Below, piece by piece: positions 1 to 43,119 of a stretch of DNA of 43,119 nt. Source of the DNA: Candidatus Gygaella obscura (GTDB lineage: Bacteria > Omnitrophota > Gorgyraeia > Gygaellales > Gygaellaceae); the NCBI GenBank assembly GCA_030765485.1, contig JAVCCR010000011.1, forward strand, positions 1 to 43,119, in the 5' to 3' direction. Below the pieces are notes generated by a model. The model saw only the letters and a program-made list of their open reading frames with translations. It made no database searches and was not told the DNA's origin. The position numbers were made by a program, and so were the translations under genes. Position 1 is the first letter of the stretch; every line of letters starts with the position of its first letter.

Positions 1-1
1 G

Positions 2-1129
2 CAAGAGTTAAGTTGCACGCTGGATAAAATAACCGTTGATTTATATATCGGTAAGGGCAAGGCCCAGGAGCTAAGTAATTTAGCAGCTGAAGAAGGTTTT
101 GATACGGTAATTTTTAATAATGACTTATCCGGCACTCAGCAGAGGAATCTAGAAGAGGTAATTAAGGTAAAGACAATCGATAGGACCCAGCTGATTTTAG
201 ATATTTTTGCATCTCATGCCAAGACGCCTGAAGGTAAAACTCAAGTTGAGCTGGCCCAGCTTGAATATATGCTGCCCAGGCTTTCCGGGAAGGGAGTGAT
301 GCTTTCACGTTTAGGCGGCGGTATTGGCACAAGAGGCCCGGGTGAGACAAAGCTTGAGGTGGATAAACGCCGGGTCAATGATCGGATCATAAAACTAAAA
401 AAAGAATTGAAGCAGTTATCTAAGCACCGGGAGATGAGCCGTAAAAAAAGAGTAGAAGCCGGGCTTCCTTTGGTATCTTTAGTAGGCTATACTTCTGCGG
501 GTAAATCAACTTTGTTAAATTGTCTTACCGATGCGCATCAGGTTGTAAAAAAAGATATGTTTACCACACTGGACCCTTTAGTGCGTAAACTCACGCTGAG
601 CAATAGACAAAAAATTGTACTATCTGATACGGTAGGTTTTTTATACAACCTGCCGCATCATTTGATTGAAGCATTTAAGGCAACGCTGGAGGAACTACGG
701 TTTGCGGATTTGCTTATCCATGTTTTAGATGTAAGCGATGAAAGATTAAATCAGCATGCCCAGGCTGTAGAGGATGTACTAAAAGAACTGGAGTTAGAGG
801 ATAAGCCTATAATTACCGTATTAAATAAAGTAGACCTATTAACGGATAAGACTTGGCTGGGGAGATTAGAGAGAAAGTTTAAGAATTCGGTTGTCATATC
901 AGCTAAAGAGAAAATTAATATTACAAGTTTAACTGATAAGATTATTGAGGTGTTCGGTTCTCTTTTTAATCCGGTTGAATTCTCACTTCCTTTAAATAGG
1001 ATGGATTTAGTGAGCCTTATTTATAAGGAAGGCAATGTCAAGCGTATCGAGTATACCAAAAATAGTATAGAGGTAGAGGCGTTTTTATCAAAAAGCATTA
1101 CGGATAAGATAACCCAGTCTTTAACCTGA
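2..1129 (+). CDS. hflX: GTPase HflX, 5'-truncated by the window edge
   Basis: Ribosome-associated GTPase of the HflX/Obg superfamily, known to bind the 50S subunit and rescue or split stalled ribosomes. The reading frame is open from base 2, and about 375 residues are visible. The N-terminal HflX domain shows IGKGKAQEL, the [11 protein letters not shown] stretch and [20 protein letters not shown], followed by the glycine-rich [15 protein letters not shown] linker. The G domain has G1 [10 protein letters not shown]3 DTVGF, G4 NKVD and a G5-like SAKEK. An internal ATG at 269 is not the true start, because clear family sequence continues upstream of it. No terminator is evident before the next promoter. 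Confidence 0.95.
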
Positions 1130-1158
1130 AAGCGTTTTAAAAAGAAGTAAATATTAAG

Positions 1159-1187
1159 TTGTTTTAATATTAAATATATATTATAAT
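1159..1187 (+). promoter_or_regulatory. sigma70-type promoter of the exported-protein cluster
   Basis: TTGTTT (1159-1164), a 17-bp spacer and TATAAT (1182-1187). Transcription would start near 1194, giving a leader of about 11 nt before the ATG at 1205 with a short GAGG ribosome site inside it. A perfect inverted repeat AATATTAA/TTAATATT (1150-1157 and 1164-1171) flanks the -35 box. Confidence 0.65.
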
Positions 1188-1204
1188 TTAAGTTACGAGG
1201 TATT

Positions 1205-1885
1205 ATGTCTAAAAAAACAATAATTCTTTTATTATTGGGCTGTATTTTATTATCGGTTAAATTCTGTTTTGCCGATGAGAGAAGAATTGTAACTTATTAT
1301 CCATCGCCTACGGGTAATTACGATAATTTAACAGCAACTACGATTATCGGAGAGAAAAAAAGTGAAACCGATACCCCTAGGGAATGGGCGACAGGTCGTG
1401 AACATACTAATGTTGGTCCATTTGACAGGGTAACCGGAGCTAATGCTGATTATTTAGATGGTAGTTCCATTGAGGAGTATTGTGTTGTGCCTGAAGATGG
1501 CAATGTTAGCTCTTTATGCTATCCTATGCCGATAATAGAATTTGAAGGTGTAGAACTTTTTGGAATTGATTTGGGTGTGGTTTATTTTTCAGTCTGTCCA
1601 TTGCCTTTTTCGTATGTTAAGAATATTGCATATATGACTGAGAATCCGTTTACGATTTCCGGATTGAAGATTTGGGGTGTTTTTTGGTGTTGTAACTATA
1701 GGCCAACTGTTTTACAATGCGGAGCTAATTATATTGAAAAAACGCTTATTTGTCTTGCCTGTGTGCTTACAAGGGATTTGTCTTTTTTAGATTTAGGTTG
1801 TGATAGTTGTGACTATTCCGATACAAGCCTATATCCAGATGGTGTGGGTGGACTAGTAAGTTGTGTGTTTAATTTTCTTAATTAA
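1205..1885 (+). CDS. exported Cys-containing protein with YYPSPxG and LDG motifs, unknown function
   Basis: I do not recognise a function. The 226-residue product has a clear signal peptide (KK, then a Leu/Ile-rich core, cleavage probably after CFA near residue 23). Almost at the mature N-terminus is IVTYYPSPTGNYDNL, and near residues 78-90 is GANADYLDGSSIEEY. The remaining ~135 residues contain about 11 cysteines and hydrophobic stretches but no domain I know. The next two genes encode the same N-terminal architecture, so this is a tandem paralogous family. Export is well supported. The cysteines suggest disulfides or metal binding in the envelope, which is inference. Confidence 0.8.
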   Translation: MSKKTIILLLLGCILLSVKFCFADERRIVTYYPSPTGNYDNLTATTIIGEKKSETDTPREWATGREHTNVGPFDRVTGANADYLDGSSIEEYCVVPEDGNVSSLCYPMPIIEFEGVELFGIDLGVVYFSVCPLPFSYVKNIAYMTENPFTISGLKIWGVFWCCNYRPTVLQCGANYIEKTLICLACVLTRDLSFLDLGCDSCDYSDTSLYPDGVGGLVSCVFNFLN

Positions 1886-1894
1886 AACAGAAAT

Positions 1895-2992
1895 ATGAAA
1901 AGGATTTTTAGAATAATTTTAATTATTGTATTTTTATTCGGTTATCTTTTGCCTGGTTATGTTGCTGGTTATGATATAGAGATAACTAGCTATTATCCTT
2001 CGCCTGATGGGGATTTTAAAATTCTTAAAGCGGAAGAGATTCATGGTGGAGATGACACCTATAAAGACGCATCTGACAAGCTTCAAAATGCCGATTCAGG
2101 TGCAGAGATAGAAGAAAAAGTTTTAGGACTCAATGCCGATTATGTCGATGGATATTCTTCTTCGGATTTTTTAATGAATCCTATTGAGAACCATTTTCTT
2201 GGACTTATTATTAGTTTTGGTGTTAGTAATTTATTGACCGATTTTGTTGTAACGTGTGGAACTCATTCGTGGCTTAAAGGAATGTTGGTGTTTAACACTC
2301 CTCTTCAGATCTCAGTGTGCGATCTCCTTCTTCTTCTTCCAGGAGTTGGAGTTGCTTTAGCCGGTGTTTGTAATTCTTTGGGTTTGAATGTTGTTTCAAT
2401 TGGAATTGGAGGTTTGGCATGGTGTACTGGTTTGGAATCTTTAAATCCGAGTAATCCTTTCTGTGAGCATGACGGATTTTTGTCTGAAACTTATATTGCT
2501 TGCAAGGATAATTATGAGACAGGGTTACCTTTTTGTTGGTGTGATTTCAAAGTGCTTAAGGAGGCTTTTGAAATTTGTGGCTGGGAAGATCCTTGTAGCA
2601 ATTCTTGCGCTTATTGCAATAGTTGTATTAATAATGGTCTCAGTGGTCTTTTTTGTTGCAATTCACTTTTTAAAACCGAATGCGAAAATAAATGTCCTTC
2701 TGCAAAATTAGATTTGGCCTGTCAGTGTAAATATAAGTGTAAAGTTAAAAGTGATTATTGTAATAATCATGATTGGTGTGATAGCCATAAAGGAGTTTGC
2801 TCAAGCGTTGCCCAAGGATTTGGTTGGGATTACTGTGATGATTGCTGCGACAGTGATTGCGAGACGCAGTGTGGTCATTGCTGTAATGACGACTGTGATG
2901 ACGGAGATTGTGAGGATTGTTACAGCGGCGATTGCGATTGTAGTTGTGAAAGCTGTGATCCGGAAGATGAAGAGTGTGTTGAATGCTGCTAG
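1895..2992 (+). CDS. exported protein with YYPSPxG motif and extreme Cys/Asp-rich tail
   Basis: Second paralogue of the cluster, 365 residues. A signal peptide (residues 1 to about 25, ending YVAG) is followed at once by IEITSYYPSPDGDF, then GLNADYVDGYSSSDF near residue 80. Residues ~100-190 are hydrophobic and Gly/Leu-rich, possibly containing membrane-like segments. From about residue 195 to the end cysteine is very dense (about 40 Cys in the protein), rich in CC, CDC and DDC patterns and in Asp, Glu and Asn, and the protein ends in VECC. This resembles metal-binding or heavily disulfide-bonded proteins, but I cannot assign it to a family. The gene begins 9 bp after its upstream paralogue and has no obvious Shine-Dalgarno. 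Confidence 0.8.
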   Translation: MKRIFRIILIIVFLFGYLLPGYVAGYDIEITSYYPSPDGDFKILKAEEIHGGDDTYKDASDKLQNADSGAEIEEKVLGLNADYVDGYSSSDFLMNPIENHFLGLIISFGVSNLLTDFVVTCGTHSWLKGMLVFNTPLQISVCDLLLLLPGVGVALAGVCNSLGLNVVSIGIGGLAWCTGLESLNPSNPFCEHDGFLSETYIACKDNYETGLPFCWCDFKVLKEAFEICGWEDPCSNSCAYCNSCINNGLSGLFCCNSLFKTECENKCPSAKLDLACQCKYKCKVKSDYCNNHDWCDSHKGVCSSVAQGFGWDYCDDCCDSDCETQCGHCCNDDCDDGDCEDCYSGDCDCSCESCDPEDEECVECC

Positions 2993-3015
2993 GCGTTATT
3001 AAACAAAGGCATATT

Positions 3016-3546
3016 ATGAAACGCAAAAACCAAAAGAAACTCATAGAAGCTTTTATGTGTATGATAGTTGGATTTGGTGTTGTTTTGTGTTCTTGCGTTT
3101 TAGCAGTTGATCGAGAGATTAAAATTACCACATATTATCCAACTCCTTATGGTGAGTATCTTCAGATGGATATCCAGACCATTAAAGGAAGAAGCGGCGT
3201 TACAAAAGAAGCATTCCAGCCAGAGTATTTGTGGACTGAAGCAGATTGGCGGGTAGAAGGCCTTAATGTGGATTTTTTGGATGGCTACTCAGCCGAAGAG
3301 ATCTTTTTGGATCCAGTGAAATATTCATCGGGTTGGGAAGATTGTAGGTTTGTTAATAATTTGGTTGACTTGCCTTATAATTGGTTTGATGGCGATATGA
3401 ATGATATAGATATTTCAGATATGGGTTGTTCTGAACCAGATGAATATGTTAACGGTATAAATATATTTAGCGTTGGAATTGATGGTGTGGATATTACTAC
3501 AAGTACAGTTACCTGTTGTAGAATTAAAACAGGTGATTCCGACTAA
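3016..3546 (+). CDS. exported protein with YYPTPxG and LDG motifs, unknown function
   Basis: Third and smallest paralogue, 176 residues. I start it at ATG 3016 because this gives a compact signal peptide (KRKNQKK n-region, hydrophobic core, cleavage near VLA). An in-frame ATG at 2983 would overlap the upstream gene and lengthen the n-region by 11 residues. The mature protein begins with IKITTYYPTPYGEY and has GLNVDFLDGYSAEEIF about 45 residues later. The C-terminal half is acidic, has only four cysteines and ends in a TCC-containing segment. Function unknown; the shared layout with the two preceding genes points to a common targeting or assembly role. Confidence 0.78.
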   Translation: MKRKNQKKLIEAFMCMIVGFGVVLCSCVLAVDREIKITTYYPTPYGEYLQMDIQTIKGRSGVTKEAFQPEYLWTEADWRVEGLNVDFLDGYSAEEIFLDPVKYSSGWEDCRFVNNLVDLPYNWFDGDMNDIDISDMGCSEPDEYVNGINIFSVGIDGVDITTSTVTCCRIKTGDSD

Positions 3547-3577
3547 TCTTTCCCCAGGAAAAAATAATAAACAACCC

Positions 3578-3606
3578 TTGACAACATTATGAGTTTATGT
3601 TATATT
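3578..3606 (+). promoter_or_regulatory. consensus promoter of hspR
   Basis: Perfect TTGACA (3578-3583), 17-bp spacer, TATATT (3601-3606) preceded by an extended -10 TG (3598-3599). The predicted leader is about 35 nt, with GAGG at 3635-3638 placed well for the ATG at 3648. I found no full HspR operator (CTTGAGT-N7-ACTCAAG) here; only the CTTGA of the left arm overlaps the -35. Confidence 0.8.
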
Positions 3607-3647
3607 TTTTATTAGGAAATCTAACAAAAAGTATGAGGTAAGCTTAA

Positions 3648-3923
3648 ATGGTTTTCAAAGGCTTTGAAGATTTCGATATTGAAATAGACCCATGTGAGCC
3701 GATATACATTATGAGTGTGGTTTCGCGTTTGGTTCATATTCCGGAATGGACCATAAGGATATTGGATAAGGAGGGGGTGGTTAGTCCAAAACGGAAAAAA
3801 GGGAAAAAAAGATTATATTGCCAAAAAGACTTAAAAAGGTTAGAATATGTACATTATTTGATGAGTGAAAAAGGAGTAAACATTAAAGGAATAAAACTTA
3901 TTTTGGAAATAGAAGAAAAATAA
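3648..3923 (+). CDS. hspR: HspR-like MerR-family heat-shock repressor
   Basis: Small DNA-binding regulator of 91 residues. The helix-turn-helix and wing (residues ~20-70) read YIMSVVSRLVHIPEWTIRIL, then KEGVVSPKRKKGKKRLY, followed by a short helix ending GVNIKGIKLILEIEE. That ending is characteristic of HspR (GVNLAGIKRILELE in well-known members). HspR represses chaperone operons and in some bacteria uses DnaK as co-repressor. It lacks the long C-terminal ligand domain of other MerR proteins. It has its own strong promoter and sits directly upstream of hrcA-grpE-dnaK-dnaJ, which fits a heat-shock role. HspR is better supported than a generic MerR regulator. Confidence 0.85.
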   Translation: MVFKGFEDFDIEIDPCEPIYIMSVVSRLVHIPEWTIRILDKEGVVSPKRKKGKKRLYCQKDLKRLEYVHYLMSEKGVNIKGIKLILEIEEK

Positions 3924-3941
3924 TTTTTTTTTGCCTAGATG

Positions 3942-3968
3942 TTAGCACTCTTAAGATGTGAGTGCCAA
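3942..3968 (+). promoter_or_regulatory. CIRCE operator (HrcA binding site)
   Basis: TTAGCACTC (3942-3950), a 9-nt spacer, then GAGTGCCAA (3960-3968). This matches the CIRCE consensus TTAGCACTC-N9-GAGTGCTAA with one mismatch. It lies 118 bp upstream of hrcA, whose product is the cognate repressor. It is about 60 bp upstream of the best hrcA promoter, which is farther than usual for a CIRCE. Confidence 0.93.
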
Positions 3969-4030
3969 GATGAAAGAAAAAAAGATGATTAACTTAATAA
4001 AAATAAACTTAAGACAAAATGAAGATTAAT

Positions 4031-4059
4031 TTGAAAAAACTTCGTGAGTATGTTATAAT
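4031..4059 (+). promoter_or_regulatory. promoter of the hrcA-grpE-dnaK operon
   Basis: TTGAAA (4031-4036), 17-bp spacer, TATAAT (4054-4059) with extended -10 TG at 4051-4052. Predicted transcription start is near 4066, with an AAGGA ribosome site ahead of the ATG at 4087. It resembles a vegetative promoter, not an alternative heat-shock sigma site. Confidence 0.8.
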
Positions 4060-4086
4060 TACGCCTTTGGAAAAAGGAATTAAAAA

Positions 4087-4824
4087 ATGGTAAGATCGCT
4101 TGATCATACACAACGCAGGAACGCAGTTTTATCAGCAACGGTACATTCTTATATCAATAATGCCGAGCCGGTTAGCTCTGAAGGTTTAGCAAAGGAATTT
4201 AGCTGCAGTTCTGCAACGATAAGAAGTGTTTTCTCACAACTTGAGGATGAGGGCTATCTTACACATACTCATATTTCTTCAGGAAGGATTCCTACGGACA
4301 GAGGATATCGTTACTACGTTGATTTCTTTACCAAGCAGATTCAGATTTTAGAGGATCAGAAACGAATAGTTCAGGAAGAATATGTTAATTGTTTAAGTCG
4401 TTTGGATGATTTGCTTGATAAGACTACTCATATAGTATCAAGTCTGACTAAGAACGCAGGATTAGTTTCCTGTATTGAGTTTGGCGATAAGCTGTTTTTT
4501 GACGGTACAAGTTATGTTTTAGAGCAGCCTGAATTTAAGGATGTTACTAGGATAAAAAGGCTAGTAAAGTTATTGGAAGAAAAACATAAACTGATAGATA
4601 TTATAAACCGTGATATTGAAAGCAAGATCAACATATATATAGGTAATGAGCTTTGCTGCCCTGAAATAGATGAATGTGCCCTTATTGTGGTAAGCTATAG
4701 TTCAAAGAATATGCCTAAAGGACGTATTGCTGTTTTAGGTCCAAAGAGAATGCATTATCCGCAACTTATATCAGCGGTTAGTTATATCTCAGATGTTTTA
4801 AGTAATTTATTAGATGAGGTGTAA
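4087..4824 (+). CDS. hrcA: heat-inducible transcription repressor HrcA, short form
   Basis: Repressor that binds CIRCE and controls the dnaK operon. The N-terminal winged helix is typical: AVLSATVHSYINNAEPVSSEGLA, then SSATIRSVFSQLEDEGYLTHTH and SSGRIPTDRGYRYYVD. The C-terminal part also matches the family (EQPEFKDVTRIKRLV near residue 148, GPKRMHYPQLISAV near the end). At 245 residues it is about 95 shorter than usual HrcA. The missing part lies between SSLTKNAGLVS and KLFFDGTSYV, where other members carry the inserted central region. The frame is intact, so this is an in-frame deletion or a natural short form. grpE starts 5 bp downstream. Confidence 0.93.
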   Translation: MVRSLDHTQRRNAVLSATVHSYINNAEPVSSEGLAKEFSCSSATIRSVFSQLEDEGYLTHTHISSGRIPTDRGYRYYVDFFTKQIQILEDQKRIVQEEYVNCLSRLDDLLDKTTHIVSSLTKNAGLVSCIEFGDKLFFDGTSYVLEQPEFKDVTRIKRLVKLLEEKHKLIDIINRDIESKINIYIGNELCCPEIDECALIVVSYSSKNMPKGRIAVLGPKRMHYPQLISAVSYISDVLSNLLDEV

Positions 4825-4829
4825 ATAAA

Positions 4830-5414
4830 ATGAGTGATAAAGATAAACAAAAAAAAGAAGATAAAGAAAATAAACAAGAGCCAGTGATTCTTGCAAAGGA
4901 TGAGTTTGATAATCTTCAGGCAATGGCTGCAGTCGGGAGAGAGTATAATGAAAAGCTTTTAAGACTGCATGCTGATTTTGAAAATACCAAGAAGCGTTTT
5001 GAACGCCAGTCTCAGGAGTTCGCACAGTTTGCCAATTGCGGGATAATTTTAGAGCTGCTTAATATATTAGATGATTTAGGGCGAGCAGTTACAGCCGCTG
5101 AGAAGAAACAGGAGGATTTTCCTGCATTCTTAAAAGGAGTGGAGATGATTCTTTCTCACTTGCATGATCTTTTGAAAAAAAACGGATTAAGTGTAGTTGA
5201 GGCAAAAGGAAAAAAATTCGATCCTAATACGCATGAGGCTTTGATGCAGGTAGATTCACCTGAAGAAGACGGTACTGTTTTAGAAGAATTGCAAAAAGGG
5301 TATTTATTGTACGATAAGGTTATAAGAACTTCTAAGGTAAAGGTGGCAAAACAAACTGAAAATAAAAAAGAAGTAATTAACAAAGAAGAAGATAAAGAAT
5401 ACAAGGAGGAATAA
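4830..5414 (+). CDS. grpE: nucleotide exchange factor GrpE
   Basis: Co-chaperone that releases ADP from DnaK. The 194-residue protein has a charged, Lys/Glu-rich N-terminus (to about residue 35), a long coiled coil containing [22 protein letters not shown], and the beta domain with [18 protein letters not shown], the [11 protein letters not shown] signature and [17 protein letters not shown]. The C-terminus is another Lys/Glu-rich tail. It sits between hrcA and dnaK, as in many heat-shock operons. The dnaK ribosome site AAGGAGG lies in its last codons. Confidence 0.96.
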
Positions 5415-5415
5415 A

Positions 5416-7320
5416 ATGGCTAAAGTAATAGGAATTGATTTAGGTACATCAAATTCGGCAGCAGCAGTAATGGAGGGTTCAAGGCCGGCGATAATCCCTT
5501 CAGCAGAAGGTGCGGGGGTTGCTTCCGGTAAGGCATTCCCATCATTTGTTGCCTTTACCAAAGACGGACAGCGCTTAGTAGGAGAACCGGCAAGACGCCA
5601 GGCTTCTATAAATCCGGATGGCACGATTTATGCTGCTAAAAGGAGGATGGGCGAAGATTATAAGTTTAAGGCACAGGGTAAGGAATTTACCCCGCAGCAG
5701 ATATCGGCTTTTATTCTGCAAAAAATTAAGCAGGATTCAGAAAGCTACTTAGGAGATAAGATAGAAGAAGTTGTAATTACCTGTCCGGCTTATTTCGATG
5801 ATAATCAGCGCCAGGCAACAAAAGATGCTGGTGAGATCGCAGGTCTTAAAATATTAAGGATTGTTAATGAGCCAACTGCAGCCTGTCTTGCCTATGGTTT
5901 AGATAAGGCCAAAGACGAGCAGCATATTATGGTGTTTGACTTCGGAGGCGGTACCTTGGATGTTACGGTTATGGAAATGGCCCAGGGTGTTTTCCAGGTA
6001 AAGTCAACCCATGGTGATACTCATTTAGGCGGAACCGATATGGATAATGTTTTAATTGATCATATTGCAACTGAGTTTAAAAAGCAATCCGGGATCGATT
6101 TAAAAAATGATAATATGGCAATGATGCGTTTAAGGGAAGCTGCAGAAAAAGCTAAGGTTGAGCTTTCATCCAGTCTTACGACGGATATAAATTTACCCTT
6201 TATAACTGCTGATGCTACAGGTCCTAAACATCTTACCATGTCTATAACCCGGGCAAAATTAGAGGATCTGGTGGGTTCGATTGTTAATCGTTGTAAGTCT
6301 CCGATGGAAGAGGCAATCAATGATGCAAAATTATCCAAGGATCAGATCAACAGAGTAATAATGGTTGGTGGTCCGACCAAGATGCCGGTTGTACAGAAGT
6401 TTGTGGAAGATTTTGTCGGCAAAAAGATTGAACGCGGAATTGATCCAATGGAATGCGTGGCTATGGGTGCGGCAGTTCAAGCGGCAATTATTAAAGGAGA
6501 TGTTAAAGATGTGTTGCTTTTAGATGTTACGCCGCTATCTTTGGGTATTGAAACTCTAGGTGGAGTAAATACTAAATTAATCGAGAGAAATACTACTATC
6601 CCTACAAAAAAATCTCAGGTATTTTCTACTGCAGCAGATAATCAGACTGCGGTAACTATACGTGTATTACAAGGTGAGCGTTCTATGGCAAGCGATAACG
6701 TGGAATTGGGTAGGTTTGATCTTGTGGGTATCCCGGCAGCACCAAGAGGCGTTCCTCAGGTTGAAGTTACCTTTGATATCGATGCCAATGGAATTGTGCA
6801 CGTACATGCCAAGGATCTTGGTACGGGGAAAGAACAGTCGATAAAAATCACTGCTCCCAAGAAGTTATCCCAGGAAGAGATCGATAAGATGGTGAAAGAT
6901 GCCGAAAAGTATGCTGCAGATGATACCAAGAAAAAAGAAGAAGTAGAGGTAGAAAATCAGGCAGATACTTTAGTTTACTCTACGGAGAAATCCCTTAAGG
7001 ATTTTGGTGATAAGGTTTCTCAGGAAGAGCGTGGTAATATCGAGGTAAAACTTAATGATTTAAAGGCAGCGATTAAGGATAAGCATATCGACCGGATGAA
7101 AAAAGGTATGGAAGAACTTACCAAAGCATCCCATAAGCTGGCTGAGGAAATCTATAAGCAGTCAGCTGCTAAGCAGCAGTCACAGGCTCAACAACAGCAG
7201 CAACAACAAACAGGTCAAGCTGATGCCGCTAAAGCTGAACCCAATCCAGGCGATTCTTCAGCTAAAGATGATATAATCGATGCTGAATACAAGGCAGAAG
7301 ACGATCAGGAAAAGAAGTAA
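5416..7320 (+). CDS. dnaK: Hsp70 chaperone DnaK
   Basis: ATP-dependent cytoplasmic chaperone, 634 residues, full length. The ATPase domain (1 to ~380) begins [15 protein letters not shown] and includes [12 protein letters not shown] and [11 protein letters not shown]. The [14 protein letters not shown] linker region leads into the substrate-binding domain (~390-505) and the helical lid. The tail has a glutamine-rich run near residues 590-605, then ends [17 protein letters not shown], close to the usual acidic DnaK C-terminus. An excellent AAGGAGG ribosome site precedes the ATG, so strong translation is expected. A 63-bp gap with a strong hairpin separates it from dnaJ. Confidence 0.98.
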
Positions 7321-7331
7321 GGAATTAAATC

Positions 7332-7373
7332 GGTTGCCGGTATATTTAAAAATTAATAGGTATGCTGGCAACC
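7332..7373 (+). promoter_or_regulatory. RNA hairpin between dnaK and dnaJ
   Basis: GGTTGCCGGTAT (7332-7343) pairs with ATGCTGGCAACC (7362-7373): a 12-bp stem including two G-U pairs, with an 18-nt AU-rich loop. No U-tract follows, so it is not a standard terminator. It could stabilise the dnaK 3' end, mark a processing site or lower dnaJ expression; dnaJ has no visible Shine-Dalgarno just after it. Confidence 0.6.
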
Positions 7374-7383
7374 TTAATTATTA

Positions 7384-8541
7384 ATGAGCTCAAAAAGAGA
7401 TTATTACGAAATACTCGGTGTTAGTAAAGGTGCAGAGATAAACGATATTAAGTCTGCCTATAGGAAGCTTGCTATGCAGTATCATCCGGATAGGGTCTCT
7501 GCAGATAAGAAGCATTCAGCTGAAGAAAAGTTTAAGGAGATATCCGAAGCCTATGCTGTTTTATCTGATAGTAACAAACGCTCGCTTTACGATCAATACG
7601 GACATTCTGGAATAGATCAAAGGTATAACTCTGAAGATATCTTCAGAGGTGCAGATTTTAGCAGTATTTTTAGTAATATGGGAGGTGGCTCTGGTTCCGG
7701 AGGCAGTATTTTTGAAGAACTTTTTGGTGATACGGGTTTTGATATTTTTGGTGGAGGTTCCACGAGGAAAAGATCCCGCCGTGGACGTAATATTCAGTTT
7801 GAGATAACGATAACTCTTCAGGATGCCTATAAGGGGGTAACAAAGATAATTAGTGTTCCTCGCTATGAGGTTTGTTCTGATTGTAATGGTTCAGGGGCAA
7901 AATCCGGTACAAAAAAAATGACCTGTCCTGCCTGTAAAGGTAAGGGTAAACAGATAATCTCACAGGGGTTTTTTCAGCTGGCACAGACCTGTCCGCGCTG
8001 TGGCGGCGAAGGAGTGATAATAAATACTCCTTGTCCTAAGTGTGCCGGAAGAGGAAAGGTTAAAGTTACACGTAAGATTGAAGTTAAGATTCCCGCAGGA
8101 GTGGATACTGGTTCTCATTTACGTATCAGGGATGAAGGAGAGATTGGAAGTTCCGGAAAAGGAGATCTATTTATTCTTGTAAATGTAAAACAAGATTCGA
8201 TTCTTAAAAGAGATGGTGATTATATAGTTTGTACTGTTGATATTCCACTTACTAAGGCAATCCTAGGTGGTGAAGTTGAAGTTCCCACTCTTGATGGTGA
8301 TGTAAAGATGAAAATCCCAGCAGGTACACAGAGTGAAAAGGTGTTTAGATTGCGTAATAAGGGTATGCCAGGGATTAATAGTTATTCTAAGGGAGATGAG
8401 TTGGTTCGGGTAAATGTGGTTATTCCCAATAACTTAACTACTCCACAGCGTAAACTTATAGAGGAATTAGCTCATCTTCGCGGAGAAGATACGGCTGGTC
8501 AAAAGAGTTTTAAGGAAAAGATAAAAAGAGCGTTTAAATAA
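7384..8541 (+). CDS. dnaJ: Hsp40 co-chaperone DnaJ
   Basis: Stimulates DnaK ATPase and delivers substrates. The 385-residue type I DnaJ has the J domain (residues ~4-70, with YHPDR containing HPD), a Gly/Phe-rich region (~75-125, for example GGGSGSGGSIFEELFGDTGF), and four CxxCxGxG zinc motifs: CSDCNGSG, CPACKGKG, CPRCGGEG and CPKCAGRG. The C-terminal beta domains follow (IPAGVDTGSHLRI, LGGEVEVPTLDG). No ribosome site is visible before the ATG. The end of the gene is 10 bp from the next start, so transcription probably continues into the downstream genes. Confidence 0.97.
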   Translation: MSSKRDYYEILGVSKGAEINDIKSAYRKLAMQYHPDRVSADKKHSAEEKFKEISEAYAVLSDSNKRSLYDQYGHSGIDQRYNSEDIFRGADFSSIFSNMGGGSGSGGSIFEELFGDTGFDIFGGGSTRKRSRRGRNIQFEITITLQDAYKGVTKIISVPRYEVCSDCNGSGAKSGTKKMTCPACKGKGKQIISQGFFQLAQTCPRCGGEGVIINTPCPKCAGRGKVKVTRKIEVKIPAGVDTGSHLRIRDEGEIGSSGKGDLFILVNVKQDSILKRDGDYIVCTVDIPLTKAILGGEVEVPTLDGDVKMKIPAGTQSEKVFRLRNKGMPGINSYSKGDELVRVNVVIPNNLTTPQRKLIEELAHLRGEDTAGQKSFKEKIKRAFK

Positions 8542-8551
8542 GGAAAAAGAT

Positions 8552-8830
8552 ATGCCTAATTATGATTATGAGTGTTTAAGTTGTGAACATAAATTCGAAG
8601 TCTTTCAGGGTATGAATGATAAGCCTTTGACTAAGTGTCCCAAGTGCGGAAAAAGTGTAAGGCGTTTAATCGGAAGCGGCGTGGGTATAATTTTTAAAGG
8701 CAGCGGTTTTTACCAGACTGACTACAAGAATAAATCTAAAAGTAGTACTTCAAAAAAAGATGCATCTGGCGATAACTGTTCTTGTTGTAAGGATTCGAGT
8801 TGTTCTAAGAATAAAGAAACTGGTAAATGA
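8552..8830 (+). CDS. FmdB-type zinc-ribbon protein
   Basis: 92-residue protein starting MPNYDYECLSCEHKFE, with a second CPKCGK pair, matching the FmdB putative regulatory zinc-ribbon family. A middle segment, GSGVGIIFKGSGFYQTDYK, is also typical of the family. The C-terminal tail is Ser/Lys-rich with extra cysteines (CSCCKDSSC), which could bind a further metal ion. The biochemical function of this family is not settled. It may be co-transcribed with dnaJ, which lies 10 bp upstream. Its stop overlaps the next start (ATGA). Confidence 0.88.
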   Translation: MPNYDYECLSCEHKFEVFQGMNDKPLTKCPKCGKSVRRLIGSGVGIIFKGSGFYQTDYKNKSKSSTSKKDASGDNCSCCKDSSCSKNKETGK

Positions 8831-9177
8831 GAAGGTTTTTTTCTCTCTGGGTTCCGGTAATTATTTATGCAGGAATAATATTTTATTTATCCAGTTTATC
8901 GGCAAAAGAATTGCCAAGAGTATGGATTTCTGATAAAATTGTTCATCTTATTGAATTCTCGATTCTTGGTTTTTTAATAATCAGGGCGATTGATCAAGTA
9001 AGAATGATTAGTTTAGGTAAAACCCTGTTGTTTTCAACAATAATCGTTTTGTTGTATGGATTTACCGATGAAATACATCAGATATTCGTTCCTACGAGAG
9101 AGTTTTCGTTGTTCGATCTCTTATTTGACGGTATCGGTGGATTATTGGGGAGTTTGACTTACCGATGGATAAAATAA
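8827..9177 (+). CDS. VanZ-like membrane protein
   Basis: 116-residue integral membrane protein with about four predicted helices. It matches the VanZ-like family by the opening WVPVIIYAGIIFYLSSLS, then DKIVHLIEFSILGFL, and FTDEIHQIFVPTREFSLFDLLFDGIGGLLG. The family was named for a teicoplanin-resistance accessory protein, but most members have no known role, and nothing here indicates resistance. The start overlaps the upstream gene by 4 bp and the 3' end overlaps the DUF1015 gene by 13 bp, so it is translationally linked to both. Confidence 0.85.
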   Translation: MRRFFSLWVPVIIYAGIIFYLSSLSAKELPRVWISDKIVHLIEFSILGFLIIRAIDQVRMISLGKTLLFSTIIVLLYGFTDEIHQIFVPTREFSLFDLLFDGIGGLLGSLTYRWIK

Positions 9178-10424
9178 TTCCTTTTAAGGGAGTATTTTTT
9201 AATCAAAAAAAGATTAGGGATTTATCATCTGTGGTATGCCCGCCATATGATGTGATAAATGAAAAGATGCGCAATGTTTTTTCTAAACGCAATAGCCATA
9301 ATATCGTTCGTATCATCTTAAGCGAATCAAAAAATAAAAAAAATAAATACGAAATTGCAAAAACACTTTTTAATGACTGGCTGAAAAACAAAATCTTGGT
9401 TAAAGATGAAGAACCATGTATTTATTTATACCGCGTAAGTTTTAAAATCGGTAACGTTAAAAAAGAACGTATTGGTTTTATCAGTCTTTTGAATTTAAAC
9501 ATAAACCGCAAAAACAAAGTTTACCCTCATGAGCATACACATGTTGTTCCCAAAAAAGACAGATTGAAGCTTTTAAGCAGTGTAAAGGCAAATCTGAGTC
9601 CGATATTTGTTCTTTATCAGGATAAAAAACATTTTATCCAGGCACTTTGCAAGCAATATTCCTTGCGCATAAAACCTTTTATGACTTTTAAATTTGACGG
9701 ACTGATTAATGATATCTGGAGAATTACGGACAAACGTACTATAAAAGAAATCCAGAAGATTACTAATGCCAGCCAGCTTTTTATTGCAGATGGACATCAT
9801 CGTTTTGAAGTAAATAAAATGTATCTGGAAAAGATGCGTAAGAAACAAAAGGCCGTAGACTTAAAAAGATTTTCATACTGTATGAGTTATTTTTTGGATG
9901 CTACATTAAGCGGGGTAGACATTTTACCAATTCACAGGGTGATAAAAAATTTAAAAAAGCAAAATTCACTTGATTTAATCAAACGCCTTAAGCAGTATTT
10001 TATTGTTAAGGAGATTAAAAACAAGAAATCATTTCTTGCTGGTTTAAAGAAGACTTCAAAGACAATAGGTTTTTATAACGGCAGGTATTATCTTTTGTTC
10101 TTGAATAATCGAACGCGTTTGGATAAAATGATTAAAGGGGCGTCAGTGCACTACAAAGATTTATCTGTAGTTGCTTTGAATAAACTTGTTATAGAGTCTT
10201 TGTTGGGTTTAAAGCTATTGGATAACGAGCATATAAAATATACGCATGATTTAAAAGAAGCTGTTTCTATGGTGGATAAAAAAGAGGCCGATGTAAGTTT
10301 TTTGATGAATCCTGTAAAAATAGAATCTCTTTTAGGCGTTGCATTTTCTAATGAAAAGATGCCGCCAAAATCAACATTTTTTTACCCTAAGGTTTTAACA
10401 GGGCTTTTGATTAACAAATTATAA
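9165..10424 (+). CDS. DUF1015 family protein
   Basis: 419-residue cytoplasmic protein of the DUF1015 family. Visible markers are the N-terminal VCPPYDVINEKMR, the central YPHEHTHVVPKKDRLKLL, and LFIADGHHRFEVNKMY near residue 205. The family is widespread, often near serine or amino-acid metabolism genes, and has no proven reaction; the conserved ADGHHR motif suggests an active site. The gene is Lys-rich and of normal length. It ends 1 bp before accD and overlaps the VanZ-like gene, so it is in the same transcription unit. Confidence 0.88.
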   Translation: MDKIIPFKGVFFNQKKIRDLSSVVCPPYDVINEKMRNVFSKRNSHNIVRIILSESKNKKNKYEIAKTLFNDWLKNKILVKDEEPCIYLYRVSFKIGNVKKERIGFISLLNLNINRKNKVYPHEHTHVVPKKDRLKLLSSVKANLSPIFVLYQDKKHFIQALCKQYSLRIKPFMTFKFDGLINDIWRITDKRTIKEIQKITNASQLFIADGHHRFEVNKMYLEKMRKKQKAVDLKRFSYCMSYFLDATLSGVDILPIHRVIKNLKKQNSLDLIKRLKQYFIVKEIKNKKSFLAGLKKTSKTIGFYNGRYYLLFLNNRTRLDKMIKGASVHYKDLSVVALNKLVIESLLGLKLLDNEHIKYTHDLKEAVSMVDKKEADVSFLMNPVKIESLLGVAFSNEKMPPKSTFFYPKVLTGLLINKL

Positions 10425-10425
10425 A

Positions 10426-11268
10426 ATGCCATTATTCTCAAGACATCCTAAATATACGCTTATAAATATCCAGAAAAAGGAAATCCCCGAGGGGCTATGG
10501 ACTAAATGTAATAGCTGCGGCCAGCCGATTTATAAAAAAAAACTTGAGGAAAATCTTAAGATCTGTCCTAAATGTAATTATCATTTTACGCTTGATGCTT
10601 ATGAGAGAATAAAACTGTTGATTGATAAAAAAACCTTCAAGGAGTTTGATAAGGCTATGAGTTCAAACGATCCGTTGTCTTTTAAAGGCCCAAAGACATA
10701 CAAGGAAAAGCTAAGTCAGGATAAAAAGATAACTGGTATGAGTGAAGGTGTAATTACCGGAGCAGGGGAGATGGATCATCAGTCATTGGTTATCTGTGTG
10801 ACTGATTCAAGATTTATCATGGGATCCATGGGTTCTGTTGTAGGAGAAAAAATCACGCGGGCAATCGAAACCGCAACTGAAAAAAAACTTCCTTTGATAA
10901 TTGTTTCCGGTTCCGGAGGAGGGGCAAGGATGTATGAAGGGATGTTTAGTCTTATGCAGATGGCTAAAACTTCCGCTGCTCTAGCAAGGCATAATAAAGC
11001 AGGTTTATTGTATGTTTCTGTTTTGACAAACCCGACAATGGCAGGGGTATTTGCTTCTTTTGCCGGTTTGGGGGATATGATTATAGCAGAACCGAAGGCA
11101 TTGATTGGTTTTACCGGTCCGCGCGTAATCGAGCAGACGATAAAACAAAAACTTCCCCAGGGTTTCCAGCGTTCGGAGTTTCTCTTAGACCACGGCTTGA
11201 TTGATAAGGTTATAGATAGAAAAGAGTTAAAAACTAAACTTTCCAGCATCTTGAGTTATTTAGTTTGA
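10426..11268 (+). CDS. accD: acetyl-CoA carboxylase carboxyltransferase subunit beta
   Basis: AccD works with AccA to transfer the carboxyl group from carboxybiotin to acetyl-CoA, the first step of fatty-acid synthesis. The 280-residue protein has the N-terminal zinc ribbon (CNSCGQPIYKK, then ICPKCNYHF, residues ~28-52) and the crotonase-like fold with GSGGGARMYEGMFSLMQMAK and GFTGPRVIEQTIKQKLP. Length and motifs are normal. accA is not in this window. No Shine-Dalgarno is seen before the ATG, and translation may depend on coupling to the gene ending 1 bp upstream. The -35 box of the next promoter overlaps its stop codon. Confidence 0.96.
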   Translation: MPLFSRHPKYTLINIQKKEIPEGLWTKCNSCGQPIYKKKLEENLKICPKCNYHFTLDAYERIKLLIDKKTFKEFDKAMSSNDPLSFKGPKTYKEKLSQDKKITGMSEGVITGAGEMDHQSLVICVTDSRFIMGSMGSVVGEKITRAIETATEKKLPLIIVSGSGGGARMYEGMFSLMQMAKTSAALARHNKAGLLYVSVLTNPTMAGVFASFAGLGDMIIAEPKALIGFTGPRVIEQTIKQKLPQGFQRSEFLLDHGLIDKVIDRKELKTKLSSILSYLV

Positions 11269-11292
11269 CATTTTTCACCAAATAGATATAAT
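11265..11292 (+). promoter_or_regulatory. consensus promoter of the ABC ATPase / diguanylate cyclase unit
   Basis: TTGACA (11265-11270), 16-bp spacer, TATAAT (11287-11292). Predicted start near 11299, with a leader of about 26 nt containing TGAGGA ahead of the ATG at 11325. Both hexamers are perfect. The downstream genes overlap, so this promoter probably drives both diguanylate cyclases as well. Confidence 0.88.
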
Positions 11293-11324
11293 ATTGTTTC
11301 AAATTAATTAATGAGGAAAAATAC

Positions 11325-12428
11325 ATGGCACAGGTTAGTTTAAGAAACGTAAGCAAAATATATCCGCCTGATGTAAAGGCAGTGGATAATATTAAGTTTG
11401 GTGTAGAGAATAAAGAATTTATGGTGCTTTTAGGTCCGTCTGGATGTGGCAAATCCACTACTTTAAGGATGATTGCTGGGTTAGAAGATATTACCAAGGG
11501 AGATATCTTTATTGCAGATAAGTGCGTTAATAACATTCCTGCTAAGGATCGTAATATCGCTATGGTGTTTCAAAATTATGCGCTTTACCCGCATATGACC
11601 GTTTTTGAAAATATGGCATTTGGTCTGAAGTTGCGTAAGTATCCGAAGTCAGAGATAAAATCCAGAGTCAATGATGCAGCGGATATTTTGGGGTTAAAAA
11701 AACTTTTAGACAGAAAACCCAAGAAGCTTTCCGGTGGAGAGCGTCAGCGTGTTGCTGTAGGAAGAGCGATCGTAAGAAAGCCCACTGTGTTTTTGTTCGA
11801 TGAACCTTTAAGTAACTTGGATGCTAAACTGCGTGTACAGATGAGAACCGAGATTAACAAACTTCATTTACGGCTTCAGACAACGATGATTTACGTTACG
11901 CATGACCAGACCGAGGCCATGACTATGGGTGATAGAATTACAGTGATGAAAGGCGGCACGCTTCAGCAGCTGGGTGATCCTTTAACCATATATGATAGGC
12001 CTACAAATAAATTCGTTGCTGGTTTTTTAGGTACTCCCCCGATGAATTTTATGAATGGTAAAATCATCAAAAAAGAAAACAGGCTTTATTTTGACGAAGG
12101 AAAATTCCAGATTAAGTTAAATGAAAAGATGTATGAAAAACTTGATGGATATGTGGGTAAGGATATTATTTTTGGTGTAAGGCCGGAAGATGTATATGAT
12201 AAGCTTTTTACTTCTCAGCCAGCGGCAGAGAATATTATAAAGGTTAATTGTGAAGTGGTTGAGCCTATGGGTTCCGAGGTGTATTTACATCTTAATACAG
12301 GGTTGCATCATTTTATCGCCCGTGTTGGTTCGCACAATAAGCCGCCAATAAACCAGGAGATGGATCTTGTAATCGACATGAGCAAGGTGCATTTCTTCGA
12401 CAAGGACACAGAATCGTCAATTGTCTAG
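11325..12428 (+). CDS. sugar-type ABC transporter ATPase (UgpC/MsmK/MalK-like)
   Basis: 367-residue ATPase of the carbohydrate-importer class. Visible motifs: Walker A GPSGCGKST, Q-loop VFQNYALYPHMTV, signature LSGGERQR, Walker B and D-loop VFLFDEPLSNLDAKLR, and H-loop YVTHDQTEAMTMGD. A C-terminal TOBE regulatory domain follows FVAGFLGTPPMNF. Such ATPases often serve several sugar importers encoded elsewhere. No permease or binding protein is nearby, so the substrate cannot be told. The stop overlaps the next gene by 8 bp. Confidence 0.93.
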   Translation: MAQVSLRNVSKIYPPDVKAVDNIKFGVENKEFMVLLGPSGCGKSTTLRMIAGLEDITKGDIFIADKCVNNIPAKDRNIAMVFQNYALYPHMTVFENMAFGLKLRKYPKSEIKSRVNDAADILGLKKLLDRKPKKLSGGERQRVAVGRAIVRKPTVFLFDEPLSNLDAKLRVQMRTEINKLHLRLQTTMIYVTHDQTEAMTMGDRITVMKGGTLQQLGDPLTIYDRPTNKFVAGFLGTPPMNFMNGKIIKKENRLYFDEGKFQIKLNEKMYEKLDGYVGKDIIFGVRPEDVYDKLFTSQPAAENIIKVNCEVVEPMGSEVYLHLNTGLHHFIARVGSHNKPPINQEMDLVIDMSKVHFFDKDTESSIV

Positions 12429-13668
12429 ACTAAAGGATAAAACCTTTTTTATCCTTATTCTTCTTTCTTGCCTTTTGACTGTAGTTATCTTAGCTCAAAA
12501 GGCCAATCAAGAAATTTACTTTGTATTAGGCCTGGATCTGCTGCTAGTTATTTTTATCCTCTTAAGAAAAAATCTTATCTTAAAAAAAGAAATTCCTCTA
12601 TCTTTAAAAATCGAAAAGGTTTCAGAAAAAATAAATCTATTAAAAATCAGTAATGTTGATTTGTATAATTTTAATGAATCTATAAAGGAAAGAATCAGTA
12701 ATTATGAGTCCCTCGGTAAGGTTCAGGAAGATTTATCTTCCGTTAATACGGTAGAAGAGATTGTTTCTATTATCACAGATGCTGGTTATAGTTTATTGGC
12801 AAAGTCAAAGGCAAGATGTTTACTGTATTTAGTATCACAAAAAGACCAGAGGTTGTTGCTTGCAAAATCAAAACCAGGAGAAAATAATTCCCGAAATTGT
12901 TATACTGCAGATTTATTCAATGAATGGGTGATGGTTAAGATGGCGCCTTTATTGGTGACTAACATAGAAGACGATTTTCGTTTTGATAAAGACAAAATAA
13001 GTAATGCGGGCAGTTTTTCATCTTTGATTAGCGCTCCCTTGATGCGGGAAAACCGCTTTTTAGGCATAATCAGATTAGACAGCAGAGAAAATAATTTTTA
13101 TAGCCAGGAAGATTTACGTCTGTTAGATGCTTTAGCAGATTTATCTACAATCTCTTTGGAAAACGCTATTTTATTTACGGAGATGGAAAGGCTTTCTTTA
13201 CAGGATGGGCTTACCGGACTTTATTTAAGAAGATACACGGATATTATTTTAGAGGGTTGTTTTGCAAAAGGAAAAGCCAATAAAGAAAACTTTTCTGTGG
13301 TAATGATTGATATAGATAATTTTAAGCGTTGTAATGATCATTTTGGCCATATTGCTGGAGATATGGTTTTGAAAAATATCAGCATGTGGTTAAAAGAGAC
13401 ATTTTCCGAGAAAGGGTTTGTTTTAGGGCGTTTTGGAGGCGATGAGTTTATTATTGTCGGTTGCGGGTATAATAAGAAAACAATTGATAATTTATTGTTT
13501 GAGGCAAGGGAAAAAATTAATATGCAGAGCTTGATGCTGCGTAATCAGGAAATAAAAATGGATATCTCTTTCGGCGTTTCCGAATACAATAAACAATTCG
13601 AATCTGTGCAAGAACTTATTGCTTTAGCTGATAAAAGGCTTTATACAATGAAGAAAATGAAGAAATGA
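12421..13668 (+). CDS. membrane-anchored GAF-GGDEF diguanylate cyclase
   Basis: Predicted to make cyclic di-GMP from two GTP. The 415-residue protein starts at TTG 12421, overlapping the ABC gene by 8 bp. Two hydrophobic segments (residues ~8-27 and 33-48) anchor it, then come a short coiled coil, a GAF-like sensor domain (~100-245) and a GGDEF domain (~260-415). The active motif is intact (RFGGDEFIIVG), with DGLTGLYLRRY at the domain start and IDIDNFKRCNDHFGH as metal and substrate site. There is no RxxD inhibitory site at the usual place, so product inhibition through that site is not expected. Confidence 0.92.
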   Translation: MSRLKDKTFFILILLSCLLTVVILAQKANQEIYFVLGLDLLLVIFILLRKNLILKKEIPLSLKIEKVSEKINLLKISNVDLYNFNESIKERISNYESLGKVQEDLSSVNTVEEIVSIITDAGYSLLAKSKARCLLYLVSQKDQRLLLAKSKPGENNSRNCYTADLFNEWVMVKMAPLLVTNIEDDFRFDKDKISNAGSFSSLISAPLMRENRFLGIIRLDSRENNFYSQEDLRLLDALADLSTISLENAILFTEMERLSLQDGLTGLYLRRYTDIILEGCFAKGKANKENFSVVMIDIDNFKRCNDHFGHIAGDMVLKNISMWLKETFSEKGFVLGRFGGDEFIIVGCGYNKKTIDNLLFEAREKINMQSLMLRNQEIKMDISFGVSEYNKQFESVQELIALADKRLYTMKKMKK

Positions 13669-14660
13669 TTATTTATCTAGTTATAATTTTTCAGATATTA
13701 GCTATTGTAATCTTTTTCGAGCGGATGATGAATGGTAACATCATGATCTTGAAAGATAAATATAATTTGCTTACTGTTGAGCTCAATGAATTAATGAAGA
13801 AATCATCTTTTTTAGAAGATGAAAAAAAGCAATTCAAGCAGAGAAAGCAGCATATCTCTACTATTTATGAAATTGGAAAGTCTCTTGTACGTTATATGAG
13901 TAAAGAAGATATAGTGAGTTTGCTTAAGGATCAATTGAGACATAATGGAATAGTTTTTGACCGGGTGAATCTCCAGGAGGGGTTATCCGGCAGCGCTTAT
14001 TCTAAAGACAGGGAAGTTTTTCCGCTCATCGCACAGGATAAAAAAATCGGTTATCTTGTTTTTGAAGGGTTGGACAAAGATTATGTTAACGATGTAACTA
14101 TGTTAGCAAAACGATTGGCCTTAAGTATAAGACGTTTTAAGTTGTATCGAAACGTTCAGCATCTTGCCATAACCGATTCTTTAACCAGAACTTTAAGCCG
14201 TAGTTATTGCCTGGAGCGATTAGATAAAGAATTAGGTAGGGCTAAGAGGTTGGGTTTTAGTCTTTCTGTTGCTATGGTAGATTTAGATAATTTTAAAACC
14301 TATAATGATAAATATGGTCATATTTCCGGGGATAAGATTTTAAAAGAGCTTTCTTTTATTATGAAGCAGGCTTTAAGGAACGTTGATTTTATTGGTAGAT
14401 ACGGAGGAGAGGAATTTCTTATTGTCATGCCAGAGGCAGACTATAAAGGCGCTAGGTTTGCCTTGGAACGTATCAGAAGCCAGATAGCTTCTCATGTAAT
14501 TGATTTTTTTGAAGATAGAGTTAACCTTACGATAAGCGTTGGGGTTGCGACATTTCCCGTCGATAGTCAAGATTTCAGCGAATTGATTGAGCAGGCCGAT
14601 AAGGCCTTGTACCGTTCGAAGAAAAGCGGAAAGAATAAAGTCACTTTTTTCGGTTTGTAA
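13665..14660 (+). CDS. membrane-anchored GGDEF diguanylate cyclase with I-site
   Basis: Second predicted diguanylate cyclase, 331 residues, overlapping the first by 4 bp (ATGA). It has one N-terminal membrane segment (residues ~2-19), a coiled coil (~35-65), a small GAF-like region (~65-155) and a C-terminal GGDEF domain. The active motif is the GGEEF variant (GRYGGEEFLIVMPEA). RNVD lies five residues upstream, matching the RxxD product-inhibition site. IEQADKALYRSKKSGKN is the usual C-terminal ending. The two cyclases differ in sensor size and feedback, so they may respond to different inputs while feeding one c-di-GMP pool. Confidence 0.94.
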   Translation: MIIYLVIIFQILAIVIFFERMMNGNIMILKDKYNLLTVELNELMKKSSFLEDEKKQFKQRKQHISTIYEIGKSLVRYMSKEDIVSLLKDQLRHNGIVFDRVNLQEGLSGSAYSKDREVFPLIAQDKKIGYLVFEGLDKDYVNDVTMLAKRLALSIRRFKLYRNVQHLAITDSLTRTLSRSYCLERLDKELGRAKRLGFSLSVAMVDLDNFKTYNDKYGHISGDKILKELSFIMKQALRNVDFIGRYGGEEFLIVMPEADYKGARFALERIRSQIASHVIDFFEDRVNLTISVGVATFPVDSQDFSELIEQADKALYRSKKSGKNKVTFFGL

Positions 14661-14676
14661 AAATAAATTTTTATTC

Positions 14677-14705
14677 TTGAAATTACACCATTTTTAAGAT
14701 AAAAT
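14677..14705 (+). promoter_or_regulatory. promoter giving a leaderless ROK kinase mRNA
   Basis: TTGAAA (14677-14682), 17-bp spacer, TAAAAT (14700-14705). Transcription would start at about 14711-14713, and the ATG is at 14714, leaving no leader. An upstream in-frame TTG at 14708 would fall before the transcript starts. Confidence 0.75.
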
Positions 14706-14713
14706 CTTTGCAT

Positions 14714-15622
14714 ATGTCTGACGAATTATACCTAGGAATAGATATCGGTGGTACGAACATAAAGATAGGTCTTGTAACAAAGACAGGAAGACTGCTGAAG
14801 AAGTTTATTATTTCCACACCTAAAAAAAGAATTAAGATAATAGAAAAAATCTGTTTAGAAATAAAGGCTTTAAAGTCAAGATTTAACATAAAGGCATTAG
14901 GTGTTGGTATGCCTGGGCCAGTAGATTCAGAAAAAGGAATTGTCCGTTATCTGCCTAATCTTATTGGATGGAAAGATGTAAGATTAAAAACCATGCTTCA
15001 GAAAAAGCTTTTGTTTCCTGTTGTTATTGATAATGATGTTAATTTTATGGGTCTGGCCGAATATAATTTTGGCGCAGCGAAGCAATCCCGTAATTGTGTC
15101 TGTTTAACATTAGGTACTGGAGTGGGAGGTTGTCTTATTTTTGAAGGTAAGATTTTTCATGGTTCAAATATGAGTGCAGGTGAGATTGGTCATATGCCCG
15201 TAAGTTTTAAAGGTCCGCTTTGCGGCTGTGGTGCTCGCGGTTGCCTTGAGGCCTATGTCGGTAATAATAGGATAGTTAGCTTGGCAAAAAAAGTTTTTCT
15301 GAGAAAGGTTTCTTTAGAAGAGCTTTCGGAACTGGCCAATAAGAATAACAAAAAGGCAATTATGGTTTGGGAGCAAATCGCCGATTATTTATCAATTGCA
15401 CTTACCTCAGTGGTAAATTTGGTTAATCCTGATACGATTGTAATTGGTGGAGGGGTTGCAAAAGCAGGTAATGTTTTATTAAAAAGACTAAGGCAGCAAA
15501 TAAGAAAAAGGGCAATGCCTGTTACGTCAAAAGGGTTAAAAATAGTTTTTGCCGCATTGGGAAATGATTCAGGTATGGTTGGTTCTGCCTACAGCGCGTA
15601 TTTATCAACTATTAATAAATAG
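14714..15622 (+). CDS. ROK-family sugar kinase (glucokinase-like)
   Basis: Predicted ATP-dependent sugar kinase, about 302 residues, probably phosphorylating glucose or a related hexose. It begins [16 protein letters not shown] (phosphate-binding loop), has the catalytic region [27 protein letters not shown], the ROK zinc site GEIGH...[14 protein letters not shown], and a C-terminal [16 protein letters not shown]. There is no N-terminal helix-turn-helix, so it is an enzyme and not a ROK repressor. I choose ATG 14714 over TTG 14708 because the promoter spacing places the RNA start at about 14712. The transaldolase gene follows 4 bp downstream. Confidence 0.9.
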
Positions 15623-15626
15623 ACAA

Positions 15627-16274
15627 ATGAAAATTTTTATTGATACTGCGAATATTGATGAAATAAAACAGGCCAGCGAGCTTGGTTTAATTGATGGAGT
15701 GACTACTAATCCTACGCTTGTAGCTAGAGAAACTAAAAGTTTCGATAGCTTATTAAGCGAGATCTGTTCTGTAGTTAAAGGACCGGTGAGCGCAGAGGTG
15801 ATTTCATTAGACTGTAAGGGTATGCTTGAAGAAGCGCGTAAGTTAAAGAAAATCGCAGAAAATATCGTAATAAAGATTCCTTTGGTCAAAGAGGGCCTAA
15901 AGGCCGTACGGATACTTGAAAAGGAGAAAATAAGGACAAATGTTACGCTTTGTTTTTCCGCTATGCAGGCGCTTTTAGTTGCAAAAGCAGGTGCGAGTTT
16001 TATCAGTCCCTTTGTAGGCAGGCTTGATGATATCAGTCATGACGGTATGGATTTGGTAGAGAAAATAAAGACGATCTATCATAATTATAATTTTAAAACC
16101 GAGATTATCGTTGCCAGCGTACGCAATCCTTTACATATACAGCGTGCCGCTGTTATGGGTGCAGATATTGTAACTGTGCCATTCAGCGTAATTGAGAAAT
16201 TGATTAAACACCCCTTAACGGATATTGGTATAAAAAGGTTTTTAGATGACTATAAGAAAATCCCTAAAAAATAA
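15627..16274 (+). CDS. tal: transaldolase / fructose-6-phosphate aldolase-like (small type)
   Basis: Small class I transaldolase of the TalC/FSA type, 215 residues, a normal length for the group. It shows [24 protein letters not shown], the Schiff-base lysine strand [43 protein letters not shown] and [11 protein letters not shown]. It would act on fructose-6-phosphate and related sugars in the non-oxidative pentose phosphate pathway. The choice between transaldolase and F6P aldolase activity cannot be made from sequence here. I start at ATG 15627; a longer frame from 15549 is just open sequence inside the ROK gene. Its 3' end overlaps lptD by 29 bp. Confidence 0.92.
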
Positions 16275-18408
16275 TATTTATTTCTTTAAACAAGTAATAA
16301 AACTTAGTTGTTTCATTATGCTGTTGTTCGGTGTATTTTTTAACTGTTTCTTGTTTGCCCAGGAAACCAAGGAGCCGTATATTGTCAAGGGCGATAAGAT
16401 GGAATATACCCAAGCAGAAAATATCGTTATTATTGACGGCGACGCAGTAATAATTCATAAAGGTTCTAAGCTTACTGCAGATAAGATCACATATAATAAT
16501 CTTACCCATGATGCCCGAGCGCAAGGTGATGTAAGGCTTGTTTTTGAAAGCGGAGTTTTAACCGGTGAAAACGTAGTTTATAATTTTGACAGTAAGATTG
16601 GTTATGTATTAAACGCCAATCTTTATGCCGATCCGTTTTATTTGCAGGCCCCGATAATCGACAAGATAGACGAAAACGAATTTGGTATGAAGCGGGGTTA
16701 TTTTACAACCTGCAATCACGATAAGGTGCATTGGCGGATAAAATCCAAAAAGATAGATGTCTATCCTGATGATAGAATCACTGCCAAAAGCTCGATATTC
16801 TTTATCGGTAATATACCGCTTTTTTATTTTCCGCGTTTTACCCAGAATTTGAAAGAAAATGTCTTACGCGTTCAGGTTGAACCAGGTTATAGTAAAGACT
16901 GGGGTATGTATCTATTGACTGCCTGGCGTTATTATGTCAGTGAGAATTTAATGGGTAGGATCCATGTGGATTTTAGGGAAAAAAAAGATATGGCTGTAGG
17001 AATTGATGCTAAATACGATACGGTTAAATACGGCAAAGGTATTTTAAGAACCTACTATATGAATGAAAGGGATGCAAAAAGGGATCATTTTTGGGAGAAG
17101 TGGACAGACGAAGAATCTCTAGGGGCAGACGAAACAGAACGTTTCCGCGTGCAATTACGTCATATCTGGGATATAGATGAGACTTCTCAGTTGATCGGTG
17201 AATATAATAAGCTTCATGATAGCCAGGTGATTAAGGATTATTTTTTTGACCAAGAATATGAGCAGGAAGAGACAGAAGATACATACCTGCAGCTTACTAA
17301 AAATTACCGTTATTCTACCTTGAGTGCTTATTTGAATAAAAGAGTAAACAGATTTGAAAGTATTACTGAAAAACTTCCGGAGTTAAAACTGGATACGTCT
17401 TCTTTTAAGATTTTAGACTCTCCATTTTATGTAAAAAACAATAGTACAGCTTCATACCTGCATTCTACTAATGCAAATAGCGCAGAAGATGATGTTATGA
17501 AAAAAGTTGATACTTATACGGAAATTGCAATGCCGTTTAAGGTTTTATTCTTTGAGCTGCGTCCTTATTTTGGCAGCAGACAGACGTATTTTAGTAAAGA
17601 TGTTGATGGCGCAAGCATCAGCCCCAGAGTAGTTAATTATAATGGGATTTCTTTAAATACTAAATTCTACCGCTTATTTGATTTGGTAAGTGATTTTGCC
17701 GGGTTTGATATTAATAGGCTTCGTCATATAATCAGCCCGACTATAGAATATGATTATACGCATAATCCGACTATTGGCCCGGATAGACTGGCAGAATTGG
17801 GAAATGATAATATTGAGAAATCCAAATCGATAACTTTATCTTTAGAGAATAAACTGCAGACTAAACGCAATAATAAATCAGTGGATTTGATTAGGTTTAT
17901 TCTTGATAGCACATATGATTTAACACCGAAAACAAAAAGAAGATTATCGGATGTGGGAGCCGATTTAGAGATTATTCCTTATGATTGGCTAGAGATTAAT
18001 GCAGATGCAGGATATGATACTACAGAACATTGGTTTAAGACAGTTAATTTTGATTTAACAGCAAAGCCGTTTGATAGATGGTCGGCCAGCATAGGACATC
18101 GTTATGAAAGAAAAGGTACGAAAGAGCTGACAACCGATTTTAAATACAGGTTAAATCCATTATGGAAATTTAGGTTTTATCATCGGTATCAGTTTGCGAC
18201 AGGTGATTTGTTGGAGCAGGAGTATGGTATTACTAGAGACCTACATTGTTGGTTTATGGATATAAATTATAATGTCAATCGTTCTAAAGGGGAAACGATC
18301 TGGGTGGTGTTTCGTCTTAAGGCATTTCCGGAAACAGAATTTGGTTTTGAGCAGGATCATCATGCACCAAAGTCAGGAAGTCAAAGTACGCTTGGTGAGT
18401 ATCAATAG
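16246..18408 (+). CDS. lptD: LPS-assembly outer-membrane protein LptD-like
   Basis: Outer-membrane beta-barrel protein that inserts LPS, 720 residues. An N-terminal signal anchor (residues ~17-38, ending FLFAQ) is followed by an OstA/LptA-like beta-jellyroll domain with repeats such as [20 protein letters not shown] and [21 protein letters not shown] conserved LptD stretch ([14 protein letters not shown]) precedes a long barrel with alternating aromatic strands and a C-terminal W/F-rich end. Cysteine pairs like those of E. coli LptD are not obvious. The start overlaps tal by 29 bp; a later ATG at 16318 is possible. Its presence supports an outer membrane with lipopolysaccharide. Confidence 0.87.
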
Positions 18409-18425
18409 AGACAGGAAAATAAAAG

Positions 18426-19724
18426 ATGAAAGTGGGAGTTATCGGAACAGGTTATGTGGGTTTGGTTACTGGGACCTGTTTTGCTAATTTAGGTAATTAT
18501 GTAATTTGCGCGGATAATGATAAGAAAAAAATCGATTCGTTGGTAAAGGGTAAAATCCCTATCTATGAGCCTGGGCTTGATGAGATGGTTGTTCATAATG
18601 CCAAGTTAAAGCGTTTATCTTTTACCACGAGTATAAAAAAGGTAGTTGATAACTGTGAAATCATTTTTATCGCTGTAGGTACACCCGCGAAGAAAAACGG
18701 CGAGGCAGATCTTTCTTTTGTTAAAGCAGTTGCCAAGCAGATTGCTAAATATCTTTTCAGCTACAAGGTTATAGTAGAAAAATCTACTGTTCCTGTTGAG
18801 ACTGGAGAATTGGTTAAGCGTATGATTGCTCGCTACACTCGTAAAAATATAGAGTTTGATGTCGCCTCTAATCCAGAGTTTTTAAGAGAAGGAACAGCAA
18901 TTAAAGATTTTCTCAATCCGGATAGAATTGTTATCGGAGTAAGTAGTAAACGTGCAGAAAATCTGCTTAAAAAGCTCTACGCTTCTTTAAAGGCGCCTAT
19001 TCTTGTAACAGATGTAAAATCTGCGGAAATAATAAAACATGCATCTAATTCATTTCTAGCAACAAAGATTTCATTTATCAATGCAGTAAGTAATATTTGT
19101 GAGAAAGTAAATGCAGATATTTTAAAGGTTGCCGAAGGTATGGGTATGGATAAAAGAATCGGTAAGCAGTTTTTAAGCGCAGGGATTGGTTTTGGTGGAA
19201 GCTGTTTTCCTAAAGACGTGGATGCATTTATAAATATTTCCAAAAAACTGGGTTATGATTTTGGTCTTTTGGAGGAAGTGCGCAGGGTAAATAAGCGTCA
19301 GATAGAAGTTTTTGTTTCTAAAATAAGGAGTAATTTAAAGGTGTTGAAAAACAAGACCATCGGTTTATTAGGTCTTGCTTTTAAGCCTGAGACTGATGAT
19401 ATGCGTGAAGCTGCTTCTTTAAAAGTAATCGATTGGTTAAAAACTCGCAATGTAAAAGTTAAGGTTTTTGATCCTAAGGCAATGCCGAGAACAAAAACAA
19501 TTTTAAAAGGGGTAAAATTTTGTAAAGATGCATATGAGTTGGCTAAAGGATGTGATTGCATTCTTATAATAACTGAGTGGGATGAGTTTAAGCAGTTGGA
19601 TCTTTCGCGAATAAAAAAAGTAATGAAACAGAGTTTGATTATCGACGGACGTAATATCTTTGACCAAAAAATGCTAAAAAAAGCAGGTTTTAAATATATT
19701 TCAACCGGAAGGGGAAGACAGTGA
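18426..19724 (+). CDS. ugd: UDP-glucose 6-dehydrogenase
   Basis: Oxidises UDP-glucose to UDP-glucuronate with two NAD+. The 432-residue protein has the N-terminal Rossmann fold (GVIGTGYVGLVTGTCFANLG), the VEKSTVPVETGE and SNPEFLREGTAIKDF segments, and the catalytic cysteine in GFGGSCFPKDVDAF (around residue 259). The C-terminal UDP-binding domain has GLAFKPETDDMREA. Length and motifs are normal. It is the first gene of a three-gene nucleotide-sugar cassette; its stop overlaps the next GTG start. The downstream decarboxylase would use its product. Confidence 0.96.
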   Translation: MKVGVIGTGYVGLVTGTCFANLGNYVICADNDKKKIDSLVKGKIPIYEPGLDEMVVHNAKLKRLSFTTSIKKVVDNCEIIFIAVGTPAKKNGEADLSFVKAVAKQIAKYLFSYKVIVEKSTVPVETGELVKRMIARYTRKNIEFDVASNPEFLREGTAIKDFLNPDRIVIGVSSKRAENLLKKLYASLKAPILVTDVKSAEIIKHASNSFLATKISFINAVSNICEKVNADILKVAEGMGMDKRIGKQFLSAGIGFGGSCFPKDVDAFINISKKLGYDFGLLEEVRRVNKRQIEVFVSKIRSNLKVLKNKTIGLLGLAFKPETDDMREAASLKVIDWLKTRNVKVKVFDPKAMPRTKTILKGVKFCKDAYELAKGCDCILIITEWDEFKQLDLSRIKKVMKQSLIIDGRNIFDQKMLKKAGFKYISTGRGRQ

Positions 19725-20665
19725 GTGTTTTTTTAGTAACCGGAGGAGCTGGTTTTATTGGTTCTCATATCGTAGAGCGTTTGGTAAAGCAAAATCATAC
19801 TGTTAAGGTATTGGACAATTTTGTTTCCGGCAAAGAAGAAAACCTAAGTCCTTTTTTAGATAAGATAGAATTAATTAAAGGGGATATAAGAGACGAAGTT
19901 GTTTTGAGTAAAGCTGTTAAAGGTTGTGATTATATTTTGCATCAGGCTGCGTTAAGAAGTGTACCTAAATCCATGTCTAACCCTCAGGAATATCATGATG
20001 TTAATGTTACCGGAACGCTGAAAGTGTTATTGGCTGCGCGTGACGCAAAAGTAAAACGGGTTGTATTTGCTTCGTCAAGTTCGGTTTACGGCGAGACAAA
20101 TAAATTCCCGCAGAAAGAGGATTTTACTACTGAACCCATTTCACCCTATGCAACTACCAAATTATTGGGAGAGTATTATTGCAATCTGTTTGCTAAGTCA
20201 TTTGGTTTAGATACGTTTTGTTTAAGGTATTTTAATGTGTTTGGACCAAGGCAGTCTTTGGAGTCTTTGTATGCTGTGGTTGTGCCTAAATTTATAACCA
20301 GTATTCTTGATGGTAAGAGCTGTCCTGTACATGGCGATGGCTCACAAAGCAGAGATTTTACTTTTGTCGGTAATGTTGTTGATGCTAATATTAAAGCAGC
20401 GCTTTGTGAATCTCCTTTAAAAGGTGAATCAGTAAATATCGCTTCGGGAAGAGATTATACGGTCTTAGAGCTTATTAAAATTATAAACCAGATTCTAAAT
20501 ACGGATATAAAGCCGGATTTTATCGACAAGCGTCCTGGTGATGTGCAAAAAACCAATGCTGATATTTCTAAGGCAGCCCAGCTTATTAAGTATATTCCTT
20601 TGACAGATTTTAAAAAAGGCCTTGAAATTACTGCAAGTTACTTTAAAGAAAATCTTAAAAAATGA
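19721..20665 (+). CDS. NAD-dependent UDP-hexose 4-epimerase (WbpP/GalE-like)
   Basis: Extended short-chain dehydrogenase/reductase, 314 residues, starting at GTG (GTGA overlap with ugd). NAD binding is shown by [17 protein letters not shown] and the active site by [10 protein letters not shown] with YATTK (Tyr-x-x-x-Lys). [22 protein letters not shown] resembles the WbpP branch, which epimerises UDP-GlcNAc/GalNAc or their acids. ALRSVPKS and [10 protein letters not shown] favour this branch over classic GalE. The exact sugar is not certain. It likely supplies precursors for a surface polysaccharide or glycan together with ugd and the decarboxylase. Confidence 0.88.
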
Positions 20666-21603
20666 AGAAAAAGCAAACTTATCTTGTAACTGGAGGAGCT
20701 GGCTTTATCGGTTCTTATCTTTGTGAGCGTTTGATCAGAGAGAACAATAAGGTAATCTGTCTGGATAATCTGATAACCGGACATATGGAGAATGTTAATC
20801 GTTTGAAGAGTTTTAAAGATTTTAAGTTCGTAAAGCATGATATTAGTAAACATATTGTGTTTAAGGAAAATATTGATTTTGTTTTGCATTTTGCTTCACC
20901 CGCAAGCCCCATAGATTACCTGAATTTTCCCATTCAGACTTTAAAGGTCGGTTCCTTAGGAACGCATAATGCCTTGGGAATCGCCAAGGCAAAAAAAGCA
21001 AAATTCTTACTTGCTTCTACGTCTGAGATTTACGGAGATCCCAAAGAACATCCACAGAAAGAAACTTACTGGGGGCATGTTAATACTATTGGCCCACGCG
21101 GTGTATATGATGAAGCAAAACGCTTTGCTGAAGCTATAACCATGGCCTATCACAGGTATCATAAGCTGGATACGCGTATTATCAGGATATTCAATACCTA
21201 TGGTCCGCGTATGAGAATGCAGGACGGCCGGGCAATCCCTAATTTTATTACCCAGGCTTTGAAAAACAAATCGATTACGGTTTATGGCAAAGGTACGCAA
21301 ACTCGGAGTTTTTGTTTTGTGGAGGATTTAGTTGAAGCAATATTTAGACTTATGCAGGTAGATTTTCATGAGCCGGTAAATCTGGGCAACCCAAACGAGC
21401 GAACGATTCTTAATCTTGCCAAGACAATAATTAGTTTATCTAAAAGTAAGTCTAAACTAATCTATAATGACCTTCCCGTAGATGATCCCAAACAGCGTCA
21501 GCCTGATATCACTAGAGCCAAAAGGCTTTTTAAGTGGCAGCCTCAGGTAAATCTGAAAAGCGGTCTATTGACTACGATTTCCTGGTTTAAAGAACACATT
21601 TAG
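20662..21603 (+). CDS. UDP-glucuronate decarboxylase (UDP-xylose synthase)
   Basis: Converts UDP-glucuronate to UDP-xylose. The 313-residue protein shows [51 protein letters not shown] and [15 protein letters not shown] (active-site YxxxK), then [10 protein letters not shown], a set characteristic of the UXS family. It overlaps the epimerase by 4 bp and completes a path from UDP-glucose through Ugd. The cassette ends here, just upstream of the pilin regulatory region. Xylose-containing glycan is therefore expected in this organism, although no glycosyltransferase of the usual polysaccharide type is in the window. Confidence 0.93.
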
Positions 21604-21609
21604 CCCATC

Positions 21610-21638
21610 TTGAAAATCTAGATAATATATGCTATACT
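21610..21638 (+). promoter_or_regulatory. promoter P1 of the riboswitch leader
   Basis: TTGAAA (21610-21615), 17-bp spacer, TATACT (21633-21638) with an extended -10 TG at 21630-21631. Predicted transcription start is near 21645, placing the riboswitch close to the 5' end of the RNA. Confidence 0.82.
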
Positions 21639-21664
21639 TTTTATAGATTAGAGGTAAAGAAAAA

Positions 21665-21696
21665 TTCGCGTAAAGCGAAGCCGCAATAAAAGCGGC
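21665..21696 (+). promoter_or_regulatory. two tandem hairpins 5' of the riboswitch
   Basis: TTCGC-GTAAA-GCGAA (21665-21679) and GCCGC-AATAAAA-GCGGC (21680-21696) are two perfect 5-bp hairpins with no base between them. The second ends right before the conserved GGCAAACC of the aptamer. They are not part of the usual GEMM-I consensus, whose 5' flank is normally A-rich and unpaired. Confidence 0.6.
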
Positions 21697-21773
21697 GGCA
21701 AACCCATTCGTAAGGTGGGGACGCAAAACTAAAGGGCCTTATATATAAATTATCCATAAGGCAGCCAGTTACC
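21697..21773 (+). promoter_or_regulatory. GEMM-I riboswitch (cyclic-di-GMP-I class)
   Basis: The aptamer shows GGCAAACC (21697-21704), a helix capped by a GTAA GNRA tetraloop (21710-21713), the conserved GGACGCAAA (from 21719), a second helix GCCTTAT/ATAAGGC (21736-21742 and 21756-21762), then AGCC and GTTACC (21768-21773). Conserved blocks and spacing match the family. A G occupies the place expected to read c-di-GMP; cGAMP-type variants usually have A there. My alignment at that position is by eye. An intrinsic terminator lies 12 nt downstream, so control by transcription termination is likely. The downstream gene is the pilin. Confidence 0.9.
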
Positions 21774-21785
21774 AAAAGTAATGTG

Positions 21786-21815
21786 ACCTATTCCTGCGAG
21801 GGGGATAGGTTTTTT
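21786..21815 (+). terminator. intrinsic terminator of the riboswitch expression platform
   Basis: ACCTATTCC (21786-21794) pairs with GGGATAGGT (21802-21810), nine base pairs including one G-U, followed by a run of T (21810-21815). It lies just after the aptamer and before any coding sequence. A small competing hairpin TTAC-CAAAA-GTAA covers the aptamer's 3' strand and could couple ligand state to termination. Confidence 0.85.
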
Positions 21816-21830
21816 AAATTTTTAGAGGTT

Positions 21831-21845
21831 TTTCTTGACAAGAAA
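21831..21845 (+). promoter_or_regulatory. 15-bp palindrome, operator-like, over the P2 -35 box
   Basis: TTTCTTG-A-CAAGAAA is a perfect inverted repeat with a single central base. Its centre lies inside the TTGACA -35 hexamer of P2, where a bound dimeric regulator would block RNA polymerase. I did not recognise it as the site of a known regulator, and no candidate regulator gene is adjacent. Confidence 0.5.
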
Positions 21846-21862
21846 GGAGGGATTGGTAAAAT
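21835..21862 (+). promoter_or_regulatory. promoter P2 of pilA
   Basis: Perfect TTGACA (21835-21840), 16-bp spacer, TAAAAT (21857-21862), predicted start near 21869. It lies downstream of the riboswitch terminator and would give a riboswitch-free pilA transcript with a leader of about 137 nt. Its spacer contains AGAAAGGAGG (21841-21850), a ten-base match to the ideal Shine-Dalgarno, with no suitable start codon after it apart from a three-codon TTG frame. Confidence 0.7.
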
Positions 21863-22005
21863 AAATAGTAATGAGGTAGGATTTATGCAAGAAGTACAAT
21901 TGCTTTAATTTAGCAGAAAAAAAAGGAATAATCATAAATCTTGCTAAAGAAGCAATTAAAAAAAGCGTAAGATCTAATCAGCCTCAGAAAGGGGGCGTAA
22001 TTGAA

Positions 22006-22431
22006 ATGAGAAACAGAAAAGGTTTTACCTTAGTCGAAATCATGATCGTTGTGGCAATTATAGCTTTGTTAGTCGCTATTGCCGTACCTAATATTGCTGC
22101 CCAGCGTAGAATCGCCAATAACTCAGCAGCAGCAGGTAATTTAAGAAGTCTGCTTTCTGTATTAGAAACTTATAATACAGCTGAAGGAGTGTATCCAGCA
22201 GTATTGACTTCTTTAGTTGGTGGTTCCAATCCGTATATCAGTACGGTTCCAACAGGTACGACAGGAGGCTATGTGTGGTCTCCAACAACTTCGACTACCA
22301 GTTATTCTTTGCAGGCATGTCCAAGTACAACTTCAACAGGTATTCACTGTTGGAGGATTCGTACAGGTGGTATTATGGAAAGATGTGCCGTAGCAGGTAC
22401 AAGTTGTAGTGATTACACAACACAGTATTAA
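22006..22431 (+). CDS. pilA: type IV major pilin-like prepilin
   Basis: Prepilin of 141 residues with a class III leader MRNRKG cut before FTLVEIMIVVAIIALLVAIA, including the Glu at position +5 needed for assembly. The short leader and AGGGGG ribosome site support ATG 22006. The globular part has a Ser/Thr-rich segment (WSPTTSTTSYSL, PSTTSTG) and four cysteines, two of them near the end where a disulfide loop is usual. It probably forms the pilus fibre or a pseudopilus. Expression is likely controlled by the upstream c-di-GMP riboswitch and P2. A strong terminator follows, so pilA can be expressed alone at a high level. A pseudopilin role (type II secretion) is less likely given pilMNOPQ downstream. 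Confidence 0.92.
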   Translation: MRNRKGFTLVEIMIVVAIIALLVAIAVPNIAAQRRIANNSAAAGNLRSLLSVLETYNTAEGVYPAVLTSLVGGSNPYISTVPTGTTGGYVWSPTTSTTSYSLQACPSTTSTGIHCWRIRTGGIMERCAVAGTSCSDYTTQY

Positions 22432-22456
22432 TCTAGCGCCGAGAGAAGTTAGTTTT

Positions 22457-22490
22457 AAAGGCGGTACCCGTAAAAGGTATCGCCTTTTTT
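22457..22490 (+). terminator. intrinsic terminator after pilA
   Basis: AAAGGCGGTACC (22457-22468) pairs with GGTATCGCCTTT (22476-22487), 12 bp with one G-U pair and a 7-nt loop, followed by a T run to 22490. It isolates pilA from the rest of the pilus cluster. Confidence 0.92.
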
Positions 22491-22499
22491 CTTGTTTAT

Positions 22500-22508
22500 T
22501 GGTATAAT
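22500..22508 (+). promoter_or_regulatory. extended -10 promoter of the TMTC-like gene
   Basis: TGG followed by TATAAT (22503-22508), with no good -35 at the usual distance. The RNA would begin at about 22514-22516, immediately before the ATG at 22517, so the message looks leaderless. Confidence 0.6.
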
Positions 22509-22516
22509 TACTTTAG

Positions 22517-24511
22517 ATGAATAAAAAAATATTATTTTCGATTCTTCTTATTTCAGTAATCGGTCTTACGGTTTATGCAAATTCATTTAACAATCCTTTT
22601 ATCTGGGATGATTTAGGTTTAATAGTCGATAATAACTACATAAAAAGTTTTAAGTATCTTCCTGATATCTTCAGTAAGCATTTATACGCCAGCATAGATT
22701 ACCCGAGTAATTTCTATAGACCTTTTCAAAGCGTAAGTTATTTATTGGATTACAGTATTTTTAAGCTTAATCCGGCTGGATTTCACTTTACGAATACGCT
22801 GTTACATATACTAAATGCTTTATTGGTTTTTGGTTTGGTTTTCTTCGTAGGCAAGAATTTATTTATTGCTGTTACAACTGCGCTTATTTTTGTTGTTCAT
22901 CCTGTACATACCGAGGCCGTAACCTATATTGCCGGCAGGGCAGATCTTCTGCTTGCTTTTTTTGCGCTTAGCTGTATATTTGTTTTTCTGCTGTATTTAA
23001 ATAAAAAAAGAAAAGAGTTATATTTTTTATCAGTTGGTTTATTTATCTGCGCGTTTCTTTCAAAAGAATTAGCTGTTATCCTGCCTTTCATTCTATTATT
23101 ATGTCAGTTTATTTTTACTAAAGATAATTTTAAACAAAAATTAAAAGCGATTAGCCCTTTTTTTGCTGTTGCAGGGCTTTATATTGTGTTGAGGTTAACT
23201 GTTTTAAATTTTGCTACACATTCTTTATTTTATTTCCCCTTTTCTTTAAAGGTTAGGGTTTTTAGTTTTTTTAAGGCGTTTGTTATGTATTTGCGTCTTT
23301 TGGTTTTTCCTGCAGGACTGCATATGCAGTATAAAATAAGGCCCAGTTTTTTCATTAATTCACCGATTGTGATAACGAGTATTGTTTTGTTTTTTGGTTT
23401 TTTAATAACTTCTATTAGGTTTTTTAAAAAGAATAAGTTATTTTCTTTTGGTCTGTTATGGTTTTTTATTTGGCTTATTCCTCAAAGCAACATTTTGCCT
23501 ATAAATGCTTCTATTGCAGAACACTTTTTGTATCTGCCGTCAATCGGTATATTTTTAGCGTTTTCCGTTGTGTTGAGTAAGATAAAAGATAATAAAAATA
23601 TGTATTTTACATATTTGATTATAGCTTCTTTGGTTTTATCTTTTTCAGTTGTTACTATTAGACAAAACAAACTATGGAAAGATCCGGAGGGGTTTTTTAA
23701 ATACACATTAAAGCATTCACCGGATAATTCCTTAATTATGCGTACGCTTGCAGCCATTTATACAAAACAAGGTGAATTTGATAAGGCGGAAAAGTTATAC
23801 CTGCAGGCTCTTTTGGAAAATAAAAAATATAATTCCGATTATTTTAACACCTCTATAGCGCTAACCCATGCTAATTTAGCCAGCAATTATGAGGTCAACG
23901 GTAAGACAGATTTAGCAATCAAGCATTATACGCAAGCAGTTGACTATCTTTCTTCTTCGCATGCGATGTACTTGCACCTTGCAAACGTATACGTGGAAAA
24001 TAAGAATACGGATAAGGCAATAGAGTTATTAAAGCAAGCGATTAAAAAAGTAAAAGATCAAACTGTTATTTATTTTGAGATAGCGAAGATATACGAACTG
24101 ATTAAAAAAGTAGAATTAGCGATAGATTATTACAAAAAAACACTTGAGACTGATATTAATTTTGCTCCAGCTTATATTAGGCTTGGGTTCTTGTATGATG
24201 CAAAAGGTGATGATGGTTTGGCAATAGACAATTATAAAAAAGCCTTAAAGTTGAATCAAAATGATCCGTTTTTACACAATAATCTAGGGATATTCTTTGC
24301 AAAAAGAGGTAATTTTGACCAGGCGCAGGAGTTTTTTAATAGGGCAATAGAGCTTGATAGTAATAGCGCTGATTTTTGTTATAATTTAGGCGCAATGTAT
24401 GTTGAAAACAAGGATTTTTCCAAAGCGCAAAGGCTTTTAATAAAGGCTTTAAAAATAGAGCCAGGTTTTATTAAAGCACAAAATCTGCTTAATCAAATCA
24501 GCAACAAATAA
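22517..24511 (+). CDS. TMTC-like membrane glycosyltransferase-type protein with TPR repeats
   Basis: 664 residues in two parts. Residues 1 to ~395 hold many transmembrane helices and the GT-C-like features of the TMTC / O-mannosyltransferase-related family: an early lumenal NSFNNPFIWDDLGLIVDNN with an Asp pair, FYRPFQSVSYLLDY, NTLLHILNALLVF, and HPVHTEAVTYIAGRADLL. Residues ~400-660 are about seven TPR repeats, such as YLQALLENKKY and AYIRLGFLYDAKG. Eukaryotic TMTC proteins transfer mannose to Ser/Thr of secreted proteins. The position beside pilA suggests a pilin or surface-protein glycosyltransferase, which is inference. The donor lipid and sugar are unknown. Confidence 0.8.
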   Translation: MNKKILFSILLISVIGLTVYANSFNNPFIWDDLGLIVDNNYIKSFKYLPDIFSKHLYASIDYPSNFYRPFQSVSYLLDYSIFKLNPAGFHFTNTLLHILNALLVFGLVFFVGKNLFIAVTTALIFVVHPVHTEAVTYIAGRADLLLAFFALSCIFVFLLYLNKKRKELYFLSVGLFICAFLSKELAVILPFILLLCQFIFTKDNFKQKLKAISPFFAVAGLYIVLRLTVLNFATHSLFYFPFSLKVRVFSFFKAFVMYLRLLVFPAGLHMQYKIRPSFFINSPIVITSIVLFFGFLITSIRFFKKNKLFSFGLLWFFIWLIPQSNILPINASIAEHFLYLPSIGIFLAFSVVLSKIKDNKNMYFTYLIIASLVLSFSVVTIRQNKLWKDPEGFFKYTLKHSPDNSLIMRTLAAIYTKQGEFDKAEKLYLQALLENKKYNSDYFNTSIALTHANLASNYEVNGKTDLAIKHYTQAVDYLSSSHAMYLHLANVYVENKNTDKAIELLKQAIKKVKDQTVIYFEIAKIYELIKKVELAIDYYKKTLETDINFAPAYIRLGFLYDAKGDDGLAIDNYKKALKLNQNDPFLHNNLGIFFAKRGNFDQAQEFFNRAIELDSNSADFCYNLGAMYVENKDFSKAQRLLIKALKIEPGFIKAQNLLNQISNK

Positions 24512-24556
24512 GCTCTAAAACTTATTGATTACAATAGGGTTAAGTGCATTTAAGGC

Positions 24557-24584
24557 TTGACTTTTTTAAGAGATGTTATAGAAT
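24557..24584 (+). promoter_or_regulatory. promoter of the minor-pilin / pilMNOPQ operon
   Basis: TTGACT (24557-24562), 16-bp spacer, TAGAAT (24579-24584). Predicted start near 24591 leaves a leader of only 5-7 nt before the ATG at 24597. The following nine genes overlap or nearly touch, so this promoter may drive all of them through pilQ. Confidence 0.65.
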
Positions 24585-24596
24585 TAGAGAAAGGTT

Positions 24597-25058
24597 ATGA
24601 AAGAAAAAATAGATAAAAGGAGTGCATTTACTTTAGTGGAATTTTTGATTGCTATGGTTATAATGACCGCGGCAATTTTTTCCCTTTTAGCAGCGCATTT
24701 TAGTATTATTGTGTTGAATGAAACCTCCCGAAATGTTACTTTGGCCACCCAGGAATCCCAGGCAAAATTAGAAGAGCTAAAAAATATTGCTTTTGATGCC
24801 CTAAGTGTTTATGACGATACGAGTTTTGATGTTTTTAATTTCGCTAGTAATGATGCCAAGGGCCATATTGATGTGGATAGTACTGTCTACAATGATTTAA
24901 TGCGAGTTCATATTAGTGTAAGCTGGAAACAAAGAACTGATAGGGTTGTCGGAGAGGATATGAATTTAAACGGTATGCTCGACACAGGCGAAGATAAAAA
25001 CGGTAATGGGGAGCTTAATTCACCGGCTGATTTGATAACTTTTATTTCTGAATGGTAA
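24597..25058 (+). CDS. minor prepilin (PilV-like)
   Basis: 153 residues with a type IV prepilin leader ending KRSA before FTLVEFLIAMVIMTAAIFSL; the residue before cleavage is Ala instead of the usual Gly. The globular part starts with QESQAKLEELKNIAF, typical of PilV/GspI-like minor pilins. Near the C-terminus two Asp/Asn/Gly-rich loops (DMNLNGMLDTGED and DKNGNGEL) resemble calcium-binding loops of EF-hand or dockerin type. It probably helps prime pilus assembly at the tip with the next two gene products. The next gene starts 2 bp after its stop. Confidence 0.85.
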   Translation: MKEKIDKRSAFTLVEFLIAMVIMTAAIFSLLAAHFSIIVLNETSRNVTLATQESQAKLEELKNIAFDALSVYDDTSFDVFNFASNDAKGHIDVDSTVYNDLMRVHISVSWKQRTDRVVGEDMNLNGMLDTGEDKNGNGELNSPADLITFISEW

Positions 25059-25060
25059 TT

Positions 25061-25657
25061 ATGTATAGAGAAAAGAAGGCTTTTACTTTTGTAGAGCTTG
25101 TGATAAGTTTAACCATATTTATGTTGCTTTTTGGGGTATTGGTTACGATATTTTTAAGCATTAATAAGACCTATAGTATTGAATCGGTTAAGCTCGAACA
25201 ACAGCAGCAGGCCAGAATCGCTATGGATAATATAATTAGTAGCTTAAGGAAGAGTTCTGCCAATTGGGATATTGAGGGAGTTGAATATCCTGCTTTGATA
25301 AACGGAGATGGAAGTCAGATTGATTATTATCTGCCTGTTTTTGATGCCAACAATGAAATAACACAACTTCGGGGAGCAAGGATTTATTTATCTACGACTA
25401 ATCCTGGTCAATTGTTGTTAAAGGTTGGGTCTGATCCGTCAGAAGTAATTGGTAGTTTTATTGATACGGCTTCAAGTAGCAGACCTTATTTTGAGTTTTC
25501 TGTTGATAGTAATAATTTGGTAGAAATCACTATTCCTGTAAAAAAAGATAATGAAAAGAAATTAGTTTTTAAAGCAAAGGTGCTTATGCGTAATTCTGAC
25601 AGAACCTTAAGTAGCGTGGTGATAGAAGAACTCTTGGAAGAAGAGGATGAGACATGA
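25061..25657 (+). CDS. minor prepilin (PilW/PulJ-like)
   Basis: 198 residues. I prefer ATG 25061 over the in-frame ATG 25052 because it lies just after the preceding stop and gives the compact leader MYREKKA. Cleavage before FTFVELVISLTIFMLLFGVL again has Ala at -1. The segment QQQQARIAMDNIISSLRKSS is typical of PilW/GspJ minor pilins. The rest is beta-rich with no cysteines. Its stop overlaps the next start (ATGA), fitting a co-translated minor-pilin set. Confidence 0.84.
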   Translation: MYREKKAFTFVELVISLTIFMLLFGVLVTIFLSINKTYSIESVKLEQQQQARIAMDNIISSLRKSSANWDIEGVEYPALINGDGSQIDYYLPVFDANNEITQLRGARIYLSTTNPGQLLLKVGSDPSEVIGSFIDTASSSRPYFEFSVDSNNLVEITIPVKKDNEKKLVFKAKVLMRNSDRTLSSVVIEELLEEEDET

Positions 25658-27315
25658 TTGCAGAAAAAAGAGGGTCTATTTTTATCATAAGTAGTATTAT
25701 AATCGTAGTTGCTTTAATTTTAGCAGGAACATTTTTTTATGCCAGTGTTAATGAAAAAACCTCTGCAGATAAAGAAAAATTTACCTTTCTGGCTATGGAT
25801 TTTGCTGAGGCTGGAGTCTCTCAAGGCATATCAGAGCTGCGCGAGCGAATTAAGACAGATTTAAAGAATAATATTGAAGCTGGAGTTAGCCCAAGCGTAT
25901 TTAATACCTATATTGCTTCAGAAGATAGTCTTTCAATTTTAAGAGATTATGCTTATGCCTCAGGCGATACGCAGTTTACTATTGATGGTGATACGGCAAC
26001 TTTGGTTATAACTCCGTTGGATTTATTAAGTATAGTTGCAGGAAATTTTACTGCTACTATTGAGGTTACGAAAAACGGTGCACCTACACATACCAGTGGG
26101 TTTACCTATGTATTTCCTTATAGTTTTGAGATTTATTCTGAAGGTACTGTTACAGAGCACGATCCTAATATCACTAAACGGGTTAGGCTTACGGGTGGTG
26201 AATTTGCTTTGTCGGTATCACGTGATAATTTTGCAAAGTACGCATTATTTACCGTTAGTCACAAGACCCCAGGAGGACAAACTGTTTGGTTTACTAACGA
26301 TACGCAGTTTACTGGACCGGTTTCCACAAACGACAGGTTTAGTTTTGCTAACAATCCAGGGGCGGTTTTTACAGAAGAGGTTACCCAGCATCTAAAAAAG
26401 GCACGTTATTACAATAACGGCAGGCCGAAGCTTATAGCTGATGATCATAACGGTATCATAGATGTTCCTGATTTTCAAAAAGGTTTTGTAAGAGGTTATG
26501 ATACAATTAATTTAGAGCCAAGTATTGGCCAGTCAGAATTAAAATATGAGGCAAGCGCGAGCGTATCGGAGATGCCAACAGACGGTATTTATATTCCTAA
26601 TGATGGAAGCAATTTAACTGGAGGTATTTATATAAAAGGAGATTCAGATATCGAAATAGGTAAAGATGTAAGTGATAATCCTCAATATACAATAATTCAA
26701 GGTGCAACTACCAAGGTAATTACTATTGATTATGATAGTGATACTACTGATGTTGACGGTGATGTATATAATGGAATTCCGGATGGGGTTACCGATGAGG
26801 GTATATTAATTTATGCCAATGGAGAGATAGATTCTTTTGAGGGTTTGGTGCAAAAAGATACACAACTCACTGTAGCTAGTGAGCGAGATATTAATATAAC
26901 CGATCATGTTCTCTATGAAGAGTATGATACTACACCTGTTTTAAATGCCGATAGCTATACGAATCTATTGGGTATTTTATCCTGGGGTGGAGATGTCGTA
27001 ATTGATACAAGCGCACCTGATGATTTGAATGTCCATGGTGTTGTTATGGCACATCTTGGTTCTTTTGAAGTGGATGATTATAATAAAGGTTCTGCACGTG
27101 GCGATGTATCTCTTTTAGGGGGTATGATTGCTAAATTCTACGGTCCGTTTGGAACGTTTTCTGGAGAGAGCATGCTTACTGGTTACGGCAGGGATTTTGT
27201 GTATGACGGCCGTATGCTTTTAGGTAGTTCACCGCCTTTTTTTCCTATAATGACCAGCTTTACTGTATTTGAAGATGGAGGCCTATCCGAACAATTGATT
27301 TGGAAGGAGGAGTAA
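25654..27315 (+). CDS. large minor prepilin, PilX/GspK-like (DUF4900-type)
   Basis: 553 residues. A short leader MIAEKRG precedes SIFIISSIIIVVALILAGTFF, followed by AMDFAEAGVSQGISELRE, a helix typical of PilX/GspK-like proteins. The large extracellular part is beta-rich and Asp/Gly/Thr-rich, resembling the DUF4900 group of pilin-associated proteins. It has repeated Asp-rich turns such as DYDSDTTDVDGDVYNGIPDG that could bind calcium. As the largest of the set it could sit at the pilus tip and mediate adhesion, by analogy with PilY1/PilX-type tips. Family assignment is moderate. Confidence 0.75.
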   Translation: MIAEKRGSIFIISSIIIVVALILAGTFFYASVNEKTSADKEKFTFLAMDFAEAGVSQGISELRERIKTDLKNNIEAGVSPSVFNTYIASEDSLSILRDYAYASGDTQFTIDGDTATLVITPLDLLSIVAGNFTATIEVTKNGAPTHTSGFTYVFPYSFEIYSEGTVTEHDPNITKRVRLTGGEFALSVSRDNFAKYALFTVSHKTPGGQTVWFTNDTQFTGPVSTNDRFSFANNPGAVFTEEVTQHLKKARYYNNGRPKLIADDHNGIIDVPDFQKGFVRGYDTINLEPSIGQSELKYEASASVSEMPTDGIYIPNDGSNLTGGIYIKGDSDIEIGKDVSDNPQYTIIQGATTKVITIDYDSDTTDVDGDVYNGIPDGVTDEGILIYANGEIDSFEGLVQKDTQLTVASERDINITDHVLYEEYDTTPVLNADSYTNLLGILSWGGDVVIDTSAPDDLNVHGVVMAHLGSFEVDDYNKGSARGDVSLLGGMIAKFYGPFGTFSGESMLTGYGRDFVYDGRMLLGSSPPFFPIMTSFTVFEDGGLSEQLIWKEE

Positions 27316-27317
27316 TT

Positions 27318-27548
27318 TTGTCAAAGGCAAAACTTAATATAAAGATACTATTTATTATACTGATTGGTTTTATTTTTTTAACATTAGTTATTACAAGTAG
27401 TTTATTAAATAGAGATAAGGTATCTCATAATATAATAATTGAAGCTACCAAAGCTAAAGCAATGAAGGTTCAGTCGATTGCAACAGGTGAAGAGGATATT
27501 GAAGAAGTTGAGTTTGAAAGGCAATTTAAAGGACCACTTATTCATTAA
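27318..27548 (+). CDS. small single-pass membrane protein of unknown function
   Basis: I do not recognise this 76-residue protein. It has a positively charged N-terminus (SKAKLNIK), one hydrophobic segment (residues ~8-29) and a soluble tail ending in an acidic stretch (TGEEDIEEVEFERQFKG). I choose TTG 27318 because AAGGAGG (27304-27310) lies 7 nt upstream. An in-frame TTG at 27300 would put that site inside the gene. It is wedged between the PilX-like gene and pilM with 2-bp gap and 1-bp overlap, so it is probably expressed with the pilus machine. Confidence 0.65.
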   Translation: MSKAKLNIKILFIILIGFIFLTLVITSSLLNRDKVSHNIIIEATKAKAMKVQSIATGEEDIEEVEFERQFKGPLIH

Positions 27549-28543
27549 TGGCAAAGCAGACTAAAAAAATCATCGGGTTAGATATCGGCAATACCTGTAT
27601 AAAGGTATGCAAGGCCAGTTTTACTGAAGGTTTTGTTTTGCAATCTTGCAAGATGCTTACTCTTTCTAAGGGTAATAAGCTTAATCTTGATATGATAAAA
27701 AATCTTACTGGAGAAAAAGACCTGACCAATTTTAAGATTATTACATCTTTACAGGGGCAGGGGATTGTTATCAGGTATTTGATTTTGCCTAAAATCAGCA
27801 AGCAAGAGCTTAAGAGCGCGTTAAGATTTGAACTTGAGAAGAATATTCCTTTTTCCATTGACGATGTTATTACTGACGGCCAGGTAATAAAAGAGTTTGA
27901 AGACAAAATGTTGGTTTTAGCAGTTGCGGCAAAGAAGAATTTTCTTTTTGATCATATTGATTATCTTTCCAAAATCGGCATAAACCCAATTGTTGTAGAT
28001 ATAACTTCCCTTGCTTTGGCTAATTCTTTTAATTTCGCCGGTCTAAAAGACAAAAGTAATGTATGTGCATTGCTTAACATGGGAAGCAATTTTACTAATT
28101 TAACAATTTTAAGGGATGAAGTTCCTTATTTTAACAGGGATATTCAAATTGGCGCTAGTCAGTTAGATAAGAAAGTTGCTGATAATTTTAGTGTGGGTAT
28201 TGAGCAAGCAGAAAAGATGAGGATAAACCCTGTTGAAAAAGGAGATGATATCCATAAGAGTTATGAGTCCATAATCGAAGATCTTATTTCAGAGGTAAAA
28301 TTCTCTTTTGATTATTTTGAAAATAAAGAAGATGCTGGGATTCAGGAAATTTATTTAAGTGGAGGGCTTTCTCAGTCAGATTTCGTAAGAGAGATGTTAA
28401 AAAAAGCTTTGAATCTTGATTGTAAGTTGTGGGACCCGATAGCATCATTCAATAAGGCCAGTGATTTTGAGATTGATTCTAGGTTCGGTAACAGTATTTA
28501 TTCTACTAGTATTGGGCTTGTTTTAAGAGGTCAAGATGATTAA
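27548..28543 (+). CDS. pilM: type IV pilus assembly protein PilM
   Basis: Actin-like cytoplasmic ATPase fold, 331 residues, which binds the N-terminus of PilN and links the cytoplasmic motor to the inner-membrane platform. It begins IIGLDIGNTCIKVCK (phosphate 1 loop), has LKSALRFELEKNIPFSIDDV, characteristic of PilM, ALLNMGSNFTNLTIL (phosphate 2) and EIYLSGGLSQSDFVREML (adenosine site). Length is normal. It overlaps pilN by 8 bp and is the first of the pilMNOPQ genes. Confidence 0.95.
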   Translation: MAKQTKKIIGLDIGNTCIKVCKASFTEGFVLQSCKMLTLSKGNKLNLDMIKNLTGEKDLTNFKIITSLQGQGIVIRYLILPKISKQELKSALRFELEKNIPFSIDDVITDGQVIKEFEDKMLVLAVAAKKNFLFDHIDYLSKIGINPIVVDITSLALANSFNFAGLKDKSNVCALLNMGSNFTNLTILRDEVPYFNRDIQIGASQLDKKVADNFSVGIEQAEKMRINPVEKGDDIHKSYESIIEDLISEVKFSFDYFENKEDAGIQEIYLSGGLSQSDFVREMLKKALNLDCKLWDPIASFNKASDFEIDSRFGNSIYSTSIGLVLRGQDD

Positions 28544-29087
28544 ATTGAATATTTTACCAGATGAACTGAAGGTCAAAACGCAAGTATATGTTTTGCCTAA
28601 AGATATTATGATCAAGGTTTGTTTTTTTGCCGGAGTTTTTTTAACGGGCGTACACCTGGTGCTTCTTCTTGTTTGTGTGTTTAAGTTTTTTCTAGTTTCA
28701 GGATATGAAAAGAGGCTTCCTGAATTAGAGCCAAAAATAATTCATATTCAGGGGATAAAAAAAGAACTCAGTGCCTTGGAGTCAAAAACAAAAATAATTG
28801 ATGAATTGGTTAGAAAAAATACTCCTTGGTCAATTTGTCTGTATAAATTGAGTAAGCACCTGCCTTCAGGAATATGGTTTGAGGAGCTTTCTTTAAAAAA
28901 GGATTTATTTACGATTAAAGGTAAGGTAGTGTCTCGCGAGGATAATGACCTGTCTATATTGAATTTATACCTGAATCGCATAAATCAAGACGGACGTTTT
29001 AGATCTGTGAATTTATCAGATATAAAAAAGATAGATTTTAGGAATCAGGAAGTCACCTCTTTTTCTATTAACGGAATATTGCAATGA
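28536..29087 (+). CDS. pilN: type IV pilus inner-membrane protein PilN
   Basis: 183 residues with one membrane segment (~27-52). The cytoplasmic N-terminus MIKLNILPDEL matches the conserved PilM-binding INLLP motif. The periplasmic part has a coiled coil, then LYKLSKHLPSGIWFEELSL and a ferredoxin-like domain. It pairs with PilO to build the alignment complex between PilM and PilP/PilQ. Overlaps pilM by 8 bp and pilO by 4 bp. Confidence 0.92.
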   Translation: MIKLNILPDELKVKTQVYVLPKDIMIKVCFFAGVFLTGVHLVLLLVCVFKFFLVSGYEKRLPELEPKIIHIQGIKKELSALESKTKIIDELVRKNTPWSICLYKLSKHLPSGIWFEELSLKKDLFTIKGKVVSREDNDLSILNLYLNRINQDGRFRSVNLSDIKKIDFRNQEVTSFSINGILQ

Positions 29088-29713
29088 TTAAGAAAGAAGA
29101 ATTAATTAAAAAAGCTAGACTTTACTTAAAAAAGATTTTGGATTTTTATGCAAAAATCGATTTTAAATATAAAGATTTGACTGTAATAATAGTTGTTGCT
29201 TTGTTGGTTATTGTGTTTGATTACAGTCTTGTTTTAAGTAGGCAGATGCGTCTTCTAGGCAGTCTTAATAAAAAAGCTACTGAATACAGACAGAAGCTTT
29301 CTCTTGCAGATGACTCTACTTCAAGGGTGGAGAGTTTTCAAACAAGAAGGCGAAGCCTGAAAGAAAAGGCAGAACAGTTCACCAAGGAAATTATTACTGA
29401 AACGCAGATTTCAGGTCTGATTGAAGATATCGAGCAGTGTGCCAAGGATGAGTTTGTTAAAGTTTCTTATATAAAACCTATGAATCTTGTGCGTTCGCTT
29501 AAGTCTACCAGTAGCGAGTATACATTTTCAACTTTAGGTATGCATATAGAAGCTGTAGCAGGCTACCATCAATTCGGTAAATTTATCAACAGGTTAGAAA
29601 GACTTAATTCTTTTATAACTGTTAAAGAGTTGAATATTAAAGCGAGCGCCACTAGCAATTTAAGGCACAATATTAAGTTTTTATTGAATATTTTTGTAAA
29701 AATTCCTAAATGA
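29084..29713 (+). CDS. pilO: type IV pilus inner-membrane protein PilO
   Basis: 209 residues. One membrane segment (~30-50), then a coiled coil (~58-100) and a periplasmic ferredoxin-like domain containing GMHIEAVAGYHQFGKFINRLERLNSF split over one conserved PilO region (the part HIEAVAGYHQFGKFINRLE is the best match). It forms heterodimers with PilN. Position between pilN and pilP and 4-bp overlaps on both sides support the call. Confidence 0.9.
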   Translation: MIKKEELIKKARLYLKKILDFYAKIDFKYKDLTVIIVVALLVIVFDYSLVLSRQMRLLGSLNKKATEYRQKLSLADDSTSRVESFQTRRRSLKEKAEQFTKEIITETQISGLIEDIEQCAKDEFVKVSYIKPMNLVRSLKSTSSEYTFSTLGMHIEAVAGYHQFGKFINRLERLNSFITVKELNIKASATSNLRHNIKFLLNIFVKIPK

Positions 29714-30072
29714 TGAAGAGAATATTTTTAATAGTTTTATTCATGGTTTTAATTGGTAAGGCTTCTTTTTCAATTGCAGAAGATAATGACTTCATTTATA
29801 ATTATGAAGGCCTAAGAGATCCGTTTTTTGTTTTAGTTGATGGTAGCGGTAGGATTATAGACTTCGGACCCAAGGGAGGTCTTTCAGAGATCTATTTGGA
29901 AGGAATTATTTATGATAAAAACGGGATCTCTGTTGCTGTAGTAAACGGAGAAATAATTAAAGAGCATGATGTAGTTGCTTCATATATCGTAAAAAAAATC
30001 AATCCAAGTTCCTTAATTCTGATTAAAGATGGACAAGAGATTGAAGTGAAATTAGAAAGGGAGGCAGAATGA
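29710..30072 (+). CDS. pilP: type IV pilus protein PilP-like
   Basis: 120 residues with a signal-peptide-like N-terminus (ending SFSIAED) and no lipobox cysteine, unlike classical PilP lipoproteins. YNYEGLRDPFFVLVDGSGR matches the conserved PilP/GspC core, followed by a small beta domain (LEGIIYDKNGISVAVVNGEI). PilP connects PilNO to the PilQ secretin. The protein is shorter than well-studied PilP (about 170 residues), lacking most of the flexible N-terminal linker. Overlaps pilO and pilQ by 4 bp each. Confidence 0.83.
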   Translation: MMKRIFLIVLFMVLIGKASFSIAEDNDFIYNYEGLRDPFFVLVDGSGRIIDFGPKGGLSEIYLEGIIYDKNGISVAVVNGEIIKEHDVVASYIVKKINPSSLILIKDGQEIEVKLEREAE

Positions 30073-31652
30073 TTTTTAAAAAGAATTTCAGAATTATTTT
30101 TGTTATAGTTTTGTTAATGGGGTTGGGTTTTTATATAAAAATGGGTTTTACCCAGGATGGAAACAATAAATCTTCTGGTAAGTTAGTGTCTATTGCCCCT
30201 GATACCGGAAAGAGTGTGGAGCCTGGCAATATAACGCTTGATTTTAAAGATGCGGATATCCACAGTGTTTTTAAAGTTATTGCCTATAAAGCTGGGGTTA
30301 ATATTGTTTCTGGCCCGGAAGTTGCTGGAACAGTAACGATAAAGCTTGCTGATGTGCCTTGGCGTAAGGCACTGGAGGTGATTTTAAAAACACAAGGCCT
30401 GGCTTATGAAGAACAGGCTAACATTATAATGATTGCTCCTTTAGAGAAGATGACTGAACAAAAACTTAAAGAGGCGGAGCTTTCTCAGATTCAACCTGTT
30501 CAGACTGAGGTGTTTGACCTTAAATTTTTGGATGCCCAGGATGCAAAGAAGGCCTTAGAGGGTCAACTTTCTCCACGAGGTAGAATTACGGTTATGCAGA
30601 TGACTGGTCAGGCTGGATGGGAGTTCGGCGGAGTGGATACTACGAAAAGAAGCAGAACCGGTGATGAGGTTATGGGTCGGTCTAAGATTTTGATAGTAAG
30701 CGATATTCAGCCTAAACTTCAAAAGATCAAAGAGATTTTACAAGTTGTTGATGTTTTACCTGTACAGATTTTGATCGAAACTAGAATCGTTGAGGTAAAT
30801 CATGACAAGCTGAAAGATATCGGTTTTGATTTTGGTACAGGTTCTACCGGGGCAGAGTCATCTATTATAACTACGGTTCCTGTGAATAAATCCAATGGAG
30901 AGTCGCAGTCTGTGGTTGGTGGTAATATGTTAAGCTCACAGGTCAGCCCGTCTGTTTTTGGTCCAAAGACAAGTACGATTTCTGGCGTAAATCCATTTAA
31001 TGCAGGACTAGAGGTGGTATTTCAGAAATTAACTGGTACCCAATTTCAGGCAATCCTGCATGCTATAGAAGAAGATGTTCAGGCAAATGTGTTATCGGCC
31101 CCGCATATTCTGGCGTTAAATAACCAGGAAGCTTCAATTATTATTGGAACTAAATATCCGATTTTGAAATCTGAAATCAGTACAGAATCAGCAGGCCAAA
31201 CCGTTACTTCAACTTTAGATTATTATCAGGATATTGGAATACAGCTTAATGTTGTTCCGCAGGTAAATAAAGAAGGCTATATTAATATGATCGTTCATCC
31301 TGCCGTAACCAGTAAAAGCGGAGAAGTAGGAGATAATAAATATCCGATAATCGATACTAGAGAGGCTGAGACAAGAGTTATAATAAAAGATAACGAGACT
31401 ATTGTTATTGGAGGTTTAATAAAGAATGTAAAAAGCGAAGGAGTGGTGGGTATTCCTTTCTTGCGGCATATTCCTATTTTTGGTTTTATTTTTGAACGTA
31501 AAACCAATGATTTCGAAAAGATAGATTTGCTGATTTTCATAACGGCGAAGATTATGAAAGAAAAAGACTTCGGTAGAGAAAGCATCAAACAGTTAGAATC
31601 TCGCGTTGGCGTAAGTTCTGCTACAAAAGATAAAGCAATAAAAGAAGAATAA
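30069..31652 (+). CDS. pilQ: type IV pilus secretin PilQ
   Basis: Outer-membrane channel for the pilus, 527 residues. A signal sequence (~1-30) leads into an STN/N0 domain (ITLDFKDADIHSVFKVIAYKAG near residue 54), then N1-type secretin repeats (VFDLKFLDAQDAKKALEG, and ILIVSDIQPKLQKIKEIL), and the C-terminal secretin domain (VLSAPHILALNNQEASIIIG, then TIVIGGLIKNVKSEGVVGIP and FLRHIPIFGFIF). There is no N-terminal AMIN domain, which many PilQ proteins carry to bind peptidoglycan. The gene closes the pilMNOPQ set, and its presence shows a diderm envelope. Confidence 0.94.
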   Translation: MIFKKNFRIIFVIVLLMGLGFYIKMGFTQDGNNKSSGKLVSIAPDTGKSVEPGNITLDFKDADIHSVFKVIAYKAGVNIVSGPEVAGTVTIKLADVPWRKALEVILKTQGLAYEEQANIIMIAPLEKMTEQKLKEAELSQIQPVQTEVFDLKFLDAQDAKKALEGQLSPRGRITVMQMTGQAGWEFGGVDTTKRSRTGDEVMGRSKILIVSDIQPKLQKIKEILQVVDVLPVQILIETRIVEVNHDKLKDIGFDFGTGSTGAESSIITTVPVNKSNGESQSVVGGNMLSSQVSPSVFGPKTSTISGVNPFNAGLEVVFQKLTGTQFQAILHAIEEDVQANVLSAPHILALNNQEASIIIGTKYPILKSEISTESAGQTVTSTLDYYQDIGIQLNVVPQVNKEGYINMIVHPAVTSKSGEVGDNKYPIIDTREAETRVIIKDNETIVIGGLIKNVKSEGVVGIPFLRHIPIFGFIFERKTNDFEKIDLLIFITAKIMKEKDFGRESIKQLESRVGVSSATKDKAIKEE

Positions 31653-31709
31653 AATTCTTTCGCAAATTTTTTCTTGGGAAAAATATGGCAGTGGAGGTAA
31701 CCTTGTTTT

Positions 31710-32015
31710 ATGAATAAGGTTAAATATAAAATTTTATTTTCTAAGACAGAGGAAATGGTTTATATTTCGCATTTAGATCTTATGCGTCTTTTTACCAGGG
31801 CACTAAGAAGGGCGGGAGTACCTTTATTCATTACTTGTGGGTTTAGTCCACATCCAAAGATGATTTTTGAAAGGGCTTTGAAGCTGGGGAAGGTAAGTGA
31901 TAATGAAACAGCATATATTTTTTTAAAAAAAGAATTGAATGAGGTTAAATTTAAAAATGATTTTCAATTACAATTGCCAAATGGAATTGGTATTAAGGAG
32001 ATAACAAAAGTATGA
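31710..32015 (+). CDS. short DUF2344 (TIGR03936) protein
   Basis: 101 residues matching the N-terminal part of the DUF2344 family (YKILFSKTEEMVYISHLDLMRL, RRAGVPLFITCGFSPHPKM). In many bacteria this domain is about twice as long and is fused to, or sits beside, a YgiQ-like radical SAM protein just upstream of RNase E/G. Here only the short form is present and no radical SAM gene is seen. GGAGG at 31693-31697 serves the ATG. It overlaps the RNase gene by 4 bp (ATGA), which keeps the family's usual link with that gene. Function of the family is not established. Confidence 0.82.
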   Translation: MNKVKYKILFSKTEEMVYISHLDLMRLFTRALRRAGVPLFITCGFSPHPKMIFERALKLGKVSDNETAYIFLKKELNEVKFKNDFQLQLPNGIGIKEITKV

Positions 32016-33466
32016 GTAAGGAAATTTTAATTAACGTTGAAGCTTTTCAGGAAAAAAGGCTGGCCATCATTGAAAATGGTTTTCTTAATGAGTATTTTAT
32101 CGAACGGCCTAGCGAGAAAACCATAGTAGGCAATATCTATAAAGGCAGAATTGATTCTGTTGTGCCATCTGTTTCAGCTGCTTTTGTCGATATAGGGCAG
32201 GAGAAAAACGGTTTTTTGTATACTCAGGATATTTTGGATCTTTCTGATTTCTTGCAGGTTTCTAAAGGTTTAGATCCTATTGAGTTAAAGTCGGGTGAAG
32301 AGATTCTTGTACAGGTTGTTAAGGAACCTTTTGCTACTAAGGGAGCCCGTCTTACTACACATATAAGTCTAGCGGGGAGATATCTTGTTTTGATGCCACA
32401 GGATGCCTCGTTGGGGATTTCTAAAAGAATTGAAGGTGAAGCAGAAAGAAAACGCCTAAACGCAATGTTGCAGGAGCTCAAACTTCCCAAAGATATGGGG
32501 TTAGTAATGAGAACAGCCTGCGTGAAGCATGCTAAGAAAGAAATCGCTAGAGAGTTAAGCATATTGCTTAAGTTTTGGCACAGGATTCAGAAAATCAGTA
32601 GTAGAATGAAGGCTCCATCATTGGTATATGAAGATTATGATATGGTTTTAAAGGTATTAAGAGATTCCTTCCGTGATGATGTTTCATGTCTGTGGGTGGA
32701 TTCTAAACAGGAGTTTGCAAGAATCAATAAATTCGCTAAGAATTTTATGCAAGATATGCAGAAAAAAATAAAGTTTTATACTAAAGATCTACCTCTGTTT
32801 GAACATAATAAAATTGAGTCGCAGATTGAAAAACTTTTTCACAGTAAGGTTTACTTAAAGTCAGGCGCCTATATAATTATTGAACCCACCGAAGGATTAG
32901 TGGTGGTTGATGTAAATAGCGGTCATTTTAAAAAGAAAAACCTAAAACAGGAAGAGGCGGTATTTATAATCAATAAAGAGGCTGCTATTGAAATTGCCAG
33001 ACAGCTTCGTTTAAGGGATTTAGGCGGTATAATTGTCATTGATTTTATCGATATGGAACGCGAAAAACATAGAAGAGGAGTCTTGAAAATCTTTAATGAC
33101 GTCTTAAGGCAGGACCGTGCTAAAACTGATATCTTAGGGATTTCTAAGATTGGTTTGGTGGAAATGACTAGGGAAAGAGTATTGAAGACCGTAGAAAGCA
33201 TCTCTTATCAGACCTGTCCCTATTGTAATGGAAGAGGAAAGGTTAAGTCTGCGGTGACTATGTCAATTAAGGTAGTGAAGGAAATCAAGGTGATTCTCTC
33301 AAAGAATAAATTTCTTGAGCTTAATGTAATGTTACATCCAAATGTCGCGGAGTTTATTAGTAAAAATAGTCTTAATTCGCTTAAAAGTTTAGAACGGCGC
33401 TTTCGAACGCGCATTGTAATTGGGTCAAATCCCAATTTGCACTTTGAGGATATTAAGGTACTTTAA
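32012..33466 (+). CDS. rng: ribonuclease E/G family endoribonuclease
   Basis: Single-strand endoribonuclease that processes rRNA and mRNA, 484 residues. An S1 domain lies near residues 37-125 (VGNIYKGRIDSVVPSVSAAF, DIGQEKNGFLY). The catalytic Mg-binding aspartates fall in VVDVNSGHF (~298) and IIVIDFIDMERE (~342). The zinc-link cysteines are in CPYCNGRGK (~401). The length and the lack of a long C-terminal scaffold region point to RNase G or a minimal RNase E. It lies upstream of rplU, a common arrangement, and downstream of DUF2344. Confidence 0.94.
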   Translation: MSKEILINVEAFQEKRLAIIENGFLNEYFIERPSEKTIVGNIYKGRIDSVVPSVSAAFVDIGQEKNGFLYTQDILDLSDFLQVSKGLDPIELKSGEEILVQVVKEPFATKGARLTTHISLAGRYLVLMPQDASLGISKRIEGEAERKRLNAMLQELKLPKDMGLVMRTACVKHAKKEIARELSILLKFWHRIQKISSRMKAPSLVYEDYDMVLKVLRDSFRDDVSCLWVDSKQEFARINKFAKNFMQDMQKKIKFYTKDLPLFEHNKIESQIEKLFHSKVYLKSGAYIIIEPTEGLVVVDVNSGHFKKKNLKQEEAVFIINKEAAIEIARQLRLRDLGGIIVIDFIDMEREKHRRGVLKIFNDVLRQDRAKTDILGISKIGLVEMTRERVLKTVESISYQTCPYCNGRGKVKSAVTMSIKVVKEIKVILSKNKFLELNVMLHPNVAEFISKNSLNSLKSLERRFRTRIVIGSNPNLHFEDIKVL

Positions 33467-33479
33467 GGGTTAAAAGAAT

Positions 33480-33508
33480 TTGACCACTAATGGCTATTAT
33501 GATAGAAT
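33480..33508 (+). promoter_or_regulatory. promoter of rplU-obgE
   Basis: TTGACC (33480-33485), 17-bp spacer, TAGAAT (33503-33508) with extended -10 TG at 33500-33501. The leader is about 27 nt and contains AAGGAGAG before the ATG at 33542. Confidence 0.8.
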
Positions 33509-33541
33509 ATGGCAATAAAATGATAAGGAGAGTGAGTATAA

Positions 33542-33865
33542 ATGTATGCAATAATAGAAGTTGGCGGAAAGCAATATAAGGTTGAGTCTGGTATGAGTTT
33601 GGATGTTGAGAAAATAAATAAAAAGGCGGGCGATAATATTATAATAAGTAAGGTAATGTTAGTCGCAGATAATGGGAAAAAAGCTCCAATAATAGGCAGC
33701 CCTTTTATAAAAGAGGCAAAAGTTAGCGCAAAGGTTATAGGCCAGATAAAGACAAAAAAAGCCATATCCTTTAAGTTTAGACGCCGCAAGTCTTCCCACA
33801 CCACAAAGGGACATCGTCAATCTCTTTCAAAGATTTTGATTGATAAGATTTCTTTAGACAATTAA
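33542..33865 (+). CDS. rplU: 50S ribosomal protein L21 (bL21)
   Basis: 107 residues, normal length. It begins MYAIIEVGGKQYKVE, has the VMLVADNGKKAPIIGSPFI and AKVIGQIKTKKAISFKFRRRK stretches, and the conserved KSSHTTKGHRQ end. bL21 contacts 23S rRNA in the large subunit. The usual next gene, rpmA (bL27), is absent: obgE starts only 19 bp after the rplU stop. Confidence 0.97.
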   Translation: MYAIIEVGGKQYKVESGMSLDVEKINKKAGDNIIISKVMLVADNGKKAPIIGSPFIKEAKVSAKVIGQIKTKKAISFKFRRRKSSHTTKGHRQSLSKILIDKISLDN

Positions 33866-33884
33866 GGTTGGGTCTTTTTTAAAA

Positions 33885-34868
33885 ATGATAGACGAAGTAA
33901 GGGTTTCCATGAAGGGTGGCACTGGAGGAAAAGGCTGTAGGAGCTTTTATCGAGATAAATATACCCGAATAAGAGGTAAATCAAAGGGTGTTCCTGATGG
34001 TGGAGATGGCGGTAGAGGTGCGGACATAATTATCCAGGCTGATAAAAATGTTACAAGTCTATTAGATTATAGATATAAAAGAGTATACATTGCCGATAAC
34101 GGAGCGCATGGCTCCGGAAACAGACGTAACGGTAAAGGTGCAAAAGATTTAAAGCTTTTAGTTCCAGTAGGAACTTTAATAAAAGACGAAGATACTTCAT
34201 GTCTTTTAAAGGATCTTGATAAAGATAAAGGTTTTGTTATTGTTGTTAAAGGCGGCAGGGGCGGACTTGGTAATTCTCACAGGACAGAAGCAAAGTTGTC
34301 GCCTAAAGAAGGCGAAAGCAGGAATTTACTTTTAGAGCTAAAGATTATTGCTGATGTGGGGATTGTTGGTTTTCCTAATGCAGGTAAATCTACTTTAGTT
34401 TCCAGCATAACCAAGGCAAATTCACGCATAGGAAAGTATCATTTTACTACATTAAGTCCTGTTCTCGGAGTTGTAAAAAGTGATGATTTTTCGTTTACCT
34501 TAGCAGATATTCCAGGGCTTATCGAAGGTTCTCATAGTGGCAAAGGTTTAGGTTACAGGTTTTTAAAGCATATTGAACGCAATAAAATCATTCTTCATCT
34601 AGTTGATATGTCAGCCAGTGAAGGAAGAAGTCCGATAGAGGATTATAAGAGACTAAATAGGGAACTGATTTTTTATTCAAAAGAACTGGCTAATAAACCT
34701 CAATTTATCGTAGCGAATAAGATGGACCTTGAAAGCGCTCAGAAGAATTTAAAAATTTTTAAGTCACAGATTCACAAGAAAGTTATAGCGATTTCAGCCC
34801 TTGAAAAAAAAGGATTGGAGTATCTGATAGATGAACTCGCAAAAAAGATTCAAAAGATTAGTTATTAA
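33885..34868 (+). CDS. obgE: Obg-family GTPase ObgE/CgtA
   Basis: Ribosome-assembly GTPase, 327 residues. The glycine-rich Obg fold (1 to ~155) shows FYRDKYTRIRGKSKGVPDGG, DGGRGADIIIQAD and GGRGGLGNSHRTEAK. The G domain follows, with GFPNAGKSTLVSSIT (G1), DIPGLIEG (G3), NKMD (G4) and ISAL (G5). There is no long C-terminal extension. The stretch after GLGNSH is several residues shorter than in typical Obg proteins. Overlaps proB by 38 bp, in the common order obg-proB-proA-nadD. Confidence 0.96.
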   Translation: MIDEVRVSMKGGTGGKGCRSFYRDKYTRIRGKSKGVPDGGDGGRGADIIIQADKNVTSLLDYRYKRVYIADNGAHGSGNRRNGKGAKDLKLLVPVGTLIKDEDTSCLLKDLDKDKGFVIVVKGGRGGLGNSHRTEAKLSPKEGESRNLLLELKIIADVGIVGFPNAGKSTLVSSITKANSRIGKYHFTTLSPVLGVVKSDDFSFTLADIPGLIEGSHSGKGLGYRFLKHIERNKIILHLVDMSASEGRSPIEDYKRLNRELIFYSKELANKPQFIVANKMDLESAQKNLKIFKSQIHKKVIAISALEKKGLEYLIDELAKKIQKISY

Positions 34869-35895
34869 AATCGGTTCCAGTGTTTTTGCTGATGCTCACG
34901 CAAAGATAAATACAAAGAATATAAATAAGCTTTGCGGGCAGTTTGCCAGGTTGAAAAAGATGGGGATCGAAGTGGTTGTTGTTTCTTCCGGAGCAGTAGC
35001 TAGCGGCATGTCGTTATTAAAATTAAAAAACCGACCGAATAAAATTAGTGATTTGCAGGCTTTGGCAAGCTTAGGTCAGGTGCATCTTGTTGATCTCTAT
35101 CAGCAGTATCTTACTAAATACAGTTTAAAATGTGCACAGATTCTTCTTACTTGGGATGATTTTAATATTAGAACTAGGTATCTAAATGCCAAAAATACGC
35201 TTTTAAAGGTTTTGGAATTTGGCTACATACCGATTGTCAATGAAAATGATGTTGTATCTACCGACGAGATAAAGTTTGGTGATAATGATAAGCTTTCCAG
35301 TCTTGTTGCGGTTTTACTTGAAGCAGATCTTCTGGTTGTTTTAACTGACGTGGAAGGTCTTTATGATAAACAAAGCCGGGTAGTTAATTTCGTAGAAAGA
35401 ATAACTAAAGAGATAGAGTCTTTTGTAAAAACCAAAAGAAAGAAGTCTACGGTTGGCGGAATGTTTTCTAAATTGCAGGCTGCTAAAATCAGTGTTGATG
35501 CTGGTATTTCCTGTCTTGTCGCTGACGGTAGGAAAAAAGATATTTTGCTGGATATCGTCAAAGGTAAAATTCTGGGGACTTTATTTTCCGCAAGCACAAA
35601 GTCTTTAGGTGCAAAAAAGCGTTGGCTGGCTTTTAGTTCAAAAATTTCCGGAAGGATTAATGTTGATAAAGGCGCTGAAGAAGCTCTTAAACGGCATAAA
35701 AGTCTTTTATCTGTAGGAATTGTTGATTGTAAGGGCAGTTTCTCAAAAGGCGATTCTGTAGATATTGTAGATACCGAAGGTAATATTTTTGCTAAAGGAA
35801 TAGTTGAGTGCAGTGTGCAACAGCTAAACAGCTCTATGGGTACGAGAACTTCTCGTGAGATCGTGCATTGCGATAATTTGGTAATTCTAGGTTAA
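34831..35895 (+). CDS. proB: glutamate 5-kinase
   Basis: First enzyme of proline synthesis, phosphorylating L-glutamate. The 354-residue protein has the amino-acid kinase fold (RLVIKIGSSVFAD, VVVVSSGAVASGM, PIVNENDVVSTDEIKFGDND, VVLTDVEGLYDK) and a C-terminal PUA domain (~275-350). The start overlaps obgE by 38 bp; this ATG gives the normal short N-terminus before the KIGSS loop. proA starts 1 bp after its stop, so the two pathway enzymes are made together. Activity in most bacteria is limited by proline feedback. Confidence 0.95.
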   Translation: MNSQKRFKRLVIKIGSSVFADAHAKINTKNINKLCGQFARLKKMGIEVVVVSSGAVASGMSLLKLKNRPNKISDLQALASLGQVHLVDLYQQYLTKYSLKCAQILLTWDDFNIRTRYLNAKNTLLKVLEFGYIPIVNENDVVSTDEIKFGDNDKLSSLVAVLLEADLLVVLTDVEGLYDKQSRVVNFVERITKEIESFVKTKRKKSTVGGMFSKLQAAKISVDAGISCLVADGRKKDILLDIVKGKILGTLFSASTKSLGAKKRWLAFSSKISGRINVDKGAEEALKRHKSLLSVGIVDCKGSFSKGDSVDIVDTEGNIFAKGIVECSVQQLNSSMGTRTSREIVHCDNLVILG

Positions 35896-35896
35896 A

Positions 35897-37153
35897 ATGA
35901 TGAATAAGAGAAAAATAATTGATATGGCAAAAAGCGCTAGGAAAGCAAGCTATCGATTGAGTGAGTTTTCAATTGCAAGAAAAAGAAAAGCTTTGGTTAC
36001 CATGGCTAAAGCTTTAATCAATAAAAAAAAATACATTCTTTCGCAGAATAAAATAGATTTAGCTAATGCCAAAAGAAATGGTTTATCAAAAGCCATGGTT
36101 GAGCGTTTGATGCTCGATGATAAGAGAATAAGGCAAATGACAGACTCTTTAAAGCAGGTTTCAAGACTTAAATCTTACGTAGGTGAAATTATTTCTTCAC
36201 ATAAAAGACCCAATGGTCTTGTAATTGATAAGGTAAGAGTTGCAATTGGGGTAATATTTATTATTTTTGAATCACGTCCGAACGTAACCAGTGATTGCAT
36301 GGGGCTATCTTTGATGTCGTCTAATGTAGTTATTCTAAAAGGTGGCTCTGAAGCGATAAATTCTAATTTGGCAATATTTAACGTGTTGGCTAAAGCTGCT
36401 TATACCTGTGGTGTGCCGAAAAATAGTTTTAATATTTTAGCTACGACAGACAGAAAAATAGTAGATACATTACTTAATCAATATGAAGATATTGATCTTG
36501 TTATTCCGCGCGGAGGAGAGTCTCTGATTAGCGCGGTTGTTGCTAAGTCTAAGATTCCGGTTATAAAGCATTATAAGGGAGTGTGCCATTTGTATGTAGA
36601 TAAAACTGCTGATTTAAATATGGCAGAGAAAATAACCTTAAATGCAAAATTACAAAGACCGGGAGTATGTAATGCCATAGAGACTTTACTGATTCATAAA
36701 GATATTGCCAAGAAGTTTTTAGCCACAACTGGGAAGAAACTGCTTTATAGTAATGTTAAGCTACGCGGTTGCCAATGGTCAAGGAAATATTTGAAATCGA
36801 TAAAAAAAGCTACACTAAATGATTGGTCAACAGAGTATCTTGATTTGATATTGTCAATTAAGGTGGTAGGAAGTCTGAATGAAGCAATTGAACACATAAA
36901 TACTTTCGGTTCGCATCATTCGGATGCAATTGTGACTAAAAATAAAACGAATGCAGAGTTGTTTTTAAAAAGAGTAGATTCCGCCTGTGTTTATGTAAAT
37001 GCTTCTACCCGTTTTACCGACGGATATGAGTTTGGTATGGGGGCTGAAATCGGTATTTCAACCGATAGGCTGCATGCACGCGGCCCTATGGCATTAGAGG
37101 AACTTACAACTTATAAATATGTTATTCGCGGCAGTGGACAGATAAGGAAATAA
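35897..37153 (+). CDS. proA: gamma-glutamyl phosphate reductase
   Basis: Second enzyme of proline synthesis, reducing glutamyl-5-phosphate with NADPH. The 418-residue protein matches the family in IGVIFIIFESRPNVTSDC, VILKGGSEAINSNLAIFN, VIPRGGESLISAV and the catalytic cysteine in LQRPGVCNAIETLL (~256). The C-terminal NASTRFTDGYEFGMGAEIG is also typical. It acts directly on the ProB product, and the adjacent start suggests coupled translation. proC is not in the window. Confidence 0.96.
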   Translation: MMNKRKIIDMAKSARKASYRLSEFSIARKRKALVTMAKALINKKKYILSQNKIDLANAKRNGLSKAMVERLMLDDKRIRQMTDSLKQVSRLKSYVGEIISSHKRPNGLVIDKVRVAIGVIFIIFESRPNVTSDCMGLSLMSSNVVILKGGSEAINSNLAIFNVLAKAAYTCGVPKNSFNILATTDRKIVDTLLNQYEDIDLVIPRGGESLISAVVAKSKIPVIKHYKGVCHLYVDKTADLNMAEKITLNAKLQRPGVCNAIETLLIHKDIAKKFLATTGKKLLYSNVKLRGCQWSRKYLKSIKKATLNDWSTEYLDLILSIKVVGSLNEAIEHINTFGSHHSDAIVTKNKTNAELFLKRVDSACVYVNASTRFTDGYEFGMGAEIGISTDRLHARGPMALEELTTYKYVIRGSGQIRK

Positions 37154-37160
37154 CAAATTT

Positions 37161-37733
37161 ATGAAGAAAATCGGCATACTTGGTGGAACATTTAATCCTA
37201 TTCATCTTGGGCATTTGATTTTAGCTGAAGAGGTCAGGGAAGAGTTAAAGCTTGATAAGGTTATTTTTGTTCCTACGAATCTTCCTCCACATAAGCATAA
37301 TAATATCTTGGAAAGTAAGTACCGCTTTAATATGATTAAGCTGGCAATTGGCGACAATAGTCATTTTGATGTTTCTGATATTGAAATCAAAAGGGGCGGA
37401 GTTTCTTTTACGATTGAAACCCTAAAGGCTATGCGTTCACACTACAAGAGGGCGCAGTTATTTTTCATTTCTGGTTCGGATGTTTTAAAGTATCTTCCAA
37501 AATGGAAGGATCTGGACAGGATTTTAAAAATAGCAAAATTCGTTGTTGCCAACAGACCAGGGTATTCTTTAAATAAAATTCCCAGAAAAATCACTACATT
37601 AGAGATTCGCCCTTTGGCGATTTCTGCATATGAAATAAGAAAATTGATCAGAAAAAAAAGAAGTATACGCTATTTTGTCCCTAAGGAGGTTTTTAAATAT
37701 ATTGAAAAAAACAGACTCTATTCAAAAAATTAA
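37161..37733 (+). CDS. nadD: nicotinate-nucleotide adenylyltransferase
   Basis: Adenylates nicotinate mononucleotide in NAD synthesis. The 190-residue protein begins KIGILGGTFNPIHLGHLILA, containing the HxGH nucleotidyltransferase motif, and has IFVPTNLPPHK and a C-terminal ISAYEIRKLIRKKRSIRYFVP that replaces the usual ISSTxIR with ISAYEIR. Placement after proBA matches the widespread obg-proBA-nadD cluster. The rsfS (ribosomal silencing factor) gene that often follows is not here; rpe begins inside its last codons. Confidence 0.94.
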   Translation: MKKIGILGGTFNPIHLGHLILAEEVREELKLDKVIFVPTNLPPHKHNNILESKYRFNMIKLAIGDNSHFDVSDIEIKRGGVSFTIETLKAMRSHYKRAQLFFISGSDVLKYLPKWKDLDRILKIAKFVVANRPGYSLNKIPRKITTLEIRPLAISAYEIRKLIRKKRSIRYFVPKEVFKYIEKNRLYSKN

Positions 37734-38361
37734 AGTCGCTCCGTCTTTATTGGCAGCAGATTATTCTTATCTTGCAAAAGAGATAAAAATGGTTGAAACC
37801 GCAGGTTGTGATTTGTTTCATATTGATGTAATGGACGGTCATTTCGTGCCGAATATTACCATTGGTCCAGCTGTTATAAAGGCAATAAGAAAACTGACTA
37901 AACTACCATTGCATACTCACTTGATGATTGAAAATCCTTTTCGCTATATTAATGATTTTATCGACGTAGGAAGCGATATTATTACTGTTCATATTGAAAC
38001 AGTTACTAAAAATGAGGTTTTAAAATATAAAAGTATTGTTAATGCAAGAGGTGTAAAATTAGGGCTATCTTTAAATCCGGCAACGCCCGTTTCAAGAATT
38101 CTGCCTTTAATTGATTCAATTGACTGGATTCTGGTTATGAGTGTAAATCCTGGTTTTGGCGGACAAGAATTTATTCCATCGGTTTTACCCAAGATAAAAA
38201 TGTTAAGAAAACAATACAATGGGGATATAGAAGTAGATGGTGGTGTAAATGATAAGAATGCACCTTTATTAATAGAGGCGGGTGCAAATGTATTAGCAGC
38301 AGGAACATATATTTTCAAGGCGAAAAACATTAAACAAGCAATGGAGAAGCTAAGAAGATGA
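37702..38361 (+). CDS. rpe: ribulose-phosphate 3-epimerase
   Basis: Interconverts ribulose- and xylulose-5-phosphate. The 219-residue TIM barrel shows KVAPSLLAADYSYLAKEI, DLFHIDVMDGHFVPNITIG, LHTHLMIENP, VMSVNPGFGGQEFIP and IEVDGGVNDKNA, with the metal-binding His/Asp residues present. No ATG fits; I choose TTG 37702, with AAGGAGG at 37683-37689 upstream. A TTG at 37675 would place that ribosome site inside the gene. It overlaps nadD by 32 bp and the next gene by 4 bp. Together with tal it suggests an active non-oxidative pentose phosphate route. Confidence 0.93.
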   Translation: MKKTDSIQKIKVAPSLLAADYSYLAKEIKMVETAGCDLFHIDVMDGHFVPNITIGPAVIKAIRKLTKLPLHTHLMIENPFRYINDFIDVGSDIITVHIETVTKNEVLKYKSIVNARGVKLGLSLNPATPVSRILPLIDSIDWILVMSVNPGFGGQEFIPSVLPKIKMLRKQYNGDIEVDGGVNDKNAPLLIEAGANVLAAGTYIFKAKNIKQAMEKLRR

Positions 38362-39758
38362 AATATAAGGAAATCAAATTCGGCACAGATGGTTGGCGGG
38401 CAGTGATAGGCAAGGAATTTACTTTTAAGAATGTAATGATTGTTGCCCAGGCAATTGCAGATTACTACAAGCGTCATTCCAGCAGAGTGCGTATTGCTGT
38501 AGGTTATGATACGCGATTTTTATCCGCTAGTTTTGCAAAAGCAGTCAGTGAGGTTTTAGCGACAAACAATATTAAGGTAATTCTATCAGATAGGGCAATT
38601 CCAACTCCAACTTTAAGTTTTACCGTGGAGAAGTTTTCTTTAACTGCGGGAGTTATGATTACGGCAAGTCATAATCCGGCTGAGTTTAACGGTATAAAGA
38701 TTAAAGAATCTACTGGCGGGGCTGCAAGTGAAAAGGTAACTGGTTCGGTTGAAAGATTGCTGAAAAAAAATCCGCCAAAAATTAATCCAAAAAAATTGAA
38801 TTTGGTTGAAGAATGTGATTTTGTTTCTGATTATATTGGTTTTATCAGGAAATATCTACGTTTGGATTTATTAAAGAAGTCGAAGGTAAAGATTTTGGTT
38901 GATACAATGCATGGAAGCGGTAATGGGCTGATTAAGGATATTTTAAAAGGAACAGGTATAAAGGTGGAATTAGCAAGAAGCGATATTAATCCTTCTTTTG
39001 AGGGTAAGCGTCCTGAACCAGTTGTGGAGAATTTAGAAGACACACTAAGGATAATGAAAAAAAAGGATTTTGATATTGCTTTAGTTTTAGACGGCGATGC
39101 CGATAGAATAGCAGCGATTGAAAGAGGGGGTAGGTTTTTGCATCCTCAGAAAATCCTAGGTCTTTTAGCCTTACATTTAAAACAGGATAGATTTCTAAAC
39201 GGTGGGATTGTTAAAACTATTGCTGGGAGTACGATGATTGATCATATCGCAAAGGAACTTAAGGTAAGGCTTTTCGAGACCCCTGTTGGGTTTAAGTATA
39301 TATCTGATTTGATGATAAAACGTGAAATATTAGCAGGCGGTGAAGAGGCAGGCGGTATGGGTGTAAAAGATTTTGTTCCAGAGCGCGATGGTTCTTTAGC
39401 CGGGCTTTTGCTTGTTGAGATGATGGTCATGAGAAAAAAGACAATGAAGCAAATTGTTGATGAAATGGAGTCCAGCTTTGGTCGTTATTATTATCAAAGG
39501 CGGGATTTGGATATTGCCAGAACCGGTTTGGTTGTAAAGCCGAAACATTTCCCCAAAAAGCTATTGGGTAAGAAAATTGTAGAATTTAAAACCTATGACG
39601 GCATTAAGGCAATTGCAAGCGATGAAAGTTGGCTGATGATACGTGCATCCGGGACTGAACCTATGGTAAGGGTTTATTCAGAGTCTAAATCTCTTAAAAA
39701 AGCAAAAGACCTACTTGATGTAGGAGAGAAGATAATCAATAAACTAATTAGAAAATAA
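38358..39758 (+). CDS. phosphohexomutase (phosphoglucomutase/phosphomannomutase family)
   Basis: Alpha-D-phosphohexomutase, 466 residues, moving phosphate between C1 and C6 of a hexose. The four signature loops are all present: the phosphoserine TASHNPAEFNGIK (~101), the metal loop DGDADR (~243), the sugar loop GGEEAGGMG (~327) and the phosphate loop RASGTEPMVR near the end. It starts IKFGTDGWRAVIGKEF, as in phosphoglucomutase/GlmM-like members. Whether it acts on glucose, mannose or glucosamine phosphates cannot be decided here; phosphoglucomutase would feed UDP-glucose for the ugd cassette. Confidence 0.92.
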   Translation: MKYKEIKFGTDGWRAVIGKEFTFKNVMIVAQAIADYYKRHSSRVRIAVGYDTRFLSASFAKAVSEVLATNNIKVILSDRAIPTPTLSFTVEKFSLTAGVMITASHNPAEFNGIKIKESTGGAASEKVTGSVERLLKKNPPKINPKKLNLVEECDFVSDYIGFIRKYLRLDLLKKSKVKILVDTMHGSGNGLIKDILKGTGIKVELARSDINPSFEGKRPEPVVENLEDTLRIMKKKDFDIALVLDGDADRIAAIERGGRFLHPQKILGLLALHLKQDRFLNGGIVKTIAGSTMIDHIAKELKVRLFETPVGFKYISDLMIKREILAGGEEAGGMGVKDFVPERDGSLAGLLLVEMMVMRKKTMKQIVDEMESSFGRYYYQRRDLDIARTGLVVKPKHFPKKLLGKKIVEFKTYDGIKAIASDESWLMIRASGTEPMVRVYSESKSLKKAKDLLDVGEKIINKLIRK

Positions 39759-39759
39759 A

Positions 39760-40338
39760 ATGTTTTATAGTTTTTTCAGAAATATTTTTAAATTATTACT
39801 TATGATGTTTTTCAGTCTTGAGATTAAGGGAGCTGAAAATATTCCTAAGACAGGTGGTTTTGTCCTTGTAGCCAATCATATCAGTTATTTTGATCCTATG
39901 GTTTTAGGGGCAGGATGTTCAAGGCGAGTTGATTATATGGCGAAAAAAGAACTTTTTAAAAATCCGATTTTACGCTTCTGGCTTTTACATTCTCGGGTAT
40001 TTCCTGTAAATAGGCAGGGTACGGATTTATCCAGTATAAAAGAGGCAGTAAAAAGGCTTAAACAAGGTCGTGTAATCGGGCTTTTTCCCCAAGGAACAAG
40101 AAAATCAACGCAAGAAACTGATATAAAAAAAGGCCTGGCATTTTTAGCTACAAAAGCAGGCGTACCGATAGTGCCGGCTTTAATAAAAGGAACAGATACT
40201 GCATTGCCGCATAATACAAAAAAAATCAATTTAACTAAAATTAGCGTCTATTTTGGAGAGAAAATAGACATAGAAAGGGGGCAGGCCTACGTTGATATAG
40301 CTGAATTGGCTTTAAGACGTATTAGGCAACTTGAATGA
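39760..40338 (+). CDS. plsC: 1-acyl-sn-glycerol-3-phosphate acyltransferase
   Basis: Adds the second acyl chain in phosphatidic acid synthesis. The 192-residue protein has a hydrophobic N-terminus (~5-20), the catalytic NHISYFD (HX4D) motif near residue 46, PVNRQGTD, and LFPQGTRK, in which the usual FPEGTR glutamate is replaced by Gln. GVPIVPALIKGTD is the fourth family block. It starts 1 bp after the mutase stop and is followed by the rpsA promoter region. Gene pairs of plsC with rpsA are common in bacteria. Confidence 0.92.
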   Translation: MFYSFFRNIFKLLLMMFFSLEIKGAENIPKTGGFVLVANHISYFDPMVLGAGCSRRVDYMAKKELFKNPILRFWLLHSRVFPVNRQGTDLSSIKEAVKRLKQGRVIGLFPQGTRKSTQETDIKKGLAFLATKAGVPIVPALIKGTDTALPHNTKKINLTKISVYFGEKIDIERGQAYVDIAELALRRIRQLE

Positions 40339-40425
40339 ATGCTGTTGTAACCTCTTTTAAAACCTACCAATTTTTATCTCAAATTTACTCCAAAATAGTC
40401 ATAATTTTAACCCCGTATTTGCTTA

Positions 40426-40454
40426 TTGACAATATTTGTCTTTTTAGTTATAAT
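40426..40454 (+). promoter_or_regulatory. consensus promoter of rpsA
   Basis: Perfect TTGACA (40426-40431), 17-bp spacer, perfect TATAAT (40449-40454). Predicted start is about 40461, giving a leader of about 77 nt that ends in AAAGGAGAG before the ATG at 40538. A 66-codon open frame across this region (40335-40535) is not a convincing gene. Confidence 0.92.
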
Positions 40455-40462
40455 CAGAGCTT

Positions 40463-40489
40463 CGGTTGCCTTGATTTTTATCGTAACCG
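40463..40489 (+). promoter_or_regulatory. 5' stem-loop in the rpsA leader
   Basis: CGGTTGC (40463-40469) pairs with GTAACCG (40483-40489), 7 bp with one G-U, and a 13-nt U-rich loop. It would form at the very 5' end of the rpsA message. It may stabilise the mRNA or serve S1 autoregulation; both are inference. Confidence 0.45.
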
Positions 40490-40537
40490 TATATTTTACA
40501 ATAAATTAAAATCCAAAAGAAAAGGAGAGATGTAGCC

Positions 40538-42082
40538 ATGTTAAATGAAGCAAAAGATGTAGATATGAAAGCTATCTACGAACAAACCTTCAAGGATATA
40601 AAAGAAGGTGAAATTACAAAAGGAAAGATTATTGCAATTAATAATAAGGATGTCCTGGTGGATGTTGGTTTTAAGTCTGAAGGGGTTATTTCTTTAGAGG
40701 AATTTAGACAAGATGAACGTGAAGTAGGTAAAGAAATAGATGTTTATGTTGAGTCCACTGAAGACGAAAATGGGGTTATTACATTATCTCGCGATAAGGC
40801 TATGAAGCTAAAAGGCTGGGACACGATAATGAAAAACACCAAAGAAGGCGATTATCTTACTGCTAAGGTGATTAAGAAGGTAAAAGGCGGTTATATTATT
40901 GATTGTATGGGGATTGAGGGATTTTTGCCAGCATCGCTTTCGATGTTTAAAAATGTTCCTGACAGGGAAGTTTTATCTCATGAATTTCAGTTTAAGCTGC
41001 TAAAGGTTAATTATGCCAGAAAAAGCCTTATAGTCTCGCGTAAAGAAGCCGTAATGAAACAAAAAGAGGAGATAAAAGAAAAACTTTGGCAGCTCGTAAA
41101 GCTAGGTGAAGTTAAAAGCGGTTTGGTAAAGGCGATAACCGATTTCGGTGCCTTTATTGATTTAGGAGGAATTGACGGGCTTTTACATATTACAGATATG
41201 AGCTGGTCAAAGATTAATCATCCATCTGAAATCGTAGCTATTGGCGATAAAATAGAGGTGATGGTTTTAAATGTTGATCCTAAGGGGCAAAAAATATCGC
41301 TAGGCCTTAAGCAGCAGCAGCCAGATCCTTGGAAAGACATTGAAAACAAGTATAAGATCGGCAGCAATATTAAAGGCAAGGTTGTTAATATTGTTAATTA
41401 TGGGGTGTTTGTGGAGTTGGAAAAAGGAATCGAAGGTTTGGTTCATGTGTCTGAGATTTCTTGGTTGCGTAAGGTTAATCATCCTCAGGAGATGTTTGCG
41501 GTTGGGGATGCAGTTGAGGCGCAGATTTTAAATATCGAGAAGGATAATAGGCGTATTGCTTTAAGCATAAAGCGACTTGAGTCTAATCCTTGGACAGATA
41601 TTGAGAATAAGTATCCTGTTAATTCTAAAGTTAACGGTAAGATAAGAGGTTTTACCGATTACGGTGCCTTTGTAGAATTGGATTCAAATCTTGAAGGTAT
41701 GATTCATGTTTCTGATATTTCATGGACAAAAAGAGTCGCAAAGCCAGAAGATGTATTAAAGAAGGGACAAAAGATCGAATCTGTGGTGTTGTCGGTTGAT
41801 GCAGCCAATCAAAAGATTTCACTGGGACTAAAGCAGCTTGAAGAAAATCCTTGGTCAAAGATTGCGGAGAAATATCCTGTTGATACTAGCCTTGAGGTCG
41901 AGGTGGTTAGTATTACGGAATTCGGCGTATTTGTCAAGATTGAAGACGGTATTGAAGGGTTGATTTATAGTTCAGAGATTGAAAAAGAACAAATGTCCGC
42001 TTTTAAGCCTGGCGATAAGATCAATGCAAAAATAATTAAGGTTGATATAGAACAGGCAAAGATTGGATTAAGCGCAAAATAA
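40538..42082 (+). CDS. rpsA: 30S ribosomal protein S1, six S1 domains
   Basis: RNA-binding ribosomal protein that helps recruit mRNA, 514 residues. Six S1 (OB-fold) repeats are visible. The first two are divergent (KGKIIAINNKDVLVDVG; LTAKVIKKVKGGYIIDCMG). Repeats 3-6 are canonical, as in VKAITDFGAFIDLGGIDGLL, VNIVNYGVFVELEKGIEG, RGFTDYGAFVELDSNLEG and VSITEFGVFVKIEDGIEG. This layout equals that of the E. coli protein. A consensus promoter suggests high expression. S1 matters in particular for messages with weak or absent Shine-Dalgarno sites, several of which occur in this window. Confidence 0.95.
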   Translation: MLNEAKDVDMKAIYEQTFKDIKEGEITKGKIIAINNKDVLVDVGFKSEGVISLEEFRQDEREVGKEIDVYVESTEDENGVITLSRDKAMKLKGWDTIMKNTKEGDYLTAKVIKKVKGGYIIDCMGIEGFLPASLSMFKNVPDREVLSHEFQFKLLKVNYARKSLIVSRKEAVMKQKEEIKEKLWQLVKLGEVKSGLVKAITDFGAFIDLGGIDGLLHITDMSWSKINHPSEIVAIGDKIEVMVLNVDPKGQKISLGLKQQQPDPWKDIENKYKIGSNIKGKVVNIVNYGVFVELEKGIEGLVHVSEISWLRKVNHPQEMFAVGDAVEAQILNIEKDNRRIALSIKRLESNPWTDIENKYPVNSKVNGKIRGFTDYGAFVELDSNLEGMIHVSDISWTKRVAKPEDVLKKGQKIESVVLSVDAANQKISLGLKQLEENPWSKIAEKYPVDTSLEVEVVSITEFGVFVKIEDGIEGLIYSSEIEKEQMSAFKPGDKINAKIIKVDIEQAKIGLSAK

Positions 42083-42089
42083 AAAAACA

Positions 42090-43119
42090 ATGGAAATAAA
42101 AAAACAACTCTCTATTTTAAAAAGAGGTACAGTTGAGATTATTTCTGAAGAGTCGCTTATTAAAAAGCTTGAAAAAAGCAAAAGAAACAAAAAACCTCTT
42201 CGTGTAAAGGCAGGGTTTGATCCCACAGCTCCTGATATCCATTTGGGTCATACTGTGCTTTTGAATAAGTTAAGGCAGTTTCAGGACCTGGGCCACGTGG
42301 TGTATTTTCTTATAGGGGATTTTACCGGTATGATCGGAGATCCTTCTGGAAAAAACGAGATAAGAAAACGCCTTACTCTTAGTGAAGTCAAGAAAAATGC
42401 TATTACTTATAAAAGACAGGTTTTTAAAATCCTTAACCCAAAAAGGACAAAAGTAGTTTTTAATAGTCGCTGGTTAAAGAAACTCGATAGCTTAAAACTA
42501 TTGAATCTATCCAGTCATATTACCGTTGCCCAGATGCTTGCCCGAGCTGATTTTAGCCAGAGATACTCGCAAGGAAAAGATATATCGTTATTAGAGTTTT
42601 TCTATCCGCTTCTTCAGGCGTATGATTCAGTGTATTTAAAGGCCGACATAGAATTAGGGGGCACGGATCAGAAATTCAATTTGCTTTTAGGTAGAGAACT
42701 TCAGAAGGATTTTTCTCAAGAAGAACAGGTTGTAATGATGCTGCCTTTGTTGGAGGGTACCGATGGTATAAATAAGATGAGTAAATCCTTGGATAATTAT
42801 ATCGGGATTAATGAACCGGCAAATGAGATGTTTGGTAAGATAATGTCTATAACCGACGAGTTAATGCTTAGATATTTTGAATTGCTGACAGTAGAGGATT
42901 CAAATAGCGTAAAGCAACTTCATCCGCGGGAAGCTAAAGTAAACCTTGCTCAGTTGATTGTTGAAAGGTTTTATAATAAGTTGGCAGCAGACCAGGCAAG
43001 GGAAAACTTTGAGAAGATTTTTTCTCAAAAAGGAGTCCCAAGCGATTTAGAGAGTTATAAATTGGTAAACAATGAAATCATTCTAGAGCTTCTTGTTAAT
43101 ACAAAATTAGTTAAATCCA
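42090..43119 (+). CDS. tyrS: tyrosyl-tRNA synthetase, 3'-truncated by the window edge
   Basis: Class I aminoacyl-tRNA synthetase charging tRNA-Tyr; 343 codons are visible without a stop. The Rossmann fold carries the HIGH-type motif HLGH (DPTAPDIHLGHTVLLNKL, ~residue 50) and KMSKS (~228). Also visible are FLIGDFTGMIGDPSGK, ISLLEFFYPLLQAYDS and DIELGGTDQKFNLL, typical of the TyrZ-like bacterial subgroup. The C-terminal S4 tRNA-binding domain should begin near the window end and is cut. The start is 7 bp after rpsA, with no Shine-Dalgarno, suggesting read-through from rpsA. Confidence 0.95.
   Translation, partial: MEIKKQLSILKRGTVEIISEESLIKKLEKSKRNKKPLRVKAGFDPTAPDIHLGHTVLLNKLRQFQDLGHVVYFLIGDFTGMIGDPSGKNEIRKRLTLSEVKKNAITYKRQVFKILNPKRTKVVFNSRWLKKLDSLKLLNLSSHITVAQMLARADFSQRYSQGKDISLLEFFYPLLQAYDSVYLKADIELGGTDQKFNLLLGRELQKDFSQEEQVVMMLPLLEGTDGINKMSKSLDNYIGINEPANEMFGKIMSITDELMLRYFELLTVEDSNSVKQLHPREAKVNLAQLIVERFYNKLAADQARENFEKIFSQKGVPSDLESYKLVNNEIILELLVNTKLVKS

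Follow-up and report, generated by a model that had tools for sequence, protein, structure and literature searches.

A c-di-GMP-I riboswitch before a type IV pilin gene of Omnitrophota is followed by a conserved second promoter that may bypass it

Does a c-di-GMP riboswitch in the leader of a type IV pilin gene decide whether the pilin is made, or can the gene be transcribed around it? The question is raised by the pilA locus of Candidatus Gygaella obscura, which lies within positions 1–43,119 of contig JAVCCR010000011.1 (the whole stretch analysed, hereafter the window) and whose leader a first-pass annotation had read as a GEMM-I aptamer followed by an intrinsic terminator, through which the second messenger would switch pilin transcription. 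The RNA part of this reading held up well. The covariance-model scan that had been named beforehand as a check returned a match to RF01051 over the full model (positions 1–87) at 21687–21776 of the forward strand, at 56.0 bits against a gathering cut-off of 35 (E = 2e-8 in the scan of the 43-kb window, 2e-10 in a focused scan), while our own covariance model R1 gave the aptamer 61 bits. Apart from RF01051, no Rfam family scored at gathering level in the window, and the Rfam scan yielded no other credible RNA family in the pilA leader; the class II c-di-GMP riboswitch (RF01786) had no match in the window or in a focused leader scan, and RF03167 (c-di-GMP-I-GGC), which hits the same genomes, was set aside because RF01051 matches the window aptamer better. 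Judged by its sequence, the aptamer is thus a genuine member of the known class c-di-GMP-I.

The remainder of the leader, all on the forward strand, is laid out around this aptamer. Promoter P1 (TTGAAA-17-TATACT, 21610–21638), recognised by its consensus match and kept in the congener, is predicted to start the riboswitch RNA near 21645, and the predicted intrinsic terminator, GACCUAUUCC...GGGGGAUAGGUU with a T tract, spans 21785–21811 and is likewise kept. A ribosome-binding site, AAAGGGGG (21988–21995, identical in the congener), precedes pilA (22006–22431), which was correctly annotated as a type IV pilin: it carries the prepilin signature GFTLVEIM and matches PF07963 (N_methyl, E = 1e-9), and its product is 87% identical in the congener and 40–50% identical in other Omnitrophota. 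The interval originally assigned to the element, 21610–22006, was apt; a second promoter and two hairpins (21665–21696), described below, had been omitted. Since a predicted terminator (22457–22487) stands behind pilA, the gene is probably transcribed alone; prepilin, PilM, PilN, PilO and secretin genes lie 3' of it. The congener keeps the stems, the terminator, both promoters and the whole gene order. It does not conserve a small upstream ORF (ATG at 21887), which we therefore rejected as a leader element. Near the ribosome-binding site, alignment also reveals a stem AUCUUGC/GUAAGAU (21938–21973), in which a G-U pair of the window is a G-C pair in the congener. The phylum proposed earlier is supported, the nearest named pilin relatives being almost all Candidatus Omnitrophota; the pilin leader on an order-mate contig (G049:C13) is identical to that of JAOAET010000028.1, a Candidatus Omnitrophota MAG.

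GEMM-Ib aptamers, which sense cGAMP, are marked by an A at the position of G20. In the window aptamer the ligand-contact residues are canonical in the RF01051 alignment, G20 being 21697, A47 21725 and C92 21772 (numbering after PMC3764141). As the G20 position guides ligand selectivity in GEMM-I (PMC9262584), the G found there argues for c-di-GMP rather than cGAMP as the ligand. A cGAMP-sensing GEMM-Ib aptamer was rejected on this residue and because both neighbouring cyclases retain the guanine-site Asp. These cyclases, which the annotation had linked to the riboswitch, are real GGDEF genes, one with a GAF-GGDEF architecture, the motif RFGGDEF and no RxxD inhibitory site (12421–13668, forward strand; PF00990, E = 5e-31), the other with the motif RYGGEEF and an RNVD inhibitory site (13665–14660, forward strand; PF00990, E = 1e-42). 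Neither has the Ser by which Hypr enzymes replace the guanine-recognising Asp, the position of which we take to be that known from PleD and GSU1658; Asp stands there in both proteins (NDHFGHIAGD and NDKYGHISGD). The two genes end 7.0 kb 5' of the leader, a proximity that is weak as an argument because the genome holds 11 GGDEF matches and the gene order is the same in the congener, so that we treat them as context only. The genome also has seven matches to MshEN, which is known as a domain by which pilus and secretion ATPases bind c-di-GMP.

The fold departs from the textbook aptamer in several places. The 176-nt leader RNA was more stable than 200 of 200 shuffled versions (z = -3.8). Helix P2 is closed by a GUAA loop (21710–21713, GYRA type) and helix P3 is without the 11-nt receptor, consistent with a described type of c-di-GMP-I riboswitch that has a GYRA loop and no receptor (PMC11218506). 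A canonical helix P1 was not found in the window aptamer, as C93 and the bases after it have no canonical partner, and a GGUAA/UUACC helix suggested by the window fold was discarded as a P1 candidate because it is absent from the congener; Cd1 of Clostridioides difficile is likewise without a detectable P1 (PMC9262584). Two hairpins are inserted 5' of the core: hp1 (UUCGC/GCGAA, 21665–21679), whose stem recurs with a different loop in the congener, and hp2 (GCCGC/GCGGC, 21680–21696), which by fold and alignment abuts G20 where J1/2, normally A-rich, would stand. In almost every one of 53 aligned relatives the strand leading up to G20 is rich in A; the window has the two hairpins there instead. 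Because their stems are kept while the loops changed in the congener, the stems look selected. Ligand binding may be weakened in the window aptamer, given the lack of a canonical helix P1 and the displacement of J1/2 by hp2. Extra hairpins within GEMM-I aptamers also occur at several other Omnitrophota pilin loci (L186, L189, L182, L216 and L213), in helix P2 or its internal loop, unlike the insert of the window aptamer at J1/2.

What bears most directly on the opening question lies behind the terminator. A second promoter, P2 (TTGACA-AGAAAGGAGGGATTGG-TAAAAT, 21835–21862, forward strand, 16-nt spacer), matches 11 of 12 consensus letters, a score reached in 0.1% of shuffles of this stretch, and is present in the congener with a 17-nt spacer; its transcripts would start at about 21869 in the window. 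A covariance model built from 53 relatives was run over pilin loci of the order and of named genomes, and we assembled 23 non-redundant Omnitrophota pilin loci with an aptamer (one taken from a separate survey); at these the aptamer lies on the pilin's strand, 119–386 nt 5' of its start. A promoter with at least 10 of 12 consensus letters follows the terminator in 20 of the 23 (1.9 expected), compared with 5 of 86 GEMM-I loci before non-pilin genes that served as control (2.3 expected), and a P1-like promoter is present at 20 of the 23 (5.1 expected). The arrangement that runs from P1 through aptamer, terminator, P2 and leader to pilA thus recurs in Omnitrophota. Promoters of the P2 type are also found at many pilin loci without a riboswitch, and a strict version of the motif, TTGACA-N3-8-AAAGGAGGTGRTA, occurs exactly once per genome in 18 of 128 genomes (reversed control, 0); 17 of these sites are just before a listed pilin, and the 18th, in G010, proved on direct reading to precede a pilin as well. 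The spacer of the pilin promoter contains GAAAGGAGGTGA, which together with the next bases is the complement of the 16S rRNA 3' end (window 21835–21862; 18 genomes, L265–L282) and would be absent from RNA started at its own promoter. The spacer sequence could be a DNA-binding site, or serve ribosome binding on read-through RNA.

A conserved, pilin-specific promoter downstream of the terminator sits badly with the proposal that c-di-GMP would switch pilin transcription as such, and the earlier interpretation is to this extent only partly supported. From P2, pilA can in principle be transcribed around the riboswitch, which would then govern only transcripts from P1. The riboswitch is probably able to tune pilin expression without being its sole on/off control.

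The riboswitch stands at 23 of 82 scorable pilin loci, and c-di-GMP-I riboswitches as a class are found in 119 of 128 genomes of the order, with up to 12 per genome. When mapped on a pilin tree, which has few columns, the riboswitch label requires 16 changes, at least five of them forced by well-supported branches, which points to repeated gain or loss of the unit. Most GEMM-I elements of the order precede non-pilin genes, among them those for small HRVVTFLxREExDFLDKLGKDALFS proteins, glycoside-hydrolase-like FPKDFLWGAATSAYQVEGDN proteins, FKSSFKxWIRVVAF proteins of about 600 aa and adhesin-like LPEVxxVxSGDVxF proteins. Two further leaders upstream of pilins, L161 and L163, have no GEMM-I match, yet in both a P1-like promoter is present along with a CCTATTC terminator, whose arm is complementary to a strand of the leader (p = 0.007 and 0.012, respectively); possibly another RNA element occupies the aptamer slot there.

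How the aptamer could act on its terminator is suggested by the group as a whole. Across the 23 pilin loci the 5' arm of the terminator is complementary to the 3' strand of helix P2 together with the pocket next to it, at a combined p of 4e-13 when compared with shuffled arms. A locus's own arm and strand pair better than cross pairs (p = 0.007), the clearest duplex being that of L124 (11 bp), GUUAGGGCGCAAA against UUUGCGCCCUAAA. Among the other GEMM-I loci of the order that have a terminator, it is separate from the aptamer in 111 of 133 and overlaps it in 22. Removal of similar rows left 38 separate-terminator non-pilin loci, in which the complementarity recurs (combined p = 1e-9) and exceeds that of reversed arms (p = 0.008), a control that is itself slightly non-random (1.5e-3); the advantage of own over cross pairs is not significant there (p = 0.07). 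At a single locus the complementarity between arm and helix P2 does not reach significance, with p = 0.20 for the window and 0.19 for the congener. When the window RNA was folded stepwise, the pairing of helix P2 fell from 0.86 to 0.07 at 21806, where its 3' strand holds the terminator 5' arm, and at 21811 the terminator wins. The minimum-energy fold at full length contains aptamer and terminator together, so termination could be constitutive in the window.

The reading that we favour, and consider reasonably probable, is that P2 provides riboswitch-independent pilin expression, basal or dominant, on top of which the riboswitch would decide the read-through of P1 transcripts and so an extra, c-di-GMP-dependent share of pilin. 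In the ligand-free RNA the 3' strand of aptamer helix P2 would pair with the terminator 5' arm as an antiterminator; c-di-GMP would hold helix P2 together, leave the arm free and thereby allow termination, turning P1 read-through OFF at high c-di-GMP. If the intermediate seen in stepwise folding permits read-through, then ligand would suppress it. For the window itself, group evidence and folding are what predict this direction, and there are many GEMM-I riboswitches whose sequence does not reveal which way they switch. Taken by itself, OFF has about an even chance of being the direction of P1 read-through, ON is a weaker though serious contender, and what remains goes to no switching at all.

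The ON direction is at home in a more classical arrangement, in which pilA is chiefly controlled by the riboswitch, c-di-GMP switches the gene on by antitermination and the match at P2 is idle. Precedents for pili are of this kind, namely the Geobacter pilM GEMM-Ib element (PMC9262584) and the class II element of C. difficile pilA1 (PMC6200980); moreover, in the folds of both window and congener, pairing of the 5' leader with the terminator arm is possible as long as the 3' arm is still to be made. As a general rule, however, an antiterminator formed by 5' leader and terminator arm fails, since across 21 loci the two are no more complementary than expected by chance (combined p = 0.87), and an idle P2 is hard to square with a promoter that is pilin-specific and conserved with and without the riboswitch. 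We therefore regard such a gate as unlikely.

Still less probable, in our estimation, is that the short RNA left by termination is the real product, an independent small RNA that binds c-di-GMP and acts as a sponge or in trans, with little read-through and pilA expressed from P2. The merRNA of Bdellovibrio, an abundant c-di-GMP aptamer RNA without a cis target, offers a precedent (PMC3627812), and at full length the terminator is far more stable than its competitors. A pure sponge, however, needs no particular neighbour, whereas the aptamer recurs before pilins at the frequency given above, with terminator arms that co-vary with it. Least probable of all, we think, is transcriptional interference, in which read-through from P1 across P2 would hinder initiation at P2 and make pilin levels inverse to read-through: P1 and P2 are co-directional and 225 bp apart in the window, and the arrangement is conserved, yet the read-through transcripts would encode pilA too.

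The genome contains a second GEMM-I aptamer (L154:6507–6593), and the congener has both copies. It lies upstream of a series of genes for small proteins resembling class III signal-peptide pilins (L154:6642–11209), whose matches to the class III signal peptide are weak and below cut-off, with a TadE-like match further on. Its terminator uses the 3' strand of the aptamer's own helix P3, so that the two folds are mutually exclusive and c-di-GMP binding would prevent termination, an ON-type layout like that of Geobacter metallireducens pilM (PMC9262584). Extending our favoured reading to both copies, we put forward tentatively a two-promoter pilin module, with P2 and its anti-SD-complementary spacer GAAAGGAGGTGA at its core, to which about a quarter of loci would have added an upstream OFF GEMM-I riboswitch and which, alongside an ON second copy, might exchange pilus types.

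Measured against known systems, the window aptamer has in common with Vc2 and Vc1 of Vibrio cholerae and Bc1 of Bacillus thuringiensis the core, G20/A47/C92, a GNRA loop on helix P2, helix P3 and a cis position before a gene for a surface structure; it differs from them in its GUAA loop without the 11-nt receptor, the double hairpin at J1/2, the want of a clear helix P1 and the downstream bypass promoter. Control of pilins by riboswitches had been ascribed to a few clostridia and related cases; riboswitches act on pili outside the clostridia too, as in the pilM operon of G. metallireducens, where a GEMM-I element controls type IV pilus genes via transcription termination (PMC9262584). That element senses cGAMP, lies before pilM and is an ON switch whose terminator excludes the aptamer, whereas the window has G at G20, a pilin as its gene, and a terminator that can coexist with the aptamer. 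Such coexistence, and the predicted competing antiterminator and OFF logic, are shared with Cd1, which controls flagella and builds its antiterminator from the aptamer 3' strand with C87 rather than, as predicted for the Omnitrophota group, from the 3' strand of helix P2 (PMC9262584). Cdi-2-4, which precedes pilA1, the gene of the major type IV pilin, also responds to c-di-GMP but belongs to an unrelated RNA class (class II) and is an ON switch, with no bypass promoter reported in the accessible part of that study (PMC6200980). Already known are GEMM-I elements upstream of pilus genes, a class II riboswitch upstream of pilA1, and platforms of both the ON and the OFF kind; what would be new are the bypass promoter and the P2-strand antiterminator, a variant on a known class. 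We found no earlier description of a recurrent two-promoter riboswitch architecture and no paper joining 'riboswitch' with 'Omnitrophota' or 'Omnitrophica', a search of the open-access literature that gives only a weak negative.

A conserved promoter behind a riboswitch terminator is a caution that aptamer plus terminator is not always an on/off gate. The group-wide complementarity between terminator arm and helix P2 suggests a switching mechanism that can be tested on many RNAs of a phylum for which there are no genetic tools, because these RNAs can be transcribed in vitro. Finally, the two GEMM-I copies predict that two pilus systems would respond in opposite ways to c-di-GMP; if this is true, the signal would exchange one pilus type for another.
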